A DNA stretch of 64,000 nucleotides, from NCBI RefSeq assembly GCF_018986915.1, contig NZ_CP076723.1, positions 901,501 to 965,500 on the forward strand, read 5' to 3'. Source of the stretch: Geomonas oryzisoli (lineage in GTDB: Bacteria > Desulfobacterota > Desulfuromonadia > Geobacterales > Geobacteraceae). Below are positions 1 through 64,000 of the stretch, one piece after another. The notes beneath the pieces were generated by a model. It did not search any database. It was not told the origin of the DNA and worked only from the letters and a program-made list of their open reading frames with translations. The position numbers and the translations under genes are program-made. Positions within the stretch are counted from its first letter, which is position 1. The number at the start of each line of letters is the position of its first letter.

Positions 1-1
1 C

Positions 2-577
2 CACATGCTGACCAGGCGCATAGGGCTGAACGATCTCAAGGAATGGCGCCTGGACGAAAAAGGGTACTTCTCCCACGTTCCCAGCGCCTTTTTCCGCATC
101 GTAGGGTTGAAGGTCTCCTCTCAGACCAGGGAGGTGGGGTCGTGGGGGCAGCCGATCATCGAGAATCCCGCCCCCGGGATCATCGGGCTGCTGCTCCGCG
201 AGGGGGCAGAAGGGACGGAACTTCTGATGCAGGCGAAGGCCGAGGCCGGCAACCGCTCCACGGTCCAGCTCGGCCCCACGGCGCAGTTCACGCAAGGCAA
301 CTACGAAGGGAACCAGAAGCTGGAAAAGCCGTTCCTGTTCGATGAATTCTCCGCGCCCGGACCTTTCCCGCCGGTTCACGAGAGTCGCCAGGCCGAGGAA
401 GGGGCGCGGTTTTACCGGGAATACAACCTGCATCGCATCCTGAGGCTCCCCGAGGGGACCGAACTGGCGCTCCCTCCCGACTACCGCTGGCTCACTCTGC
501 GGCAGGTGCAGGTGCTGGTGCACCTGGGTGAGCAGGTCAATTCCTGCGCGCGGAGCATCATCTCGTGCCTGCTGTGA
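2..577 (+). CDS. NDP-hexose 2,3-dehydratase family protein (3' part)
   Basis: The frame is open at the left edge of the window, so the gene begins upstream; about 191 codons are visible. The text matches the C-terminal repeat of NDP-hexose 2,3-dehydratases (EvaA/TylCVI type, usually about 450-480 aa with a duplicated domain): a 'GLNDLKEW' opening, 'FFRIVGLKV', 'SWGQPIIEN', 'LLMQAKAEAG', 'LGPTAQF' and 'EEGARFYREYNLHRIL'. Family role: removal of the C2 hydroxyl of an NDP-4-keto-6-deoxyhexose, giving a 3,4-diketo intermediate. The next gene is a sugar aminotransferase, which fits synthesis of a 2,6-dideoxy-3-aminosugar. The substrate is inferred. The internal ATG at position 5 is probably not the true start. 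Confidence 0.75.
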   Translation, partial: HMLTRRIGLNDLKEWRLDEKGYFSHVPSAFFRIVGLKVSSQTREVGSWGQPIIENPAPGIIGLLLREGAEGTELLMQAKAEAGNRSTVQLGPTAQFTQGNYEGNQKLEKPFLFDEFSAPGPFPPVHESRQAEEGARFYREYNLHRILRLPEGTELALPPDYRWLTLRQVQVLVHLGEQVNSCARSIISCLL

Positions 578-630
578 TGACGCTTCGAGTGCGGGAGCGG
601 CGGGATGCCGGGACGGGGAAAGGGGGGGGC

Positions 631-1758
631 ATGCCAGATGTGAATGACAAAGTCCGCTACTGGGACTATCTCGGCGACTACGCGCTGCACCGCGAGGCAT
701 ACCTGGCAGCTGTGGACCGCGTCTTTTGCTCCGGGCGGCTGGTGCTGGGGCAGGAGGTCGCGCACTTCGAGAAGGACCTGGCGGCCTATTGCGGGGCCGC
801 GTTCGCCGTCGGCGTCAATTCCGGGACGGACGCGATCCTCCTGGCGCTGAAGGCTTTGGGAATAGGGGGGGGCGACGAGGTCATCACCGTCTCCAATACC
901 GCAGTCCCGACCGTGGCCGCGATCCGCGCCAGCGGTGCGACGCCGGTATTCGTCGACGTCGAGGAGGATACCTACCTCATGGATGCCTCCCTGGTCGAGG
1001 CCGCCGTCACCCCCCGCACCCGTTGCCTCATCCCGGTGCACCTGTGCGGGCAGATGGCGGACATGGCGCCGCTTAAGGAGATCGTGCGGCGGCGGGGGCT
1101 GAAGCTCATCGAGGATTGCGCCCAGGCCTGCGGCGCAACCTACCGGGAAGAGCGGGCCGGCAGCTTCGGGAACGTGGGCGCCTTCTCCTTTTATCCCACC
1201 AAGGTTCTCGGTGCCTTCGGCGATGCGGGTGCCATGACCACCTCGGACCCGGAACTCGCCGCGCGGCTCAGGCGGCTGCGCTTTTACGGCATTGAAAAGG
1301 GGTATCACGCCGAGGAGGAGGGCTTCAACTCGCGGTTGGACGAGGTGCAGGCGGCAATCCTGAACCTGAAACTTGTCGGGATAGAGGCGGCCGCGTCCGC
1401 ACGGCGCGATATCGCGCGCATATACGATGAGGGGCTGGCCGGGGTGGGAGACTTAGGCCTTCCCGTCGTCGGCCGCGACTGCCGCCACCAGTACTACCTG
1501 TACACCGTGCGCACCCCGCGTAGGGATCGGCTGATGGAATTCCTGGGCAGAGAGGGGATCGAGACCAAGATCAATTACCCGCACCCGGTGCACCTGATGC
1601 GGGGCTACTCTGCCCTGGGGTATCGTGAGGGGGACCTGCCGGTCACCGAGCGGCTTGCCCGCAGCATCCTTTCCCTCCCCATCTACCCGGAGCTCCCCTG
1701 GCCGCACGCTGAAAGGGTGGTCGATGCGGTGCGGCGTTTTTTCCGGGGGGGGCGATGA
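631..1758 (+). CDS. DegT/DnrJ/EryC1/StrS aminotransferase (keto-sugar aminotransferase)
   Basis: 375 aa. PLP-dependent aminotransferase that puts an amino group on an NDP-keto-deoxysugar. Seen: 'GVNSGTDAILLAL' (phosphate-binding region), 'EDCAQACGA', and the PLP lysine in 'FYPTKVLGAFGDAGA' at Lys191; full family length. I chose the ATG at 631 because a G-rich ribosome site (GGGGAAAGGGGGGGG) precedes it; an in-frame start at 565 would overlap the previous gene and add 22 unlike residues. It lies 53 bp after the 2,3-dehydratase and overlaps the methyltransferase by ATGA, so all are probably co-transcribed. The pairing with a 2,3-dehydratase favours a C3 amination, as in FdtB/EvaB-type enzymes, but position specificity cannot be read from sequence. 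Confidence 0.88.
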   Translation: MPDVNDKVRYWDYLGDYALHREAYLAAVDRVFCSGRLVLGQEVAHFEKDLAAYCGAAFAVGVNSGTDAILLALKALGIGGGDEVITVSNTAVPTVAAIRASGATPVFVDVEEDTYLMDASLVEAAVTPRTRCLIPVHLCGQMADMAPLKEIVRRRGLKLIEDCAQACGATYREERAGSFGNVGAFSFYPTKVLGAFGDAGAMTTSDPELAARLRRLRFYGIEKGYHAEEEGFNSRLDEVQAAILNLKLVGIEAAASARRDIARIYDEGLAGVGDLGLPVVGRDCRHQYYLYTVRTPRRDRLMEFLGREGIETKINYPHPVHLMRGYSALGYREGDLPVTERLARSILSLPIYPELPWPHAERVVDAVRRFFRGGR

Positions 1759-2516
1759 ACCCTTCCGAGTACCGGGTCATGTTCGAGGCGGAGGATACGC
1801 ACTGGTGGTACGTGGGGCTGCATGAACTGGTCCTTGCCCACGTGACGCGGGAAGCCGGGCGCCTGGGCAGGCCTTTGCGCATCCTCGACGCCGGCTGCGG
1901 CACTGGAAAGCTGTGCCAGCTTCTGGCTCCCTTGGGTGAGGTGGAGGGGGTGGATGCGTCGCCGGAGGCGATCCGCTACAGCCGCCGGCGCGGGGTCGCG
2001 GCAAGACTGGGCGACCTGAACGCCTTGGCGCTCGAGCCGCAGGCGTACGACGTGATTACCTGCATCGACGTGCTCTACCACGCGAAGGTCCGCAGCGACG
2101 TGGAGGTGATGAAGGCGTTGCGCCAGGCGCTGCGGCCGGGGGGGATGCTGGTGCTCAACCTGGTCGCCCTGGAATGGCTGCGCAGCTCCCACGATGTCGC
2201 GGTCCACACCCGCGAGCGCTACCGCGAGGGGACCCTGCGCGAGAGGCTGACGGCCGCGGGTTTCGACGTCGAGCTGCTTACCTTCCGGGTGTGCCTTTTG
2301 TTTCCGCCCATCGCCATCTGCCGTCTGCTGCGGGGGATATGGGGGCGCCGCGAGGGGGGGGCGTCGGACGTGGCGGTTCCTTCACCTTTTGTGAACGCGC
2401 TCCTGGTGCGGGTCATGCGGGCGGAGAACGCCTTGCTGCAAAGGGGCAAGCTGCCGATCGGGTCCTCGCTATTTTCCGTTGCCAGAAAGGGTGATGCGGA
2501 ACAGGAGACACTATGA
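1755..2516 (+). CDS. class I SAM-dependent methyltransferase
   Basis: 253 aa. Rossmann-type methyltransferase: motif I 'ILDAGCGTGKLCQLL' at about residues 43-57, the acidic loop 'VEGVDASPEAI', and motif IV-like 'YDVITCIDVLYH'. The C-terminal third is more hydrophobic. It overlaps the aminotransferase stop and the next start by ATGA, indicating tight translational coupling in a sugar or lipid-linked glycan operon. The likely substrate is an aminosugar (N- or O-methylation) or the glycan on which it is placed; this is inference from context only. Confidence 0.8.
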   Translation: MNPSEYRVMFEAEDTHWWYVGLHELVLAHVTREAGRLGRPLRILDAGCGTGKLCQLLAPLGEVEGVDASPEAIRYSRRRGVAARLGDLNALALEPQAYDVITCIDVLYHAKVRSDVEVMKALRQALRPGGMLVLNLVALEWLRSSHDVAVHTRERYREGTLRERLTAAGFDVELLTFRVCLLFPPIAICRLLRGIWGRREGGASDVAVPSPFVNALLVRVMRAENALLQRGKLPIGSSLFSVARKGDAEQETL

Positions 2517-4489
2517 AGAAGCGAAATAAAGCGGCAAGAACGGAACAGGCGGTCGCCGCTCAGGCGGCGCCGGAGCAGGCTGAGGAGCTGAGCCTGCTGC
2601 GCGACCCCCTGGTCCATATCCTATTGGTACTGGCGGTAGGTTTCGCGGTCTACTCCAACATCATCTGGGCGCCTTTTGTGTTCGACGACCAGCCGTTTCT
2701 GGCCGGCAACCCCCTGGTCAAGGATTTCGGCTTCTTCACGGACCCGCAACGGGTGTTCGCGCTCCCGATCAACCCCGACCTCAAGAACAATTTCATGCTG
2801 CGCCCGGTCGCCTATTTCACCTTCGCGCTCAACTACGCCTTCCACGGTCTGGATGTCGGGGGGTACCATGTGGTCAACCTGTTGGTGCACCTGGTCAACG
2901 CGCTGCTCGTGTACCTGCTCGTATGGCTCACCCTGAGGACGCCGCTGTTTCTGGGGGAAGAAGGGGAAGGGGGGGAGGAGGCCGGCCAGCCCGCGCAGCG
3001 TTTCTGCTACCTCCCCCTTGTCTGCTCGCTCTTGTTCGTCTGCCATCCGCTGCAGACCCAGGCGGTCACCTACGTGATCCAGCGCTTCGTCCCGCTGGTC
3101 GCCTTTTTCTACGTCGGCACGCTGGTCCTCTACGTTGCCGCCCGGCTGGCCCGGGCCAAGGCGGCCCGGACCGGGCTGTACCTGGGGGCACTGTTAGCCT
3201 GCGTCCTGGCCATGAAGACCAAGGAGAACGCCTTCACCCTGCCGGTATTGATACTTTTCTACGAATGGGTCTTTTTCCGGGACGCGTTTACCTGTCCCCG
3301 CCTGCTCCGGCTGCTCCCCTTCGCGCTGACCATGGCCATAATCCCGGTCAAGCTGATGCAGCTCTCGGCCAGGGGGGGCACCGCCCCGGGGGGGACGGTG
3401 GCAGGCGCCGTGAACCTGGTCAACTTCAAGCAGGTCTCCTCCTGGGAATACCTGATGACCCAGTTCGGCGTCATCGCCACCTATCTGAGGCTTCTGCTGC
3501 TGCCGGTGGGGCAGAACTTCGACTACGACTACCCGCTGCAGCGGGCGTTTCTTACCCCGGCCGTCCTGCTTCCGCTGGCCCTGCTCCTGGCGCTCGCGGC
3601 GGTCGGCGCGTGGCTTTTGTTCCGGTCGCGCCGCGATCCCCGCTGCGCCCCGCTCGCCCTCGTCGGTTTCGGTGTCTGGTGGTTCTTCATCACCCTGAGC
3701 GTCGAATCGAGCGTCGTGCCGATCGACGACCTGATTTTCGAGCACCGGGCCTACCTCCCCTCGGCCGGCTTCTTCATGGCCGCGGTCACCGGATTTTTCT
3801 TCCTTTTGCCGCGGCGTGCCGGTGCGCCGATGGCGACGTCGCGACCGGCCGTCGCCGTCCTGGCCCTGCTGGTCACGGCAAGTGCGGCGGCAGCCTACGC
3901 GAGGAACACGGTATGGCAGACGCCTGTCGCCCTCTGGCGCGATGCGGTGCAAAAGAGTCCGGCGAAGCACCGTCCCCACTTCTCGCTGGGGGTGGCCCTG
4001 GCCAATACCCTGCCCCCCTGGCATACCGACGATGTCAACGTCATGCTGCAGCCCATGGATGCCGGGCAGAACGAGGTGCTCGCCGAGGTGGTGCGCGAGT
4101 TCCAGACCGCCATCAGGATCGACCCGCAGTCGGCGGCCGCCCACACCTTCCTGGGAGGGGCGCTCCTGGTTCAGAAAAGGTACCGGGAGGCGGCCGACGC
4201 GCTTGCCATCGCCGCCCGCCTGGAACCCAACGACGCCCGTCCCCACGCGTTCATGGGCCAGGTCCTTGAGGCACAGGGTGATCTGGCGGGCGCGCGCCGC
4301 AAGTACCAGCAAGCCATCGCCGTCGATCCATCCGCCCAGTACGCTCATCTTTTCCTGGCGCTGCTGAACGTCCGGGAGCGCAGGCACGCCGAGGCTCTTG
4401 CCGAATACGAGACCGCCTATGCCCTTTCCCCTCGGGCCGACCTGGAACCGAAGATCGCCCGCCTGCGGGAAGTGTCAGGGGGGCGGTGA
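2513..4489 (+). CDS. TMTC-like multi-pass membrane protein with C-terminal TPR repeats
   Basis: 658 aa. After a short charged N-terminus come about ten hydrophobic segments up to roughly residue 470. Early motifs are 'APFVFDDQPFL' and 'GGYHVVNLLVHLVNALLVYL', then 'HPLQTQAVTYVIQRF', all of which recur in TMTC/DUF1736-type proteins related to the GT-C O-mannosyltransferases. The C-terminal ~130 residues hold about three TPR units ('AAHTFLGGALLVQKRYREA', 'ARPHAFMGQVLEAQGDLAGA', 'AQYAHLFLALLNVRERRHAEA'). Family knowledge suggests transfer of a lipid-linked sugar to proteins or glycans on the outer face of the inner membrane. The ATGA overlap with the methyltransferase makes it the last gene of the sugar operon. 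Catalytic activity is inferred, not demonstrated. Confidence 0.75.
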   Translation: MKKRNKAARTEQAVAAQAAPEQAEELSLLRDPLVHILLVLAVGFAVYSNIIWAPFVFDDQPFLAGNPLVKDFGFFTDPQRVFALPINPDLKNNFMLRPVAYFTFALNYAFHGLDVGGYHVVNLLVHLVNALLVYLLVWLTLRTPLFLGEEGEGGEEAGQPAQRFCYLPLVCSLLFVCHPLQTQAVTYVIQRFVPLVAFFYVGTLVLYVAARLARAKAARTGLYLGALLACVLAMKTKENAFTLPVLILFYEWVFFRDAFTCPRLLRLLPFALTMAIIPVKLMQLSARGGTAPGGTVAGAVNLVNFKQVSSWEYLMTQFGVIATYLRLLLLPVGQNFDYDYPLQRAFLTPAVLLPLALLLALAAVGAWLLFRSRRDPRCAPLALVGFGVWWFFITLSVESSVVPIDDLIFEHRAYLPSAGFFMAAVTGFFFLLPRRAGAPMATSRPAVAVLALLVTASAAAAYARNTVWQTPVALWRDAVQKSPAKHRPHFSLGVALANTLPPWHTDDVNVMLQPMDAGQNEVLAEVVREFQTAIRIDPQSAAAHTFLGGALLVQKRYREAADALAIAARLEPNDARPHAFMGQVLEAQGDLAGARRKYQQAIAVDPSAQYAHLFLALLNVRERRHAEALAEYETAYALSPRADLEPKIARLREVSGGR

Positions 4490-4552
4490 CCTGGCCCGGC
4501 GCGCGGCCCTGCTCCTCCCACGCAGGGGTGGGAGGGGGGCTGGCGCATGCAC

Positions 4553-4594
4553 ATAAAAAAAGGGGACTCCGTTTACCGGAGCCCCCTTTTCTTG
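4553..4594. terminator. bidirectional rho-independent terminator
   Basis: Stem AAAGGGG(A)CTCCG / CGGAG(C)CCCCTTTT with a short TTTAC loop, A-run on one side and T-run on the other. It serves the sugar operon on + and the converging ABC-F gene on -. Confidence 0.85.
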
Positions 4595-4619
4595 TATCCC
4601 TTGTATCCCTTCATCCCCG

Positions 4620-6254
4620 TTACAGGCTCAACTCCGCGTGCCCGTTGCACAGCCTCTCGCGCTCGGCGATGACGTCGGCGTCCTCCAGGTAGTCGTCGAA
4701 GTTCATGTCGCGGTCGATGATGCCGGCCGGCGTGATCTCGATGATCCTGTTGGCCACCGTGGAGACGAACTCGTGGTCGTGGGAGGCGAACAGCACCACC
4801 TCGGTGTAGGAGATGAGCCCGTTGTTGAGGGCGGTGATCGACTCCAGGTCCAGGTGGTTGGTCGGCTCGTCCAGGATGAGCGCGTTGGCGCCGGTCAGCA
4901 TCATCCTGGAGAGCATGCAGCGCACGCGCTCACCGCCGGAGAGGACGCTGGTCTTCTTGGTTGCCTCGTCGCCGGAGAAGAGCATCCTGCCCAGGAAGCC
5001 GCGCGCGAAGCTTTCCCCTTCCGTCGGCGGGGAGTACTGCCCCAGCCACTCGATCAGGTTCAAGTCGCCCTTGAAGTAGTCGCCGTTCTCCTTGGGGAAG
5101 TAGGCGTTGGTGATGGTGACGCCCCAGCGGAAGGTCCCCTCGTCCGGTTCCAGTTCGCCTGCCAGGATCTGGAACAGGGTGGTCTTCGCCAGCGAGTTGC
5201 TCCCCACGAAGGCGATCTTGTCGCCCTTTCTCACCATCAGGTCCAGGTCCTTGAAGAGCTGCACCCCGTCCACGGTCTTGGAGAGCCCTTTCACCTCGAG
5301 GATGATGTCGCCGCAGGGGCGCTCCGGCTTGAACACCACCCACGGGTACTTGCGCGAAGAGATGGGCATGTCCTCGATGGTCAGCTTCTCGAGGAGCTTC
5401 TTCCTGGAGGTCGCCTGCTTGGCCTTGGAGGCGTTGGAGGAGAAGCGCTGGATGAACTCCTTCAGTTCGGCCGCCTTGTCCTGGACCTTGCGGGCCTCGT
5501 CCTGGCGCTGCTTCAGGTTCAGCTGGCTCGCCTGGTACCAGAAGTCGTAGTTGCCGACGTAGACCTGGATGCGGCCGAAATCGATGTCGGCTATGTGGGT
5601 GCAGACCTGGTTCAGGAAGTGACGGTCGTGGGAAACGACGATCACGGTATTGTTGAAGCGGTACAGGAAGTCCTCGAGCCATGCGATCGACTTCAGGTCC
5701 AGGTGGTTGGTCGGCTCGTCCAGAAGGAGCACGTCAGGGTTGCCGAAGAGGGCCTGCGCCAGGAGCACGCGCACCTTCTCACCCGCTTCCAGCTCCTTCA
5801 TCAGCTTGCCGCGCAGCTCTTCGGGGATGCCCAGGCCGTTCAAGAGCACCGCCGCCTCGCTCTCCGCCTCGTAGCCGTTCATCTCGGCGAACTCCGCCTC
5901 CAGTTCGGCGGAACGGATGCCGTCCTCCTCGCTGAACTCGGGCTTGGAGTAGATCGCCTCGCGCTCGGACATCACCTCGTAGAGCTTCTTGTGACCCATG
6001 ATCACCGTGTTGAAGACGGTGTGCTCGTCGTAGGCGAACTGGTCCTGCTTGAGGACCGCGATCCTCCCTTTGCCGACCGAGATCTCCCCCTTGTCGGCAT
6101 CGATCTCGCCGGAGAGGATCTTGAGGAAGGTCGACTTGCCGGCGCCGTTGGCGCCGATCAGGCCGTAGCAGTTGCCCGGGGTGAACTTTATGTTTACGTC
6201 CTTGAACAGCACCCGCTTGCCGTAGGACAGGGTGACGTTTGATGCGCTGATCAT
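4620..6254 (-). CDS. ybiT: ABC-F family ATPase, YbiT type
   Basis: 544 aa, two ABC cassettes without membrane domains, so a soluble ribosome-associated ABC-F protein rather than a transporter. Seen: Walker A 'GANGAGKST' and Walker B 'VLLLDEPTNHLDL' in cassette 1, a linker rich in charged residues including 'RFSSNASKAKQATSRKKLL', and 'LSGGERVRC' plus 'ALILDEPTNHLDLES' in cassette 2. Oddities: the first signature is LEAGE instead of LSGGE, and the second Walker A reads 'GSNSLAKTT', with Ala in place of the Gly before the catalytic Lys. Start at 6254 is fixed by AAGGAG 8 nt upstream; an ORF extension to 6287 lacks a ribosome site. Transcribed away from metF, with a hairpin in its leader. Confidence 0.92.
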   Translation of the reverse strand: MISASNVTLSYGKRVLFKDVNIKFTPGNCYGLIGANGAGKSTFLKILSGEIDADKGEISVGKGRIAVLKQDQFAYDEHTVFNTVIMGHKKLYEVMSEREAIYSKPEFSEEDGIRSAELEAEFAEMNGYEAESEAAVLLNGLGIPEELRGKLMKELEAGEKVRVLLAQALFGNPDVLLLDEPTNHLDLKSIAWLEDFLYRFNNTVIVVSHDRHFLNQVCTHIADIDFGRIQVYVGNYDFWYQASQLNLKQRQDEARKVQDKAAELKEFIQRFSSNASKAKQATSRKKLLEKLTIEDMPISSRKYPWVVFKPERPCGDIILEVKGLSKTVDGVQLFKDLDLMVRKGDKIAFVGSNSLAKTTLFQILAGELEPDEGTFRWGVTITNAYFPKENGDYFKGDLNLIEWLGQYSPPTEGESFARGFLGRMLFSGDEATKKTSVLSGGERVRCMLSRMMLTGANALILDEPTNHLDLESITALNNGLISYTEVVLFASHDHEFVSTVANRIIEITPAGIIDRDMNFDDYLEDADVIAERERLCNGHAELSL

Positions 6255-6281
6255 GCTTGCTCCTTCTGCGATAAATGAAAA

Positions 6282-6303
6282 GACCACAGGAATGCCTGTG
6301 GTC
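6282..6303 (-). promoter_or_regulatory. leader hairpin of the ABC-F gene (possible attenuator)
   Basis: Perfect 9-bp inverted repeat GACCACAGG / CCTGTGGTC with a 4-nt loop, followed on the minus strand by TTTTCATTTAT, located 28-49 bp before the ABC-F start codon. No minus-strand gene lies just upstream, so it is a leader element rather than the end of another gene. ABC-F antibiotic-resistance genes are often controlled by leader attenuation; the role here is inferred. Confidence 0.5.
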
Positions 6304-6527
6304 GTGAATCTCGTATTTATAACATTGCTGCAACTGGCTGAGCAACGTCTTTTTTTTCTTCTGACACGATTTTAACGCGACTCGGACAGCGGTACGGCGC
6401 AGTCGCTTTTCTTATAAAAAAATGCTAAAGTCACGCCCATCGCTGTCGAGGAGACAAAGGTGCCTGCCCCCGTCCATCCGGCCGGTGCCGAAAGACGGCT
6501 CAAGGCACGGCAGCACACGGAGCATAC

Positions 6528-7400
6528 ATGAAAATAGTAGACAAGATGAACCGTGACAGTCAGTTCATCTCTCTTGAGTTTTTTCCGCCCAAAGACAAGA
6601 ACGAGTGGCCCGCCTTCTTCCAGGTGGTAGATCGCCTGGCACAGCTTAATCCCCTTTTCGCCTCGGTCACCTACGGTGCCGGCGGGAGCACCAAGGGGGA
6701 CACCCTCGAGATCGTGAGTCGCCTGAAAAGCGAGCACGGCCTCGATACCATGGCCCACCTGACCTGCATCGGCGCCTACCGAGGCGACCTGCAGCTCTTC
6801 CTGGACAGCCTGGCCGAGGCGGGGGTGAACGACGTCCTGGCCCTGCGCGGCGACCTGCCCAAGGATGCGCCCCCCGAGTTCTCCGCCTGCCGCACGCTCT
6901 TGCACGCCTCCGATCTCGCCGCATTCATCAAGGAGTCTCACCCCGGCATGGGGATCGGCGTGGCCGGCTATCCCGAGGTGCACCCCGAGGCGGTCGATGC
7001 CGAACACGATCTCTCATACCTGAAACTGAAGCTGGACCAGGGGGGCGACTTCGCCATCACGCAGCTCTTTTTCGACAACCAGCTCTACTTCGATTTCGTC
7101 GCGAAGGCCCGTTCCATCGGCATTGACAAGCCTATCATTCCCGGTATCATCCCCGTGGTGAGCCTCAAGGTGATACAGCGGATCATCTCCCTGTGCGGGG
7201 CGAGCCTCCCGGCGGCCTACCTGGCCGAACTGGAGGCCGCGGACCGGGCAGGGGGGGCGGCTGCTGTCCAGGAGGTCGGGGTGGCCCACGCACGCAGGCA
7301 GGCCGAGGAACTTTTGGCCGCCGGCGTCCCCGGAGTGCATATCTACACGCTGAACCGCGACCAGGCGGTGCTCGACCTGGTGCAAGGACTGCTGCCGTAG
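6528..7400 (+). CDS. metF: 5,10-methylenetetrahydrofolate reductase
   Basis: 290 aa, normal for bacterial MetF. Flavoprotein reducing 5,10-methylene-THF to 5-methyl-THF for methionine synthesis; in acetyl-CoA-pathway organisms it can also run in one-carbon metabolism. Seen: 'ISLEFFPPK' with the catalytic Glu17, 'YGAGGST', 'HLTCIG', 'LALRGD', and 'QLFFDN'. All family landmarks are in order. A GGAG ribosome site precedes the ATG. It is divergent from the ABC-F gene and is followed after 58 bp by a DUF4124 gene. No SAM riboswitch or methionine-specific leader could be recognised upstream. Confidence 0.95.
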   Translation: MKIVDKMNRDSQFISLEFFPPKDKNEWPAFFQVVDRLAQLNPLFASVTYGAGGSTKGDTLEIVSRLKSEHGLDTMAHLTCIGAYRGDLQLFLDSLAEAGVNDVLALRGDLPKDAPPEFSACRTLLHASDLAAFIKESHPGMGIGVAGYPEVHPEAVDAEHDLSYLKLKLDQGGDFAITQLFFDNQLYFDFVAKARSIGIDKPIIPGIIPVVSLKVIQRIISLCGASLPAAYLAELEAADRAGGAAAVQEVGVAHARRQAEELLAAGVPGVHIYTLNRDQAVLDLVQGLLP

Positions 7401-7458
7401 GACCTGCAATGCAATTTCTTTGAAAATGGCGGCTGCCTCGCCGCCGCTAGGGGGGAAG

Positions 7459-8070
7459 GTGAACAAGTCACTGCTTTTCCTGCTGCTCGGCGCGCTCACT
7501 GTCTGCGCGCTTCCCTCTCGGCTCCTCGCCGATTATTACAACTACACCGACAACCGCGGCGTCGTCCACATGACCAACAAGCTGCAGGCGGTCCCGGCCA
7601 AGTACCGCGCCACCATGAGAGTGACCCGCGAAGAGCCGAAAAAGCAGACTGCCGCCCAGGCCCCGGAGGCAACGGAACAGGCCCCGGCAAGCCAGTCGTT
7701 GCAGCAGGAGGCGCCGGCGCCCCAGCCGGGAGGCTTTGCACAGCTCACCTCGCGCCATGCCTGGCTCAAGCCGCTGCTTATCGTTGCCGTCATCGTCGGC
7801 CTGTTCGTCGCGGTCTGCAAACTCACCACCTTGATCCCTTCGCCCATGCTCTCCAGGGTGATTTACATCTCCTTCTTCGTCGGCGTCATGGTCTTTCTCT
7901 ACAAGACCTACGTCGACTACATGGTCGAGAGCAGCATGAAGATCAAGGATCGTGCGATCACCATGATGAAGAAATCCTCCAATCGCGAATTCCCCGACCC
8001 GGCCGCCGGAGCCCCGGGTGAGCCTCGGGCGATACCGATGCCAGCTTCTGATTCATTGAACCGGCAGTGA
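7459..8070 (+). CDS. DUF4124-type exported protein with two C-terminal membrane segments
   Basis: 203 aa from a GTG at 7459, chosen because AGGGGGGAAG sits directly upstream and the resulting N-terminus is a clean signal peptide (NKSLLFLLLGALTVCALPSRLLA). The mature start 'DYYNYTDNRGVVHMTNKLQAVP' is the DUF4124 signature (a small periplasmic fold of unknown function). A Pro/Gln/Ala-rich linker follows, then hydrophobic segments at about 103-126 and 133-155 and a cytoplasmic-looking tail. The usual DUF4124 protein lacks the second half, so this is a membrane-anchored variant. Function unknown. Confidence 0.75.
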   Translation: MNKSLLFLLLGALTVCALPSRLLADYYNYTDNRGVVHMTNKLQAVPAKYRATMRVTREEPKKQTAAQAPEATEQAPASQSLQQEAPAPQPGGFAQLTSRHAWLKPLLIVAVIVGLFVAVCKLTTLIPSPMLSRVIYISFFVGVMVFLYKTYVDYMVESSMKIKDRAITMMKKSSNREFPDPAAGAPGEPRAIPMPASDSLNRQ

Positions 8071-8108
8071 CGCCGGCTGCAGCACAACAAACCTAGGAGG
8101 GTGCCACA

Positions 8109-8762
8109 ATGCTAGTACGAGACAGGATGACTAAAAACCCGATTACCATCATTCCCGACATCTCGGTTACCGAGGCGCTGCGACTGATGGGAGAGAAGAA
8201 GATCCGGCGCCTCCCCGTAGTAGACCGCTCCGGTCAACTGGTCGGTATCGTCTCCGACCGTGACCTGTTCCAGGCCTCCCCGTCGCCGGCCACCTCGCTG
8301 GCAGTCTGGGAAATCCACGACCTCCTGGCGAAACTTACCGTGGAGAAGTGCATGGCGAAGGACGTCATCACCGTCTCCGAGGATACCCCGCTCGAAGAGG
8401 CCGCCCGTATCATGGTCGATCGCAGGATCGGCGGCCTGCCGGTAGTGAACGCGGGCAAACTGGTGGGCATCATCACCGAATCCGACCTGTTCAACATCCT
8501 GCTCGAGCTTTTGGGCGGTCGCCGCCAGGGGGTCCGCCTCACCGTCGCCACCACCGGCGCCAAGGGGACTCTCGCGGACGTCACCAAAACCATCTACGAG
8601 GCAGGCGGCAACATCGTGGGCCTTGGCTTCAGCGAGGTCGACGGCAACCAGGCCGACACTTGGATCAACACCTTCAAGGTGCAGGGGGTTTCCAAGGAAA
8701 CGCTGGTGGAGGCGATCCGGCCGCACGTGCGCGAGATCATGGACGTGCGCGAAACCTCGTGA
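8109..8762 (+). CDS. CBS-pair protein with C-terminal ACT-like domain (AcuB-like)
   Basis: 217 aa. Two CBS motifs: residues about 1-60 ('MTKNPITIIPDISVTEALRL', 'RRLPVVDRSGQLVGIVSDRDL') and about 78-135 ('MAKDVITVSEDTPLEEAARI', 'GGLPVVNAGKLVGIITESDL'). From about 143 an ACT-like region ('RLTVATTGAKGTLADVTKTI...GGNIVGLGF'). CBS pairs bind adenine nucleotides and ACT domains small ligands, so this is probably a cytoplasmic ligand sensor, resembling AcuB of the acetoin utilisation genes. Strong ribosome site AGGAGG. The small gene at 8778 follows closely, so they are likely co-transcribed. Confidence 0.85.
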   Translation: MLVRDRMTKNPITIIPDISVTEALRLMGEKKIRRLPVVDRSGQLVGIVSDRDLFQASPSPATSLAVWEIHDLLAKLTVEKCMAKDVITVSEDTPLEEAARIMVDRRIGGLPVVNAGKLVGIITESDLFNILLELLGGRRQGVRLTVATTGAKGTLADVTKTIYEAGGNIVGLGFSEVDGNQADTWINTFKVQGVSKETLVEAIRPHVREIMDVRETS

Positions 8763-8777
8763 TGCCGGGAGAGCGCC

Positions 8778-9086
8778 ATGCACCTGATCCAGATTCTGCT
8801 GCCGCTCTACGATAACGAGGGGAACCAGTTCACCCAGGACGAATTCCTCAAGGTACGTGACGAGCTCTCGGAGCGCTTCGGCGGCATCACCACCTACATG
8901 CGCTCTCCTGCGCGGGGGCTCTGGAAAGAGACCAAGGAGACCACGGTCCAGGATGACATCGTCATCTACGAGGTGATGACCAAGGAACTGGACCGGGCTT
9001 GGTGGAGCACGTACCGGCAGCAGTTGACGGCCGACTTCCGGCAGGCGCTGCTGATCGTCAGGGCGAGCGAGGTGGAGCTCATCTAG
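8778..9086 (+). CDS. small conserved-looking protein of unknown function
   Basis: 102 aa, soluble, acidic/mixed charge, starting 'MHLIQILLPLYDNEGNQF' and ending 'VRASEVELI'. I recognise no family. The beta-alpha-beta appearance with 'RDELSERFGGITTYMRSPARGLW' resembles a small ferredoxin-like fold, but this is only an impression. It lies 15 bp after the CBS-ACT gene with a GAGAG ribosome site and is followed by a strong terminator, so it probably works with the CBS-ACT sensor. Confidence 0.7.
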   Translation: MHLIQILLPLYDNEGNQFTQDEFLKVRDELSERFGGITTYMRSPARGLWKETKETTVQDDIVIYEVMTKELDRAWWSTYRQQLTADFRQALLIVRASEVELI

Positions 9087-9106
9087 CCGCCCCAACTGCA
9101 GGACGC

Positions 9107-9161
9107 AAAAAAAGCCGGGTGCTGCAGGCGACCATCATGGTCACCGGGCACCCGGCTTTTC
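9107..9161. terminator. bidirectional rho-independent terminator
   Basis: Long hairpin AAAAAGCCGGGTGC ... GCACCCGGCTTTT between the converging 8778 gene and the chemoreceptor gene; A-run and T-run flank the stem, so it can work in both directions. Confidence 0.85.
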
Positions 9162-9180
9162 AATTGGGACCGGGACGCTT

Positions 9181-10857
9181 CTAGAAGCGCTCGAACTCCT
9201 CGTCCATCTCCAGGTCGGCCCCTACGGCCTTTCCTACATGCACGGGGGCGGCATGGGCCGGGGCTGCCTTGGCGGCGGTCATCGCCTTCATGCCCGGCTT
9301 GTCCTTCGCCTTCGGCGACTTGACGGCTCTTGCCTTTGCCGTGCCTTCATCGCCGGTCTTGAAGAAGGTGATGGTGCTTTGCAGCTGTTCCGCCTGCGAG
9401 GCGAGCTCCTCGGCCGTGGAGGACATCTCCTCTGAGGCGCTGGCGTTTTGCTGGATCACGGTGTCGAGCTGCTGAATCGCCTTGTTGATCTGCTCGGCGC
9501 CGGTGTCCTGCTCCCGGCTGGCGGCGCTGATCTCCTGGACCAGTTCGGCGGTCTTCTGGATGTCCGGGACCATCTTGGCCAGCAGTTCCCCGGCCCTTTC
9601 CGCGATGCTCACGCTGTTGGCGGAAAGCTCGGAAATCTCTCCCGCTGCCTTCTGGCTCCGTTCCGCGAGTTTCCTCACCTCGCTCGCCACCACGGCAAAA
9701 CCCTTGCCGTGCTCGCCCGCGCGGGCCGCCTCGATGGCCGCGTTCAGCGCCAATAGGTTGGTCTGGCGCGCGATCTCTTCGATGATGTTGATCTTGCTGG
9801 CGATCTCCTTCATGGCGTGGACGGTTTCCAGTACCGCCTTGCCGCCGTCTTTGGCGTCTTCCGCCGATTTCACCGCGATCTTTTCGGTCTGGATCGCGTT
9901 GTCTGCGTTCTGGCGGATGTTGGAGGTCATCTGCTCCATGCTGGAAGAAGCTTCCTCGGCGGCCGCCGCCTGCTCGCTCGCCCCCTGCGACATCTCCTCG
10001 GAACTGGAGGAGAGCTCCTGGCTCCCCTGCGCCACGTAGTTGGTGGCCGCCTTAACCTCGGTGACCACCTCCTTCAGCTTGTTCAGCATGGTCCTCATGG
10101 CGGCGAGGAGCTGCCCGGTTTCGTCCTTGGAGGTCTGCCCGATCTCGAAGGTCAGGTCCCCGTCGGCAAGACGGTTCGCCGTATCGACGCCGACCTGCAG
10201 CGGTTTCTTGATGCTGGATGTCACGAGAAAGCTGAGGGCGACGGCAAGCAGCACCGCAACTATGGAAATGGTGATCAGCAGGAAGACGACGCGCTGAGTC
10301 GCTTTCAGGACCATTCCTTTTTCCTGCTGCATGGCCTTGTTTCCTTCCTGAGCCAGTTCGACAGCAGTATTCTCCATCTTGTGGGTTTCATCCTTGAAGG
10401 CGCCAACGGCGGCGTTGGCCTCGGCCGGTGTCTTCAACTTGCCGTCCAGGATGGAGCCGGCCACCTTCGCAAAGCCTGCCTTATAGAGGGCGAAGTTTTC
10501 TTTTATGGTCTTGGTCTTCTCCACGTCCTCCTTGTCCCGCACCACCTTTTCCAGGTCCGCGACGCGTTCGGCCGTCTTGCCCGCTTCCTCGTTCCACTTG
10601 GCGTAATACTCCTCGACCTTTTTAGCATCGTTGATGTTCAGGAACATGTCCTTTTCATAGCGCCTCATGCCTAAGACGTTGGCCCTGGCCCTGGCTGCAT
10701 GTTCGGCGATCTTGGCTTCACCGTCCAGAACTGTAACCATGGTGTTTTCGCCGTCCTTGACCCCCCAGTAACCGGTGCCGGCAACTCCCACCAACAGCAG
10801 CACGACGAGCCCGAAACTCAGCATCAACCTGGTACCGATCTTCATGTTCTTAAGCAT
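9181..10857 (-). CDS. methyl-accepting chemotaxis protein
   Basis: 558 aa. N-terminal membrane segment (about 10-30), a ~150-residue four-helix-type periplasmic sensor region (4HB/HBM-like, no cysteines or haem site seen), a second membrane segment at about 190-210, a HAMP domain, then the signalling helices with the conserved hairpin tip '[37 protein letters not shown]'-type segment. Downstream come a Gln/Glu-rich adaptation region and an Ala/Lys-rich tail ending '[11 protein letters not shown]'; no NWETF-type CheR pentapeptide. Ribosome site AAGGGGGGAA. Ligand unknown. A sigma-28-like promoter lies about 170 bp upstream. Confidence 0.92.
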
Positions 10858-11185
10858 TTTTATTTCCCCCCTTAGGCAGAACGCCTATCTGTACCATCTC
10901 AACTATCTGACGTATCGACTGCGGCGCTACATACGCTATGGTCCTGTTGGAAGTGATGCTTTCGTAAGTTCCCAGGGCGTGTATCAGGCATGGTCTAAGC
11001 TTTGTCGCTTTTCCCGCGTGCTAAAGTGGATATCGGTGGTAGTGGGATTTTCTTAAGTAAAGAATAGAGATATATGGTCATTTGTGACCACCGGCGAGGA
11101 CACAGCTTCGCGATAAGTGATAACAGGATCACTATTGAGAGAGGGAATGCAGTGTATGAGGGGGGGGAGCTGTGAGCTCCACCGG
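10858..11185. other. 328-bp gap without a gene
   Basis: Between the two-component pair and the chemoreceptor, both on the minus strand. It holds a candidate sigma-28 promoter (11030-11056) and a small inverted repeat AGTGAT/ATCACT at about 11116-11133 that could be a weak end signal for the regulator gene. No coding potential that I can support. Confidence 0.6.
11030..11056 (-). promoter_or_regulatory. candidate sigma-28 (FliA) promoter for the chemoreceptor
   Basis: On the minus strand: TTAAGAAA, an 11-nt spacer, ACCGATAT. Consensus is TAAAGTTT-N11-GCCGATAA; the -10 part matches 6/8 and the -35 part 4/8. Position about 170 bp upstream of a chemoreceptor start fits the usual flagellar/chemotaxis regulon. 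Confidence 0.4.
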
Positions 11186-11866
11186 TTAGTTCTGGGTGGG
11201 GGGCTCGTACTTGTACCCGGCTCCGTAGATGGAGTGGATCAGTTCCTGGTCCGGGGCCACCGCCGAGATCTTCTTGCGCAGCTTCTTGATGTGACTGTCG
11301 ATGGTCCGGTCGCTGACGATGCGCTGGTCCGGGTAGATCCGGTCCATCAGCTGGGTGCGGGAGTAGATGCGCCCCGGGTTCTGGAAGAGAAAGTGCAAAA
11401 GCTTGAATTCGACCACGGTCAGGTCGAGGTCGCGCCCCTGCCATTGGGCGGAGTAGCGGTCAGGGGCCAGGGTGAGGCCGCCGCTCGATTGGGAGGGATG
11501 CTCCACGCTGCGGCGCAGCACGGTTTTCACCCGCGCCACCACCTCGCGGGGGCTGAAGGGTTTGCAGATGTAGTCGTCGGCACCAAGCTCCAGGCCGAGC
11601 AGCCGGTCGATCTCCTCGACGCGGGCGGTGATCATGATGATGGGGAGCTGCGAGAAGGTGCGGATCTCCTTGCAGATCTCAAGGCCGTCGCGCCCGGGGA
11701 GCATCAGGTCGAGCAGCACGAGGTCGGGCTGCTTTTCCCGTACCCGCGGCACCACCTCGGTCCCGTTGGCGACCCACACGGTTTCGAACCCTGACTGCTT
11801 CAGGTAATCCCCCAAAAGGCTCGCCAGCTTTTCCTCGTCCTCGACGATCATGATGGTCTGTGTCAT
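11186..11866 (-). CDS. OmpR/BaeR-family response regulator
   Basis: 226 aa. Receiver domain with acidic pair 'IVEDEE', phospho-acceptor Asp53 in 'LVLLDLMLPG', conserved Thr in 'MITARV' and Lys in 'CKPFSPRE'. C-terminal winged helix ('LTVVEFKLLHFLFQNPGRIYSR', 'SDRTIDSHIKKLRKKI', 'IHSIYGAGYKYE'). The start ATG overlaps the stop of the histidine kinase gene by four bases (ATGA), so the kinase and regulator are translated together and form one system. The closest familiar pair is BaeSR (envelope stress and efflux). The target may be the divergent secreted protein at 13551. Confidence 0.92.
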   Translation of the reverse strand: MTQTIMIVEDEEKLASLLGDYLKQSGFETVWVANGTEVVPRVREKQPDLVLLDLMLPGRDGLEICKEIRTFSQLPIIMITARVEEIDRLLGLELGADDYICKPFSPREVVARVKTVLRRSVEHPSQSSGGLTLAPDRYSAQWQGRDLDLTVVEFKLLHFLFQNPGRIYSRTQLMDRIYPDQRIVSDRTIDSHIKKLRKKISAVAPDQELIHSIYGAGYKYEPPTQN

Positions 11867-13311
11867 GTCCAGCTCCCGGTAAGCGGCAGTTCTATCCTGA
11901 TCAGCACCCCCCCCTTGGGGGAGGGGTGCGCCACGATGGTTCCCTCGTGCGCCTCGACGATGTTCTTGCAGATGGCCAGGCCAAGCCCGGCGCCGCCCAG
12001 GGCGCGGTTTCTCGAATTTTCCACCCGGAACAGCCGGTCGAAGAGCCGGGCCAGTTCCTCGGGCTGCACCCCGGGTGCCGAGTCGGCAAATTCCACCACG
12101 GCCCGGCCACCGTCACGCCTGAGCCGCACCGACAGCTCGCCCCCCTGGTCGGTGTACTTGAGCGAGTTGTCCAAAAGGTTGCTGAAAAGCTGGTTAAGTC
12201 GGACCCCGTCTGCGAACACCGTCAGCTCTTCGCCGGGGAGCTCGTGCTTCAGCGCGATGCTCTTGTTGCGGAACTTCGCGGCGAACGGCTCCAGGGTGTC
12301 TTCCATGAGCTCGGTCAGGTCGACCAGCTCCTTTCTGTAGTTGAGCGCGCCGATGTCGGACATGGAGATCTGATACAGGTCCTCGACCAGCCGCCCCAGG
12401 TGCATCACCTCGGCGTGCAGCGAGCGCATCGACTCGGGTCCCAGGGGACGCACCCCGTCCTGCAGCGCCTCTATCTCACCGCGCAGGATGGAGAGCGGCG
12501 TGCGCAGCTCATGGGAAATGTCCGCCAGGTAGCGCCGGCGGGCCCGCTCGTTGTTCTCCAGGGAGAGGGCCAGCGTGTTGAAGTCGCGGGCCAACTGCCC
12601 CAGTTCGTCGTTGGAGCCCACCGGCACCCTGGTGTCGTACTCCCCGGAGGCGAGTCGGTGCAGGGAGCCGGCGAGCCTCTTGATCGGCTCGACCAGGCGG
12701 TTGGCCAGGGGGAGTGACAGCGCAGCCGACACCAGCAGCATCACGACCGCCACGAGCCCCATGGTGAGTTTTTGCTGCTGCACGAAGAGGAGCTGGTAGG
12801 TATCGGTGAGCCGCTGCCTCGGGCGCAGCGCCAGGTACCCTATCACCTCGCCGTCGCTGGCGAGCTTCTTCACCTGCGCGGTCTCCAGGCTCCCCTGGGT
12901 CCCCTGGATGAGGCGCTTGTCGGGATCGAGCAGCACCACGCGTCCTTCGAAACGGTAGGCGAAGCGCTGCGGCAGGTGCTGCCCCTGGCCGGTCAGGTTC
13001 ATGAACCCGCGCCGCCCCATCCTGCGCTGCGCGGCATCGCTTTCGCCCCCCTCGCGCCCTTCCCGCGTCCCGGCGACGACATCGAACCAGGTGGAGGGCT
13101 CCTGTTGCAGGAAGTCCCAGCTGCCGTTAATGCTGTAGGACTGCTCCAGCACGTGTGCCAGCCGCTGCAGTCGGTCCTTCTCCATGGTGTTGACGTAGGC
13201 GAGGAAGCCGTGCCCGATGCTCCACTGCATGATGAGGAACATACAGATCACCACGGTGCCGGTTGCGGCAAGCATGGTGAAAAAGAGCCTGTATTTGATC
13301 TTTACCTTCAT
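11863..13311 (-). CDS. sensor histidine kinase, BaeS-like
   Basis: 482 aa from the ATG at 13311, preceded by GGTGG; a GTG three codons earlier is an alternative. Membrane segment at about 9-30, a periplasmic domain of ~150 residues containing 'MGRRGFMNLTGQGQ' and 'GRVVLLDPDKRLIQG', second membrane segment near 185-205, HAMP ('NRLVEPIKRLAGSLHRLASG'), HisKA with the phospho-histidine in 'DISHELRTPLSILRGE', and HATPase_c boxes 'LFSNLLDNSLKYTD' (N) and 'GGAGLGLAICKNI' (G2). Complete and normal. Forms an operon with the regulator at 11186; divergent from a secreted protein gene. Confidence 0.92.
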   Translation of the reverse strand: MKVKIKYRLFFTMLAATGTVVICMFLIMQWSIGHGFLAYVNTMEKDRLQRLAHVLEQSYSINGSWDFLQQEPSTWFDVVAGTREGREGGESDAAQRRMGRRGFMNLTGQGQHLPQRFAYRFEGRVVLLDPDKRLIQGTQGSLETAQVKKLASDGEVIGYLALRPRQRLTDTYQLLFVQQQKLTMGLVAVVMLLVSAALSLPLANRLVEPIKRLAGSLHRLASGEYDTRVPVGSNDELGQLARDFNTLALSLENNERARRRYLADISHELRTPLSILRGEIEALQDGVRPLGPESMRSLHAEVMHLGRLVEDLYQISMSDIGALNYRKELVDLTELMEDTLEPFAAKFRNKSIALKHELPGEELTVFADGVRLNQLFSNLLDNSLKYTDQGGELSVRLRRDGGRAVVEFADSAPGVQPEELARLFDRLFRVENSRNRALGGAGLGLAICKNIVEAHEGTIVAHPSPKGGVLIRIELPLTGSWT

Positions 13312-13384
13312 GACATCCACCGTTTAGACGAAGAACACAGCTTTGTTATTAGCATAGTTGCCGTCAATGTGCCATTGCATCTTT

Positions 13385-13413
13385 GGAGCAGATGGAAATT
13401 CCACATTTGCTCC
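13385..13413. promoter_or_regulatory. palindromic operator candidate between divergent genes
   Basis: Imperfect inverted repeat GGAGCA(G)ATGG-AAATT-CCA(C)ATTTGCTCC, 29 bp, in the 240-bp divergent gap between the BaeS-like kinase and the secreted protein gene. The position suits a binding site of the neighbouring regulator, or another one, controlling one or both genes. No protein can be assigned from sequence. Confidence 0.45.
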
Positions 13414-13550
13414 ACAATTTCTCCTCATTGTGCTGTTAGCTTCATACTCAAAGAATGAACAAACCCGGCCGCTCAAACGCGGACCAAGGATGGAAATCTC
13501 ACAGGAACAGTACCAGGAAGCAAGTCGGCTGAGGCCGCAAGGAGAAGATC

Positions 13551-14174
13551 ATGAAAAAGCTCGTCGCACTGGCATTCGTTATCGTGCTTGCCGGGGCCGC
13601 CACGGCCCAGGCAAGGGTGGATTTCAGCGTCAACATCGGCGTTCCGGTCGCCGTCGCACCGGTCCCCGTGGCACCGGCCCCGGTGGTTTACCCGGCACCG
13701 GTCGCCTACCCGCCCCCGCCGGCCCCGGTCGCCTACGCCGAGCCCCCCAGCTTCATCTACTCGCCGACCCTGGGGTTCCACGTATCGGTGGGGCTCCCCT
13801 ATGATGTGGTGTACACGGACAACTGCTACTACCAGTACCGGGACGGCTACTGGTACATGGCCAACAGCTACCGCGGACCGTGGACCTACGTTGCCCCGCG
13901 CTACCTTCCCTATGGGCTGCACCGGCACCGCCACGAGCAGATCCGTTACTACCGCGACTACGAGTATCGCACCTACCTGAGCGATCGTGACCACTACCGC
14001 GGCAACTGGTACCGGCCGGTGGCGGAGCGCCGGGACGGGCGCTGGGGCGAGCGCAGGGATTACTACCGCGACGCCTACCGCAACGGGTATCGTGACGGGT
14101 ACCGGGATGACCGTCGGGATGACCGTCACGACGACCATAGGGATGACCGTCGCGACTACAGGGATCGCCACTGA
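13551..14174 (+). CDS. secreted Pro/Tyr-rich protein with Arg-Asp repeat tail
   Basis: 207 aa with a Sec signal peptide (MKKLVALAFVIVLAGAATAQA). Then 'VDFSVNIGVPVAVAPVPVAP' and a Pro/Ala/Val/Tyr stretch, a middle part with 'YYQYRDGYWYMANSYRGPWTYV', and a tail of ~60 residues that repeats RDGYRDDRRDD-like units, very rich in Arg, Asp, Tyr and His. The central 'DGYWYMANSYRGPW' block is seen in several small exported proteins of Geobacter-like and other Proteobacteria. The tail looks disordered and might bind metal or polyanions; that is inference. Ribosome site AAGGAG. Divergent from the BaeSR-like pair, hence a possible target gene. Confidence 0.8.
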   Translation: MKKLVALAFVIVLAGAATAQARVDFSVNIGVPVAVAPVPVAPAPVVYPAPVAYPPPPAPVAYAEPPSFIYSPTLGFHVSVGLPYDVVYTDNCYYQYRDGYWYMANSYRGPWTYVAPRYLPYGLHRHRHEQIRYYRDYEYRTYLSDRDHYRGNWYRPVAERRDGRWGERRDYYRDAYRNGYRDGYRDDRRDDRHDDHRDDRRDYRDRH

Positions 14175-14345
14175 TCCCGCGGCTGGCAACCTTCTCCCAC
14201 GCCTGTCGCCTCGGGGCTCTCCTCCTTCTCCCGGGGCGGCAGGGGGGGAGGAGGGACCCTTTCTGACGGAAAAGCACAGCATTAGATAAATTTGAGCCTC
14301 TTTTCTCCCGTTTCGTGTTATAGTTCAGCCTCTAATGAGTCACGG

Positions 14346-14382
14346 ACCCCATGGGCCTTTCAGGCTACCTGGGGTTTTTTGT
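14346..14382 (+). promoter_or_regulatory. terminator-like hairpin in the leader of the DEAD-box gene
   Basis: Stem ACCCCA...GGCC / GGC...TGGGGT followed directly by TTTTTT, ending about 30 bp before the helicase start codon. It could end read-through from the secreted-protein gene 170 bp upstream, or attenuate the helicase gene. A TATAGT -10-like hexamer lies just before it (14319-14324). Confidence 0.5.
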
Positions 14383-14410
14383 GGCGTCACACCAAGAAAC
14401 AGGAGTATCA

Positions 14411-15841
14411 GTGGATTTCAAACAGTTTAACTTGCACCCCAAGGTCCAGGCAGGCGTAGAGGCCGTGGGGTACCAGACCCCCACCCCCATCCAGTTGCAG
14501 GCCATTCCGGCGGTGATCGCCGGCCAGGACGTGCTCGGGCTGGCCCAGACCGGCACCGGCAAGACCGCTGCCTTCGGCCTTCCCATGCTGCACCGCCTGG
14601 TGGAGGGAAGCCGCGGCAAGGTGCGCGGCCTCGTGCTCGCCCCCACCCGTGAGCTCGCCGAGCAGATCAACGAATCGTTGAACGCGCTGGCGCAGCAGAC
14701 CCGCCTGAAAAGCATCACCGTCTACGGCGGCGTCAACATCAACACCCAGATCAAGAAGCTCAAGGAAGGGACCGATATCGTGGTCGCCTGCCCGGGGCGC
14801 CTTCTGGATCACATCTCCCAGGGGACCGTCGACCTTTCCGGCGTCGAGGTGCTGGTCCTGGACGAGGCGGACCAGATGTTCGACATGGGCTTTCTCCCCG
14901 ACGTGAGAAAGATCCTCAGGGCGCTTCCCGGCAAGCGGCAGAACCTCATGTTCTCCGCCACCATGCCTGACGACATCCGCGTGCTGGCGCACGAGATCCT
15001 GCGCCGCCCGGTGACCGTGCAGGTGAGCCGCACCGCCCCCGCGGCGACCGTCTCCCACGCGCTCTACCCGGTGGGGCAGCACCTGAAGACCCCGCTTCTC
15101 TTCGAGCTTTTGAAGCACACCGACACCGAGAGCGTGCTCATCTTCACCAAGACCAAGTACCGCGCCAAGAGGCTCGGCGAGCAGCTCGAGAAGAGCGGCT
15201 ACAAGGCGACCAGTCTGCAGGGGAACCTCTCCCAGAACCGCAGGCAGGCGGCGCTGGACGGCTTTAGGGATGGCACCTACCAGATCATGGTGGCCACCGA
15301 CATCGCCGCCCGCGGCATCGACGTCTCGCTGATCTCGCACGTGATCAACTACGACATCCCCGACACCCCCGAGGCGTACACGCACCGCATCGGCCGCACC
15401 GGTCGTGCCGCCAAGACCGGCGACGCCTTCACCATGGTGACCGGCGAGGACGAGCAGATGGTGCGCAGCATCGAGCGCGTGCTCGGTGCCAAGATCGAGC
15501 GGCGCCGCGTGGAAGGTTTCGACTACGCCGTGCCGGCTCCCAAGAAGGACGAGGAGTTCGCCCGTCCGCCGCGCGAGCCGCAGAGAAGGAAGCAGGCCGC
15601 CGGTCCCGCACAGGGCAAGGTGAAGCCCGCCGAGGCCAAGGCCGCGCAGGGCGCTGGCGGCAGGCCGTCCCAGCCCGGCAACAGTCGTGGTCCCGGCGCA
15701 TCCCGCGGCCCCGGCGGCAACCGTAACCAGTCCGGTCAGCGCCAGGGCGGTAACCGTCCCGCCGGCCAGGGCACCGGTGAAGGGCAGCGCGCCGCCGCGC
15801 CGCGTCCCGGCAACCACGCCGCCCGCCGCAGCGGCAGGTAG
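14411..15841 (+). CDS. DEAD-box ATP-dependent RNA helicase, RhlE-like
   Basis: 476 aa from a GTG at 14411 with AGGAG six bases upstream; the longer frame from 14351 runs through a hairpin and lacks a ribosome site. Q-motif 'GYQTPTPIQLQAIP', motif I 'AQTGTGKTAAF', Ia 'PTRELAEQ', II 'VLDEADQMFDMGF', III 'FSATMP', V 'VATDIAARGIDV', VI 'HRIGRTGRA'. After the two RecA-like lobes (to about residue 370) there is a low-complexity tail of ~95 residues rich in Gly, Pro, Arg, Gln and Asn, typical of RNA-binding RhlE tails. Role: RNA remodelling in ribosome assembly, decay or cold adaptation. Confidence 0.93.
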   Translation: MDFKQFNLHPKVQAGVEAVGYQTPTPIQLQAIPAVIAGQDVLGLAQTGTGKTAAFGLPMLHRLVEGSRGKVRGLVLAPTRELAEQINESLNALAQQTRLKSITVYGGVNINTQIKKLKEGTDIVVACPGRLLDHISQGTVDLSGVEVLVLDEADQMFDMGFLPDVRKILRALPGKRQNLMFSATMPDDIRVLAHEILRRPVTVQVSRTAPAATVSHALYPVGQHLKTPLLFELLKHTDTESVLIFTKTKYRAKRLGEQLEKSGYKATSLQGNLSQNRRQAALDGFRDGTYQIMVATDIAARGIDVSLISHVINYDIPDTPEAYTHRIGRTGRAAKTGDAFTMVTGEDEQMVRSIERVLGAKIERRRVEGFDYAVPAPKKDEEFARPPREPQRRKQAAGPAQGKVKPAEAKAAQGAGGRPSQPGNSRGPGASRGPGGNRNQSGQRQGGNRPAGQGTGEGQRAAAPRPGNHAARRSGR

Positions 15842-15872
15842 GCTGCAGCGGTGCTTGCACCGACACAAAAGA

Positions 15873-15909
15873 AAAGGGGAAAGTCTTTGCGACTTTCCCC
15901 TTTTTTTTA
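15873..15909. terminator. rho-independent terminator
   Basis: Perfect stem GGGGAAAGTC/GACTTTCCCC with TTTGC loop and nine T residues on +; the minus strand also gives a T-rich run, so it can end both the helicase gene and the converging microprotein gene. Confidence 0.9.
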
Positions 15910-15925
15910 TGGTAGTTGCCGGGCC

Positions 15926-16114
15926 TCAGTCTCCCAGCCACCCCGCCTCGGGGAGCTGTATCGGATCGCAGACCGCGTCGATCTCCTTGGCCTTAGCGCC
16001 GCAGTTGCCGCATTCCACGGTGGGTTGCAGCGTGAGCTTATGTACCTTGTCTATTTCCCCTCTCGCGGTAAGGGCGCAGATGTGCTCGCTGTGCCCTTCT
16101 TTGCTGCATGCCAT
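15926..16114 (-). CDS. small cysteine-rich (zinc-ribbon-like) protein
   Basis: 62 aa. Start at 16114 is set by an excellent AAGGAGGTGA ribosome site; an in-frame start 18 codons upstream has none. Seen: 'MACSKEGHSEHICAL' and 'VECGNCGAKAKEID...VCDPIQLPEAGWLGD', giving Cys3, a His/Cys cluster and a CxxC pair that could bind one metal ion. No family that I recognise. The gene stands alone, divergent from another microprotein gene at 16261. Function unknown; the strong ribosome site suggests high expression. Confidence 0.75.
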   Translation of the reverse strand: MACSKEGHSEHICALTARGEIDKVHKLTLQPTVECGNCGAKAKEIDAVCDPIQLPEAGWLGD

Positions 16115-16260
16115 GACCGTCACCTCCTTGATGGAAATGTCATAGCCATTGTGCTTCATGGGCCTCACAGTGTCGGTAGAGTTGTTGCTACTTTATTCTA
16201 CGCTTTTTTGATAAAATTGTTGTCACAGAAGGAGATAGCTACTGTCAGAGGAGGTAAGCC

Positions 16261-16383
16261 ATGCTTGGATCGAGATGTCCTAAATGCAACGGCAAAGGGA
16301 AAATCCTGATGGCTTCCCGGCAGTCCGGATACGACGTCGAGGAAGTGCCCTGCACCATGTGCAAGGGGTCGGGAAGGAAATAG
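16261..16383 (+). CDS. 40-residue DnaJ-type zinc-finger microprotein
   Basis: Forty codons from an ATG with GAGGAGG-type ribosome site at 16249-16255. It contains two CxxCxGxG-type knuckles: 'CPKCNGKGKI' near the N-terminus and 'CTMCKGSGRK' at the C-terminus, separated by 'LMASRQSGYDVEEVP'. This is the zinc module of DnaJ-like and tryptophan-RNA-binding inhibitor (anti-TRAP) proteins standing alone as a protein. It is followed by a strong hairpin terminator. A metal-bound fold is a safe inference; a chaperone, redox or RNA role is open. Confidence 0.75.
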   Translation: MLGSRCPKCNGKGKILMASRQSGYDVEEVPCTMCKGSGRK

Positions 16384-16434
16384 AAAAGCGCAGCAAAAAT
16401 AGACAGCAGGCTGGACGCCCGGCGTAACGGGCAA

Positions 16435-16474
16435 TGAAAGAGGGGGAGGCCGGTTACGGCCTCCCCCTCTTTCA
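16435..16474. terminator. rho-independent terminator
   Basis: Very stable stem TGAAAGAGGGGGAGGCCG / GGCCTCCCCCTCTTTCA, 17 bp with a 5-nt loop, 50 bp after the microprotein stop. Little T-run, so end efficiency is uncertain. Confidence 0.7.
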
Positions 16475-16654
16475 TGGTTCATTGGAGATCCCGGGGAGAC
16501 CGCCGCTTGATGTCTCCCCCTCCCTTGACGGGAGGGGGCCGGGGGGTGGGTGAAGCCCGCAAGGGGAGGGGGAATAACGGCGGGACGACGGGTTCAGTCG
16601 GCGGGGGACGACGCCGGGAGCGCTCCTTTCAGCTCAGCCAGCTTCCCCTGTAGT

Positions 16655-16688
16655 AAGGGTACAGGCACCTGGCGGAGTCAGTCCCCTC
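16655..16688. repeat. dispersed ~30-bp imperfect palindrome, copy 1
   Basis: Core ACAGGCACCTGGCGGAG(T/C)CAGTCCCC in three parts, the reverse complement of copies at 24554 and 40214. It lies directly 3' of the Usp gene on the minus strand. One arm base is changed (GGGTACAGG instead of GGGGACAGG). Confidence 0.8.
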
Positions 16689-16694
16689 CGCCGC

Positions 16695-17609
16695 TTACGA
16701 GACGGTGGGGTCGGAGATCGGCACCAGGAGCAACGGGCACTTGCTGCGGCTGCAGATGCCGTGGGCGACGCTGCCGGTCCAGAAGGCGGCCATGCCGGTC
16801 TTGCCGTGGGTCGGGAGCACCATGAGGTCGATCTTCGCCTCCTGGGCGGCCCGCGCGATGGTTTCGGCAGGGGCGCCCCGCAACACGTGCGCCGATGCGT
16901 GGATTCCCTCCGCGACCAGCCCCTGCACCACTTCGTCCAGGTGCTCGGCCGCGTCGCGCGCCTCCAGATCCAGCATGCGCGCGGCGGTTGCGGGAAGGGT
17001 CCGCGCGGATACCTTCTCCTCCGGCGGCAGCGACTCGTAGGTGGGGATCACCGTGGTGATGTGCAGGTCGGCGTTGCAGATTCTGGCTACCGCCTTTACC
17101 ACCGGCAGCCCCTTCTCGTGTTCGGGGTCGGTGTCCAGCGGCAGCAGGATCTGGCAGCAGCAAAACGGCGGCGGTTCGCCGTGCTCGTCGGGGTGGGTGA
17201 TCAAAACCGGCAGGGCCCCCCCCGCGATCACCTTCTGGGCGATGGAGCCAAAGAGGAGGTGAAAGGCCTTGCCCCGCCCGTGGGAGCACATCACCACCAA
17301 GTCATGGCCCAGTTCGGCGGCGTGGGCGACGATGCTCTGGGAGACCAGCTCGGTCTCGGTCTCGTGCACGTGGCATTCGACCTTGGGGATGCCTTGAAAC
17401 CACGCGTGAGCTACCCCCTGCAGGTACGCCTGCGCCTCATCGGGCCCGGTCAGGTGCTTCTGCCCGTGCACCTGGCTTGGGGCGTCCTTCTCCACCACGT
17501 GGAATAGGGTCACCTGGGCGTGCAGCTTTTCGGCCATGAACCGGGCGGCGGGAAGGGCTGCCTCGGCGAGTTTGGATCCGTCCATCGGGACGAGAATGTG
17601 CTTGAACAT
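16695..17609 (-). CDS. tandem universal stress protein (two Usp domains)
   Basis: 304 aa. Domain 1 'MFKHILVPMDGSKLAEAAL...DLVVMCSHGRGKAFHLLFGSIAQKVI' and domain 2 starting 'CCCQILLPLDTDPEHEKGL...IDLMVLPTHGKTGMAAFWTGSVAHGI'. Both keep the G-x2-G-x9-G-(S/A) nucleotide-binding pattern in part ('SHGRGKAFHLLFGSIA', 'THGKTGMAAFWTGSVA'), so ATP binding is plausible. Domain 2 begins with an unusual Cys-Cys-Cys. Start at 17609 has AGGA eight bases upstream, five bases after the mntH stop; a longer frame reading back to 18707 is a shadow of mntH. Co-transcription suggests a role under metal or oxidative stress. Confidence 0.88.
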   Translation of the reverse strand: MFKHILVPMDGSKLAEAALPAARFMAEKLHAQVTLFHVVEKDAPSQVHGQKHLTGPDEAQAYLQGVAHAWFQGIPKVECHVHETETELVSQSIVAHAAELGHDLVVMCSHGRGKAFHLLFGSIAQKVIAGGALPVLITHPDEHGEPPPFCCCQILLPLDTDPEHEKGLPVVKAVARICNADLHITTVIPTYESLPPEEKVSARTLPATAARMLDLEARDAAEHLDEVVQGLVAEGIHASAHVLRGAPAETIARAAQEAKIDLMVLPTHGKTGMAAFWTGSVAHGICSRSKCPLLLVPISDPTVS

Positions 17610-17614
17610 GACGA

Positions 17615-18910
17615 TCATCCTGGGAAAAAGGTTGCGTAGAGCAGGTAGATGTTGAGGGCGACGATGAGCCCTGCCGCCACTGCGGCAAAGGCCGTGGTCG
17701 CCGGTTTGTTGACCAGGTCTCCCATAAGGTCGCTGCGGCGGGTGAAGAGCACCAGTGGGATGATGGCGAAGGGGAGCCCGAAGGAAAGCACCACCTGGCT
17801 GATGACCAGGGTGCGGGTCGGGTCGTATCCCATGGCGATGACGAACAGCGACGGCGCCATGGTGACGAGACGCCTGATCCAGAGCGGGATGTGGCGCTGG
17901 ATGAAGCCCTGCATGATCACCTGCCCGGCGCTGGTGCCGACGCTGCTGGAGGAGAGGCCAGAGAAGAGCAGGGAGACGCCGAAGATGAACTTCGCCGCCG
18001 AACCCAGAAGCGGCTCCAGGGTCCGGTACGCCTCCTCGATGGTGGCTACCGAGGTCTTGCCGGTGGCGTAGAAGGTGGCGGCCGCCATGATGAGCATGGA
18101 CATGTTCACGAAGCTCGCGATCCCCATGGCGATCACCACGTCCATGATCTCGTAGCGGAACAGGGTGCGCAGCTTTTTCCTGTCTTTGACCACGATCCTC
18201 CCCTGCATGAGCGAGGAGTGCAGGAAGATGGCGTGCGGCATGACCGTGGCGCCGATGATGCCGGTGGCCAGGAGGACGCTTTCGCTCCCCGCAAACCTCG
18301 GTCGCACCACGTGCGCGGCGATCTGGCCCCAGTCGGGGCTCGCGATGAAGATCTCGGCCACGTAGCACAGGGCGATGACGGCGACCATGGCGGAGATGAC
18401 GGCCTCCAGCGGCCTGAAGCCGAAGCGCTCCATGCCGAGGATGGCGAAGGTGGCCAGGGCGGTGAGCAGGGCGCCGGCCAGAAGCGGGATGCCGAACAGG
18501 AGCTGGAATCCGAGGGCCGCGCCCATGAACTCCGCCAGGTCGGTGGCTATGGCCACCGCCTCCATGATGACCCACATGGCGAGCGACACCGGCCTTGGGA
18601 ACTGGTTGCGGCAGTGCTCGGCGAGGTTTTGGCCGGTGGCGAGCCCCAACTTGGCCGATAGGGTCTGGATCAGCATGGCGATCAGGTTGCTGGAGATGAT
18701 CACCCAAAGGAGCAGGTAGCCGAACTGCGCCCCCCCCTGGATGTTGGTGGCGAAGTTGCCGGGATCGACGTAGGCGACGCTGGCGATGAAGGCGGGGCCG
18801 AGGAAGGGGAAGACGCGGGCGAGTCGTGATTGCTTGGTTTCGCGCGACAGGGCCTCCAGGGCGGACTGGACGGTCCTCGAGTCAAGGTTGCTGGTGCTGT
18901 TTTTGGGCAA
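17615..18910 (-). CDS. mntH: NRAMP-family Mn2+/Fe2+ transporter
   Basis: About 431 aa, eleven hydrophobic segments. The two NRAMP metal-site motifs are intact: 'VDPGNFATN' (TM1; Asp and Asn ligands) and 'TVMPHAIFLHS' (TM6; Met and His). Imports Mn2+ or Fe2+ with protons across the inner membrane. I favour a TTG start at 18910 with GAGG five bases upstream; a GTG at 18914-18916 overlaps that ribosome site. First gene of a two-gene unit with the Usp gene. A minus-strand TATACT -10-like hexamer (19071-19076) and a Fur-like box at 19110-19128 lie upstream, so metal control is plausible. Confidence 0.92.
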   Translation of the reverse strand: MPKNSTSNLDSRTVQSALEALSRETKQSRLARVFPFLGPAFIASVAYVDPGNFATNIQGGAQFGYLLLWVIISSNLIAMLIQTLSAKLGLATGQNLAEHCRNQFPRPVSLAMWVIMEAVAIATDLAEFMGAALGFQLLFGIPLLAGALLTALATFAILGMERFGFRPLEAVISAMVAVIALCYVAEIFIASPDWGQIAAHVVRPRFAGSESVLLATGIIGATVMPHAIFLHSSLMQGRIVVKDRKKLRTLFRYEIMDVVIAMGIASFVNMSMLIMAAATFYATGKTSVATIEEAYRTLEPLLGSAAKFIFGVSLLFSGLSSSSVGTSAGQVIMQGFIQRHIPLWIRRLVTMAPSLFVIAMGYDPTRTLVISQVVLSFGLPFAIIPLVLFTRRSDLMGDLVNKPATTAFAAVAAGLIVALNIYLLYATFFPG

Positions 18911-19109
18911 TGTCACCTCGGCGGCTGGTTCGTGGGCGAAAGGTCAGACAATTCTAGCTGCGATAGCATCAAGGATCAACTGCCATGCTCTGAAAAAGAT
19001 GCTTAGCCGTCGTTGTCTGCGAAATGAGTTGGCAGCGGACCTGCGGGCATGGTAAAAGCGACGGTGAAGTAGTATAGCCGAGGCGATCGTCGTGGTCGCA
19101 GCAAAATTG

Positions 19110-19128
19110 TTTGATAATTATCATTATC
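19110..19128. promoter_or_regulatory. Fur-box-like operator
   Basis: TTTGATAATTATCATTATC matches 14 of 19 positions of the classical GATAATGATAATCATTATC Fur box. It overlaps the -35 and spacer of the + strand promoter at 19111-19139 and lies about 200 bp upstream of mntH on the minus strand. Confidence 0.65.
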
Positions 19129-19139
19129 TCGGCTAGAAT
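19111..19139 (+). promoter_or_regulatory. sigma-70 promoter of the HEAT/HD-GYP operon
   Basis: TTGATA, exactly 17 bp, TAGAAT; expected start of transcription near 19146, 21 bp before the ATG at 19167. The Fur-like box covers the -35 and most of the spacer, which would make it a repressor-type site. Confidence 0.7.
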
Positions 19140-19166
19140 CTGGCGTCCTATCAACGGGAATGGAAT

Positions 19167-20774
19167 ATGCCGGAAGACCAACGAAATCTACTTGAAGACA
19201 GTGAAGATCTCGGTGCCGCCTGCCAGAAAGCGCTCGCCGAGACGTCCAAGGCATTGAAGGCATTTTCCTTCTATCCCGACAGCCATCCCCTGCGTTCGCA
19301 AATACTCACCGCTGCCTATGAGGCTCTTGCCAACCTTGTCAAGCGCGGCGCCGTCACCCTGATCGTGCAGCGCGGCGGCTTCGCCATCGCCGGCCGGCAG
19401 GAGACCATCGAAAGCAACCCCATAACCCGGGCCCTCGCCCAGGAACTTTTCACACGCGAGCTGCAACGACTCACCTTCCTTCCCGAACTGTCCCAGGCGG
19501 ACCTCGCCGTCCTTCTTTCCACACTGGCCGTCTCGCCGCAGAAGATCGCCGAGGAAGGGGGGGTGTCCGGCATGCTGGCACGAAGCGGCGTCTCCGGGGT
19601 CATGGTGAACCAGATCGACGTCACCGCCGTGTACACCAAGAAATCCATGGGCCAGGCCGAGGAGGAGGCCGGCGAGGCGGGTGCCGAAGTCTTCGAGGAG
19701 CGCGCGCCCGAAGCCGGCCCGGTACAGGGGAGCATGGCGGGGCAGACAGCCGAGCCGGGCGTGGACGAGATTCTGGCTGCGCTTTGCGCCGCAACCGACG
19801 ACGAGCGCTACCGGCAACTGGCGCGCCTGCTTTTGAAAACGGCCCTGCCGCTGAAGCTCGAGGGTAACTTCGACCGGCTTTACGTCGTGCTGGCGCAGCT
19901 GGTGAAGCAGCAGGCGGACCCGGCCAGAAGTGCGGTCTGCCGCGAAGCGGCGCACACGGTGCTGCAGCAGCTTATCCTGGGAGAGATGGCCGAACATCTG
20001 CTGAATCACCTGGAGGATGTCGACTTTCCCGATAAGGAGGCGATCTGCGACATGCTCAGGCTCGCCGGTGCCGAGGTGGTGGACGCCGTGGTACGGCGCC
20101 TGACCGGAACCGGCAGCAGGGCCGCCCGCAAGGCCCTCGGCACCACCTTGGTCCGCATTGGGGTGCAGGCGCAGCCCCGACTGCTCGCCCTCTTGAAGGA
20201 CGGCCGCGTGCAGGTGGTGCAGATGGCGGTGGCCATTCTGGCAGAGATCGGCAATCGTGATGCGGTGAAGGGGCTGGTGCTGACCGCCTATCACCCGGAG
20301 AGCCGGGTGCGCACGGAGAGTATCCGGGCGCTGGCACGGATCGGCGGGATGGAGGCCACCGGCGTGCTCCTCTCCCTGGTGCAGGAGGGGGACGAGACGA
20401 TTGCGCTGCATGCCATCTCCTGCCTGGGGAGCTGCAGAAACCAGGCGGCACTCGATCCCCTGCTCAGGCTGGCGGCGAAGCGCGATCTGAGGGGAAAGCT
20501 GCACGCGTTGCAGCTGGAGGCGCTGCGGGCGATAGGCCGTATCGGTGACCGGCGTGCCCTGGGGGGGCTGTTCAAGCTGGTGCGCAGACGCTGCCTGATC
20601 GGTACGACCCGGCGCATTGAACAAAAGCGTGCCGCAATCGAGTCCATTGCCGCTTTGGGAGGGGAGCAGGCTCGGGCCTTTTTGCAGCGGTACGCCTCAG
20701 ACAAGGGAGACCTGGCCGCGGCCGCTGCGGCGGCGCTGCAGGCGATGGCGCAGAAGGAACCGGGGCATGACTGA
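19167..20774 (+). CDS. HEAT-repeat protein with N-terminal domain shared with its HD-GYP neighbour
   Basis: 535 aa, no signal peptide. Residues about 15-135 form an alpha/beta region ('FYPDSHPLRSQILTAAYEAL', 'LIVQRGGFAIAGRQETIESN', 'LTFLPELSQADLAVLLSTL') with the same motif order as the start of the next protein. An acidic linker (about 160-195) is followed by HEAT-type helical repeats to the end ('VQMAVAILAEIGNRDAVKGL', 'VRTESIRALARIGGMEATGV', 'IALHAISCLGSCRNQAALDP'). HEAT repeats mediate protein contacts, so it is likely a scaffold or regulator of the HD-GYP enzyme, whose gene overlaps its 3' end by 8 bp. Confidence 0.82.
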   Translation: MPEDQRNLLEDSEDLGAACQKALAETSKALKAFSFYPDSHPLRSQILTAAYEALANLVKRGAVTLIVQRGGFAIAGRQETIESNPITRALAQELFTRELQRLTFLPELSQADLAVLLSTLAVSPQKIAEEGGVSGMLARSGVSGVMVNQIDVTAVYTKKSMGQAEEEAGEAGAEVFEERAPEAGPVQGSMAGQTAEPGVDEILAALCAATDDERYRQLARLLLKTALPLKLEGNFDRLYVVLAQLVKQQADPARSAVCREAAHTVLQQLILGEMAEHLLNHLEDVDFPDKEAICDMLRLAGAEVVDAVVRRLTGTGSRAARKALGTTLVRIGVQAQPRLLALLKDGRVQVVQMAVAILAEIGNRDAVKGLVLTAYHPESRVRTESIRALARIGGMEATGVLLSLVQEGDETIALHAISCLGSCRNQAALDPLLRLAAKRDLRGKLHALQLEALRAIGRIGDRRALGGLFKLVRRRCLIGTTRRIEQKRAAIESIAALGGEQARAFLQRYASDKGDLAAAAAAALQAMAQKEPGHD

Positions 20775-22137
20775 GATCACCAAAAACGACGTGCAGCGCG
20801 CTGCGATGCTGTTCACCGCCTCGATAAAGTCGGTACTGCTCTACCCCTTGGCCCATCCCGCGGTGCGCCAGCCCTTGCAGGAACTGGTCGGCCTGATCGG
20901 CGAGATGATTGGGGAACGGCACGAGCTGCACCTGGGTGTGGTGGAGGGGACCTTCTTCATCGAAGGGTGCCTGCTGGTCGCCCCCAACGCGGCCGTCGTC
21001 GAACTGGTCGAGCGTCTGCTGCAAAAGGGAGTCGACGCCGTCACCATTTATCCCGGGGTCACCCCCGACGATCTTTTCGGTTTCGCCTCGCTGTTGGCGA
21101 ACCGGCAGGTCGGCCCGGAAACCTTTGCCGCGGAGCTGGAACGCAAGGGCATCAGCAACGTCCGCCTCGGCATCGACGAGGTGGTCGCCGGCGAGGGGGA
21201 GGGAAAAGGGGAAGCACTCGTACCCGCCGCCATCTACCGCGACGCGCTCAAGGCGGTGCGAGACACCATGCGCGAGGTCGACAACGGTCGGATTCCCAGC
21301 GGCGAGTGGATCAACGGCGTCGTGGAGAACATGGTCTCGGTCACCATGGAGGAACCCACCACCCTGCTCGGCCTCGCCATGATCAAGGACTACGACAACT
21401 ACACCTTCAGCCACTCGGTCAACGTCGGTATCCTGGCGCTCACCCTGGCCGCCTTTCTGGGGCTGGAAAAGGAGGCGCTGCACGAGATCAACACGGCGGG
21501 GCTTCTGCATGACATCGGCAAGACCAGGATCGACAAGAACATCCTGAACAGCCCGGGCAAGCTGTCCGACACCGAGTTCAAGGAGATGAAGCGCCACGCG
21601 GAGGAAGGCTCCGAGATCGTCAAGAAGATGAGTAATATCCCCCCCGCGGTGGCGGAAGCGGTGCTCGGGCACCATATCCGCCACGACCGCACCGGCTACC
21701 CGGAGTGGGCTCGGGAGATGCACTTTGGCCTGTACACCGAGATCGTCTCCGTGGCCGATTGCTACGACGCCATCACCACGCTGCGCACCTACCAGCGCCC
21801 GACCCTGCCCAAGGAGGCCATGGAGATCATGCATCGTCTGGCCGGCTCCTCTCTCAACAGCGAACTGGTGGAGCAGTTCGAGGCGATGATGGGGGAATAC
21901 CCGGTGGGGAGCCTGGTGCGTCTGGACACTAACGAGATCGCGCTGGTTTTGAAGCCTCACCCCATGGAGTGCGCGGAGCCGTCGGTAAAGATCCTGGTGG
22001 ACGCGCGGGGGCAGGCGCTGGAGACGCCGAAGCTGGTTACCTTGGCCGAAGCGGGTGGCACACGCTACGCCTCGATCGTCGCGCCGGTGGATCCGCTTTT
22101 GAAGAACATCAACGTCGCGAGCCACCTGCTTGCTTGA
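20767..22137 (+). CDS. HD-GYP-type phosphohydrolase with variant motif
   Basis: 456 aa. The ATG at 20767 overlaps the stop of the HEAT gene; a longer frame from 20617 lies inside that gene. N-terminal ~170 residues resemble the neighbour ('LLYPLAHPAVRQPLQELVGL', 'LGVVEGTFFIEGCLL', 'VTIYPGVTPDDLFGFASLL'). The C-terminal HD domain carries 'NYTFSHSVNVGILAL', His248-Asp249 in 'LLHDIGKTRIDKNIL', 'KRHAEEGSEIV' and 'HHIRHDRTGYPEW'. The GYP triad is present, but the usual HHE and DG before it read HHI and DR. Expected role: c-di-GMP (or cGAMP) hydrolysis; the changes leave activity open. Confidence 0.87.
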   Translation: MTEITKNDVQRAAMLFTASIKSVLLYPLAHPAVRQPLQELVGLIGEMIGERHELHLGVVEGTFFIEGCLLVAPNAAVVELVERLLQKGVDAVTIYPGVTPDDLFGFASLLANRQVGPETFAAELERKGISNVRLGIDEVVAGEGEGKGEALVPAAIYRDALKAVRDTMREVDNGRIPSGEWINGVVENMVSVTMEEPTTLLGLAMIKDYDNYTFSHSVNVGILALTLAAFLGLEKEALHEINTAGLLHDIGKTRIDKNILNSPGKLSDTEFKEMKRHAEEGSEIVKKMSNIPPAVAEAVLGHHIRHDRTGYPEWAREMHFGLYTEIVSVADCYDAITTLRTYQRPTLPKEAMEIMHRLAGSSLNSELVEQFEAMMGEYPVGSLVRLDTNEIALVLKPHPMECAEPSVKILVDARGQALETPKLVTLAEAGGTRYASIVAPVDPLLKNINVASHLLA

Positions 22138-22152
22138 GGCAGGGGGTAGCGG

Positions 22153-22185
22153 GCAGGGGGGCAGGGGGGCAGGGGGGCAGGGGGG
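22153..22185. repeat. 8-bp tandem repeat GCAGGGGG
   Basis: Four consecutive copies of GCAGGGGG, starts at 22153, 22161, 22169 and 22177, just after the HD-GYP stop. A related GGCAGGGGG stands at 22138-22146. Slippage-prone; no function seen. Confidence 0.85.
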
Positions 22186-22208
22186 ATTTACTGATTCCGG
22201 CAGCAACG

Positions 22209-22245
22209 AAAAAAGGGGGGACGGCTTTTGCCGTCCCCCCTTTCT
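22209..22245. terminator. bidirectional rho-independent terminator
   Basis: Stem AAAGGGGGGACGGC/GCCGTCCCCCCTTT with TTTT loop, between the converging HD-GYP and desulfoferrodoxin genes. Confidence 0.88.
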
Positions 22246-22269
22246 GCATCTAAAGCGTGGCGTGCGTGT

Positions 22270-22644
22270 CTACGCGGACCACTGGCCGTGCAGGTTGCAG
22301 TACTCGCGGACCTTGATGTCGGCGGCGGTGACCGGGAAGGTGGCCTCCGGAGCCTGGCCCGGCTGGAGCTGCGCGCGGTAGACCTTGCCGTCGGCAATCA
22401 GTTCGATCCACTCGATATAGTGGGCGCTCTCCATCGGGTGCGGGATGCTCCCCACCTTTACGGTGATGGTCCCCTCGCCGCGCTCGATGACCGGTACGTG
22501 CTTCTCCTTGGAGGCGTCGACGGTATTTTCCTTCTGCAGTTTCATCTCTTCGCCGCAGCAGACCAGTTGGCCGCCGCCGGCATGGAACACCTCGACTATA
22601 TTGCCGCACATCTCACACTTGTAGATTTCCAACGCCTGTGCCAT
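22270..22644 (-). CDS. dfx: desulfoferrodoxin (superoxide reductase, two-iron type)
   Basis: 124 aa. Reduces superoxide to peroxide without making oxygen, a typical defence of anaerobes. N-terminal rubredoxin-like centre I: Cys10, Cys13, Cys29 and Cys30 ('YKCEMCGNI', 'QLVCCGEEM'). Catalytic centre II ligands: His in 'KEKHVPVI', two His in '[15 protein letters not shown]', and Cys and His in 'EYCNLHGQW'. The catalytic Lys of 'EKH' is also present. Ribosome site AGGAGG. Probably co-transcribed with the DUF4350-type gene 32 bp upstream. Confidence 0.95.
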
Positions 22645-22676
22645 TGAATCCCTCCTGTTTTTGTTGGTTGGTATTT

Positions 22677-23429
22677 CTATTTAAGCCAGGCAGCGAGGTT
22701 TGCCGCCAGCATCTTGTTGTTTCCTTCCAGGAACTTGTTCTGAAAGATGGCGTCGTCGCCAAAGACCAGGAAAGAGCCTTTGCCCATGGTGCCGGCTACC
22801 ACCACGCCGAAAGAGGCCGTTTCCTCCTTGGACTGCTTCTGGTCCTGGTCCACGTCGATCCAGGCCTGGAAGCCGGTCGCCGCGATCACCTGGGCGGCAT
22901 CGGTCTGGTTGATCAGCCCCCAGGCACCGTGCACGCTGAAATCCTTGACGCCTGCGAAAAGCGGGTGTTCCTTGAACCGCACCACCCGGAAATTGATCAG
23001 GTCGCCGTCGAGCAGGTTCTCGCGCTCCTGGACCACCCCCATGGTGTGGCTTACCTGCAGCCGGTTCAGCAGCGTGGCCATCGGGGGCGCTATGTGGAGC
23101 ATCACCGCCACGCGGCCGCCGTTCTGGATGAACCGCGCCACAGCCTCAATCTCGTTGGGGTGCAGCGGGGTGAAGGCGCCGCTGATGATCAGGGCGCGTG
23201 CGCCGGCCAGGGTGGCATCGGAGAGCGGCTGGTCCACGGTGCCGACCTCGAAGCCCGCGCCCTGGAACACCTCGGCCAGCCCCGACAGCTGCAGCGGCCC
23301 CTGCTCCTTCACCTGAAAGCGTTCGCCGTGCCCGTTGTCGAAGAGGACCTTGTCGGCCGCCAGCACGGGAGCGGTCATCATTAAGAACGCCAGTACAATT
23401 ATACTCATGAATCTCAAAGCGCCAGTCAT
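22677..23429 (-). CDS. exported DUF4350-like protein
   Basis: 250 aa from the ATG at 23429, with TGGAGG six bases upstream. Signal peptide '[24 protein letters not shown]'. The mature protein has a flavodoxin/GATase-like alternation: '[13 protein letters not shown]', '[22 protein letters not shown]', '[35 protein letters not shown]', and '[17 protein letters not shown]'. This pattern is that of DUF4350/ThuA-like domains, which bind ligands or sugars in related proteins. Function unknown; its link to desulfoferrodoxin is only proximity. Confidence 0.72.
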
Positions 23430-23542
23430 TAAATCCTCCATTGCATGAAATTTTAAAAAAGACCTTTTTGATCCTGTTGGTCCTTATAGCAGCATTGTTT
23501 CGGCCACGCAACAACTTTTTTCCGTTTACGGGACTGCCATCG

Positions 23543-23572
23543 TTGACAGCGGGGCGGGCGCCGATGTATTAC
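23543..23572 (+). promoter_or_regulatory. sigma-70-like promoter of the Dabb-ychJ unit
   Basis: TTGACA, 18 bp, TATTAC, about 40 bp upstream of the 23614 start codon; a perfect -35 and a 4/6 -10. Confidence 0.55.
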
Positions 23573-23613
23573 AGGTATCCGGAGAACGTCATTACTGATT
23601 CTGGGGGCTACAC

Positions 23614-23904
23614 ATGATCGTGCATATAGTGCTTTTCAAGCTCAAAGAGGCCACTGCTGAGAACGTCGAGGCTGCCAGGCAGCGTCTGCTGAGCATGGAC
23701 GGCAAGGTGGAGCTGTTGCGTCACCTTGAGGTTGGGGTGGACCTGATCCGTTCGGAGCGGTCGGCGGACATCGCCCTGTACACCAAGTTCGACTCCCTGG
23801 AGGACCTGCAGGCCTACCAGGTGCATCCCTACCACGCCAACGAGGTGGCCGCCTACATGAGGAGCGTCTGTTCCTCCGTGGTTGCCGCCGACTACGAACT
23901 CTAG
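23614..23904 (+). CDS. Dabb (stress-responsive A/B barrel) family protein
   Basis: 96 aa. Opens 'MIVHIVLFKLKEAT' and ends with the alpha/beta-barrel pattern 'DIALYTKFDSLEDLQAYQVHPYHANEVAAYM', typical of the small dimeric Dabb family. Members are stress-induced or act as small lyases and cyclases; the substrate cannot be predicted. It lies 32 bp before ychJ with an own promoter upstream. Confidence 0.88.
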   Translation: MIVHIVLFKLKEATAENVEAARQRLLSMDGKVELLRHLEVGVDLIRSERSADIALYTKFDSLEDLQAYQVHPYHANEVAAYMRSVCSSVVAADYEL

Positions 23905-23936
23905 CAACACCAACAAGCAACGAGGAGGAGTAACTG

Positions 23937-24425
23937 ATGGAGCTGTGTGCCTGTGGCAGCGGCGTGGCCTACGCCGAATGCTGTCGCCCCGTCATCAAGG
24001 GGGAGCGCCGCGCTGAGACGGCAGAGGCGCTGATGCGCGCGCGTTACGCCGCGTACGCCAACGTCGAGACCGATTTCATATTGGAGAGCACCCACCCCAA
24101 GCACCGCGAGGGGTACGACGCCGAGGGGACCCGCGAGTGGGCCGAGAAGTCCGACTGGCAGGGGCTGGAGATCGTCTCCACCAAGGACGGCGGCAAGGAT
24201 GACACCACCGGCGAGGTGGAGTTCATCGCCCGCTGGAAGGAGCAGGGGCAGGACCGGGTGCACCACGAGCGCGCCCTGTTCAAGAAGGAGAAGGATGCCT
24301 GGCTGTTCACCGACGGCAAGGCGGTGACCCCGCAGCCGATCATGAGGACCTCGCCCAAGATCGGGCGCAACGACCCCTGCAGCTGCGGCAGCGGTATCAA
24401 GTACAAGAAGTGCTGCGGCAAGTAA
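23937..24425 (+). CDS. ychJ: YchJ-family protein with SEC-C motifs at both ends
   Basis: 162 aa. N-terminal '[19 protein letters not shown]' and C-terminal '[21 protein letters not shown]' are both SEC-C zinc-binding motifs (CxC-x8-CC). The middle is an NTF2-like domain ('[26 protein letters not shown]'). This is the full YchJ architecture. Molecular role unsettled; SEC-C fingers bind metal and in SecA contact SecB or the ribosome. Ribosome site GAGGAGG. Confidence 0.92.
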
Positions 24426-24460
24426 TCGGGCTGCGGTAACAACCGCTGAGGCTGGATTAG

Positions 24461-24497
24461 CAAAGGGGCGAGTGGAAATCCACTCGCCCCTTTCTTT
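24461..24497. terminator. rho-independent terminator
   Basis: Stem AAAGGGGCGAGTGG/CCACTCGCCCCTTT with AAAT loop followed by CTTTT; ends the Dabb-ychJ unit. Confidence 0.88.
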
Positions 24498-24553
24498 TGG
24501 GCTCTATTGACGATTCGTGTTGGTTATCCGCCTTAGCGCCCTTCACCGAAGGA

Positions 24554-24584
24554 GGGGACTGGCTCCGCCAGGTGCCTGTCCCTT
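24554..24584. repeat. dispersed ~30-bp imperfect palindrome, copy 2
   Basis: Begins GGGGACTGGCTCCG and ends AGGTGCCTGTCCC. Together with copy 3, which is inverted, it makes a ~110-bp cruciform-capable structure between ychJ and metY. Confidence 0.85.
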
Positions 24585-24628
24585 TAGGGCTTGAGTAAAG
24601 GTGGCTGAGCGGAATGGAGCGTTCCGCT

Positions 24629-24662
24629 AAGGGGACAGGCACCTAAACGGAGCCAGTCCCTT
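24629..24662. repeat. dispersed ~30-bp imperfect palindrome, copy 3 (inverted)
   Basis: AAGGGGACAGGCACCT then AACGGAGCCAGTCCC, the reverse complement of copy 2. Between the two lies a further hairpin, GCGGAA(TGGAGC)GTTCCGC-like, at 24609-24628. Confidence 0.85.
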
Positions 24663-24687
24663 CTGCTAGAGCCGTCATCGCAGGCCC

Positions 24688-25971
24688 TTACTTCTGGCTC
24701 GCCAAAAGCGCCTGGTTCACGTCCTCGATCAGATCGTCGATGTGCTCGATCCCCACCGAGAGACGGATCAGGTCGGGGGTGACCCCGGAAGCGACCTGCT
24801 GTTCCTCGGAAAGCTGGCGGTGCGTGGTGCTGGCCGGGTGCAGGACACAGCTCCGCGCGTCACCCACGTGGACCACCAGCGCCACCAGCTGGCAGCTTTC
24901 CATGAATTTCTTCCCCGCCGCGGCGCCCCCCTTGATGCCGAAGGTGAGCACGCCGCTCGCCCCTTTGGGGAGGTACTTCTGCGCCCTGGCGTAGCTCTTG
25001 TGGCTCTCGAGCCCCGGGTAGCTCACCCAGGAGACCGCGTCGTGCTTCTCCAGGAACTTCGCCATGGCGAGCGCGTTCTCGGAATGGCGCTGCATCCTGA
25101 GCGGCAGCGTCTCCAGCCCCAGGTTGAACAAAAAGGCGTTCATCGGCGCCGGGCAGGGGCCGATGTCGCGCATGAGCTGCACGCGCGCTTTCACGATGTA
25201 GGCGAGTTTGCCGAAGGTCTTCAGGTACTGCAGGCCGTGGTAGCTCTCATCCGGCTCGGTCATTTCCGGATATTTGCCGTTGCCCCAGTCGAAGTTGCCG
25301 CTGTCCACGATCACGCCCCCCACGCTGGTCGCGTGCCCGTCGATGTACTTGGTGGCCGAGTGGATCACGATGTCGGCGCCGTGCTCGAGCGGCCGGCACA
25401 GGTACGGGGTCGGGAAGGTGTTGTCGATGATGAGGGGCACCTGCATCTTCTTGGCGATGCGGGAGAACTTGTCGAAGTCGAGGATGTTGAGGCCGGGGTT
25501 GCCGATGGTCTCACCGAACAGGCAGCGGGTCTCGGGGCGGAAGGCGGCAACGATGGTCGCCTCGTCCGCCTCGGGGTCGACGAAAGTCACCTCGATCCCC
25601 ATTTTGGGGAAGGTGTTGGCGAACAGCGAGTAGGTGCCGCCGTAAAGGGTGCTGGCCGCGACCACGTGCTGGCCTGCCTGGCAGATGTTCATTACGGCGA
25701 TGGTGGAGGCCGCCTGGCCGCTGGAGGTCGCCATGGCCGCGACGCCCCCCTCCATGGCGGCGATCTTCATCTCGAACCCTTCCGCCGTCGGGTTGGAAAG
25801 CCGGGTGTAGAAATGTCCACCGACTTCGAGGTCGAACAGCTTGGCCACGTGCTCCGCGCTGGAAAACTTGAAGGTCGTGCTCTGGTAGATGGGCAGGATG
25901 CGGGGATCGCCGTCCTTCGGGGTAAAGCCTTCCTGGATCGCCTGGGTTTCGATGCGCCAATTCTTCTTCAT
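24688..25971 (-). CDS. metY: O-acetylhomoserine sulfhydrylase / Cys-Met metabolism PLP enzyme
   Basis: 427 aa. PLP enzyme that makes homocysteine from O-acetylhomoserine and sulfide; the length (~430) fits MetY rather than the ~390-aa MetB/MetC. Seen: 'YQSTTFKF', 'FYTRLSNPTAEGFE', 'SSGQAASTIAVMNI', 'IDNTFPTPYLCRPLEHGADIV', PLP lysine in 'HSATKYIDGHATSVGG', and 'LSVGIEHIDDLIEDV'. Ribosome site GGAGG. Divergent from the aminotransferase at 26153. In a sulfidogenic or sulfide-exposed habitat direct sulfhydrylation is the expected route to methionine. Confidence 0.92.
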   Translation of the reverse strand: MKKNWRIETQAIQEGFTPKDGDPRILPIYQSTTFKFSSAEHVAKLFDLEVGGHFYTRLSNPTAEGFEMKIAAMEGGVAAMATSSGQAASTIAVMNICQAGQHVVAASTLYGGTYSLFANTFPKMGIEVTFVDPEADEATIVAAFRPETRCLFGETIGNPGLNILDFDKFSRIAKKMQVPLIIDNTFPTPYLCRPLEHGADIVIHSATKYIDGHATSVGGVIVDSGNFDWGNGKYPEMTEPDESYHGLQYLKTFGKLAYIVKARVQLMRDIGPCPAPMNAFLFNLGLETLPLRMQRHSENALAMAKFLEKHDAVSWVSYPGLESHKSYARAQKYLPKGASGVLTFGIKGGAAAGKKFMESCQLVALVVHVGDARSCVLHPASTTHRQLSEEQQVASGVTPDLIRLSVGIEHIDDLIEDVNQALLASQK

Positions 25972-26152
25972 GGTTCCCTCCTCCGTGAGTCTCTATAGCA
26001 AGGCAAGGCGCGTACTATAGCAGAATTGTCACCGCGTTTGCAGGGAAATATTAGAATGGCGCTCCGGTGGCCTGATCGGCGGGGGGAATACGCCTTGCCC
26101 CGGTTTCGGTAATGTGCTAATAAAACGGGACACCAAAACAAGGAGGGGATGC

Positions 26153-27346
26153 ATGCCCGTCGCTGATAAGATCGCCGGATTTATTGCGAAATCGTCGTGG
26201 ATCAGGAAGATGTTCGAGGAGGGTGAGAAGCTCAGGAAGGAGTACGGCGCCGACAAGGTCTACGACTTCACCCTGGGGAACCCCGACGTCGAGCCCCCCG
26301 AGGCGTTCCAGGCGGAGTTCCTGAAACTCGCCAAGACGCCGGTCCCGGGCATGCACCGCTACATGAACAACGCCGGCTACGTTGAGACCAGGAACGCCGT
26401 GGCGCGCATGCTTTCCGCCGCCTCCGATCTCCCGGTGCAGGGAAGCCAGGTGGTGATGACCTGCGGCGCCGGCGGGGCCTTGAACGTGGTGCTGAAGACC
26501 ATCCTCAACCCCGGCGACGAGGTGATCCTGCTCACCCCGTTCTTCGTGGAGTACCGCTTCTACATCGACAACCACGGCGGCGTTCCGGTCGAGGTCTGGA
26601 CCGACCGCGAGACCTTCCAGCTCGACATACCGGCCATCGCCGCGGCGGTCACCGCCAAGACCCGCGCCATCATCATCTGCTCACCCAACAACCCGACCGG
26701 CGTCATCTACCCGGCCGAGAGCCTGAAGGCCCTGGGCGAGATGGTGGCCGCCAAGGAACAGGAGCTGGGGCGGCAGATCCTCGTCATCTCCGACGAGCCC
26801 TACGCCCGCATCGCCTACGACGGCAAAAACGTCCCCAACATTTTCCGCTACGTCGCCAACTCGGTCATCGTCACCTCCCACTCCAAGGACCTGGCCCTTC
26901 CCGGCGAGCGCATCGGCTACCTGGCCGCGAGCCCGAGGATGAAGGACGTGGACCAGTTCATGGAAGGGGCGGTGTTCTCCAACCGCGTGCTCGGCTTCGT
27001 CAACGCACCGGCCCTGATGCAGCGCTTGGTGGCCGGGCTGCAGCACGTCTCCGTCGACATCGACGCCTACCGGGTCAAGCGCGACCTGCTCTACAACTCG
27101 CTCACCGAGATGGGCTTTTCCATGGTCAAGCCCGACGGCGCCTTCTACCTCTTCCCCAAGTCGCCCCTTGCCGACGACGTCGAGTTCGTCAAGATGGCGC
27201 AAAAGCACCGCATTCTCCTCGTGCCCGGTGCCGGCTTCGGCGCCCCCGGCTTCTTCCGCATCGCCTACTGCGTGGACAAGGGGATGATCGAGCGGAGCAT
27301 CCCGGCCTGGCGCGAGCTCGCCAAAGAGGCTGGCCTCCAGGGATAG
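26153..27346 (+). CDS. class I aminotransferase (aspartate aminotransferase-like)
   Basis: 397 aa from the ATG at 26153, which follows AGGAGGGG; an upstream in-frame start at 26114 is less likely. 'NPDVEPPEAF', 'GAGGALNVVLKTIL' (phosphate loop), 'SPNNPTGVIY', 'ISDEPYARIAYDG', PLP lysine in 'TSHSKDLALPGERIGYLA', and 'FRIAYCVDKGMIERS' with the substrate arginine. Reads as an AspC/AAT-I family member; exact amino acid specificity is open. Just upstream (11 bp) of the NtrC-type regulator gene, likely an operon. Confidence 0.9.
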   Translation: MPVADKIAGFIAKSSWIRKMFEEGEKLRKEYGADKVYDFTLGNPDVEPPEAFQAEFLKLAKTPVPGMHRYMNNAGYVETRNAVARMLSAASDLPVQGSQVVMTCGAGGALNVVLKTILNPGDEVILLTPFFVEYRFYIDNHGGVPVEVWTDRETFQLDIPAIAAAVTAKTRAIIICSPNNPTGVIYPAESLKALGEMVAAKEQELGRQILVISDEPYARIAYDGKNVPNIFRYVANSVIVTSHSKDLALPGERIGYLAASPRMKDVDQFMEGAVFSNRVLGFVNAPALMQRLVAGLQHVSVDIDAYRVKRDLLYNSLTEMGFSMVKPDGAFYLFPKSPLADDVEFVKMAQKHRILLVPGAGFGAPGFFRIAYCVDKGMIERSIPAWRELAKEAGLQG

Positions 27347-27357
27347 AAGGGACCACC

Positions 27358-28731
<1,374 letters not shown>

Positions 28732-28740
28732 CGGGGCGCC

Positions 28741-29136
28741 ATGTTGTTTCGACTGTTTCTCATTTTCCTGATCGTGCCGGTCATCGAGATCTATCTCATC
28801 ATCAAGATCGGGCAGGTGATCGGCGGCGTCGCCACCGTCACTTCCTTGCTGCTGATGAGCCTTCTGGGCGCCTGGCTGATCCGCCACCAGGGGGGGAGGG
28901 TGCTGACGCAGATCCGCGACGAGCTCTCCCAGGGGAGGCTTCCCGCGGCGCAGCTTCTGGACGGCGCCCTCATCTTCGTAGGAGGCGTCCTGCTCACCAC
29001 ACCCGGCTTCTTCACCGACTTCCTCGGCATCTTCTTTCTCATCCCGGCCACCAGGCGCTTTATCAAGCTCTGGCTCGGCCTGTGGCTGCAGGCGAGGATC
29101 GCCCGCGGCGGCTTCGTGATCCGCCGTCACTTCTGA
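28741..29136 (+). CDS. fxsA: FxsA family membrane protein
   Basis: 131 aa. Opens 'MLFRLFLIFLIVPVIEIYLI' followed by 'KIGQVIGGVATVTSLLLMSLLGAWLIRHQG' and 'LLTTPGFFTDFLGIFFLIPATR', the FxsA signature with three to four membrane segments. In E. coli FxsA is known from F-exclusion of phage T7; a general cell role is not settled. Ten bases after the NtrC-type gene, so probably co-transcribed. Confidence 0.9.
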   Translation: MLFRLFLIFLIVPVIEIYLIIKIGQVIGGVATVTSLLLMSLLGAWLIRHQGGRVLTQIRDELSQGRLPAAQLLDGALIFVGGVLLTTPGFFTDFLGIFFLIPATRRFIKLWLGLWLQARIARGGFVIRRHF

Positions 29137-29278
29137 TTTCTTTCCGCCAGCCTCCGCTCCCATCCCGCAGTAATCTGAACCTGCCCGCTCCAATTGCACC
29201 CCCACCTTTTTCGGCTACTATTTTCGGGTTGCCCGCGCGGCCGCATCCGCTGCGCCCGCCGGGAGGAAAGGGGAAATT

Positions 29279-30484
29279 ATGCTGGTGGTGGAAGAGTTTC
29301 ACGGCACGCAGGTGACCAAGCAGCGGGTCGAGATGGTGGAGCGCAAGGGAACGGGGCACCCCGACCAGATCTGCGACTGCATCATGGACTCCATCTCGGT
29401 CGCACTCTCCCAGGCTTACCTCTCCGAGTTCGGCACCATCCTGCATCACAACATCGACAAGGGGCTCCTGGCGGCCGGGCGCGTGGAGAAGCGCTTCGGC
29501 GGCGGCGAGGTGCTCGAACCGATGGAGCTCACCATCGGCGACCGGGCCACGTTCACCCTGGCAGGGAAGGAGATCCCGGTGCACGATATCGCGGTCGCCG
29601 CCGCCAAGGGGTGGATCGCGCGCAACCTGCGTCACGTGGATCCTGAGCGCCACGTAAGCTACCGCCTGAAGCTGGCACCGGGCTCGCAGGAGCTGACCGA
29701 CATCTTCGCGCGTCCCGGCGAGGTGATGGGGGCGAACGACACCTCCGCCGCCGTGGGGTACTACCCTCTGAGTCCGACCGAACGCGCCGTGCTCGCCCTG
29801 GAGCGGGAATTGAACGGCGAGCGGTTCAAGACGCTCTACCCGGAGACCGGCGAGGACGTCAAGGTGATGGGGCTTAGGACCGGGGACGAACTCGACCTCA
29901 CCGTCGCCATGCCGCTTCTTGCCGAGCGGGTCGCCTCCGAGCGCGACTACTTCGAGAGAAAGCACGCCATCGAGACGGCGATGCAGCACTTCCTCGCGGA
30001 GGCGTGCCGCGGTTTCCGGCGCACCCGGGTGCACTACAACACCCTGGACCAGACCGGACGCGCCCTTTCCGGCGTGTACCTTTCTCTTTTGGGAACCTCC
30101 GCCGAGGACGCCGACTCAGGGCAGGTCGGGCGGGGCAACCGCGTCAACGGCCTCATCCCCATCGCGCGCCCCATCGGCACCGAGGCCGCCGCGGGGAAGA
30201 ACCCGATGAGCCACGTCGGCAAGATCTACAACGTGCTGTCGCACCGGATCGCGCGGGACATCTGCAAGTCCGTGGACGGCGTCCAGGGGGCCTACGTCAT
30301 GCTGCTGAGCCGGATCGGGGACCCGGTCGACCGGCCGCAGATGGCCAACGCGCAGCTCGTCATGGAGCCGGGGCGCAGCGTCGCCGAGGTCGAGGGGGAG
30401 GTGCGGGAGGTCATGCAGCGGCAGCTATCCGGCATCACGGAGTTCTGCAATGCACTCGCCCGCGGTGTTTACCCGGTCTGTTAA
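29279..30484 (+). CDS. S-adenosylmethionine synthetase, archaeal type
   Basis: 401 aa. Makes SAM from methionine and ATP. The text is that of the archaeal MAT family, not of bacterial MetK: 'VERKGTGHPDQICDCIMDSI', 'HHNIDKGLLAAGRVEKRFGGGEVLEP', 'GANDTSAAVGYYPLSPTER', 'GVYLSLLGTSAEDADSGQVGRGNRVNG', 'PIARPIGTEAAAGKNPMSHVGKIYNVL'. Length matches that family (~400). The 'GTGHPDQICD' motif is the shared ATP-binding piece. Ribosome site GGGAGGAAAGGGG. Archaeal-type MATs occur in few bacteria, so horizontal origin is likely in the deep past. Base composition is like that of its neighbours. Confidence 0.92.
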   Translation: MLVVEEFHGTQVTKQRVEMVERKGTGHPDQICDCIMDSISVALSQAYLSEFGTILHHNIDKGLLAAGRVEKRFGGGEVLEPMELTIGDRATFTLAGKEIPVHDIAVAAAKGWIARNLRHVDPERHVSYRLKLAPGSQELTDIFARPGEVMGANDTSAAVGYYPLSPTERAVLALERELNGERFKTLYPETGEDVKVMGLRTGDELDLTVAMPLLAERVASERDYFERKHAIETAMQHFLAEACRGFRRTRVHYNTLDQTGRALSGVYLSLLGTSAEDADSGQVGRGNRVNGLIPIARPIGTEAAAGKNPMSHVGKIYNVLSHRIARDICKSVDGVQGAYVMLLSRIGDPVDRPQMANAQLVMEPGRSVAEVEGEVREVMQRQLSGITEFCNALARGVYPVC

Positions 30485-30489
30485 AAAAT

Positions 30490-30543
30490 GGCTAAAGATC
30501 GGCGCCACTCTGCCGAATGCAGTTGTACGCATCTTTAGCAGCC
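30490..30543. promoter_or_regulatory. inverted repeat before the CheX gene
   Basis: GGCTAAAGAT (30490-30499) and ATCTTTAGCAGCC (30531-30543) are inverted with a 31-nt loop holding a smaller CGGC/GCCG hairpin. No T-run follows, so it is more likely a leader structure or operator than a terminator. Confidence 0.4.
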
Positions 30544-30602
30544 TGCTCTTCTATGTCGGGTGCTGGAACGTACCTAATCGATGCGCATGAGGAGGACGGA
30601 AC

Positions 30603-31103
30603 ATGGGGCTTGATGCAGCGGTGCTCAGCGAGGCCAACACGACCGAGGAAGAGGTGAGGAAAACCATCGCCGAGATCACCAAGGGGGTCTTCTCCACCAT
30701 GGTGATGCTGGACGTGGTCGATGAACCTCCCCTGGATGAGCCGGTCCTGAACTTCCATGAAACGGTGACCAGCATGGTCGGCCTGGCCGGGAGCCATTCC
30801 GGGATCCTGGCGATCCACTGCCCCAAGAAGCTGGCCCTCCAGGTCACCTCGAGCATGCTGGGGATGGACGTCACCGAAGTCGATGACGACGTCAACGACG
30901 CCATGGGCGAGATCGCCAACATGGTGGGGGGGGACGTGAAGCACATCTTCTCCCCCAAGGGTGCCGACATCAACCTCTCCATCCCCACCGTCATCTACGG
31001 CAACGACTATGCCCTGGAGAGCATCTCCAGCGCCGAGTCGCTGGTGATGCCGTTTATCTGCGGCGAGGAGCGTTTCCTGCTCTCGTTCAAGATCGGCAAG
31101 TAG
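30603..31103 (+). CDS. cheX: CheX/CheC-type chemotaxis phosphatase domain protein
   Basis: 166 aa. The conserved acid/Asn helix of the CheC/CheX/FliY group is in 'DDVNDAMGEIANMVGGDVK' (Glu-x-x-Asn pattern). 'SGILAIHCPKKLALQVTSSML' and 'INLSIPTVIYGNDY' complete the fold. These phosphatases dephosphorylate CheY or other receivers; here no other chemotaxis gene is adjacent. Length is close to CheX. Ribosome site GAGGAGG. It lies alone, between the MAT gene and a strong terminator. Confidence 0.8.
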   Translation: MGLDAAVLSEANTTEEEVRKTIAEITKGVFSTMVMLDVVDEPPLDEPVLNFHETVTSMVGLAGSHSGILAIHCPKKLALQVTSSMLGMDVTEVDDDVNDAMGEIANMVGGDVKHIFSPKGADINLSIPTVIYGNDYALESISSAESLVMPFICGEERFLLSFKIGK

Positions 31104-31129
31104 CCTTTCCTTCCCAGAGTCTTCCACCG

Positions 31130-31163
31130 GCAGCGGCCACAACAGTGGCCGCTGTTTTTTTTT
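31130..31163 (+). terminator. rho-independent terminator
   Basis: CAGCGGCCAC-AACA-GTGGCCGCTG followed by nine T residues, 27 bp after the CheX stop. Confidence 0.93.
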
Positions 31164-31226
31164 GCGATCGGGGCGGCGTGAGGGGGCTCTCCCCAGCGTC
31201 TCCCCCTCATTTACTCCATCAAAGGG

Positions 31227-31255
31227 TTGACAAGACACCGGTTACCGTTGAAAAT
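31227..31255 (+). promoter_or_regulatory. sigma-70-like promoter of the CNNM/CorC gene
   Basis: TTGACA, 17 bp, GAAAAT; about 70 bp upstream of the TTG start. Two copies of GAGCAACTG follow at about 31256 and 31286. Confidence 0.5.
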
Positions 31256-31324
31256 GAGCAACTGTTGAACTTTGGACGCCTGCGGAGCAACTGCGGGCGG
31301 CCCATGAACTAACCCGGAGGGTAA

Positions 31325-32644
31325 TTGGACACCGTCTTTGTCGAACTGCTGGTCATCGCCGTCCTCATTTTGTTGAACGGATTTTTCTCCTGCGCCGAAT
31401 TCGCCATCATCTCCATTCGTAAAAGCAGGGTCGCGCAACTGGTCGCCCTGGGCAACCAGCGGGCCGCGCTGGTGGAGTCGCTGCAAAGGGACCCGCACCG
31501 TCTGCTCGCCATCGTGCAGATCGGGGTCACGGTGGTCGGCTCGACCGCGTCCGCAGTGGGCGGCGTGATCGCCGTCGACTACATCCGTCCCGTGCTGCAG
31601 GTGTCCCCGCTCGCCATGGTGCGAAACGCCGCCGAACCGCTGGCCATCGGCATCGTGGTCAGCGCCATCTCGTACCTGCAGCTCATCCTGGGCGAACTGG
31701 TGCCCAAGACCATCGGGCTGCAGTACGCCGAACCGGTTGCGCTGCGGGTGGTGAACACCATCACCTCGCTGGCGCGGGTCGCCTCGGTGCTCGTCTCCGT
31801 GCTCAGCTTCTCCACCAGGGCGACGCTGGCCCTGTTCGGCCTGAAAGGGGAGGGGAAGGCATTCATGACCCGCGAGGAGGTGCAGCACATCGTCGCCGAG
31901 GGGCACGAAAGCGGCATCTTCAGCGAGACCGAACACACCTTCATCGACAACCTCTTCGACTTCACCCACACCGCGGTGCGCGAGGTGATGGTGCCGCGCA
32001 CCCGCGTGGTCGCCTTCGACCTCAATCTCTCCAACGAGGAGATCCTGAACGGGGTGCTGGACAACATGTACTCCCGCTACCCGGTCTACCTGGGAAGCAT
32101 CGAGGAAACCGTCGGGTTCATCCACGGCAAGGACCTTCTGGGGCGCATGGTGCGCGAGCCCCACTTCGACATCCGTTCCATCGTGCGGCCGCCGGTCTTC
32201 GTTCCCGAAGGGAAGAAGGTGAGCGAGCTGCTGAAGGAGATGCAGAAGACCAGGGTGCACATGGCTTTCGTGGTGGACGAGTACGGCAGCATCAGCGGCA
32301 TCGTGACCACCGAGGACCTGCTCGAGGAACTGGTCGGCGAGATAGAGGACGAGCATGACGTGGGGGAACCGAGCCGGGTGCAGGTGCTGGCGGACGGGAG
32401 CTTCCTGGTCGACGCCCTCATCTCCGTCTCGGATCTCGAGGACCTGCTGGAGCTCGACCTGGGCGAGGATCTTCCTTACGACACGCTGGCGGGACTGATC
32501 CTGAACAGGATCGGGCGTTTTCCCGAGCAGGGAGAGACGGTGGAGCTGGACGAGTACCTGCTCACCTGCGAGGAGGTGACCCGCACCGGCATCAGCCAGG
32601 TACGGATCGTCAGGAAGGAGCAGGATCAAGAAACGAAGGATTAA
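31325..32644 (+). CDS. CNNM/CorC-family (hemolysin-like) membrane protein
   Basis: 439 aa, TTG start with CGGAGGG upstream. DUF21 membrane domain with about four segments ('LLVIAVLILLNGFFSCAEFAIISIRKSRV', 'LLAIVQIGVTVVGSTASAVGG', 'ISYLQLILGELVPKTIGLQ'), a CBS pair ('DFTHTAVREVMVPRTRVVAFD', 'RVHMAFVVDEYGSISGIVTTEDLLEELVGEI') and a C-terminal CorC_HlyC domain ('ALISVSDLEDLLELDLGEDLPYDTLAGLIL'). This family exports Mg2+ or Co2+, or buffers their level. Despite the name, no evidence of haemolysis. Confidence 0.92.
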   Translation: MDTVFVELLVIAVLILLNGFFSCAEFAIISIRKSRVAQLVALGNQRAALVESLQRDPHRLLAIVQIGVTVVGSTASAVGGVIAVDYIRPVLQVSPLAMVRNAAEPLAIGIVVSAISYLQLILGELVPKTIGLQYAEPVALRVVNTITSLARVASVLVSVLSFSTRATLALFGLKGEGKAFMTREEVQHIVAEGHESGIFSETEHTFIDNLFDFTHTAVREVMVPRTRVVAFDLNLSNEEILNGVLDNMYSRYPVYLGSIEETVGFIHGKDLLGRMVREPHFDIRSIVRPPVFVPEGKKVSELLKEMQKTRVHMAFVVDEYGSISGIVTTEDLLEELVGEIEDEHDVGEPSRVQVLADGSFLVDALISVSDLEDLLELDLGEDLPYDTLAGLILNRIGRFPEQGETVELDEYLLTCEEVTRTGISQVRIVRKEQDQETKD

Positions 32645-32673
32645 GGGCGGCGTGTAAGACTACAAGAGCGACT

Positions 32674-32700
32674 GGCGGGCATCGAGCCCGCCTTCGTTGT
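32674..32700. terminator. terminator between converging genes
   Basis: GGCGGGC-ATCGA-GCCCGCC followed by TTCGTTGTTTC; moderate T-run, between the CNNM gene (+) and terC (-). Confidence 0.65.
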
Positions 32701-32702
32701 TT

Positions 32703-33626
32703 CTACCCCCTGCCTTTCTTCCCCCCGAGGAAGATCGAGGACAGCACCGAAATGGTCAGGGCACCCACGATGACGCCCAGGGAGAGCTGCAGCGGGATCT
32801 CGACCAGGTCCGCCAGGAGCATCTTCGCCCCGACAAAGGCGAGGATCACGGAAACGCCGAGCTTCAGGTGGACGAACATCTCCATGACGTGGGCCAGCAG
32901 GTAGTACAGCGAGCGCAGCCCCATGATGGCGAAGATGTTGGAGCTGTACACGATGAACGGGTCGTGGGTGACCGCAAGTACCGCGGGGATGGAATCGACC
33001 GCGAAGATCACGTCGCTCGATTCGACGACGAGCAGGGTCAGAAAGAGGGGGGTCGCGGCCCAGATGCCGCACCTCTTGATGAAGAAGTGATCGCCGCGCG
33101 CCCTCCTGGTGATGGGGATGAAACGCCGGGCCAGCCGCACCAGCGGGTTGTGCTCCGGGTGCACCTCGTCATCCCCGCCGAAGGCCATCTTGAAACCGGT
33201 GTAGATCAGCACCGCCCCGAACACGTAGACCATCCAGTGGAAACGCTCGATCAGCTCGATCCCCACCACGATGAAGATGCCGCGCATCACCAGGGCACCG
33301 ATGATCCCCCACTTCAGGATCTTGGGCTGGTGCGCCCGGGCGACCTTGAAGTACGAGAAGATCATGATGAAGACGAAAAGGTTGTCGACGGACAGCGACT
33401 CTTCGATGATGTAACCGGTAAGGAATTCCAGCGCCTTGGCCGGCCCCAGCACGTACCAGACGCCGACGTTGAACGCCATGGCGAGACCGACCCAGACCAC
33501 GGTCCAGGCCAGCGCCTCGCGGAACTTTATCTCGTGGCTCTTCCTGTTGAACACGAAGAGGTCCAGGATGAACATCACCGTGATGATCCCCGCGAAGGCG
33601 ATCCACATCATCTCTCTGTTGGTCAA
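32703..33626 (-). CDS. TerC-family membrane protein (Alx-like, manganese export)
   Basis: 307 aa, TTG start preceded by GGAGGGAG. About nine membrane segments; TerC signatures 'FLTGYIIEESLSVDNLFVFIMIF' and 'VVESSDVIFAVDSIPAVLAVT' with the paired acidic residues thought to bind metal. Closest to E. coli Alx by order and length (~320). TerC/Alx proteins export Mn2+ or load exported enzymes with it. Second gene after htpX, 12 bp apart, and both lie downstream of a yybP-ykoY (Mn2+) riboswitch, which strongly supports a manganese role. Confidence 0.93.
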   Translation of the reverse strand: MTNREMMWIAFAGIITVMFILDLFVFNRKSHEIKFREALAWTVVWVGLAMAFNVGVWYVLGPAKALEFLTGYIIEESLSVDNLFVFIMIFSYFKVARAHQPKILKWGIIGALVMRGIFIVVGIELIERFHWMVYVFGAVLIYTGFKMAFGGDDEVHPEHNPLVRLARRFIPITRRARGDHFFIKRCGIWAATPLFLTLLVVESSDVIFAVDSIPAVLAVTHDPFIVYSSNIFAIMGLRSLYYLLAHVMEMFVHLKLGVSVILAFVGAKMLLADLVEIPLQLSLGVIVGALTISVLSSIFLGGKKGRG

Positions 33627-33638
33627 AACTCCCTCCGG

Positions 33639-34478
33639 TTAATGCCCCATCTGCTCCAGCCGGGCGATACGCTCCTCCATGGGGGGGTGCGTGGAAAAAA
33701 GTCTCATCAGCATCCCGGCGGTGAGCGGGTTCACGATGAACATGTGCGCCGTTGCCGGCCTCGCCTCGGACATCGGCAGCGCCCGGGAGGCCTGGTCCAG
33801 CTTCCTCAGCGCGTTGGCGAGGGAGAGCGGCTTGCCGCACAGCCTGGCACCGCTTTCGTCGGCCAGGTACTCGCGGCTGCGGGAGACGGCGAGCTGGATC
33901 AGCATGGCGGCGATCGGCGCTATGATGGCGAGTGCCAGCCCACCCCAGCCGCCCCCCTCCTCGTCGTCGCTGCGGCCGCCGAAGATGGCCGCCCACTGCA
34001 CCATGTTCGCCAGCATGGAAATCGCGCCGGCGATGGTGGCGGCGATGGTGGAAATCAGGATGTCGCGGTTGGCGACGTGGCTTAGCTCGTGTGCCATGAC
34101 CCCCTCCATCTCCTCGGGGGTGAGAATGCGCAGGATCCCCTCGGTCGCGGCGACCGCGGCATGTTCGGGGTTTCTGCCGGTGGCGAAGGCGTTGGGGCTC
34201 TCCGAGGGGATGATGTAGACCCGGGGCATCGGGAGCCCTCCCTGGACCGCGAGCCTTCTGATCATGCCGTAGAAGGCGGGGTTCTCCGCCTCGGTGATCT
34301 CCTGCGCCCCGTACATGCGCAGCACGATCTTGTCGGAGAACCAGTAGGAGAAGAGGTTCATGGCGCAGGCCATGAGGAAGGCGAAGTACATGCCGCCCCT
34401 GCCGCCGATGGCGCTCCCCAGGGCCACCATGATCAGCGTAAGCGTGGTGAGCAGGACCGCTGTCTTGAATCTGTTCAT
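33639..34478 (-). CDS. htpX: HtpX membrane zinc metalloprotease
   Basis: 279 aa. M48 peptidase of the inner membrane: HExxH at His130-His134 ('[14 protein letters not shown]'), third zinc ligand Glu in '[13 protein letters not shown]', two N-terminal and two central hydrophobic segments ('[20 protein letters not shown]', '[19 protein letters not shown]'), and '[14 protein letters not shown]'. It degrades misfolded membrane proteins. Start at 34478 is set by AAGGAGGTAA; upstream in-frame codons run into the riboswitch and are not coding. First gene after the manganese riboswitch, an unusual member of that regulon. Confidence 0.95.
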
Positions 34479-34508
34479 GACGTTACCTCCTTGCCGTGTC
34501 GCATGGTC

Positions 34509-34556
34509 AAATAAAAAGACCTTTACCCAGGCAATTTTGCACTGGATAAAGGTCTT
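34509..34556 (-). terminator. riboswitch expression platform (intrinsic terminator)
   Basis: On the minus strand AAGACCTTTATCCAG / CTGGGTAAAGGTCTT with 11-nt loop and then TTTATTT. Its left arm includes the 3' strand of the aptamer's closing helix (GACCTTT), so aptamer and terminator exclude each other: Mn2+ binding should free the gene for transcription. Confidence 0.85.
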
Positions 34557-34656
34557 GCCTGCTCTGACAGGATTGTCATGCCCCATGCCCGGGCCGTGGC
34601 GGCCGTCTTGACGAACACGGGTCGGTTGCCGTGTCAACCGATAGCTACTCCCCTTT
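34548..34656 (-). ncRNA. yybP-ykoY manganese riboswitch aptamer
   Basis: The RNA opens with AAAGGGGAGTAGC and closes with CAGGCAAGACCTTT, the conserved 5' and 3' pieces of the yybP-ykoY class (as before E. coli alx and B. subtilis yybP). The ends pair as P1 (AAAGG/CCTTT). Internal hairpins are CGGTTG/CAACCG and GC-rich arms, and CCTGTCAGAGCAGG precedes the 3' core, as in other members. Downstream genes are htpX and a TerC-family gene; TerC genes are classical targets. Confidence 0.88.
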
Positions 34657-34666
34657 ACCAAGATGA

Positions 34667-34695
34667 AATATAGGTAACGGAAGCACGGGTGTCAA
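34667..34695 (-). promoter_or_regulatory. sigma-70 promoter of the riboswitch-htpX-terC unit
   Basis: Minus strand TTGACA, 17 bp, TATATT, a near-consensus promoter; transcription should begin about 34660, right at the aptamer's 5' end. The string CGGTTGACAC recurs inside the aptamer. Confidence 0.85.
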
Positions 34696-34732
34696 CCGTT
34701 TCTTTTCCCTCCCCCTCCGGGGGGGGGCGCGT

Positions 34733-35308
34733 CTACCCGGCGATGCTCTCGGTGAGCAGGATGGCGTCGGCCAGCTGCCGCATCGATATCCTGCGGTCCA
34801 TGGCAAGCCGCTGCATCCGGCGGAAGGCCTCGGCCTCGGACAGCTTGTCGCGCTCCATGAGCCGCCCCTTGGCCTTCTCGATCACCTTTCTGCTTTCGAT
34901 GCTCTCCTTCAGGGAACAGACCTCTTCCTTGAGCCGCTCCACCCGGCGCGCCGCGGCGATGGAAAGGACCAGCGCTGCGACCAGTTCCTCTTCCCGGACC
35001 GGCTTGGCCAGGATGGTGGATACCGCCGACTCTCCCCAGGTCTGCACATCCTCCAAGTCGCAGCTTTCCGCGATCACCACGATCGGGAGGCTGAGCTTGT
35101 CCCAGAGCCTCTTGACCGCGCCGACGATCTCCTGGTCGCCGGCGCTGAATTCGACGACGGCCACCTCCGGATGGTTGGCCAGGGCCTCGCTCAACAGCTC
35201 CCCCGAACTCCCGGACGCTATTATTTCAGCAAAACCCCGCTCCCTCAGCCTGTTTTTTAGGCTCTCCAGGAGATCCTCGTCGCGAATGTACAGGACCGCT
35301 TTTCCCAT
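34733..35308 (-). CDS. ANTAR-domain regulator with degenerate receiver
   Basis: 191 aa from the ATG at 35308 (AAAGGGGGTGA upstream). N-terminal ~120 residues are receiver-like, but the phospho-acceptor position reads Glu ('VAVVEFSAGDQEI'), the Thr/Ser position is Ala ('IVVIAES'), and only the Lys ('LAKPVREEEL') remains, so a pseudo-receiver. A coiled coil follows ('RVERLKEEVCSLKESIESRK'), then an ANTAR domain ('VIEKAKGRLMERDKLSEAEAFRRMQRLAMDRRISMRQLADAIL'). ANTAR proteins bind paired hairpins in RNA leaders and prevent termination. Divergent from a hybrid histidine kinase whose leader carries a terminator. Confidence 0.88.
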   Translation of the reverse strand: MGKAVLYIRDEDLLESLKNRLRERGFAEIIASGSSGELLSEALANHPEVAVVEFSAGDQEIVGAVKRLWDKLSLPIVVIAESCDLEDVQTWGESAVSTILAKPVREEELVAALVLSIAAARRVERLKEEVCSLKESIESRKVIEKAKGRLMERDKLSEAEAFRRMQRLAMDRRISMRQLADAILLTESIAG

Positions 35309-35400
35309 GAATTTCACCCCCTTTACGACGATTGGAACTGCCCCGGACGGACAGGTTACCTGGTAAAAAGCACAGAGCGTTCCAAAAAACGGTGCCGTCG

Positions 35401-35445
35401 AAAGGAGCGCGCCGGCCGAGGTGCCGCTGGCGCGCTCCTTTTTGC
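35401..35445 (+). terminator. terminator in the leader of the hybrid kinase gene
   Basis: Stem AAAGGAGCGCGCC / GGCGCGCTCCTTTTT with a 15-nt GC-rich loop; T-run on the + strand. It stands in a divergent gap, about 135 bp before the kinase start, with a further hairpin (GCAC...CGT / ACG...GTGC, 35370-35396) just before it. No + strand gene ends here, so attenuation is a reasonable reading. Confidence 0.7.
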
Positions 35446-35578
35446 CGCGTGCCGTATCCTCGGCCGGGAGGGGCGTGTGTAAATTTGCCTTCCGCTTCCC
35501 GCTAATTTCATTAATGTTTTGCGGCCGGCAGCCGATAACGTGCTATGTCCCCGCAACAGGCGGGGGGCAAGGAGACCC

Positions 35579-38374
<2,796 letters not shown>

Positions 38375-38376
38375 CT

Positions 38377-39507
38377 ATGAAACGCCAGACAGTGATGATA
38401 GTCGACGACACCCCCGCCAACATCGAGATCCTGAGCGAGAGCTTGGGAGACGACTACGAACTGTTCTTCGCCACCAGCGGTTTGGACGCACTGGAGCTGA
38501 TCCGTGCCGAGAAGCCGGACCTGATCCTTCTGGACATCATGATGCCGGGGATGGACGGTTTCGAGCTGTGCGGGATCCTCAAGGGCGACCCCTGCACGCG
38601 TGACATCCCGGTGATCTTCGTCACGGCCATGATCGAGGAGGAACAGGAGATCAAGGGGCTGGAGCTTGGGGCGATCGATTACCTCACCAAGCCGATCAGC
38701 CCGCACATCGTCCGGGCCCGGGTCAAAAACCACCTCGAACTGAAGCGCTACCGCGATCTCCTCGAGCAGTTGGCCAGCGCGGCGGACCGCGCCAAGAAGG
38801 AGTTCCTGCGCAGCGTAAGCCACGAACTGCGTACGCCCCTCACCCCGATCATCGGGATGACCGACCTCGTGCTCAACCAGGAAGAGGACGACAACAAGCG
38901 CAAGTACCTGGGGATGGTGCAGAAATCCGCCGCGAGGCTCCTGGGGATCGTGGAGGACCTCATCGAGACGAGCCGGCTGGAAGGCGAGGGGGGAGCGCCC
39001 GAGAATGCCGTCTTTCATCTGAAGAGCTTCCTGGACATGGTAGTCATGGAGGCACGGGCTCTGGCCGATGCCAAGGGGCTCGCTTTCAAGGTGCAGCTCG
39101 ATCCGGCGTTGCCCGAGGCGGTGGTCAGCGACCAGGGGATGCTGCACAAGGTCCTCTCCATGCTCCTGGGGAATGCGGTCAAGTTCACCCAGAAAGGCGC
39201 CGTGGGGCTGGAGGTCAGTCTGCAGGAGGTCGCGGGCGAAAAGATGATGCAGTTCGCGGTCTCCGATACCGGCGTGGGGATCGACGAGGCGGACCTCGAG
39301 CGGATCTTCAGCGACTTCACCCAGTCCGACGGTTCGATCACCCGCTCCTACCCGGGGCTGGGCCTCGGGCTCACCCTGGCGCGGCGCATGACCGAGCTTT
39401 TGGACGGCAGCATCTGGGCCGAGAACGCCCCGGGCGGCGGTTCCGTGTTCCAGCTGCAGATCCCGCTGGTACTGCCCAACGAAAGTGCTGGAGTTACTTC
39501 CTGTTGA
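38377..39507 (+). CDS. receiver-histidine kinase (REC-HisKA-HATPase)
   Basis: 376 aa. Receiver at about 1-125 with 'IVDDTPANI', Asp53 in 'LILLDIMMPGMDG', 'FVTAM' and 'LTKPISPHIV'. Then HisKA ('LRSVSHELRTPLTPIIGMTDLVL') and HATPase_c ('SMLLGNAVKFTQ', 'DTGVGIDEADLERIF', 'PGLGLGLTLARRM'). No membrane segment, so it is a soluble kinase controlled by its own receiver. Only 2 bp after the hybrid kinase gene, so the two almost surely act in one relay, probably receiving phosphate from the upstream kinase. Confidence 0.93.
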   Translation: MKRQTVMIVDDTPANIEILSESLGDDYELFFATSGLDALELIRAEKPDLILLDIMMPGMDGFELCGILKGDPCTRDIPVIFVTAMIEEEQEIKGLELGAIDYLTKPISPHIVRARVKNHLELKRYRDLLEQLASAADRAKKEFLRSVSHELRTPLTPIIGMTDLVLNQEEDDNKRKYLGMVQKSAARLLGIVEDLIETSRLEGEGGAPENAVFHLKSFLDMVVMEARALADAKGLAFKVQLDPALPEAVVSDQGMLHKVLSMLLGNAVKFTQKGAVGLEVSLQEVAGEKMMQFAVSDTGVGIDEADLERIFSDFTQSDGSITRSYPGLGLGLTLARRMTELLDGSIWAENAPGGGSVFQLQIPLVLPNESAGVTSC

Positions 39508-39530
39508 GCTGCGGGCGCCTGAATAATCGC

Positions 39531-39559
39531 TTGACCTAATCTGTCCGGTCGCGTAGTTT
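39531..39559 (+). promoter_or_regulatory. sigma-70-like promoter of the antitoxin-mutT pair
   Basis: TTGACC, 17 bp, TAGTTT, predicted start near 39566, 13 bp before the ATG. Confidence 0.55.
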
Positions 39560-39578
39560 TTTGCGGGAGGTGTTTGAA

Positions 39579-39821
39579 ATGAAAGTGCTTTCCGCAAGTG
39601 CCGCAAGGGCGGATCTGTCCCGCTTGATAGATGAAACGGTTGCGTCGCACGAGCCGGTATATATCACCGGCGGGCGTGCTAATGCCGTATTGCTGTCGGA
39701 GGAAGACTGGAGGGCGGTTAACGAAACGCTCTATCTGCTTTCCATCCCGGGAATGCGGGAGTCTGTGTTGAAAGGCTTGGCAACTCCTTTGGACCAATGC
39801 AGCGGAGAGCCCGGCTTATGA
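39579..39821 (+). CDS. YefM/Phd-type antitoxin without a toxin partner
   Basis: 80 aa from the ATG at 39579 (GGGAGG upstream). 'MKVLSASAARADLSRLIDETVASHEPVYITGGRANAVLLSEEDW...' split across the family landmarks: an N-terminal dimer/DNA-binding part ('ARADLSRLIDE'), 'EPVYITGGRANAVLLSEEDW', then a short helical C-terminus 'ETLYLLSIPGMRESVLKGLA' that normally contacts the toxin. No YoeB/RelE/Doc-type gene is next to it; instead the stop overlaps the start of mutT by ATGA. An orphan, or one that pairs with a distant toxin. Confidence 0.85.
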   Translation: MKVLSASAARADLSRLIDETVASHEPVYITGGRANAVLLSEEDWRAVNETLYLLSIPGMRESVLKGLATPLDQCSGEPGL

Positions 39822-40213
39822 GAAAACACGTCCACGTAGCCTGCGCCATCATCGAGCGTGACGGGCTGGTGTTGTCGGCCCGGCGCAGCGCGTCCATGAA
39901 CCTGCCGCTTCGGTGGGAATTTCCCGGTGGCAAGATCGAGCCCGGAGAAGGGCGCGAGGAGTGTCTGAAACGTGAGCTGGTGGAGGAGATGGGGGTGGAG
40001 ATTGCGGTGGGGCGCCCGCTCACGCCGACCACGCACCGGTACCCGACCTTCGACGTGACCCTCTACCCGTACGTTTGCAGCATCGTTGCCGGCGAGATCA
40101 CCCTGCACGAGCACTCGGCCATGACCTGGCTCCCCCCCGAGCGGATGCTGGAGCTCGAGTGGGCCGACGCCGACCTCCCCATTATCCTCGAGTACCAGAC
40201 GGCCAGGGCCTAA
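39818..40213 (+). CDS. mutT: 8-oxo-dGTP diphosphatase, MutT/Nudix
   Basis: 131 aa. Nudix box is complete: Gly-x5-Glu-x7-Arg-Glu-x2-Glu-Glu-x-Gly in 'GGKIEPGEGREECLKRELVEEMGVEI'-type order from about residue 36. Start 'MRKHVHVACAIIERDGLVL' fits MutT. It removes oxidised dGTP to prevent A-to-C changes. The four-base overlap with an antitoxin-type gene is unusual: mutT appears to be expressed as the second gene of a former toxin-antitoxin operon. Confidence 0.92.
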   Translation: MRKHVHVACAIIERDGLVLSARRSASMNLPLRWEFPGGKIEPGEGREECLKRELVEEMGVEIAVGRPLTPTTHRYPTFDVTLYPYVCSIVAGEITLHEHSAMTWLPPERMLELEWADADLPIILEYQTARA

Positions 40214-40250
40214 AAAAGGGGACTGGCTCCGTCAGGTGCCTGTCCCCCTT
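40214..40250. repeat. dispersed ~30-bp imperfect palindrome, copy 4 (terminator-like)
   Basis: AAAAAGGGGACTGGCTCC then GTCAGGTGCCTGTCCCCCTTT, in the same orientation as copy 2. It starts right after the mutT stop; its A-run and T-run make it look like a bidirectional terminator between mutT and the converging HDOD gene. Confidence 0.85.
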
Positions 40251-40292
40251 TCTCCCTTTCAGTCTCTCCCCTTCCAGCCGAAGCCCCTGGTT

Positions 40293-41123
40293 TTACAGCA
40301 CGAGCTCCTGCGAATCATCCAGGACATCCAGAAGATCATCCATCTCTTCGTCGGAAAGCTGCAGCATGGCCGACTCGGGCTGCTCGAAGAGATCGATCTC
40401 CGGGTCGTGCAGCAGCCCGATACCCTTCATCCGGCACGCCGTGTTCACCAGCCTGACCACTGTCAGCACGATGTCCTGGGTGTCGAAGTTCTCGTCGTGG
40501 TGGTTGGCGACCACGTTGTAGTAGACCTTGGGCATGTTCCAGTGTTCCATGAGCCGGCACCCCTGTTCGACGTGCAGCTCCGCGAAGATTTCCAGCAGCA
40601 GGTCCTCCTCGAGCGCCGCCTGCGCCACCCCCATCCGGTTCAGCCGCTCCAGCGCCTTCAAAAGGTACAGCTTGCCGATGTCGTGCAACAGCCCGGCCAT
40701 GTAGGCCTGGTCGCCGTGCTGCGGATACCCGGCGCGGCGCGCCAGCCAGCGGCTGCCCAGGGCGCAGGCATGGCTGTGCAGCCACAGTACCTGCAGGAAC
40801 CTGTTTATGGTCGGTATTTCCGAGGTGTGCAGGCTCGCCTGCGAGGCCGCCATGGCCAGGTTGGCGATCTCCTGCCCGCCCAGCCTGACGACCGCTTCCT
40901 TGATGGTTTCGGTCCGGACCCGGCCGATGTACAGGGGCGAGTTGGCCATCTTCAGGATCTGGCCGGCCAGCGACTGGTCCTCGTTGGCCAGATCGGTGAT
41001 CTGGGTCATGGTGAAGTCGGGCGTGTGCAGCAGGTGCAGGATCCTCACCGCAATGGGGTGGAAGACCGGGAGATCGATAGGCTGCGTGCTCAACAGGCGC
41101 CTGATGGTGAGAGACAGGGGCAT
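40293..41123 (-). CDS. HDOD-domain signalling protein
   Basis: 276 aa from the ATG at 41123 (AAGGAG eight bases upstream); a longer frame to 41180 is without ribosome site. HDOD layout: 'TDLANEDQSLAGQILKMANSPLY', 'ETIKEAVVRLGGQEIANLAMA', 'YMAGLLHDIGKLYLL' and 'HHDENFD'. The HD pair 'LHDIGK' and 'NHHD' are kept, more than in many HDOD proteins, which often lack catalytic residues. The C-terminus is a run of Asp/Glu ('LSDEEMDDLLDVLDDS'). These proteins act in motility, c-di-GMP or stress circuits; the target is unknown. Confidence 0.88.
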   Translation of the reverse strand: MPLSLTIRRLLSTQPIDLPVFHPIAVRILHLLHTPDFTMTQITDLANEDQSLAGQILKMANSPLYIGRVRTETIKEAVVRLGGQEIANLAMAASQASLHTSEIPTINRFLQVLWLHSHACALGSRWLARRAGYPQHGDQAYMAGLLHDIGKLYLLKALERLNRMGVAQAALEEDLLLEIFAELHVEQGCRLMEHWNMPKVYYNVVANHHDENFDTQDIVLTVVRLVNTACRMKGIGLLHDPEIDLFEQPESAMLQLSDEEMDDLLDVLDDSQELVL

Positions 41124-41335
41124 GGCGATTCTCCTTGAACGGGGTACTGGCCCGGGAGACAGTTTAATCGATAACAACAAGCCATCACAATAGGAATCGG
41201 TCGGTAGCCGTGGAACTTAAGGGCGGATATGGACTTCCTCGGGTGGCCTGCGCCGCGATGGAGAAAAAGGTTGCCTTGGAGCTGCGATTCGGTCAAGTAT
41301 GGATGGGCAGCACAACGCGGCATCACGGAGCAGAT

Positions 41336-42400
41336 ATGTCAGCACAGTACAAAGGCAGGAAGGTAGCCGTCGCCATGAGCGGCGGCGTGGATTCATCGAC
41401 GGTCGCGGCGCTTCTCAAGGAGCAGGGGGCGGAGGTGATCGGCATCAACATGAAGCTGTTCCGGCGCGAGGGCGAGGACCCGCAGGCCAAGGGGGACGCC
41501 CAGGTCGTCGCCGAATACCTCGGCATAGAATTCCACCAGGTGCACCTGGAGGAGGAGTTCGGTCGTCTGATCATGGAGGACTTCCGCGCGCAGTACATGG
41601 CGGGGGAGACCCCCAACCCCTGTGTGCGTTGCAACAGGTACGTGAAGTTCGGGCTGTTGCTGGACAAAGCGTTGGAGCTGGGTGCCGATTACCTCGCCAC
41701 CGGCCATTACGTGAGGACCAGCCAGGACGAAACCGGGACCTGGCACCTGCTCAAGGCGGCCTACCTGGCCAAGGACCAGTCCTATTTCCTCTACACCCTC
41801 ACCCAGCGGCAGTTGTCCCGCGTCATCTTCCCGCTGGGAGACATGCCGAGCAAGGACGAGGTGAGAAAGCTCGCCGCCGGCTTCGGGATACCGGTGGCGC
41901 AGAAGAGCGACAGCCAGGAAATCTGCTTTGTCCCCGGCGACGACTATGTGGCCTTCCTGGAAAAGGGGGGTGTACCGGGGAGAAGCGGCGAGATCGTGCA
42001 CGTGGACGGAACCGTGCTCGGGCGCCACAACGGCACCCATCGCTATACCGTTGGGCAGAGAAGGGGACTGGGGATCGCCTGGAAGGAGCCGCTGTACGTG
42101 GTCGCCATCGATGCGCTGAGCGCCAGGGTCGTGGTCGGTGAGGTGGGGCTCCTCTTCGCGCCCGGGCTTATCGCCTGCGATCTGAACTGGGTGGTTCCCG
42201 TCGCGGGGGACACGGTGCAGACCACCTGCAAGATCCGTTACCGGCAGCAGCCCATCGAGTGCCGGGTGAAGCTTGTGGGGGAAGGGTTGGGCGAGGTCTT
42301 TTTTGTCGAGCCGCAGAAGTCGGTGACCCCGGGGCAGTCGGTGGTCTTTTACCAGGGAGACGAGCTGGTCGGCGGCGGCCGCATCGTCAAAGCGCTTTAA
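41336..42400 (+). CDS. mnmA: tRNA-specific 2-thiouridylase
   Basis: 354 aa from the ATG at 41336 (CGGAG upstream); the longer frame from 41210 adds unlike residues. PP-loop 'AMSGGVDSSTVAAL' (Ser15-Ser21), catalytic Cys96 in 'NPCVRCNRYVKF' and Cys197 in 'SQEICFVPGDDYVAF'; then the C-terminal central and beta-barrel domains ('HRYTVGQRRGLGIA', 'KIRYRQQPIECRV'). Thiolates U34 of tRNAs for Lys, Glu and Gln using sulfur relayed from IscS. Complete and normal in length. Confidence 0.96.
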   Translation: MSAQYKGRKVAVAMSGGVDSSTVAALLKEQGAEVIGINMKLFRREGEDPQAKGDAQVVAEYLGIEFHQVHLEEEFGRLIMEDFRAQYMAGETPNPCVRCNRYVKFGLLLDKALELGADYLATGHYVRTSQDETGTWHLLKAAYLAKDQSYFLYTLTQRQLSRVIFPLGDMPSKDEVRKLAAGFGIPVAQKSDSQEICFVPGDDYVAFLEKGGVPGRSGEIVHVDGTVLGRHNGTHRYTVGQRRGLGIAWKEPLYVVAIDALSARVVVGEVGLLFAPGLIACDLNWVVPVAGDTVQTTCKIRYRQQPIECRVKLVGEGLGEVFFVEPQKSVTPGQSVVFYQGDELVGGGRIVKAL

Positions 42401-42403
42401 GGG

Positions 42404-42532
42404 CAAAAGCCGTTACGCAAAGTACGCCGAGAACGCGCGAAGGGCGCGAAGAAAGCCTCTAGGGGGTAACCCAGAAGAGTTTTTCTTCGCGCCCTTCGCG
42501 GATACTTCGTGTACTTCGCGTAACTGCTTTTG
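42404..42532. repeat. long imperfect inverted repeat, CGCAAAG/CTTCGCG type (element A)
   Basis: Arms CAAAAGCCGTTACGCAAAGT ... and ... ACTTCGCGTAACTGCTTTTG fold over the whole 129-bp gap between mnmA and rdgC. The middle holds GCGCGAAGAAA / TTTCTTCGCGC. Related to element B at 51145. It stands between the 3' ends of two converging genes. Confidence 0.8.
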
Positions 42533-42536
42533 AATC

Positions 42537-43733
42537 TTAGGAATTAAGCTGGCTGTTGCAGTAGCTGCAGACGTTGAGCCATTTCTGGATCGCGGCCGAT
42601 TCCTCCGCCCATCCGTTCCCCAGCCTGAGCTTCAGGAAGGTCGCGAAGACCGAGTCGAAGAGCTGGGTTCCTTTCTCAAGCAGCAGCATCCTCTCGAAGA
42701 AGACCGCCTCCCGCTCCATCGCCTCGTCCACCGTGCTGTCCTTCTCCAGCTTGACCGCCGGAGACTTGAAGGACGCGAAGTGGAACAGCTCGCCCTTCAA
42801 CGTCAGCTTGTAGTGGTCGTCGCCCGACTCCAGGTGCAGCGTGGCCTCGGTGATCTGCTTCTTGTTCAGGAGAGCGCTTCTCACCTCGTTGAAGTGGTCC
42901 TGCGGACCGGCCACTGTGATCTTCTGCGCACCGTTTTCGCCGGAGCCAAGCAGCACCACGCGGTCGTCAAGATAGGACACGAAGGGCTCCTGGGCGAGCA
43001 GCACGCCCGGCTGGTTGACGGTGTATTCCGAGGACTCGTTCATGGTCTGGTACATGAGCCAGAGCATGAAATCGGTCCCCAGCCACTGGTTCTCCTTGAT
43101 CAGCTCCAGGTAGTTGTCGCCGCCGGCCTTGTTGGCCTGCAGCAGCAGTACCTTGTTCCCTTCGTCCAGCACGCTTTCGGCGCGGGCGTAGGGATGGAAG
43201 GCGGAAACCCTGAGCCCCTCGAAGGTCTTCTTGAACATGTCCTCGAAGAGCTCGATCACCTTGGGGGAAAGCGAGCTGAAGGTGAGGATGCCGCTCTTGG
43301 TGTCCCAGACCGCATCGTAGGTGGCGGGGGTGGGGAGCGTCTGCGACAGGAGCATGGCGTGCACCGCCTCCTTCAGATCCTCCCGCTTCTGTTTGGGGAC
43401 CTTGGTGAAGTTCGGGTTCTCCGCCAGGAACTCCTCCTTGGCCTTTTCGAGGTGCGCCTTCAGCACCGCGGAGGGGACGGCGCGCTTGTCGCGGCGCAGC
43501 GTGAACATGAAATAGTGCTCGCGGCAGCAGGCCGCGGGGGAGTCGAAGTCGGCTATTCTGGGGTCGTCCAGGTGCACCCAGCCGACCGACATTTCTTCGG
43601 TACCCTGGTCGATCGGGTTGAACCTGTTTGCTGCCAGCTGTTTGGTGACCCAGGCGTAAAGTTCTTCCTGCGGCGGGAGCTCCCCCTGGACCTTGAAGTG
43701 GCAGACGCTTACTGTGTTGGCGAGGATGCCCAT
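42537..43733 (-). CDS. rdgC: recombination-associated protein RdgC
   Basis: 398 aa from the ATG at 43733 (AAGGAG upstream). Recognised by the RdgC order: 'WVTKQLAANRFNPIDQGTEE', 'SVGWVHLDDPRIADF', 'FTLRRDKRAVPSAVLKAHLEKAKEEF', 'VPKQKREDLKEAVHAMLLSQTLP', 'YDAVWDTKSGILTFSSLSPKVIELFEDMFKKTF'. The protein is ~95 residues longer than E. coli RdgC (303 aa). RdgC forms a DNA-binding ring that modulates RecA. I am fairly but not fully sure, given sequence distance. The gene stands alone. Confidence 0.78.
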   Translation of the reverse strand: MGILANTVSVCHFKVQGELPPQEELYAWVTKQLAANRFNPIDQGTEEMSVGWVHLDDPRIADFDSPAACCREHYFMFTLRRDKRAVPSAVLKAHLEKAKEEFLAENPNFTKVPKQKREDLKEAVHAMLLSQTLPTPATYDAVWDTKSGILTFSSLSPKVIELFEDMFKKTFEGLRVSAFHPYARAESVLDEGNKVLLLQANKAGGDNYLELIKENQWLGTDFMLWLMYQTMNESSEYTVNQPGVLLAQEPFVSYLDDRVVLLGSGENGAQKITVAGPQDHFNEVRSALLNKKQITEATLHLESGDDHYKLTLKGELFHFASFKSPAVKLEKDSTVDEAMEREAVFFERMLLLEKGTQLFDSVFATFLKLRLGNGWAEESAAIQKWLNVCSYCNSQLNS

Positions 43734-43846
43734 CGATGTTTCTCCTTCAGTTTGCTTTTCTTGTCCCGCGCGAGCGGGACAGCATGGATACACCTTTTGC
43801 CCTTGAGGGGCAAGTTAAAAAGCCCAATGGTCTTGCCCTTTGTCGT

Positions 43847-45121
43847 TTATCTCATCTTCTCCAGCACCTTCCCCTTCTCCCTGGCGTACTCCGCCTCGCT
43901 TAAGGCGCCTCTTTCGAACTTGTTCTTCAGTGTTTTCAGCTCGTCCTCGATGCCGGGGTGCGCTCCCTGATTGCTCTCCACCTTTTTCCCGCCTCGCTCC
44001 TTCAGCCTGCTCGCCTCGCTCTTGATGTCGACCAGGTCCATCTTCAGCTCGGCATTGCCGTACCAGTGGGTGTAGGCCGGGTTCTGGTGGTAGGCCCCCT
44101 TGACGGTACGGGCGTAATCGTACTTCTTCATCTTGAAGAAGAGCCGCTCGATGTGCGAGGTGTCCTCGTAGAGCATCTGGTTGTCGGTGACCAGGCGCGG
44201 CCCGCTCAAAGGGTGCGGCGGACGGTTCTCCGGCATCGGGTCGAGGAGCCCGCGGTCGTTCAGGTCCCAGATCACGTGCTCCGCCTCCTTCAGGATGGCG
44301 AGACTCTGGCCGCGCACCTGGTCGTCGCGCTCCAGCTCCCGCTTCGCGAAGGCGGGGGCGTGACAGGCACTGCAGATGTTGATCATGTCTGCCCGGGCGG
44401 GGTCCGCCTTTTTGGCGGGGTAGGGGACGCCGCCGGAGCTCATGGTGATCCCGACGGAGACGTTGTGGGTCCCCTTGGGCATGTGGCAGGTCTGGCAGTC
44501 CGGTCCGGTGTTCCTGCCGCTGCTCGCGTTCAGGGTGCCGTGCAGCGAGGTTTGCCACATCTCCCACTGCGGGTGGTCCGGTCCCATGTGGCACTTGGCG
44601 CAGGAGTTGGGATCACGCACGATCTTCAGGTCGGTCATGTGCTTTGAGTGGCAGGAGTCGCAGGCATCCTCGACGCTGTGGCAGTAATTGCAGCCGATCT
44701 CCCCCATTTCCGTCGACTGTTTCAGGAACCGGGCGCACTGCACGTCCGAGCGCGGCATCTCGTCCCCCTCCTCGTGGCAGAAACGGCACTCCCCCTGCTT
44801 GCGGTTGGAGAGGTTCCTCGTGCAGCCCCACCCGGAGTGCAGCCCCATGCCGTGACGGCTGGCGCGGTGCTCCTGGTACGCCTTCTGGTGGCAGGGGGCG
44901 CATACCTTCATCCCCACCTTGGCCTCGCCTTTGACGATTTTGTCGTGGTCGGTCCCGTGGCACTTCTCGCAGCCGATCCCGGCCTGCGCGTGGGCGCTTC
45001 CCTGCCATTGGGCGACCGCGGCGGGTGTTTTCTCGGCATGGCAGGGAAGGCACGGTTCAGCGGCTCCCGCGGCAAAGGGTGCCGTCAAAATTAACAGCGC
45101 GGTAAGCAATGACTTCATCAT
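43847..45121 (-). CDS. nonaheme c-type cytochrome, hydroxylamine-oxidoreductase-like, with SHOCT-like tail
   Basis: 424 aa with signal peptide (MMKSLLTALLILTAPFAAGA). Nine CxxCH haem sites in order: CLPCH, CEKCH, CAPCH, CRFCH, CNYCH, CDSCH, CAKCH, CQTCH, CSACH. The layout 'CHAEKTPAAVAQWQGSAHA', 'GCTRNLSNRKQGECRFCH', 'MGPDHPQWEMWQTSLHG' and 'CHMPKGTHNVSVG' is that of the octahaem HAO/OTR-like group, so electron transfer or N/S-compound reduction in the periplasm is likely. After the haem part a helical region ends in 'LKTLKNKFERGALSEAEYAREKGKVL', a SHOCT-like motif. Its start overlaps the lipoprotein stop by ATGA, so they act as a pair. Confidence 0.9.
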   Translation of the reverse strand: MMKSLLTALLILTAPFAAGAAEPCLPCHAEKTPAAVAQWQGSAHAQAGIGCEKCHGTDHDKIVKGEAKVGMKVCAPCHQKAYQEHRASRHGMGLHSGWGCTRNLSNRKQGECRFCHEEGDEMPRSDVQCARFLKQSTEMGEIGCNYCHSVEDACDSCHSKHMTDLKIVRDPNSCAKCHMGPDHPQWEMWQTSLHGTLNASSGRNTGPDCQTCHMPKGTHNVSVGITMSSGGVPYPAKKADPARADMINICSACHAPAFAKRELERDDQVRGQSLAILKEAEHVIWDLNDRGLLDPMPENRPPHPLSGPRLVTDNQMLYEDTSHIERLFFKMKKYDYARTVKGAYHQNPAYTHWYGNAELKMDLVDIKSEASRLKERGGKKVESNQGAHPGIEDELKTLKNKFERGALSEAEYAREKGKVLEKMR

Positions 45122-46245
45122 CGGGATGGCTCCTTCTGCTCCAGTTGGTCGCGGTATTCCTTCTCGGTGATCAGCCCCTGGCTGCGCAGCCGGCGCAGTT
45201 TGAGCACCCGGTCCAAACCGGCGGGAAGCGCCGGGGGCATGCCGTCATCGAGCCCCGACACCAGGTACAACTGCCCCCGGTAGCTCACCGCCAGTCCGGA
45301 GCCGTCGGGGAGGAAGCTCCCCTTGGCGTCGGGAGGAAAGGTCGCGATCTCCTTCCCTTTCCGATACAGGTGGCCGGCAAGCAGCAGGTAGCTCCCGGAG
45401 GGCGACATGGCCGGGTTGATGGCGGGACTGGGCCACCCTTCCAGCTCCTTGCCGTCCAGCAACGAGATTCTGCGCGAGGCCTTTTCCGCGTTGCCGACGA
45501 CCAGCGACTCGCCGTCCGGCGTGTAGATCACGGTTCCTTCCCCGAGCTGTACCTGCCCCACTTCGCTTCCGCCGCCGCTGTCAAGGTTGCGGACCAGGAC
45601 CTTCAGGTACGGGGTGAAGAGGGGCGGGTCCTTCAAGGAGGTGAAGGCGATCTCGTCGCGGTAGGGGGAGACGGCGATGAACAGCTGGTTGTACAGCAGC
45701 TGTTCCGGCAACCTCGCCACGTGCGGACGCAGCGTGACGTCGTTCAGCAGCGTGGCGACGGGGGGCGTGGTGCCGTCCCACTGGAACAGTCGCGAGGTCA
45801 TCTGTGAACCGAAGCTGAACTTTCTGATATTGAGAACCCCGGCCAGCAGCTCCTTGTCGGAGCGCCAGGCTACAGAGGTGACCCTGCCTGCGATGGGGGT
45901 TTCCGCTACCGTCGCCCCCTTTCGATCCAGGATGCGGAGCAGGGAGCCCCCCTTGCTCGGCAGGGCAACCGCCAGCCGCTCTCCGCTCGGTGAAAAGCGG
46001 AGCACGCCGGCGCCGTCGCGGCCGATGCCCACGCTCTTTCCCTGCTGGTCGGTGAGGGTCAGCACACCGTTGCTCACGGTGGCGAAGGTGCCGTTTCGGG
46101 AGGCATCGAACGGGGTGCCCGCATCGGAGCAGGCGATCGGTTTCACCTCGAGCCCGGTGGGGAGCTGGGCCGGCAAGGTGGCCGCACAGCCGGGCAGGGA
46201 GCAAAGGGCAAGGACGGAAAGCAGGATCAGTACGAAGTTCTTCAT
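45118..46245 (-). CDS. beta-propeller lipoprotein with SHOCT-like C-terminus
   Basis: 375 aa from the ATG at 46245 (CGGAGGTGAC upstream). Lipobox: 'LSVLALCSLPGCAATLP', with Cys20 as likely lipid-bearing residue. WD40/TolB-like blades follow ('GAGVLRFSPSGERLAVALPS', 'VTSVAWRSDKELLAGVLNI', 'GTVIYTPDGESLVVGNAEKA', 'AINPAMSPSGSYLLLAGHLY', 'KGSFLPDGSGLAVSYRGQLYLV'). The C-terminal 'VLKLRRLRSQGLITEKEYRDQLEQKE' is SHOCT-like, as in the cytochrome made from the overlapping downstream gene. Probably an outer- or inner-membrane-anchored partner of that cytochrome. Confidence 0.8.
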   Translation of the reverse strand: MKNFVLILLSVLALCSLPGCAATLPAQLPTGLEVKPIACSDAGTPFDASRNGTFATVSNGVLTLTDQQGKSVGIGRDGAGVLRFSPSGERLAVALPSKGGSLLRILDRKGATVAETPIAGRVTSVAWRSDKELLAGVLNIRKFSFGSQMTSRLFQWDGTTPPVATLLNDVTLRPHVARLPEQLLYNQLFIAVSPYRDEIAFTSLKDPPLFTPYLKVLVRNLDSGGGSEVGQVQLGEGTVIYTPDGESLVVGNAEKASRRISLLDGKELEGWPSPAINPAMSPSGSYLLLAGHLYRKGKEIATFPPDAKGSFLPDGSGLAVSYRGQLYLVSGLDDGMPPALPAGLDRVLKLRRLRSQGLITEKEYRDQLEQKEPSR

Positions 46246-46504
46246 GTCACCTCCGGTTTGAGCGGCGCCAGTGTACTCAATTTCCCGCATCAAAACAACA
46301 GACAACACCGCTATGTCACCCCCTTGAGCCGTATACCGCATCCCCCTTCCCAGCATCCCCTCCAGGGGGACGGGTGTGTGTTCCCGCCCCCGGAGGGGGA
46401 GGGTGAGGGAGGGGTAAGGCGAAGCTGTTCAGGCGGGACGCCGTGCTCCGTGTCGAGTCGATGTGGTAGAATCGCTGCATTGTCGTTGGCGAAGGAGGGA
46501 CGGT

Positions 46505-46786
46505 ATGCACGTGGCATTACTGCAGATGAGGCTCTTACTGCCAAGCCGCACGCTCAAGGAGAAGCGGGCGATCGTCAAAAGCGTCCTGGCCCGTGCGCGC
46601 AACAGGTTCAACGTCGCCTGTTCCGAAAGCGCCCTCCACGACCAGCCCGCCGACGCCGAACTCTGCTTCGTCACGGTCGCCTCAAGCCCCACCAGGGCCA
46701 GGCAGCTCTTGCAGGAACTGGAGTACTGGCTCGTTTCGGAGCGGCCGGACCTGCAGATCATCGACTTGCAGATCGAGGAGCTGTAG
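46505..46786 (+). CDS. DUF503 (YlxP-like) protein
   Basis: 93 aa from the ATG at 46505 with AAGGAGGGA upstream; the in-frame extension to 46463 is not supported. 'MHVALLQMRLLLPSRTLKEKRAIVKSVLARARNRFNVACSES' (split by the usual 'LKEKR' core) and 'LCFVTVASSPTRARQLLQELEYWL' are diagnostic of DUF503. The fold is small alpha/beta; in many bacteria it lies between infB and rbfA, but here it precedes an export operon. Role unknown. Confidence 0.9.
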   Translation: MHVALLQMRLLLPSRTLKEKRAIVKSVLARARNRFNVACSESALHDQPADAELCFVTVASSPTRARQLLQELEYWLVSERPDLQIIDLQIEEL

Positions 46787-46863
46787 CAGCATTGTCGCTT
46801 CCCACCCATCTGAAAATGTGTTAGCTTCCGCTTCTATGAATCCGCTAATCGGGGTGATCCTGC

Positions 46864-48081
46864 ATGGCACAAGACGACCTTAACAAACTGACCATCGACA
46901 AACATCGCTACACCCCCTCCGGCGGTGCCGGAAGGAAACGGCGCACGAGGATCGTGACGGTGCTGGTGCTTTTGGCGCTGGTGCTCGCGGTATGGGCCAT
47001 GGCGACCACGCGCAGCGTCGAGGTCGAAGTGGCCACCGTTTCCCTGGTCTATCCCTCGCAGACCATTTCGCTGCTGAACGCAAGCGGCTACGTGGTGGCC
47101 CAGAGAAAGGCCGCGGTCTCCTCCAAGGCCACCGGCAGGCTGGAATGGCTCGGGGTGGAAGAGGGGAGCGTGGTACGCGAGGGGCAACTGCTCGCCCGCC
47201 TGGAGAACCGCGACGTGGCTGCCCAAAAAGGGCAGGCGTCGGCCTCGCTTTCGGCTGCGCGCGACAACCTGGAACAGGCCAAGGTGGAGCAAAAGGACGC
47301 CGCACGCGCCCTCACACGCGCCAAGGAACTGATCGGACAGGGGATTATCGCCCAGGCCGACTACGACACGGCCGAGGCGCGCTACCAGCGCGCGCAAGCC
47401 GCCGTGGCGGCCGCGCAGGCCAATATCAGCGGAGCGCAAAGCGCCCTGCGCGGTGCCGAAGCCTCCCTGGACTACACCCTGATCCGCGCCCCCTTCGACG
47501 GGGTGGTGCTCACCAAGAACGCCGATGTGGGCGACATCGTCTCCCCGCTAGCCGCCGCGGCCAACGCCAAGGCCGCCGTGGTCACCATGGCCGACATGGG
47601 ATCGCTGCAGGTCGAGGCGGATGTCTCGGAGGCTAACCTGGGCAAGGTGAAGGTGGGGCAACCGTGCGAAATCGTCCTCGACGCACTCCCCGACGTCCGC
47701 TTCCGCGGCGCGCTCTCCACCATCGTCCCCACGGCCGACCGCAGCAAGGGGAGCGTGATGGTCAAGGTCCGCTTCCTGGACCAGGACAAGCGTCTGTTGC
47801 CGGAGATGAGCGCGAAGGTCGCCTTCCTGGAGCGTGAGTTGAAGGGGGGGGAAGGGGCGCCCCGCGTGGGGCTGCCACCGGCCGCGGTGCTGCATCGCGA
47901 TGGCAGGGACTATGTCTTCAAAGTGGTCAAGGACAGGGCGCAGCTCACCCCGGTGGTGCTTGGGGGGAAGCTTGGCGACCTGGTGCAGGCGACCTCCGGC
48001 GTCAACGCCGGCGAGCGCATCGTGACCAAGCCCCTGGACAAGTTGCGCGACGGCAGCCGCGTGAAGACGGCGGAAAAGTAG
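46864..48081 (+). CDS. periplasmic adaptor (membrane fusion) subunit of an ABC exporter
   Basis: 405 aa. One N-terminal membrane segment (about 27-46), biotinyl-lipoyl halves ('ASGYVVAQRKAAVSSKATGRLEWLGVEEGSVVREGQLLARL' and 'YTLIRAPFDGVVLTKNADVGDIV'), an alpha-hairpin coiled coil between (about 120-195, 'KGQASASLSAARDNLEQAK'), then beta-barrel and membrane-proximal domains. MacA-type. It starts the operon adaptor-ATPase-permease-permease, linking an inner-membrane ABC complex to an outer-membrane exit. Confidence 0.92.
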   Translation: MAQDDLNKLTIDKHRYTPSGGAGRKRRTRIVTVLVLLALVLAVWAMATTRSVEVEVATVSLVYPSQTISLLNASGYVVAQRKAAVSSKATGRLEWLGVEEGSVVREGQLLARLENRDVAAQKGQASASLSAARDNLEQAKVEQKDAARALTRAKELIGQGIIAQADYDTAEARYQRAQAAVAAAQANISGAQSALRGAEASLDYTLIRAPFDGVVLTKNADVGDIVSPLAAAANAKAAVVTMADMGSLQVEADVSEANLGKVKVGQPCEIVLDALPDVRFRGALSTIVPTADRSKGSVMVKVRFLDQDKRLLPEMSAKVAFLERELKGGEGAPRVGLPPAAVLHRDGRDYVFKVVKDRAQLTPVVLGGKLGDLVQATSGVNAGERIVTKPLDKLRDGSRVKTAEK

Positions 48082-48083
48082 CC

Positions 48084-48773
48084 ATGGCCGAAGCGAGCGA
48101 GCCTATCGTCCGGATCAGGAACCTCACCAAGGCCTACCGCCGGGGTACCCAGCTGATCCCCGTGCTGACCGGTATCAACTTCGACATCGCGCGGGGGGAG
48201 TTCGTCGCCCTCATGGGGCCCTCCGGCTCCGGCAAGAGCACCCTTCTCAACCTGATCGCCGGCATCGACAGCGCCGATGAGGGATCGATCCTCGTGGGAG
48301 ACGTCGAGATCACCCGCCTGGGCGAAAGCGATCTCGCCCGCTGGCGCGCCGGCAGCGTCGGCTTCATCTTCCAGTTCTACAACCTCATCCCGGTCCTGAC
48401 CGCCTTCGAGAACGTGGAGCTTCCCCTTTTGCTGACCCACCTGAACCGCCGCGAGCGGCGCGAGCACGTGGAGGCGGTCCTGAACGTGGTGGGGCTTGCC
48501 GACCGGATGGACCACTATCCTTCCCAGCTCTCCGGCGGTCAGCAGCAGCGGGTCGCCATCGCCCGCGCCATCGTCACCGACCCGGAGATACTGGTGGCGG
48601 ACGAGCCGACCGGCGACCTGGACCGGGCCTCGGCCGAGGAGATTCTGCAGCTCATGGACCGGCTGGTGCGGGAGTTCGGCAAGACCGTGATCATGGTCAC
48701 CCACGACCCGCGTGCCGCGGAGAAGGCACACCTGATCCGGCACCTGGAGAAGGGTGAGCTGAGCGTGACCTAG
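48084..48773 (+). CDS. ABC transporter ATPase, MacB/LolD type
   Basis: 229 aa. Walker A '[16 protein letters not shown]', Q-loop '[22 protein letters not shown]', signature '[15 protein letters not shown]', Walker B '[12 protein letters not shown]', H-loop '[12 protein letters not shown]'. This is the type VII (MacB/LolD/FtsE-like) subfamily that works with FtsX-type permeases. Two bases after the adaptor gene. Confidence 0.95.
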
Positions 48774-49940
48774 ATGGGCATCCCCTATTCCTACAGCTTT
48801 CGCAACCTCTGGACCCGCAGGCTCACCACGGTCCTCACCGCAAGCGGCATGGGGCTCGTGGTGTTCGTCTTCGCGGCCACCCTGATGCTGACCGAGGGGC
48901 TGCAAAAGACCCTGGTGCAGACCGGCTCCGCCGACAACGTGGTGCTGCTCAGGAAATCCTCCAACTCCGAGGTGCAAAGCGCGGTGGAGAGGGACCAGGC
49001 GTCCCTCCTGGAGAGCCAGCCGGAGATCGCCGTCGGAGCCGATGGGGAGCCGCTTTTGGCCAAGGAGCTGGTGGTTCTCATCAACCTGAAGAAGCGGGTG
49101 GGGGACAAGCCTTCCAACGTGATCATCCGCGGCATCGATCCGGCCTCGCTGAAGTTGCGCCCGGCGGTCCGGCTGAAGGAGGGGCGTATGCCGCGCCCCG
49201 GTTCCGCCGAGGTCGTCGCCGGAGAGAGCGTGGCGCGTCGCTTCAAGGGGTGCGGGCTGGGCGAGACCCTTCGGTTCGGCATGCGCGACTGGCGCGTGGT
49301 AGGCGTCTTCGATGCCGGTTCCACCGGTTTTTCCTCCGAGATATGGGGCGACCGCGACCAGATGATGCAGGCCTTTCGGCGGCCGGTCTACTCCTCGATC
49401 ATCTTCCGGCTGCGCGACACCACCGCCTTCGACGCCTACAAGGCGAGGGTGGAGGCCGATCCGAGGCTCACCGTCGAGGCGAAACGCGAGACCCAGTACT
49501 ACCTGGACCAGTCCGAGGCGATGGCGAAGTTTTTACGCATCCTGGGCCTGGTGCTCACAGTCATTTTTTCCATCGGCGCCGTCATCGGGGCAACCATCAC
49601 CATGTACGCCGCAGTCGCCAACCGGGTCACCGAGATAGGCACCCTGCGCGCGCTCGGGTTCCAGAAAAAGAGCATCCTCTCCGCCTTCGTACTCGAGGCA
49701 CTCCTTTTGGGGCTGTGTGGCGGAGTGCTCGGCGTCTGTGCCGCCTCGTTCATGCAGCTCATCACCATTTCCACCATGAACTGGAACTCGTTTTCGGAAC
49801 TGGCCTTTTCCTTCACCCTCAACGTCAGCATCGTGTGGAAGTCGCTGCTCTTCTCCGCCGTCATGGGGCTTGTCGGAGGCGCACTCCCCGCCCTGCGCGC
49901 CGCGCGGATGAACATAGTCGAGGCCCTGCGGGCCACTTAA
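48774..49940 (+). CDS. FtsX/MacB-type ABC permease 1
   Basis: 388 aa, starting right after the ATPase stop. N-terminal membrane segment ('RLTTVLTASGMGLVVFVFAATLML'), a large periplasmic domain of ~220 residues, and three C-terminal segments ('FLRILGLVLTVIFSIGAVIGATITMYAAV', 'LLFSAVMGLVGGALPALRAARM'). The cytoplasmic FtsX motif 'RVTEIGTLRALGFQKKSILSAFVLEALLLG' is present. Paired with a second, different permease, so a heterodimeric exporter. Confidence 0.92.
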   Translation: MGIPYSYSFRNLWTRRLTTVLTASGMGLVVFVFAATLMLTEGLQKTLVQTGSADNVVLLRKSSNSEVQSAVERDQASLLESQPEIAVGADGEPLLAKELVVLINLKKRVGDKPSNVIIRGIDPASLKLRPAVRLKEGRMPRPGSAEVVAGESVARRFKGCGLGETLRFGMRDWRVVGVFDAGSTGFSSEIWGDRDQMMQAFRRPVYSSIIFRLRDTTAFDAYKARVEADPRLTVEAKRETQYYLDQSEAMAKFLRILGLVLTVIFSIGAVIGATITMYAAVANRVTEIGTLRALGFQKKSILSAFVLEALLLGLCGGVLGVCAASFMQLITISTMNWNSFSELAFSFTLNVSIVWKSLLFSAVMGLVGGALPALRAARMNIVEALRAT

Positions 49941-49967
49941 AAACGGTTTGGGTTTTTCGAGGTTTTG

Positions 49968-51125
49968 ATGTTCTTCCTGAAATACATCCTCAGGAATCTC
50001 TTCCGGCACAAGCTCCGCTCCGTCCTCACCATCGTGGGGGTGGCCGTGGCGGTGCTCGCCTTCGGCCTTTTGCGCACCCTGGTGGGGCTTTGGTACGCCG
50101 GCGCCGAGCACGCCTCCGACACGCGTCTGGTCACCCGTAACGCCATCTCCCTGGTCTTCCCGCTCCCCATCTCCTACCTGGAGCGGATCCGCGGCACCGC
50201 TGGGGTGACCTCGGTCTCCTACGGCAACTGGTTCGGCGGGTTCTACAAGGACGAGAAGAACTTCTTCGCCAACTACGCCATCGAGCCGCGCGGGTACCTG
50301 GAACTCTATCCGGAGCTCGTGCTTTCCCCCAAGGAGAAGAACGACTTCCTCCTGGACCGCAAAGGGTGCATCGTCGGCGCACGTCTGGCCAGGACCTACG
50401 GCTGGAAGGTCGGCGACCTGATCACCCTCAAGGGAACGATCTACCCCGGGCAGTGGGAGTTCGTGCTGCGCGGCATATACCACGGCAAGGAGAAGGCGAC
50501 CGAGGAGCGGATCCTGCTCTTTCACTGGAGCTACTTGAACGAGAGCATGCGTCAGACCGTCCCCCGCCGCGCCGACCAGGTGGGGTACTTCGTCGTGGGG
50601 GTGAAAAAGCCGGAGCTCGCCCCCGACGTCTCCCTCGCCATCGACTCGATGTTCAAGAATTCCCTCGCGGAGACCCTCACCGAGACGGAGAAGGCGTTCC
50701 ACATGAGCTTCGTCTCCATGACCGAAGCGATCATGATCGCCATCCAGATCGTCTCCTATATGGTGATTGCCATCATCATGGTGGTCGCGGCCAATACCAT
50801 GGCCATGACCGCGCGGGAGCGTATCGCCGAGTACGCCACCCTGAAGACGCTGGGCTTCAAGGGGGGGCACCTGGCCGGGCTCATCTTCGGCGAGTCGGTG
50901 CTGATCTCGGTGGTGGGAGGCGTGGTCGGGGTGGTTGCGACCTTCCCTGCCGCCCACTGGATCGAAACCGAGCTGGCCCAGTTTTTCCCCTATTTCAGCG
51001 TCTCGACCGAGACCATCCTGCTCGAATTGCTCGCCGCCCTGTCGGTGGGCGTGGTCTCCGGGATCTTCCCCACCTGGCGCGGCGCCACCATCCGCATCGC
51101 CGACGGGCTGAAGCGGATCGGGTAA
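49968..51125 (+). CDS. FtsX/MacB-type ABC permease 2
   Basis: 385 aa from the ATG at 49968 (CGAGG upstream). Same layout as its neighbour: 'MFFLKYILRNLFRHKLRSVL', a periplasmic domain, and C-terminal 'MVIAIIMVVAANTMAMTARERIAEYATLKTLGFKGGHLAGLIFGES' with the FtsX coupling helix. The two permeases differ clearly in the periplasmic domains. The operon lacks an outer-membrane TolC-type gene, which must be elsewhere. Substrate not predictable: lipids, lipoproteins, peptides or drugs. Confidence 0.92.
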   Translation: MFFLKYILRNLFRHKLRSVLTIVGVAVAVLAFGLLRTLVGLWYAGAEHASDTRLVTRNAISLVFPLPISYLERIRGTAGVTSVSYGNWFGGFYKDEKNFFANYAIEPRGYLELYPELVLSPKEKNDFLLDRKGCIVGARLARTYGWKVGDLITLKGTIYPGQWEFVLRGIYHGKEKATEERILLFHWSYLNESMRQTVPRRADQVGYFVVGVKKPELAPDVSLAIDSMFKNSLAETLTETEKAFHMSFVSMTEAIMIAIQIVSYMVIAIIMVVAANTMAMTARERIAEYATLKTLGFKGGHLAGLIFGESVLISVVGGVVGVVATFPAAHWIETELAQFFPYFSVSTETILLELLAALSVGVVSGIFPTWRGATIRIADGLKRIG

Positions 51126-51144
51126 GGCCAGAGCGTTAAAATCC

Positions 51145-51345
51145 TCAACGCAAAGACACCAAGCCGCAAAGGCGCGAAGAGAAACCAAATTCTTGTGTTT
51201 TCAAGCAAAACCCAGTATAAGACCCGCCTGTATTCCGCTTTCCAGCCGTACTCTTAGAGGTTCCCCCCTCGGCGCCTTTGCCTCTGATGTGCAATGCTCT
51301 TGGTTTTTTCTCAGCGTCTTAGCGGCTTTGCGCCTTCGCGTTAGA
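51145..51345. repeat. long imperfect inverted repeat, CGCAAAG/CTTTGCG type (element B)
   Basis: Left arm CAACGCAAAGACACC... AAGCCGCAAAGGCGCGAAGA...AACCA (51145-51187); right arm TGGTTTTTTCTC...AGCGGCTTTGCGCC...TTCGCGTT (about 51301-51342), roughly 70-75% complementary by eye, with a ~113-bp loop that itself has GGCGCCTTTGCCTC. It fills the 257-bp gap between the exporter operon and the gene at 51383. Related to element A at 42404. Confidence 0.75.
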
Positions 51346-51382
51346 GCTTTTTCTTTGTGTTTTTGATTTTAGGAGGTACCCG

Positions 51383-52126
51383 TTGAGATTTTTTCGTCTG
51401 CCCAAGGACCGCATCGTCTGGCTGCTGCTGCTGGTTTCCCTGGCCCTGTACCTCGCTGATTACTTCCTGTTCCCCCGCGCCGAGGAGATCGGCTTCAACT
51501 TCATGTCTAACGTGGCCTTCCTCCCGGTCTACGTCCTGTTCGTCACCCTCATGATCGAGCGTGTCCTCAAGGAGCGCGAGCGCGAGGCGATGATCAAGAA
51601 ACTGAACATGGTCATCGGCATCTTCTTCAGCGAGGTCGGCTCGCCGCTTTTGCGGGATCTGCACGATTTCTACCCGGACGGAAAGGAACTCTCGACCAGA
51701 CTCGGCATCACGGTGCGCTGGCGCGCCGAGGATTACCGACAGGCCCGGGAGTTTCTCAAGGATCACGAGATTCGCCCCGATTCACGGGCCGGCGACCTCG
51801 CCGCCCTCAAGGCCTTCCTGGCCGAGAAAAAGGGGGTGATGCTGTCGCTCATGGAGAACCCGAACCTTTTGGAGCATGACTCCTTCACCGACCTGCTCTG
51901 GGCCGTGTTCCACCTGATCGAGGAACTCCAGGCCCGCCACTCCTTGTCCGACCTGCCGGCCAGCGACCTGGAGCACTTAAGCGGGGACATGAAGCGCGCC
52001 CACACCCACCTGCTCATGGAATGGCTCTCCTACATGGCGCACCTGCAGAAGGACTACCCCTACCTCTTCTCTCTGGCGGTCCGCATGAACCCCATGAACC
52101 CCGAGGCGCACCCCGAGGTGACCTGA
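51383..52126 (+). CDS. membrane-anchored protein of unknown function
   Basis: 247 aa, TTG start with AGGAGG upstream. Two hydrophobic segments near the N-terminus ('IVWLLLLVSLALYLADYFLF', 'VAFLPVYVLFVTLMIERVL') form a hairpin, then ~185 residues of soluble helical domain in the cytoplasm ('KKLNMVIGIFFSEVGSPLLRDLHDFYP', 'LWAVFHLIEELQARHSLSDL', 'HLLMEWLSYMAHLQKDYPYLFSLAVRMNP'). I recognise no family. The ending 'YLFSLAVRMNPMNPEA' is distinctive. Single gene before pheA. Confidence 0.75.
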   Translation: MRFFRLPKDRIVWLLLLVSLALYLADYFLFPRAEEIGFNFMSNVAFLPVYVLFVTLMIERVLKEREREAMIKKLNMVIGIFFSEVGSPLLRDLHDFYPDGKELSTRLGITVRWRAEDYRQAREFLKDHEIRPDSRAGDLAALKAFLAEKKGVMLSLMENPNLLEHDSFTDLLWAVFHLIEELQARHSLSDLPASDLEHLSGDMKRAHTHLLMEWLSYMAHLQKDYPYLFSLAVRMNPMNPEAHPEVT

Positions 52127-52222
52127 CAAAGAGAAAAAAAGTTGCATCTTTGCGGCGGGTGCCTTATAAGTATCAGCTCCGCAAAAAGTGCCACTATCCC
52201 TCCTGAAAGGTGACCGAAAGCT

Positions 52223-53302
52223 TTGAAAGAAAAGCAGACTCTGGCAAAACTCCGTCAGGAAATAGATGCGGTGGACGATCGCATCCTGGAACTTCTCAAC
52301 GAGCGGGCCAAGCTCGTGATGCAGGTCGGCGCGGTGAAGACCGAAAACCGCAGCGACTTCCACGTGCCCAGCCGTGAGCGGGAGATCTATGACCGGCTCA
52401 CCGCGGCCAACCCCGGCCCCTTCCCGGCCGAGGCGGTGCGGGGCGTGTTCCGCGAGATCATCTCGGCGTCTCTGGCGCTGGAGAAGCCTCTGAAGGTCGC
52501 CTTCCTGGGGCCCAACGCCACCTTCAGCCACCTGGCCGCCATGCAGCATTTCGGCCTTTCGGCCTCGCTCTCGCCGGAGCGCTCCATCCCGGCCGTGTTC
52601 GAGGCGGTGGAGAAGGGTGAGGCGTACTACGGCGTGGTCCCGGTGGAGAACACCACCGAGGGGATGATCTCCCACACGCTCGACATGTTCATGGAGAGCG
52701 AGCTGAAGATCAACGCGGAGGTCCTTTTGGAGGTATCGCACTTCCTGCTCTCCAGGACCGGCCGCTTCGAAGACATCAAGAAGGTCTACTCGCACCCGCA
52801 GCCCCTGGCCCAGTGCCGCAAGTGGCTCGCCGAGAACCTCCCCAACGTGCCGCTGGTCGACGTCGCCTCCACGACGCTCGCCGCCCAGATCGTGGCCGAG
52901 GACTACACCGCGGCGGCGATCGCCAGCGAGTATGCCTCCTCCATCTACAATCTGAAGATCGTGAAGGCCCGCATAGAGGACCAGGTCAACAACTTCACCA
53001 GGTTCCTGGTCATCGGCCGGAAGGTGGCAGAGCGCAGCGGCGACGACAAGACCTCGCTCATGTTCTCCGTACGTGACGAGCCCGGCATCCTGCACCGCAT
53101 GCTGGAGCCGTTCGCCAAGCGCGGCATCAACCTCTCCAAGATCGAGTCCCGCCCGCTCAAGAAGAAGGCGTGGGAGTACATCTTCTACCTGGATCTTTCC
53201 GGGCACATCGCCGATCCGGAGGTCGGCGAGGCGGTCAAGGACCTGTCCGGCTGCTGCCAGTTCGTCAAGGTGCTGGGATCGTACCCCCGGGCGCGCCAGT
53301 GA
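52223..53302 (+). CDS. pheA: bifunctional chorismate mutase / prephenate dehydratase
   Basis: 359 aa, TTG start (AAAGGTGA upstream). AroQ chorismate mutase at about 5-85 ('LRQEIDAVDDRILELLNERAKLVMQVG'), prephenate dehydratase at about 92-270 ('VAFLGPNATFSHLAA', 'YYGVVPVENTTEGMI', the conserved Thr-Arg-Phe in 'NNFTRFLVIG'), and an ACT regulatory domain ('LMFSVRDEPGILHRMLEPFAKRGINLSKIESRP'), which binds phenylalanine for feedback. Head of the pheA-tyrA-aroA-cmk-ispH-rpsA block. Confidence 0.96.
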   Translation: MKEKQTLAKLRQEIDAVDDRILELLNERAKLVMQVGAVKTENRSDFHVPSREREIYDRLTAANPGPFPAEAVRGVFREIISASLALEKPLKVAFLGPNATFSHLAAMQHFGLSASLSPERSIPAVFEAVEKGEAYYGVVPVENTTEGMISHTLDMFMESELKINAEVLLEVSHFLLSRTGRFEDIKKVYSHPQPLAQCRKWLAENLPNVPLVDVASTTLAAQIVAEDYTAAAIASEYASSIYNLKIVKARIEDQVNNFTRFLVIGRKVAERSGDDKTSLMFSVRDEPGILHRMLEPFAKRGINLSKIESRPLKKKAWEYIFYLDLSGHIADPEVGEAVKDLSGCCQFVKVLGSYPRARQ

Positions 53303-53313
53303 AAGGGACGGGC

Positions 53314-54174
53314 ATGGTCTATTTCAAGAAAATGGCCGTGATCGGCGTCGGTCTTATCGGCGGTTCCCTGGCCCGGGTCCTGCGTGAGAAGGGAGCCGTG
53401 GGCGAGGTGGTCGGCGTCGGCCGCGGCGAAGCGAACCTGAAGCGCGGCGTGGAGCTCGGCGTCTTGGACAGCTACACCACCGACGCGAGGGAAGGGGTGG
53501 CCGGGGCCGACCTGGTCTTCGTGGCCACGCCGGTCTGCACCATACCGAAGGTCGTTGCCGAGATAGCCCCCTTTCTTGCTCCGGGCTGCATCGTCACCGA
53601 CGGCGGCAGCGTGAAGGAGACCGTGGTGACTGCCTGCGAGCCGCTCATGCCGGCCGGGACCTTCTTCGTCGGCGGGCATCCCATCGCCGGGACCGAGCAT
53701 TCCGGAGTCGAGGCCTCCTTTTCCACCCTGTACATGGGGAGGCGTTGCATCGTCACCCCCACCGCCAGCACCGATCCGGCCGCATTGGAGAAGGTGGTCG
53801 AGCTCTGGAAACTGGCCGGTTCCACCGTGCCGCTCATGGATCCCGTGCAGCACGATCGGGTGGTTGCCGCCATCTCGCATCTGCCGCACATGGTCGCCTA
53901 CTCCCTGGTGAATGCGGTGGATGGTTACGACCGTTTCGGCGGCGATCTGCTCTCCTTTTCTGCGGGCGGTTTCAGGGATTTCACCCGGATCGCCTCCTCC
54001 GATCCGGTCATGTGGCGCGACATCGCCCTCACCAACCGGGAGGCGATACTGGAGATGATGGACTTTTTCTCCGTGTACCTGGAGAAGCTGCGTGGGCTGG
54101 TCGCCGAAGGCGATGCCGACGGCCTGCAGGCCTTCTTCCTCAACTCGAAGCAGAAGCGGGACGCGATTCTCTAG
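53314..54174 (+). CDS. tyrA: prephenate dehydrogenase
   Basis: 286 aa from the ATG at 53314; a GTG at 53299 that touches the pheA stop is the alternative. NAD-binding 'AVIGVGLIGGSLARVL', 'VFVATPVCTIPKVV', 'TDGGSVKETVV', 'GGHPIAGTEHSGVEA' with the catalytic His, and 'ISHLPHMVAYSL'. Oxidatively decarboxylates prephenate to 4-hydroxyphenylpyruvate for tyrosine. No ACT domain, unlike many TyrA proteins. Confidence 0.95.
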   Translation: MVYFKKMAVIGVGLIGGSLARVLREKGAVGEVVGVGRGEANLKRGVELGVLDSYTTDAREGVAGADLVFVATPVCTIPKVVAEIAPFLAPGCIVTDGGSVKETVVTACEPLMPAGTFFVGGHPIAGTEHSGVEASFSTLYMGRRCIVTPTASTDPAALEKVVELWKLAGSTVPLMDPVQHDRVVAAISHLPHMVAYSLVNAVDGYDRFGGDLLSFSAGGFRDFTRIASSDPVMWRDIALTNREAILEMMDFFSVYLEKLRGLVAEGDADGLQAFFLNSKQKRDAIL

Positions 54175-54210
54175 CGCCGCTTCTGTCCGGCCCGGTCGCC
54201 CCGGCAGATC

Positions 54211-54264
54211 GACTGGTCCGACTGGTCCGACTGGTCCGACTGGTCCGACTGGTCCGACTGGTCT
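54211..54264. repeat. 9-bp tandem repeat GACTGGTCC
   Basis: Six head-to-tail copies (five perfect, the last GACTGGTCT) in the gap between tyrA and aroA. Unit length is a multiple of three, giving Gly-Pro-Thr repeats in an unused frame. Confidence 0.95.
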
Positions 54265-54299
54265 GACAGCAAAAAATGAAAGCGGCAGCGAGGTGCTTC

Positions 54300-55589
54300 A
54301 TGCAAAGCTACACCGTTCAACCCGCCAAGGGGGTGCGCGGCGAGATCCGTGTTCCCGGCGACAAGTCCATATCGCACCGCTCCATCATGTTCGGCTCCAT
54401 CGCCAACGGCGTGACCAAGGTCTCGGGCTTTCTGCGCGGCGAGGATGCCCTCGCCACCCTGGAGGCCTTCCGCGCCATGGGCGTCCAGATCGACGACGAC
54501 GGCGAGACGGTCACCATCGTGGGCAAGGGGCTGCACGGACTCGAGGAGCCGACCGACGTCTTGGACTGCGGCAACTCCGGCACTTCCATGAGGCTCCTTA
54601 CCGGCCTCTTGGCCGGACAGAGCTTCTTCTCGGTCCTCTCCGGAGACAAGTACCTGCGCGCCCGTCCCATGAAACGCGTGGTGGGGCCGCTCTCCAGGAT
54701 GGGCGCCCGCATCGGCGGCCGCGCCGGCGGCGAAAAGGCGCCGCTCGCCATCCAGGGCTCCCCCCTCAAGGGGATCGAGTACGACTCCCCGGTCTCCAGC
54801 GCGCAGGTTAAGTCGGCCATCATGCTGGCCGGACTCTACGCAGAGGGTGAAACCGTGGTGCGCGAGCCGCACCTCTCCCGCGACCACTCCGAGCGGATGC
54901 TGCGTGCCTTCGGCGCCAACGTCGAGACGTTTCCGGGCGGGGTCAGGGTTCGCGGCGGCGCCGAGCTGACCGGACGCGACATCGTGGTCCCCGGCGACAT
55001 CTCCTCGGCCGCCTTCTTCATGGTCGCGGCATCCATCGTCCCGGGAGCGGACCTCATCATCAAGGGCGTCGGCATCAACCCGACCCGTACCGGCATCATC
55101 GACATCCTGAAAGGGATGGGGGCGAACCTCGAACTTCTGAACGAGCGCGACGAAACCGGAGAGCCGGTGGCCGACATCCGGGTGCGCCACGCGCAGCTCA
55201 AGGCAATGGCGATCTCCGGCGAAGTGGTGCCGCGCGCCATCGACGAGTTCCCCGCCATCTGCGTCGCCGCGGCACTCGCCCAGGGGACGACCGTGGTAAG
55301 CGGGGCGGAAGAACTGCGGGTCAAGGAAACCGACCGCATCGCCGCCATGGCGGACAATTTAAGACGGGCCGGGGTCACCGTGGTGGAGACGCCGGACGGC
55401 ATGGAAATTACCGGCGTATCCGCCCTCAAGGCGTGCGCCGCCGACAGCTTCGGCGACCACAGGATCGCCATGTCCATGATGGTGGCAGGGCTCGTCGCAC
55501 AGGGGGAGACCACCATCTCCGACGTCGACTGCATCGCCACCTCGTTCCCCGGCTTCCGTGAACTTCTCGAGGGGGTAGTACAGCGTTGA
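54300..55589 (+). CDS. aroA: 3-phosphoshikimate 1-carboxyvinyltransferase (EPSP synthase)
   Basis: 429 aa from the ATG at 54300, which has GAGGTG five bases upstream; an ATG at 54276 lies too close to the tandem repeat. 'VPGDKSISHRSIMFGSIA' (PEP/S3P site), 'LDCGNSGTSMRLLTGLLAG', 'PVSSAQVKSAIMLAGL', 'AIDEFPAICVAAAL' and 'LRVKETDRIAAM'. Sixth step of the shikimate pathway. Its 'GNSGTSMRLL' with Gly-Thr-Ser-Met differs from the GTAMR of E. coli-like class I enzymes and is typical of class II-like sequences, which tend to tolerate glyphosate. Confidence 0.96.
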   Translation: MQSYTVQPAKGVRGEIRVPGDKSISHRSIMFGSIANGVTKVSGFLRGEDALATLEAFRAMGVQIDDDGETVTIVGKGLHGLEEPTDVLDCGNSGTSMRLLTGLLAGQSFFSVLSGDKYLRARPMKRVVGPLSRMGARIGGRAGGEKAPLAIQGSPLKGIEYDSPVSSAQVKSAIMLAGLYAEGETVVREPHLSRDHSERMLRAFGANVETFPGGVRVRGGAELTGRDIVVPGDISSAAFFMVAASIVPGADLIIKGVGINPTRTGIIDILKGMGANLELLNERDETGEPVADIRVRHAQLKAMAISGEVVPRAIDEFPAICVAAALAQGTTVVSGAEELRVKETDRIAAMADNLRRAGVTVVETPDGMEITGVSALKACAADSFGDHRIAMSMMVAGLVAQGETTISDVDCIATSFPGFRELLEGVVQR

Positions 55590-56287
55590 GTGCAGTTAGA
55601 GAAAACGGCGTAATCGTAGCCATAGATGGTCCCTCAGGGGCTGGGAAAAGCAGCCTCACCAAGCTCTTGGCCCAGCGCCTGGGCTATATCCACATCGATA
55701 CCGGCGCCATGTTCCGCGCCGTCGCCCTCATGGCCAGACGCGCGGGTATAGCCGTCGACGACGACGCCCGCCTGGCTGAGCTGTGCCGCGGCCTGGAAGT
55801 GAGCTTCGTGAGAGATGGCGAGAACTGCCGCGTGCTCGCCAACGGCGAGGACGTGTCCAGGGAGATCCGCACCGAGGAGATCGGGCTGCTCACCTCGGCG
55901 ATCTCGGCCCGAAAGCCGGTACGGGAGGCCCTGTTGACCATGCAGCGCGCCATGGGCACCAAGGGGGGCGTCATCCTGGAGGGACGCGACATCGGCACGG
56001 TGGTGTTTCCCGACGCCGAGGTGAAGTTCTTTCTCTCCGCCAGCGCGGAGGAGCGCGGCCGGCGCCGCTACCTGGAGCTCGCGGCCCGCGGCGACCAGGC
56101 AACGCTCGAGGAGACCATCGCCAAGGTGATCCAGCGCGACAAGCAGGACGAGGGGCGCGAGCATGCGCCGCTCAGGCAGGCCGAGGACGCGCTTCCCATC
56201 GACTCCACCACCCTGTCCATCGACGAGGTGCTGGCGGTCATGGAGAACGCGGTGCGCGAACGCCTGGCCCAGGGAGACAAGGGGTAG
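55586..56287 (+). CDS. cmk: cytidylate kinase
   Basis: 233 aa, TTG start inside the aroA stop (TTGA overlap). P-loop 'IDGPSGAGKSSLTKLLAQRLG', 'IDTGAMFRAVAL', 'LEGRDIGTVVFPDAEVKFFLSAS' and 'RDKQDEGREHAPLRQAEDALPIDST'. Phosphorylates CMP and dCMP. Sits between aroA and ispH, as in many delta-proteobacteria. Confidence 0.95.
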   Translation: MSAVRENGVIVAIDGPSGAGKSSLTKLLAQRLGYIHIDTGAMFRAVALMARRAGIAVDDDARLAELCRGLEVSFVRDGENCRVLANGEDVSREIRTEEIGLLTSAISARKPVREALLTMQRAMGTKGGVILEGRDIGTVVFPDAEVKFFLSASAEERGRRRYLELAARGDQATLEETIAKVIQRDKQDEGREHAPLRQAEDALPIDSTTLSIDEVLAVMENAVRERLAQGDKG

Positions 56288-56289
56288 TC

Positions 56290-57141
56290 ATGGAAGTGAT
56301 ACTGGCCAAACACGCAGGGTTCTGCTTCGGGGTGAAAAGGGCCACCCATCTCGCCTTCGACGCAGCCGACCGCAGGGGAGACACCTACACCCTGGGCCCC
56401 ATCATCCACTCGCCGCAAGTGGTGCAGCGGCTCGAGGAGATGGGGGTGAAGTCGGTCGAGAACGTGAGCGACATCGACAACGGCAGCACGGTGATCATCC
56501 GCTCGCACGGGGTCGCCGCCGAGGAACTCGAGGCCGCCGTTCGCGCCAACCTCGAAATCGTCGACGCCACCTGCCCCTTCGTCAAGAAGGCCCAGGAGCA
56601 TGTCGCCACCCTCTCCAGTGAGGGGTACGACGTGGTCGTGGTAGGGGACGCCGTGCATCCCGAGGTGCAGGGGATCGTTTCCTACGCCACCGGACGTGTC
56701 TACGTGGTCAGCTCCGGCAAGGACGTGGAGAGGCTGCCGCGGATGGCCAAGATGGGCGTGGTGGCTCAGACCACCCAGTCCTTCGAGCACCTGAACGAGG
56801 TGGTCGCCGCCTGCCTCGCGCGCGGCGGCGAGACCAGGGTCTACAACACCATCTGCGATGCGACCGCGGTGCGCCAGGAGGAGACGAAGAAACTGGCCGG
56901 CGAGGTGGATTGCATGATCGTGATCGGCGGCTTCAACAGCGCCAACACCAGGCGCCTCACCCAGATCTGCCGCGAGCTTTTGCCGCGCACCCATCACATC
57001 GAGACCGCGGGCCAGATCGACCCGGCCTGGTTCGAGGGGGTGCAGCGGGTGGGGGTGACGGCGGGAGCGTCGACGCCGAAGTGGTTGATCGACGAGGTAA
57101 CGGAAAGAATTTCGGCCATCGATAGAGATAAAATAGGTTGA
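56290..57141 (+). CDS. ispH: 4-hydroxy-3-methylbut-2-enyl diphosphate reductase
   Basis: 283 aa. Final enzyme of the MEP isoprenoid pathway, a 4Fe-4S protein. Cluster cysteines Cys12 ('GFCFGVKRA'), Cys95 ('DATCPFVKKA') and Cys189 ('NTICDATAVRQ'); substrate-site 'IRSHGV', 'HPEVQGI' and 'TTQSFEHLNEV'. Two bases after cmk. In some genomes ispH is fused to S1; here it is separate and next to rpsA. Confidence 0.96.
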   Translation: MEVILAKHAGFCFGVKRATHLAFDAADRRGDTYTLGPIIHSPQVVQRLEEMGVKSVENVSDIDNGSTVIIRSHGVAAEELEAAVRANLEIVDATCPFVKKAQEHVATLSSEGYDVVVVGDAVHPEVQGIVSYATGRVYVVSSGKDVERLPRMAKMGVVAQTTQSFEHLNEVVAACLARGGETRVYNTICDATAVRQEETKKLAGEVDCMIVIGGFNSANTRRLTQICRELLPRTHHIETAGQIDPAWFEGVQRVGVTAGASTPKWLIDEVTERISAIDRDKIG

Positions 57142-57165
57142 TATTTTTGTCCGATGTGCTAAATT
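57138..57165 (+). promoter_or_regulatory. sigma-70-like promoter of rpsA
   Basis: TTGATA, 16 bp, TAAATT, overlapping the ispH stop; about 45 bp before the rpsA start, in a locally AT-rich stretch. It would add to operon read-through. Confidence 0.55.
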
Positions 57166-57209
57166 AGCTCGATTTTATATGGAGATTACACGAGGGGGTA
57201 ACGGTTTCA

Positions 57210-58964
57210 ATGGGTGAAGAAAAACGTACGTTCAAGAAAAAAGATATGCCGATTAGGCGGTTACACGATAATGACGAGGAGCTGGACCAGGCAGAAATGG
57301 GTGGCGAGTTTGCTGACCTTTTCCAGGACAGTCTGAGGCAGCCGCAGAGCGGCGAAGTCGTCAAGGCTGTCGTGGTTCAGATCGAGCAGGACGTGGTGCT
57401 GGTTGACGTCGGCTACAAGTCCGAGGGCGCCATCCGCATCGCCGAGTTCATCGACGAGAACGGCGAGTTGACCGTCAAGGTCGGCGACGAGGTGAACGTC
57501 TACTTCGAGCGCGGCGAGAACATCCGCGGCCACATGGTTCTTTCCAAGAAGAAAGCCGATTCCCAGGTCGCCTGGGAAGCCATCGCCGCTGCCGGCGAAG
57601 GCGGCAGCATCGAAGGCAAGATCACCGGCAAGGTCAAAGGCGGCATGACCGTCGATGTCGGCGTCGAGGCGTTTCTCCCGGCTTCGCAGGTTGACCTGCG
57701 TCCCGGCGGCAACATGGACCGCTTCATCGGCCAGACCTACGAGTTCCGCATTCTCAAGCTGAACAGAAAGCGCGGCAACCTGGTGCTGTCTCGTCGCGTG
57801 CTCCTCGAGGAGGAGCGTGACAAGGCAAGGACCGAGACCCTGGCCACCCTGAAGGAAGGCGACATCGTCAACGGCCAGGTGAAGAACATCGCCGAGTACG
57901 GCGCGTTCGTCGACCTGGGCGGCGTGGACGGCCTGCTGCACGTCACCGACATGTCCTGGGGCCGCCTGGGCCACCCGTCCGAGATGGTCAAGGTAGGCGA
58001 CACCCTGAAGGTCATGGTGCTCAAGTACGACCGCGAGAAAGGCAAGATCTCCCTGGGGCTCAAGCAGACCGTGCCCGATCCGTGGATCAACGTGGCTGAG
58101 CGCTACCAGGAAGGCGAGCGCGTGCGCGGCAAGGTGGTGAGCCTCACCGATTACGGCGCATTCATCTCCCTGGAGGACGGCATCGAAGGTCTCGTGCACG
58201 TCTCCGAGATGTCCTGGACCCGCCGCGTCCGTCATCCGTCCGAGATCCTCAAGGTAGGCGAGGAAGTCGAGGCGGTTATCCTGGGCGTAGATCCGGGCAA
58301 CCGCAGGATCTCCCTCGGCCTCAAGCAGACCGAAGTGAACCCCTGGACCGTGATCGGCGAGCGTTACCCGGTCGGCACCAAGATCGAGGGGCAGATCAAG
58401 AACATCACCGACTTCGGCGTCTTCATCGGCATCGAGGACGGCATCGACGGCCTCGTTCACGTCTCCGACATCTCCTGGACCCGCCGCGTGAAGCACCCGG
58501 GCGAACTGTTCGGCAAGGGTCAGACCGTTCAGGCCGTGGTTCTCAACATCGACGTCGAGAACGAGCGTCTCTCCCTGGGCATCAAGCAGCTGGTTCCGGA
58601 TCCGTGGGAAGAGATCCCCAGGAAGTACAAGCCGGGCTCCAAGGTCAAGGGCAAGGTGACCTCCGTGACCGACTTCGGCATCTTCGTCGAGATCGAAGAA
58701 GGGATTGAAGGGCTGATCCACGTCTCCGAGATCTCCTACGAGAAGGTCGCTTCCCCGAAAGACTTCGCCAACGTGGGCGACGAACTCGAGGCAGTGGTGC
58801 TGAACGTGGACATGGTCGATAAGAAGATCGCCCTTTCCATCAAGGCGCTGCAGACCGCAATGGAGAAGGCCGAGATGGCTTCCTACATGGGTAGCCAGGG
58901 TGAGGCGACCTCCAGCTTCGGCGACCTCCTGAAGGAGAAGCTGAAGAAGAGCACTGAAGAATAG
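57210..58964 (+). CDS. rpsA: 30S ribosomal protein S1
   Basis: 584 aa (E. coli 557). Six S1/OB repeats from about residue 48; four are near-identical in core ('GLVHVSEMSWTRRVRHPSEI', 'GLVHVSDISWTRRVKHPGEL', 'GLIHVSEISYEKVASPKDF', 'GLLHVTDMSWGRLGHPSEM'). N-terminal ~45 residues are charged ('MGEEKRTFKKKDMPIRRLHDNDEEL'). Feeds mRNA to the 30S subunit. Strong ribosome site CGAGGGGG. It is followed by ihfB, the same order as in enterobacteria. Confidence 0.97.
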   Translation: MGEEKRTFKKKDMPIRRLHDNDEELDQAEMGGEFADLFQDSLRQPQSGEVVKAVVVQIEQDVVLVDVGYKSEGAIRIAEFIDENGELTVKVGDEVNVYFERGENIRGHMVLSKKKADSQVAWEAIAAAGEGGSIEGKITGKVKGGMTVDVGVEAFLPASQVDLRPGGNMDRFIGQTYEFRILKLNRKRGNLVLSRRVLLEEERDKARTETLATLKEGDIVNGQVKNIAEYGAFVDLGGVDGLLHVTDMSWGRLGHPSEMVKVGDTLKVMVLKYDREKGKISLGLKQTVPDPWINVAERYQEGERVRGKVVSLTDYGAFISLEDGIEGLVHVSEMSWTRRVRHPSEILKVGEEVEAVILGVDPGNRRISLGLKQTEVNPWTVIGERYPVGTKIEGQIKNITDFGVFIGIEDGIDGLVHVSDISWTRRVKHPGELFGKGQTVQAVVLNIDVENERLSLGIKQLVPDPWEEIPRKYKPGSKVKGKVTSVTDFGIFVEIEEGIEGLIHVSEISYEKVASPKDFANVGDELEAVVLNVDMVDKKIALSIKALQTAMEKAEMASYMGSQGEATSSFGDLLKEKLKKSTEE

Positions 58965-59017
58965 ACCAGTCACTTCGCCGACTGAGTAATCTAATAGGTT
59001 CATATTTGAGGTGTTAA

Positions 59018-59299
59018 ATGACTAAGAGCGAATTGATCGACAAACTGGTAGAAGTACGCGGTGCTCTGACCCGCAAGGACTCCGAGGCTGTGGTCTCCAT
59101 GGTGTTCGACGCCATGAGCGAGGCTCTGACCAACGGCGACAAAGTGGAAATCCGCGGGTTTGGCAGCTTCACCATCCGTGACCGCGAGCCGCGCGAGGCG
59201 AGGAACCCCAAGAGCGGCGAAATCGTCAGCATCCCGAGCAAGAAAACCCCGTTCTTCAAGACCGGTAAGGACCTGCGCGAGCGCGTGAACAACATCTAG
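59018..59299 (+). CDS. ihfB: integration host factor, beta subunit (HU/IHF family)
   Basis: 93 aa. 'MTKSELIDKLVEVRGALTRKDSEAVVSMVFDAMSEAL' type start, 'GDKVEIRGFGSFTIRDREPREARNPKSGEIVSIPSKKTPFFKTGKDLRERV' type arm with the intercalating Pro after 'RNP'. The rpsA neighbour and the text favour IHF-beta over HU. Bends DNA, for instance at sigma-54 promoters, which fits the NtrC-type regulator at 27358. Confidence 0.92.
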   Translation: MTKSELIDKLVEVRGALTRKDSEAVVSMVFDAMSEALTNGDKVEIRGFGSFTIRDREPREARNPKSGEIVSIPSKKTPFFKTGKDLRERVNNI

Positions 59300-59322
59300 C
59301 AGGTTGACACCGACGGGAATCG

Positions 59323-59409
59323 GCCCGGATGGCGGAATTGGTAGACGCAACGGACTTAAAATCCGTCGGCCTCACAGCCGTGCCGGTTCGACCCCGGCTC
59401 CGGGCACCA
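59323..59409 (+). tRNA. tRNA-Leu (anticodon UAA)
   Basis: 87 nt with long variable arm. Acceptor GCCCGGA/TCCGGGC, D-arm with GGCGGAATTGGTAGACGC, anticodon stem CGGACT-TAA-AATCCG, T-arm GCCGGTTCGACCCCGGC, and encoded CCA after the discriminator A. It lies 23 bp after ihfB and probably shares its transcript. Confidence 0.97.
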
Positions 59410-59425
59410 CGGTAATCAAGAAAAT

Positions 59426-59457
59426 GGGAGCTAGGCTTTGCCTAGCTCCTTTTTTGT
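59426..59457 (+). terminator. rho-independent terminator after tRNA-Leu
   Basis: GGGAGCTAGGC-TTT-GCCTAGCTCC and six T residues. Confidence 0.92.
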
Positions 59458-59482
59458 ACCCAAACCTGTTGGACTCAGAATT

Positions 59483-59520
59483 TAAAAAAGGCCACGAACG
59501 TATGTTCGTGGCCTTTTTGT
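59483..59520. terminator. bidirectional rho-independent terminator
   Basis: AAAAAAGGCCACGAACG-TATG-TTCGTGGCCTTTTT, next to the 3' end of the outer-membrane protein gene on the minus strand. Confidence 0.9.
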
Positions 59521-59538
59521 TCTTCTTCTGATGTAGAT

Positions 59539-60147
59539 CTAGAACTTCACCCTAACGCCTGCGAGGATGTTGCTGCTGCCATAGGACATGTCGACACCGT
59601 CCATAGAGAAGTCGCTTGCCGCCCCCTGATACCGGTAGCTCAGATCAAGGTTGACGTTGGGTGCAGCCTTAAGGGTGACGCCTACCATCGCCTGATAGCC
59701 AAAGGTGGTGTCGCTTATGTCGTCGAAACCATCGGAGAGTTTCCCGTCAACGATGCCAAGTCCGGCGCCCACGAAGGGGGACACCGAGGAGTCCTTAGAG
59801 AAGTCGTAATAGGCGTTGATCATGTAGCTCGTTACGCCCAGGTCTCCTTCCACCTTCTCCGAGGGGATGCCCGGGGCCGAAAGTTTGTCTGTGTCGCACT
59901 TGCGGTAAGCTATCTCAGCTTCAAGCCTCGGGCCAGTCGCCCACTCGTAGCCTACAACGCCACCTACTTCAAATCCTGGATCAAAGGTGAGATTGGCCTT
60001 CGTGCCGAATCCGTCCTCAAGATCGCTTTCGTGCATGATTGCGATGCCGGCGTTAAGACCAACATACGGTCCAGGCTGTGCTGCCATTACGGACGTAGCC
60101 GATGCTGCCACAAAGAGTGCGGTTGCTGCGATCACTTTGAACTTCAT
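59539..60147 (-). CDS. outer-membrane beta-barrel protein (OmpA/OprF N-domain or OmpW-like porin family)
   Basis: 202 aa from the ATG at 60147 (AGGAGGTAGA upstream). Signal peptide 'MKFKVIAATALFVAASATSVMA'. The mature chain shows alternating strands of a small eight-stranded barrel: 'GPYVGLNAGIAIMHESDL', 'FEVGGVVGYEWATGPRLEAEIAYRK', 'SYMINAYYDFSKDSSVSPFVGAGLGI', 'VNLDLSYRYQGAASDF', ending 'SSNILAGVRVKF' with a terminal Phe, as needed for BamA recognition. Function not set; such barrels act as adhesion or structural proteins. Lower GC than neighbours. Confidence 0.88.
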   Translation of the reverse strand: MKFKVIAATALFVAASATSVMAAQPGPYVGLNAGIAIMHESDLEDGFGTKANLTFDPGFEVGGVVGYEWATGPRLEAEIAYRKCDTDKLSAPGIPSEKVEGDLGVTSYMINAYYDFSKDSSVSPFVGAGLGIVDGKLSDGFDDISDTTFGYQAMVGVTLKAAPNVNLDLSYRYQGAASDFSMDGVDMSYGSSNILAGVRVKF

Positions 60148-60644
60148 TATTCTACCTCCTATAGGGAATAGGCTCATTCTGAGCCGAACAGCTGGTAGCC
60201 GGTAGCCGTTTCCGGACCCCGAGAACCAGGTGCCGGGACGGGCGTGGTGAGACTGACACGAGAAGGCAAGGTGCCTGAATATGGCATTGTTTATAAGTTT
60301 TTTATGCTAAATGTTAACTTATAATGTGGCAATATTGACTTAAAAAACGAACAGGTCAAGTATTTAATCAGTTTTGTGGTCGATTATTACCATTTGTCGT
60401 ATCGAAATGACTATGGCTGGGCGATCAAAGACTTGGATTTGATAATTTTCTTTAAATTGGACTTTGTGATGGTCTATCTCAGCCAAGCCTTTTTAGAGTT
60501 GATTGCAATGCTGTCTCCCATTGCGAACAAGGGCACATATGCTGGTATGACTACCGAAGGGAAACAAGGTGACAGTGCGACGGGAACGGTGTATGTATAG
60601 CAGGTTGATACCCTAGCAGTGCTGATTGGAAGCTCACGCCGAAT
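60148..60644. other. 497-bp gap with an AT-rich island
   Basis: From about 60286 to 60600 the sequence is clearly AT-rich within an otherwise GC-rich region, with an inverted repeat TTATAAG/CTTATAA (about 60291 and 60319) and a run TTTTTTATGC. A 74-codon frame at 60376-60600 has a GTG start and no ribosome site, and I do not call it. No riboswitch or RNA gene recognised. Confidence 0.5.
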
Positions 60645-61292
60645 ATGTCAAGCCACGTAAGTATGATGGTGAAAGGTTGCGACCCGGCGGGATGCCAGGG
60701 GCTTTGTTGCTACGACGGGGTGTACCTGTTGCCGGGGGAGGATGAGCTGATACGGGCGGTGGTGCAACGCTACCCGGATCATTTCCGGGATCTGCCCGCC
60801 GAGTACCTCGTCGAGGGCGCGTGGCCGGACGGCACCCGTGGGATAAAGACCGCCACCACCCCCTTTACCTTCACCACTTCCGACTTCCCGCCCCATTTCA
60901 ACAACACGAAGTGTGTTTTCGCCACCAGCGATCACATGTGTTTGCTGCAGTCTCTTGCCACTGAACTCGCCGTCCACCGATGGACCTTCAAGCCGACGGC
61001 GTGCTGGCTTTTTCCTCTGACCATCAATGACGGTGAACTGGCTCCCCCACCCATGCCCGGCGAACCCGATCCCGACTACATCGACGCATCCTATCCCGGT
61101 TACGTCACCTTCGTGCCGTGCGGTAAGTTCGCTCCGGACGGCATCCCCTGGGAGGAAGCGTTCGCCGACGAGATCGCCTTTTTCGACACCGTCGACCAAC
61201 TCCCCCTCTGGGCCAACCGGGGGCTTTCCGTTGACGAGATCATCGAACTGGCGAAGGATGGACCGAATCCCTTTCAAACTTCTTCTGAATAA
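60645..61292 (+). CDS. cysteine-rich protein, YkgJ/DUF3109-like
   Basis: 215 aa, no signal peptide. Cysteines cluster at 'VKGCDPAGCQGLCCYDGVYLLPGEDELI' and later 'NTKCVFATSDHMCLLQ', 'TACWLFPLTI' and 'FVPCGKF'. The spacing C-x4-C-x3-CC followed by 'L..GE...I' is that of the YkgJ/UPF0153-type zinc/iron-chelating families (as in proteins annotated DUF3109). Soluble, likely metal- or Fe-S-bearing. Ribosome site is weak (no clear GGAG), which makes the exact start uncertain. Lies between the AT-rich island and the 21-bp minisatellite. Confidence 0.7.
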   Translation: MSSHVSMMVKGCDPAGCQGLCCYDGVYLLPGEDELIRAVVQRYPDHFRDLPAEYLVEGAWPDGTRGIKTATTPFTFTTSDFPPHFNNTKCVFATSDHMCLLQSLATELAVHRWTFKPTACWLFPLTINDGELAPPPMPGEPDPDYIDASYPGYVTFVPCGKFAPDGIPWEEAFADEIAFFDTVDQLPLWANRGLSVDEIIELAKDGPNPFQTSSE

Positions 61293-61827
61293 CGATTTCC
61301 GATACTGACCGCCACGGTGGATGATGTCTATCCCATGCGGAAAAGGTCTCCCCCGGTGCGGAAGAGGTCTCCCCCGGTGCGGAAGAGGTCTCTCCCAGTG
61401 CGGAAGAGGTCTCTCCCGGTGCGGAAGAGGTCTCTCCCGGTGCGGAAGAGGTCTCCCCCGGCGCGGAAGAGATCTCCCCCGGCGCGGAATAGGTCTCTCC
61501 CGGTGCGGAAGAGGTCTCTCCCGGTGGGGAAGAGGTCTCCCCCGGCGCGGAATAGGTCTCTCCCAGTGGGGAAGAGGTCTCCCCCCGTGCGGAAGAGGTA
61601 TTACCCGGCGCGGAAGACGTTTCTTGTCTGCGGATGAGACTTTCCTAAGGGGTAGTCTTCATCAGCCTGTAGAAGAAGGTACCGCTACTTCATGTTCCTG
61701 CCCCATTGGAAAGGCATCTCCCGGCTTACCTCCGCCTTTCGCGCGAATATTTATCCTTGCCAAGTTCATACAATCCCTTATACTGCTACGCGTAATTAGA
61801 AAATACCAATGTTTACAGGGAGGCGCT
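61293..61827. other. 535-bp gap holding a minisatellite
   Basis: Most of the gap is the 21-bp tandem array; the rest (61632-61827) contains no gene I can support, and ends with the AGGGAGG ribosome site of the 61828 gene. AT-rich run at about 61740-61815. Confidence 0.6.
61338..61631. repeat. 21-bp minisatellite, about 13 copies plus a partial one
   Basis: Unit CGGAAGAGGTCTC(T/C)CCCGGTG, with variants at the fourth-sixth bases (AAG/AAT), the Thr/Leu position and the last codon (GTG/GCG/GGG). Read from 61317 it gives RKRSPPV/RKRSLPV heptads in an open frame of 106 codons; the second frame gives CGRGLPR and stays open into the next gene; the third is broken by TAG. The unit is two turns of B-DNA. 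Confidence 0.95.
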
Positions 61828-62454
61828 ATGCGGATCAGCAGTTTGTATCGAAAAATGAACGCGGTAGCTCTCATCAATGAACTGGGCTCCGTCGCTGCGG
61901 CGATGGAAAACAACCCTGCCTTCAAGAATGGAGTGCCTCAAGGGGTGAGCAGCGCCGCCGCGTTGCTAACCGCGAGGGAAAAGGTAAGGTTCACCCATGA
62001 AGCTGCCTCGACACACGATTCTGTCAAGATCAAGGAGCGCAAGGCTGCTGAGGGGGAGGCCGTGAAGCACTTGGACTCTGTGGCGGCGTTCTACCAACTC
62101 GCCGCGGTTAGCGACCCCAACGTCCTCCTCTATACTGGATTCACTCCGGCGCCGACACGTAAGGGGGAACCGCTACTGTCGATGCCGCAGGGGCTTGCCA
62201 TCTACCAGGGGCCGGTTCTCGGCAGCGCCGCTGTCACGGTAAATCATCTTCAGGGTGTGATGTTATGGGAGCTTCAGGTGGCGGAAGGGGACCTATCCCT
62301 GGAACGGAACTGGCGCCCACACATCTTTACCGTGGGAGATCCGATGATTATCAACGGCCTGACCGTCGAGCGGGAACACGGCTTCCGGGTCAGGGGGTAT
62401 AACCGAGCGGGTGCGGGGCCGTGGTCGCCGCCGGTGACTTTTACCCCGAAGTAG
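61828..62454 (+). CDS. protein of unknown function with fibronectin III-like end
   Basis: 208 aa from the ATG at 61828 (GGGAGG upstream); the same frame is open back to 61321 through the minisatellite but that part is not protein-like. N-terminal helical part 'MRISSLYRKMNAVALINELGSVAAAMENNPAFKNG', a middle helical region 'AREKVRFTHEAASTHDSVKIKERKAAEGEAVKHLDSVA', and a beta-rich C-terminus ending 'VEREHGFRVRGYNRAGAGPWSPPVTFTPK', which matches the last strands of an FnIII domain. No signal peptide. Family unrecognised; probably a binding protein. Confidence 0.7.
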   Translation: MRISSLYRKMNAVALINELGSVAAAMENNPAFKNGVPQGVSSAAALLTAREKVRFTHEAASTHDSVKIKERKAAEGEAVKHLDSVAAFYQLAAVSDPNVLLYTGFTPAPTRKGEPLLSMPQGLAIYQGPVLGSAAVTVNHLQGVMLWELQVAEGDLSLERNWRPHIFTVGDPMIINGLTVEREHGFRVRGYNRAGAGPWSPPVTFTPK

Positions 62455-62470
62455 GGATGGCCGGATAATG

Positions 62471-62508
62471 AAAAGGCGTCCTCCTGGTGCAGGAGGACGC
62501 CTTTTTTG
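62471..62508. terminator. bidirectional rho-independent terminator
   Basis: AAAAGGCGTCCTCCTG-GTG-CAGGAGGACGCCTTTTTT between converging genes. Confidence 0.92.
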
Positions 62509-62535
62509 AACTCGAACCAACGAACGGATGCGCAG

Positions 62536-62958
62536 CTAGAGCTGGATGAACTCTTTGGGGTCGGTATTGGTCGCCATGGTCCATACCGTAGCGATCCCCT
62601 TCTTGAGTACGTACACCGCCAATTGCTCGTAGCCGACCTTGTCGACCCATGGCTTAAGGAATTCCCGCTTGGCAACGATCTGCTTTTTAAGGTCGAGGTC
62701 TTCCAGCGACTCGACCGTGCCGGCAATCCGGACCTGGATCAGGTTCTCGAAGATGCCGTTGCTGAAGCAGAGCTCCACCTTCGGGTTCTTGGTCAACTGG
62801 TGGTAAAGATCCTTGATCTTGCCGGTGTTGAAGATGATGCCGTTCTCGTCCGCCCTGTACAACAGCATGCCTCGCACGTGCGGCGTATCGCCGTCGGCAG
62901 TGGCCATGTGGAATATCGGGTTGGAGTTCATAAAGCTCAGGATCTCTTGCTTGTTCAT
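62536..62958 (-). CDS. pyridoxamine 5'-phosphate oxidase-fold flavin protein
   Basis: 140 aa from the ATG at 62958 (AAGGAG upstream). 'MNKQEILSFMNSNPIFHMATADGDTPHVRGMLLYRADENGIIFNTGKIKDLYHQL' type opening, then 'NPKVELCFSNGIFENLIQVRIAGTVESLED' and 'ATVWTMATNTDPKEFIQL'. Small split-barrel FMN-binding fold. Members reduce flavins, nitro compounds or F420-type cofactors, or act as electron shuttles; this one resembles the general-stress pyridoxamine-oxidase-like group. Real PNPOx activity is not expected for this length. Confidence 0.88.
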   Translation of the reverse strand: MNKQEILSFMNSNPIFHMATADGDTPHVRGMLLYRADENGIIFNTGKIKDLYHQLTKNPKVELCFSNGIFENLIQVRIAGTVESLEDLDLKKQIVAKREFLKPWVDKVGYEQLAVYVLKKGIATVWTMATNTDPKEFIQL

Positions 62959-63191
62959 ATGTCGCTCCTTCAAAGCCCGCTGATGGTCGCTGGTGCTCAG
63001 ACAACGGATATTATACAACAAAGTTGAATGCTGCAAGACTGGGTGTTGGGTAACATGATTAGGAGTGGCCAATAAAAATACCGGCGGGCGGTAGCCAGGA
63101 AGCGGCCATCCGGTAAAATGGTGGCCTATCGGAATTCCTGTAGGCATATGGTGCAATCGGTCGCAGCACAAGAGTACAGGAGGTTACCGCA

Positions 63192-63551
63192 ATGAAAACA
63201 GCCATCGCGCTCCTTGCATTACTGTTTGCCTTGCCGGCACACGCCCTCGACAAGGACAAGATCTCCCATTTCGGGGGCGGCACCATCCTGGGCCTGGCCT
63301 CGGACACGATACTGTACCACGCGACGGACCTGGAGCGGCCCAAACGGATGATAGCTGCCACGGGGCTGGCCATGGTACCGGGCTTTGCTATCGAAGTGGC
63401 GGACGAGTTTACGGGGACCCACTTCGGTTGGTATGATCTTCTTGCAGACGGCCTGGGAGCGGCGACCGGCGTGGTAGCCGGCGAACTGATCAACGGCAAG
63501 CTCTGGGTCAAGGCTTCGGCGCGCCAGGTGCAGTTGACCGGGCGTTGGTGA
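63192..63551 (+). CDS. small exported protein, YfiM-like
   Basis: 119 aa with a signal peptide (MKTAIALLALLFALPAHA). 'DKDKISHFGGGTILGLASDTILYH' and 'FAIEVADEFTGTHFGWYDLLADGLGAATGVVAGELI' follow the pattern of small membrane or lipoproteins like YfiM (His near the start, 'E..D......D...D..AN..G' later). Two hydrophobic segments after the signal. Function unknown. Ribosome site CAGGAGG. Confidence 0.7.
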   Translation: MKTAIALLALLFALPAHALDKDKISHFGGGTILGLASDTILYHATDLERPKRMIAATGLAMVPGFAIEVADEFTGTHFGWYDLLADGLGAATGVVAGELINGKLWVKASARQVQLTGRW

Positions 63552-63567
63552 TGTCGAGGTGGGGAGC

Positions 63568-63741
63568 ATGAAAGAAGAACGCGATACAGATCCCGCGCAG
63601 CGCTGGGTCGCCACCTTCACCTGGGAAGACAGGCTCATCGCCAGGTTTTTCCCGCGCTTCTTCAAGCGTTATGCGCCCGAGGAGGTGCAGCGGCAGTGGG
63701 AACTGCTCCAGGCCCGCAAACGGGAGCGCAGCGACGGTTAG
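63568..63741 (+). CDS. 57-residue hypothetical protein
   Basis: From the ATG at 63568 (GGGGAG upstream), 16 bp after the YfiM-like gene. Charged, rich in Arg and Glu ('WVATFTWEDRLIARFFPRFFKRYAPEEVQRQWELLQARKRERSDG' in pieces: amphipathic helices). No family recognised. It is probably co-transcribed with the gene before it and is followed by a terminator. Confidence 0.6.
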   Translation: MKEERDTDPAQRWVATFTWEDRLIARFFPRFFKRYAPEEVQRQWELLQARKRERSDG

Positions 63742-63762
63742 GTGCCGCAGTTTCCGGAAACG

Positions 63763-63798
63763 GCAAAGGCCAGGCTACCCGGGCAGCCTGGCCTTTGT
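63763..63798. terminator. rho-independent terminator
   Basis: AAAGGCCAGGCTAC-CCGG-GCAGCCTGGCCTTT between converging genes; short T-run. Confidence 0.82.
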
Positions 63799-63821
63799 CT
63801 TAGCTGTGCGCCTCAGCGCAG

Positions 63822-64000
63822 CTACTTCTGTTCTTTCTCGTCCTTCTTTTCCTTCTTTTCCTTCTTCTCTTTCTTCTCCTTGGGCGGCGCGACTTCCAGT
63901 TCGTTGCTCACCTTCCCCTTGCCGACCACGGCGACTGCGGCCTTTTCCACGGTCTTCTTCTCGTCTTCGCTCTTCACCGGCCCTTTCAGGGTGACGTGCC
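63822..64000 (-). CDS. BON-domain protein (3' part) with Lys/Glu-rich tail
   Basis: The gene runs off the right edge; 58 codons and the stop are visible. 'HVTLKGPVKSEDEKKTVEKAAVAVVG' followed by 'KVSNELEV' is the end of a BON domain (a periplasmic phospholipid-binding fold seen in OsmY). The tail is almost only Lys and Glu ('PPKEKKEKKEKKEKKDEKEQK'), low-complexity and unlike usual OsmY-type ends. Probably exported; the N-terminus is not in the window. Confidence 0.8.
   Translation of the reverse strand, partial: HVTLKGPVKSEDEKKTVEKAAVAVVGKGKVSNELEVAPPKEKKEKKEKKEKKDEKEQK

Follow-up and report, generated by a model that had tools for sequence, protein, structure and literature searches.

The membrane protease HtpX is widespread and its cellular task is poorly defined. 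In E. coli it is controlled by the CpxRA envelope-stress system and acts in membrane quality control. The first gene of the locus described here encodes a member of the same protease family, for which quality control is likewise considered; however, the E. coli gene answers to an envelope-stress two-component system and not to Mn. The yybP-ykoY class of riboswitches (Rfam RF00080) is already known, as is the control that it exerts over terC; it is found, for instance, ahead of E. coli mntP and alx. The leader of the present locus resembles both in its core motifs, in the layout of P1 and in a terminator overlapping P1, and a single covariance model finds all three. It differs in lying below the Rfam cut-off, in a P4 region shorter than that of alx, and in preceding a membrane protease gene, whereas a transporter follows at mntP and alx.

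A link between Mn and membrane proteolysis is suggested by work on B. subtilis, according to the parts of two accounts that were available. Proteins co-immunoprecipitating with the TerC-family protein MeeF include HtpX, FtsH, SecY and SecDF (Table 1 of PMC10550928), FtsH becomes essential when MeeF and MeeY are both missing, and a Mn riboswitch controls meeY (PMC10550928). The likeness to the present locus lies in the connection of a TerC protein with HtpX and FtsH and in the riboswitch of meeY; however, the link there consists of co-immunoprecipitation and FtsH genetics, whereas the present genes are linked by sharing a Mn-riboswitch leader, and the available part of that account makes no mention of a htpX-TerC operon (PMC10550928). 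The rhomboid YqgP, together with FtsH, removes MgtE at high Mn and low Mg, so that membrane proteolysis answers Mn excess in that system also (PMC7231995). YqgP is a metal-binding rhomboid, whereas the present system has an M48 protease and control at the RNA level.

UPF0016 was under a yybP-ykoY riboswitch in 328 of 333 screened strains, according to the available part of a study which cites a 2015 yybP-ykoY discovery paper among its sources (PMC7380456). PMC3766115 states that its analysis did not extend to the delta-proteobacterial lineage. Among the open papers found by literature search, none mentions htpX behind yybP-ykoY in its title, abstract opening or the passages covered; the tables of the 2015 discovery papers may list htpX.

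Leader of the htpX-terC locus

The locus was identified in a window of 64 kb (the whole stretch of DNA analysed), in which leader, htpX and terC are all on the minus strand (Table 1). A sequence-only reading had proposed a near-consensus promoter, htpX as first gene and terC as second, and a closing helix competing with a terminator. All of these were recovered, the last because CCUUUAUC is common to the P1 3' strand and the 5' half of the terminator, which lies exactly where it had been placed. Two promoter-like sites occurred in the 3 kb scanned, compared with 0.5 expected from shuffles. The leader is ~180 nt long, counted from a putative start site, and its fold has z = -5.9 against shuffles. 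The arrangement of the locus exceeds chance. The leader terminator is absent from the list of a simple terminator scan, which has different loop and stem limits; between htpX and terC the same scan gave no terminator-like site on the minus strand. The terC start codon is TTG, 12 nt past htpX, and from this spacing the two genes are very probably carried on one transcript. An ANTAR-domain response regulator gene on the same strand ends ~40 nt upstream of the promoter, making read-through into the leader possible. On the other side, terC converges with a gene for a CNNM/CorC-type protein with CBS domains, a family linked to the transport of Mg.

Table 1. Positions of the locus features (window numbering) and composition of related switch loci
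Feature	Position	Strand	Basis or remark
Predicted promoter	34667..34695	minus	TTGACA (from 34695), 17-nt spacer, TATATT (to 34667); 11/12 consensus letters
yybP-ykoY aptamer	34540..34665	minus	Covariance model R2 (scores in text)
P1 5' strand, GGUAAAGG	34659-34652	minus	Pairs with CCUUUAUC
P1 3' strand, CCUUUAUC	34552-34545	minus	Pairs with GGUAAAGG
Intrinsic terminator	34509..34556	minus	Read from sequence; hairpin 34556-34513, -25.1 kcal/mol; T-rich tail to 34509
htpX, M48 membrane metalloprotease, 279 aa	33639..34478	minus	PF01435 (Peptidase_M48), 113 bits; HExxH
terC, TerC-family membrane protein, 307 aa	32703..33626	minus	PF03741 (TerC), 167 bits
ANTAR-domain response regulator gene	34733-35317	minus
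CNNM/CorC-type protein with CBS domains	31325-32644	plus
Nramp (mntH-like) gene	17615-18916	minus	Pfam search of window ORFs
Region of Nramp gene and universal-stress-protein domains	16695-18916	minus
L001			Window's genome; switch, second htpX, then short TerC
L010	C1:1339604-1339722	minus	Window's genome; switch ahead of ribbon-helix-helix and Tim44-like genes
L420		same strand	switch-TerC-CBS-UPF0182-htpX
L421		same strand	switch-TerC-UPF0182-htpX
L422		same strand	Run as in L420 plus one unassigned stretch
L423		same strand	switch-TerC-Tim44-GDT1-unassigned-TerC-htpX
L128 (MnB_6 Mn-Nitrospirae)			htpX and next P-type ATPase, own switch each
L180 (Thermodesulfovibrionia)			switch-htpX-GDT1-DsbA-like-zinc ribbon-P-type ATPase; DsbA-like named by eye

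With Rfam release 15, RF00080 (model length 177 positions) gave no match in the window at the gathering score, and the window leader scored 20.3 bits in a permissive search of a 361-base stretch, where the cut-off is 45. When RF00080 alone was run on the window's genome, one other place was matched, at 26 bits and likewise under the cut-off, and no match up to E 0.01 (over all 4227 families) was obtained for L001, L010, L128, L148 and L180, five loci which do carry the element. The cut-off is strict, as among 14 control genomes matches were found in five and passed it in two. Since such leaders are missed at this cut-off, many Mn riboswitches of Geobacterales (the window's order) and Nitrospirota would escape automatic annotation.

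Two covariance models were therefore built: R1 from 26 leaders of the window's order, the window itself included, and R2 from 81 aptamers from across bacteria, none from the window's genome but five from Geobacterales, two of which (L148 and L165) precede orthologous htpX. R1 gave 87.3 bits (E 6.6e-21) for the window leader, a member of its training set, and R2 gave 63.8 bits (E 6.9e-18), with near relatives in the training set. The sole other R2 match in the window up to E 1 had 10.8 bits. R2 also recognises the leaders of two E. coli genes outside its training set, alx at 49.8 bits and mntP at 43.2 bits. The covariance-model search suggested by the sequence-only reading was thus negative by the Rfam cut-off alone, an outcome that the reading itself had named as a refutation, and positive with R1 and R2, and its assignment of the aptamer to yybP-ykoY is borne out by the model that recognises alx and mntP.

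The motifs GGGGAGUAGC, CGUCA and GCAAGACCUUU are present in the aptamer of the window leader. The L1 motif GGGGAGUAGC, the L3 motif CGUCA and GCAAGACC before the P1 3' strand lie at 34651-34545; the same letters occur in E. coli mntP and, with small changes, in alx. In this riboswitch class these letters hold the Mn2+ site. Across the 26 leaders of the order, GGGGAGUAG, CGUCA and CAAGACC are invariant. In the R1 alignment both sides had changed in 17 of 31 pairs (P1, P2-P4) and 92.8% of cells were paired, compared with 45-47% after a one-column slide; the structure was drawn from this same alignment, which favours it in such a comparison. Membership of the yybP-ykoY class is well supported, with Mn2+ as predicted ligand.

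On its own the aptamer adopts a fold with closed P1 (-48.1 kcal/mol), while for the full leader the terminator fold has -71.7 compared with -54.5 when P1 is forced. These energies fit a co-transcriptional ON switch, in which the terminator would win without ligand and P1 would be held with it. Of 63 leaders inspected in the order, 55 were testable, the exact motif being missing from the stretch tested in the other 8; in 50 of these 55 a perfect AAAGGUCUU with a T-rich tail lies past P1 and the terminator overlaps P1, and the remaining five differ by one letter each in AAAGGUCUU. From known members of this RNA family, both Mn2+ as ligand and the ON direction are highly probable. At low Mn2+ the nascent leader would form the terminator and transcription would stop ahead of htpX, whereas at high Mn2+ the ligand would hold P1 closed, the terminator would not form and htpX and terC would be made together. 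TerC would then lower cytosolic Mn or pass Mn to proteins crossing the membrane, and HtpX would clear membrane proteins or Sec clients failing from wrong or missing metal. Activity in Mn export or as a metal chaperone is known from other members of the TerC family (PMC10550928, PMC13274385). That a Mn2+-ON transcriptional riboswitch governs the htpX-terC operon, with joint induction of exporter and quality-control protease, is reasonably likely. In V. parahaemolyticus mneA and terC behind yybP-ykoY are induced by Mn, and RNA-seq coverage at the leader is without a drop, as reported in the available part of PMC13274385; in some species, therefore, control may involve more than termination.

Gene company and distribution of the switch

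The window's order was surveyed in 141 genomes, of which 117 had R1 matches and 135 had HtpX. Among the best 150 matches of each kind, an R1 match was located 67-111 nt upstream on the same strand for 68 htpX places, and no opposite-strand R1 match was listed at any of the 150; conversely, 68 of the 150 listed R1 matches directly precede a listed htpX, a figure free of selection. Upstream DNA was examined for 80 of the other 82 htpX and revealed an element within 450 nt in 46, giving 114 of 148 htpX with an element within that distance (the best 150 of the order, two left out). Among the 34 htpX with no element in that range, 28 share only 67-71% identity with the window protein, and four of the remaining six (L420-L423) lie 3.6-6.5 kb past a same-strand switch, behind other switch-linked genes. 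L424 is a second htpX copy near a switch-linked one, and at L425 htpX-terC is kept with no switch found there.

Outside the order the pairing is sparser. In a phylum sample of 297 genomes, 8 of them shown as the window's order, R2 matched in 43 and HtpX was present in 216; htpX was next in 15 of 53 R2 places (13 genomes), among the best 150 htpX matches listed. Seven of these 13 genomes are outside the order (G511, G608, G408, G480, G482, G581 and G665). In 245 genomes of Nitrospirota, the phylum of L128, R2 matched in 40 and HtpX was present in 139, with htpX next, 51-108 nt on, in 17 of 51 R2 places (17 genomes). For both sets the next-gene counts draw htpX from genomes with a switch match; set against the HtpX genomes, 17 of 139 and 13 of 216, they indicate that most htpX outside the order are without a switch. 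The survey of htpX behind the riboswitch that the sequence-only reading had called for thus shows the pairing, described there as unusual, to be common within the order. Being usual in the order and recurrent in Nitrospirota, the pairing looks selected. What the sequences themselves show is the element with its platform, and a conserved order of genes.

A wider link across bacteria found no support. A pattern scan of species genomes gave at least 120 loci with 123 places, 113 of which had 700 nt or more of downstream DNA; among the matches listed, 5 of the 123 places have htpX as first recognised gene (2 Geobacterales, 3 Nitrospirota). The first gene was otherwise GDT1 (21), TerC (20, some weak), P-type ATPase (13) or zinc ribbon (2), while 54 of the places listed matched none of the query families and 8 had too little DNA.

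Gene company was examined for 63 switches, 61 of them in 60 regions picked from the 150 listed R1 matches for family cover and good assembly rather than at random, plus the window and L001. Among the families, CBS and P-type ATPase were named by eye. In this set the first recognised gene was htpX in 36 (29 full and seven pieces), TerC in 12, ribbon-helix-helix in 9, Tim44-like in 3, and UPF0182, CBS and another gene in 1 each. The pieces are at L053, L055, L068, L069 (contig end), L072, L077 and L083; at L068, L072, L077 and L083 htpX remnants lie between the switch and the next genes, the protease decaying while the switch stays. At L054 a single htpX is preceded by two elements ~1 kb apart, on the minus strand at 4041-4158 and 5022-5139. 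Of the 36 htpX-first places, 27 have a same-strand TerC no more than 3.6 kb on, a number that rises to 29 when GDT1 and P-type ATPases are counted as well. The window's genome has three switches, namely this leader, L001 and L010, and the ribbon-helix-helix and Tim44-like pair seen at L010 recurs behind switches across the order. Switch runs repeatedly include small zinc-ribbon proteins and the large membrane protein UPF0182 (L079, L080, L090, L102, L155 and L420-L422), which makes them candidate manganese genes.

The history of the protein was followed in a tree of 89 HtpX proteins, a non-random sample from which three identical proteins were dropped, with 50 counted as switch-linked (11 rows negative in the motif test were so scored on model or coordinate evidence). 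HExxH is kept in all 89 and the SRE..AD pattern in 83. The switch label is clustered: 27 of 28 rows are switch-linked in the clade with the window's order and 18 of 21 in a mainly Nitrospirota clade, where some proteins of the window's phylum are also found, suggesting transfer. Accounting for the label takes 9 changes, of which well-supported branches force at least 7, and this speaks against one inherited locus as sole cause. The tree fits a single origin with losses and repeated gain alike.

The mntH gene mentioned in the sequence-only reading does exist in the window as a Nramp gene, with universal-stress-protein domains just downstream. Pfam searches of other window ORFs gave no Mn importer. 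The joint tuning of import and export proposed for the Nramp gene was abandoned as unsupported, since some 16 kb separate this gene from the leader and R2, run over the window, gave no element ahead of it.

Role of HtpX behind the switch

The chances are about even that the task of HtpX is membrane quality control under Mn stress. Such control, acting on mis-metalated or stalled membrane and Sec-dependent proteins, is favoured over turnover of a single transporter with moderate confidence. A narrower version is tentatively put forward: HtpX may be a dedicated Mn-stress protease working at the Sec translocon alongside an exporter of the TerC, GDT1 or P-type ATPase kind, where it would clear mis-metalated or stalled proteins as part of a Mn2+-dosed module in two phyla.

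A regulatory role in metal transport, in which HtpX would degrade a Mn-permeable importer (Nramp, MgtE or CorA, say) under Mn excess, is rather unlikely. The change of exporter family beside htpX fits a protease acting on import, and the removal of MgtE by YqgP with FtsH provides a precedent, as far as the available part of that account goes (PMC7231995). However, YqgP is an unrelated protease and itself binds Mn, any importer as HtpX substrate is hypothetical, and the Nramp gene of the window has no link to the switch.

That htpX is a passenger, co-transcribed by accident of gene order with an exporter which the switch serves, is very unlikely. The presence of TerC downstream at most htpX-first places and the many htpX elsewhere without a switch would agree with it. 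However, htpX stands next to the switch in 114 of 148 cases, htpX and the P-type ATPase of L128 have a switch each, the exporter family varies, and even the distant htpX of L420-L423 remain within a run of switch-linked genes; linkage to the switch in all these lines argues against a passenger. It is equally improbable that the aptamer is a variant sensing Fe, Co, Ni or Zn instead of Mn2+, or that HtpX is made because Mn2+ is its cofactor: yybP variants with other ligands are expected (PMC7266159, available part), and HtpX, with HExxH in all 89 proteins of the tree, belongs to a metalloprotease family, but the core letters agree with E. coli alx and mntP and the downstream exporter families are tied to Mn in the available parts of PMC13274385 and PMC7380456.

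In this group of soil and sediment bacteria, the position of the switch ahead of htpX and usually of an exporter suggests that cells may make both together in Mn excess. If Mn2+ excess induces HtpX in whole bacterial groups, a single, simple condition would suffice for a search for its substrates. Independent support would also come from the gene order for the idea, put forward for Bacillus, of a partnership between TerC proteins and membrane proteases at the secretion machinery. The UPF0182, Tim44-like, ribbon-helix-helix and zinc-ribbon genes behind the element would be candidate manganese genes and, if the reading is true, the riboswitch class would extend from transport to proteolysis.
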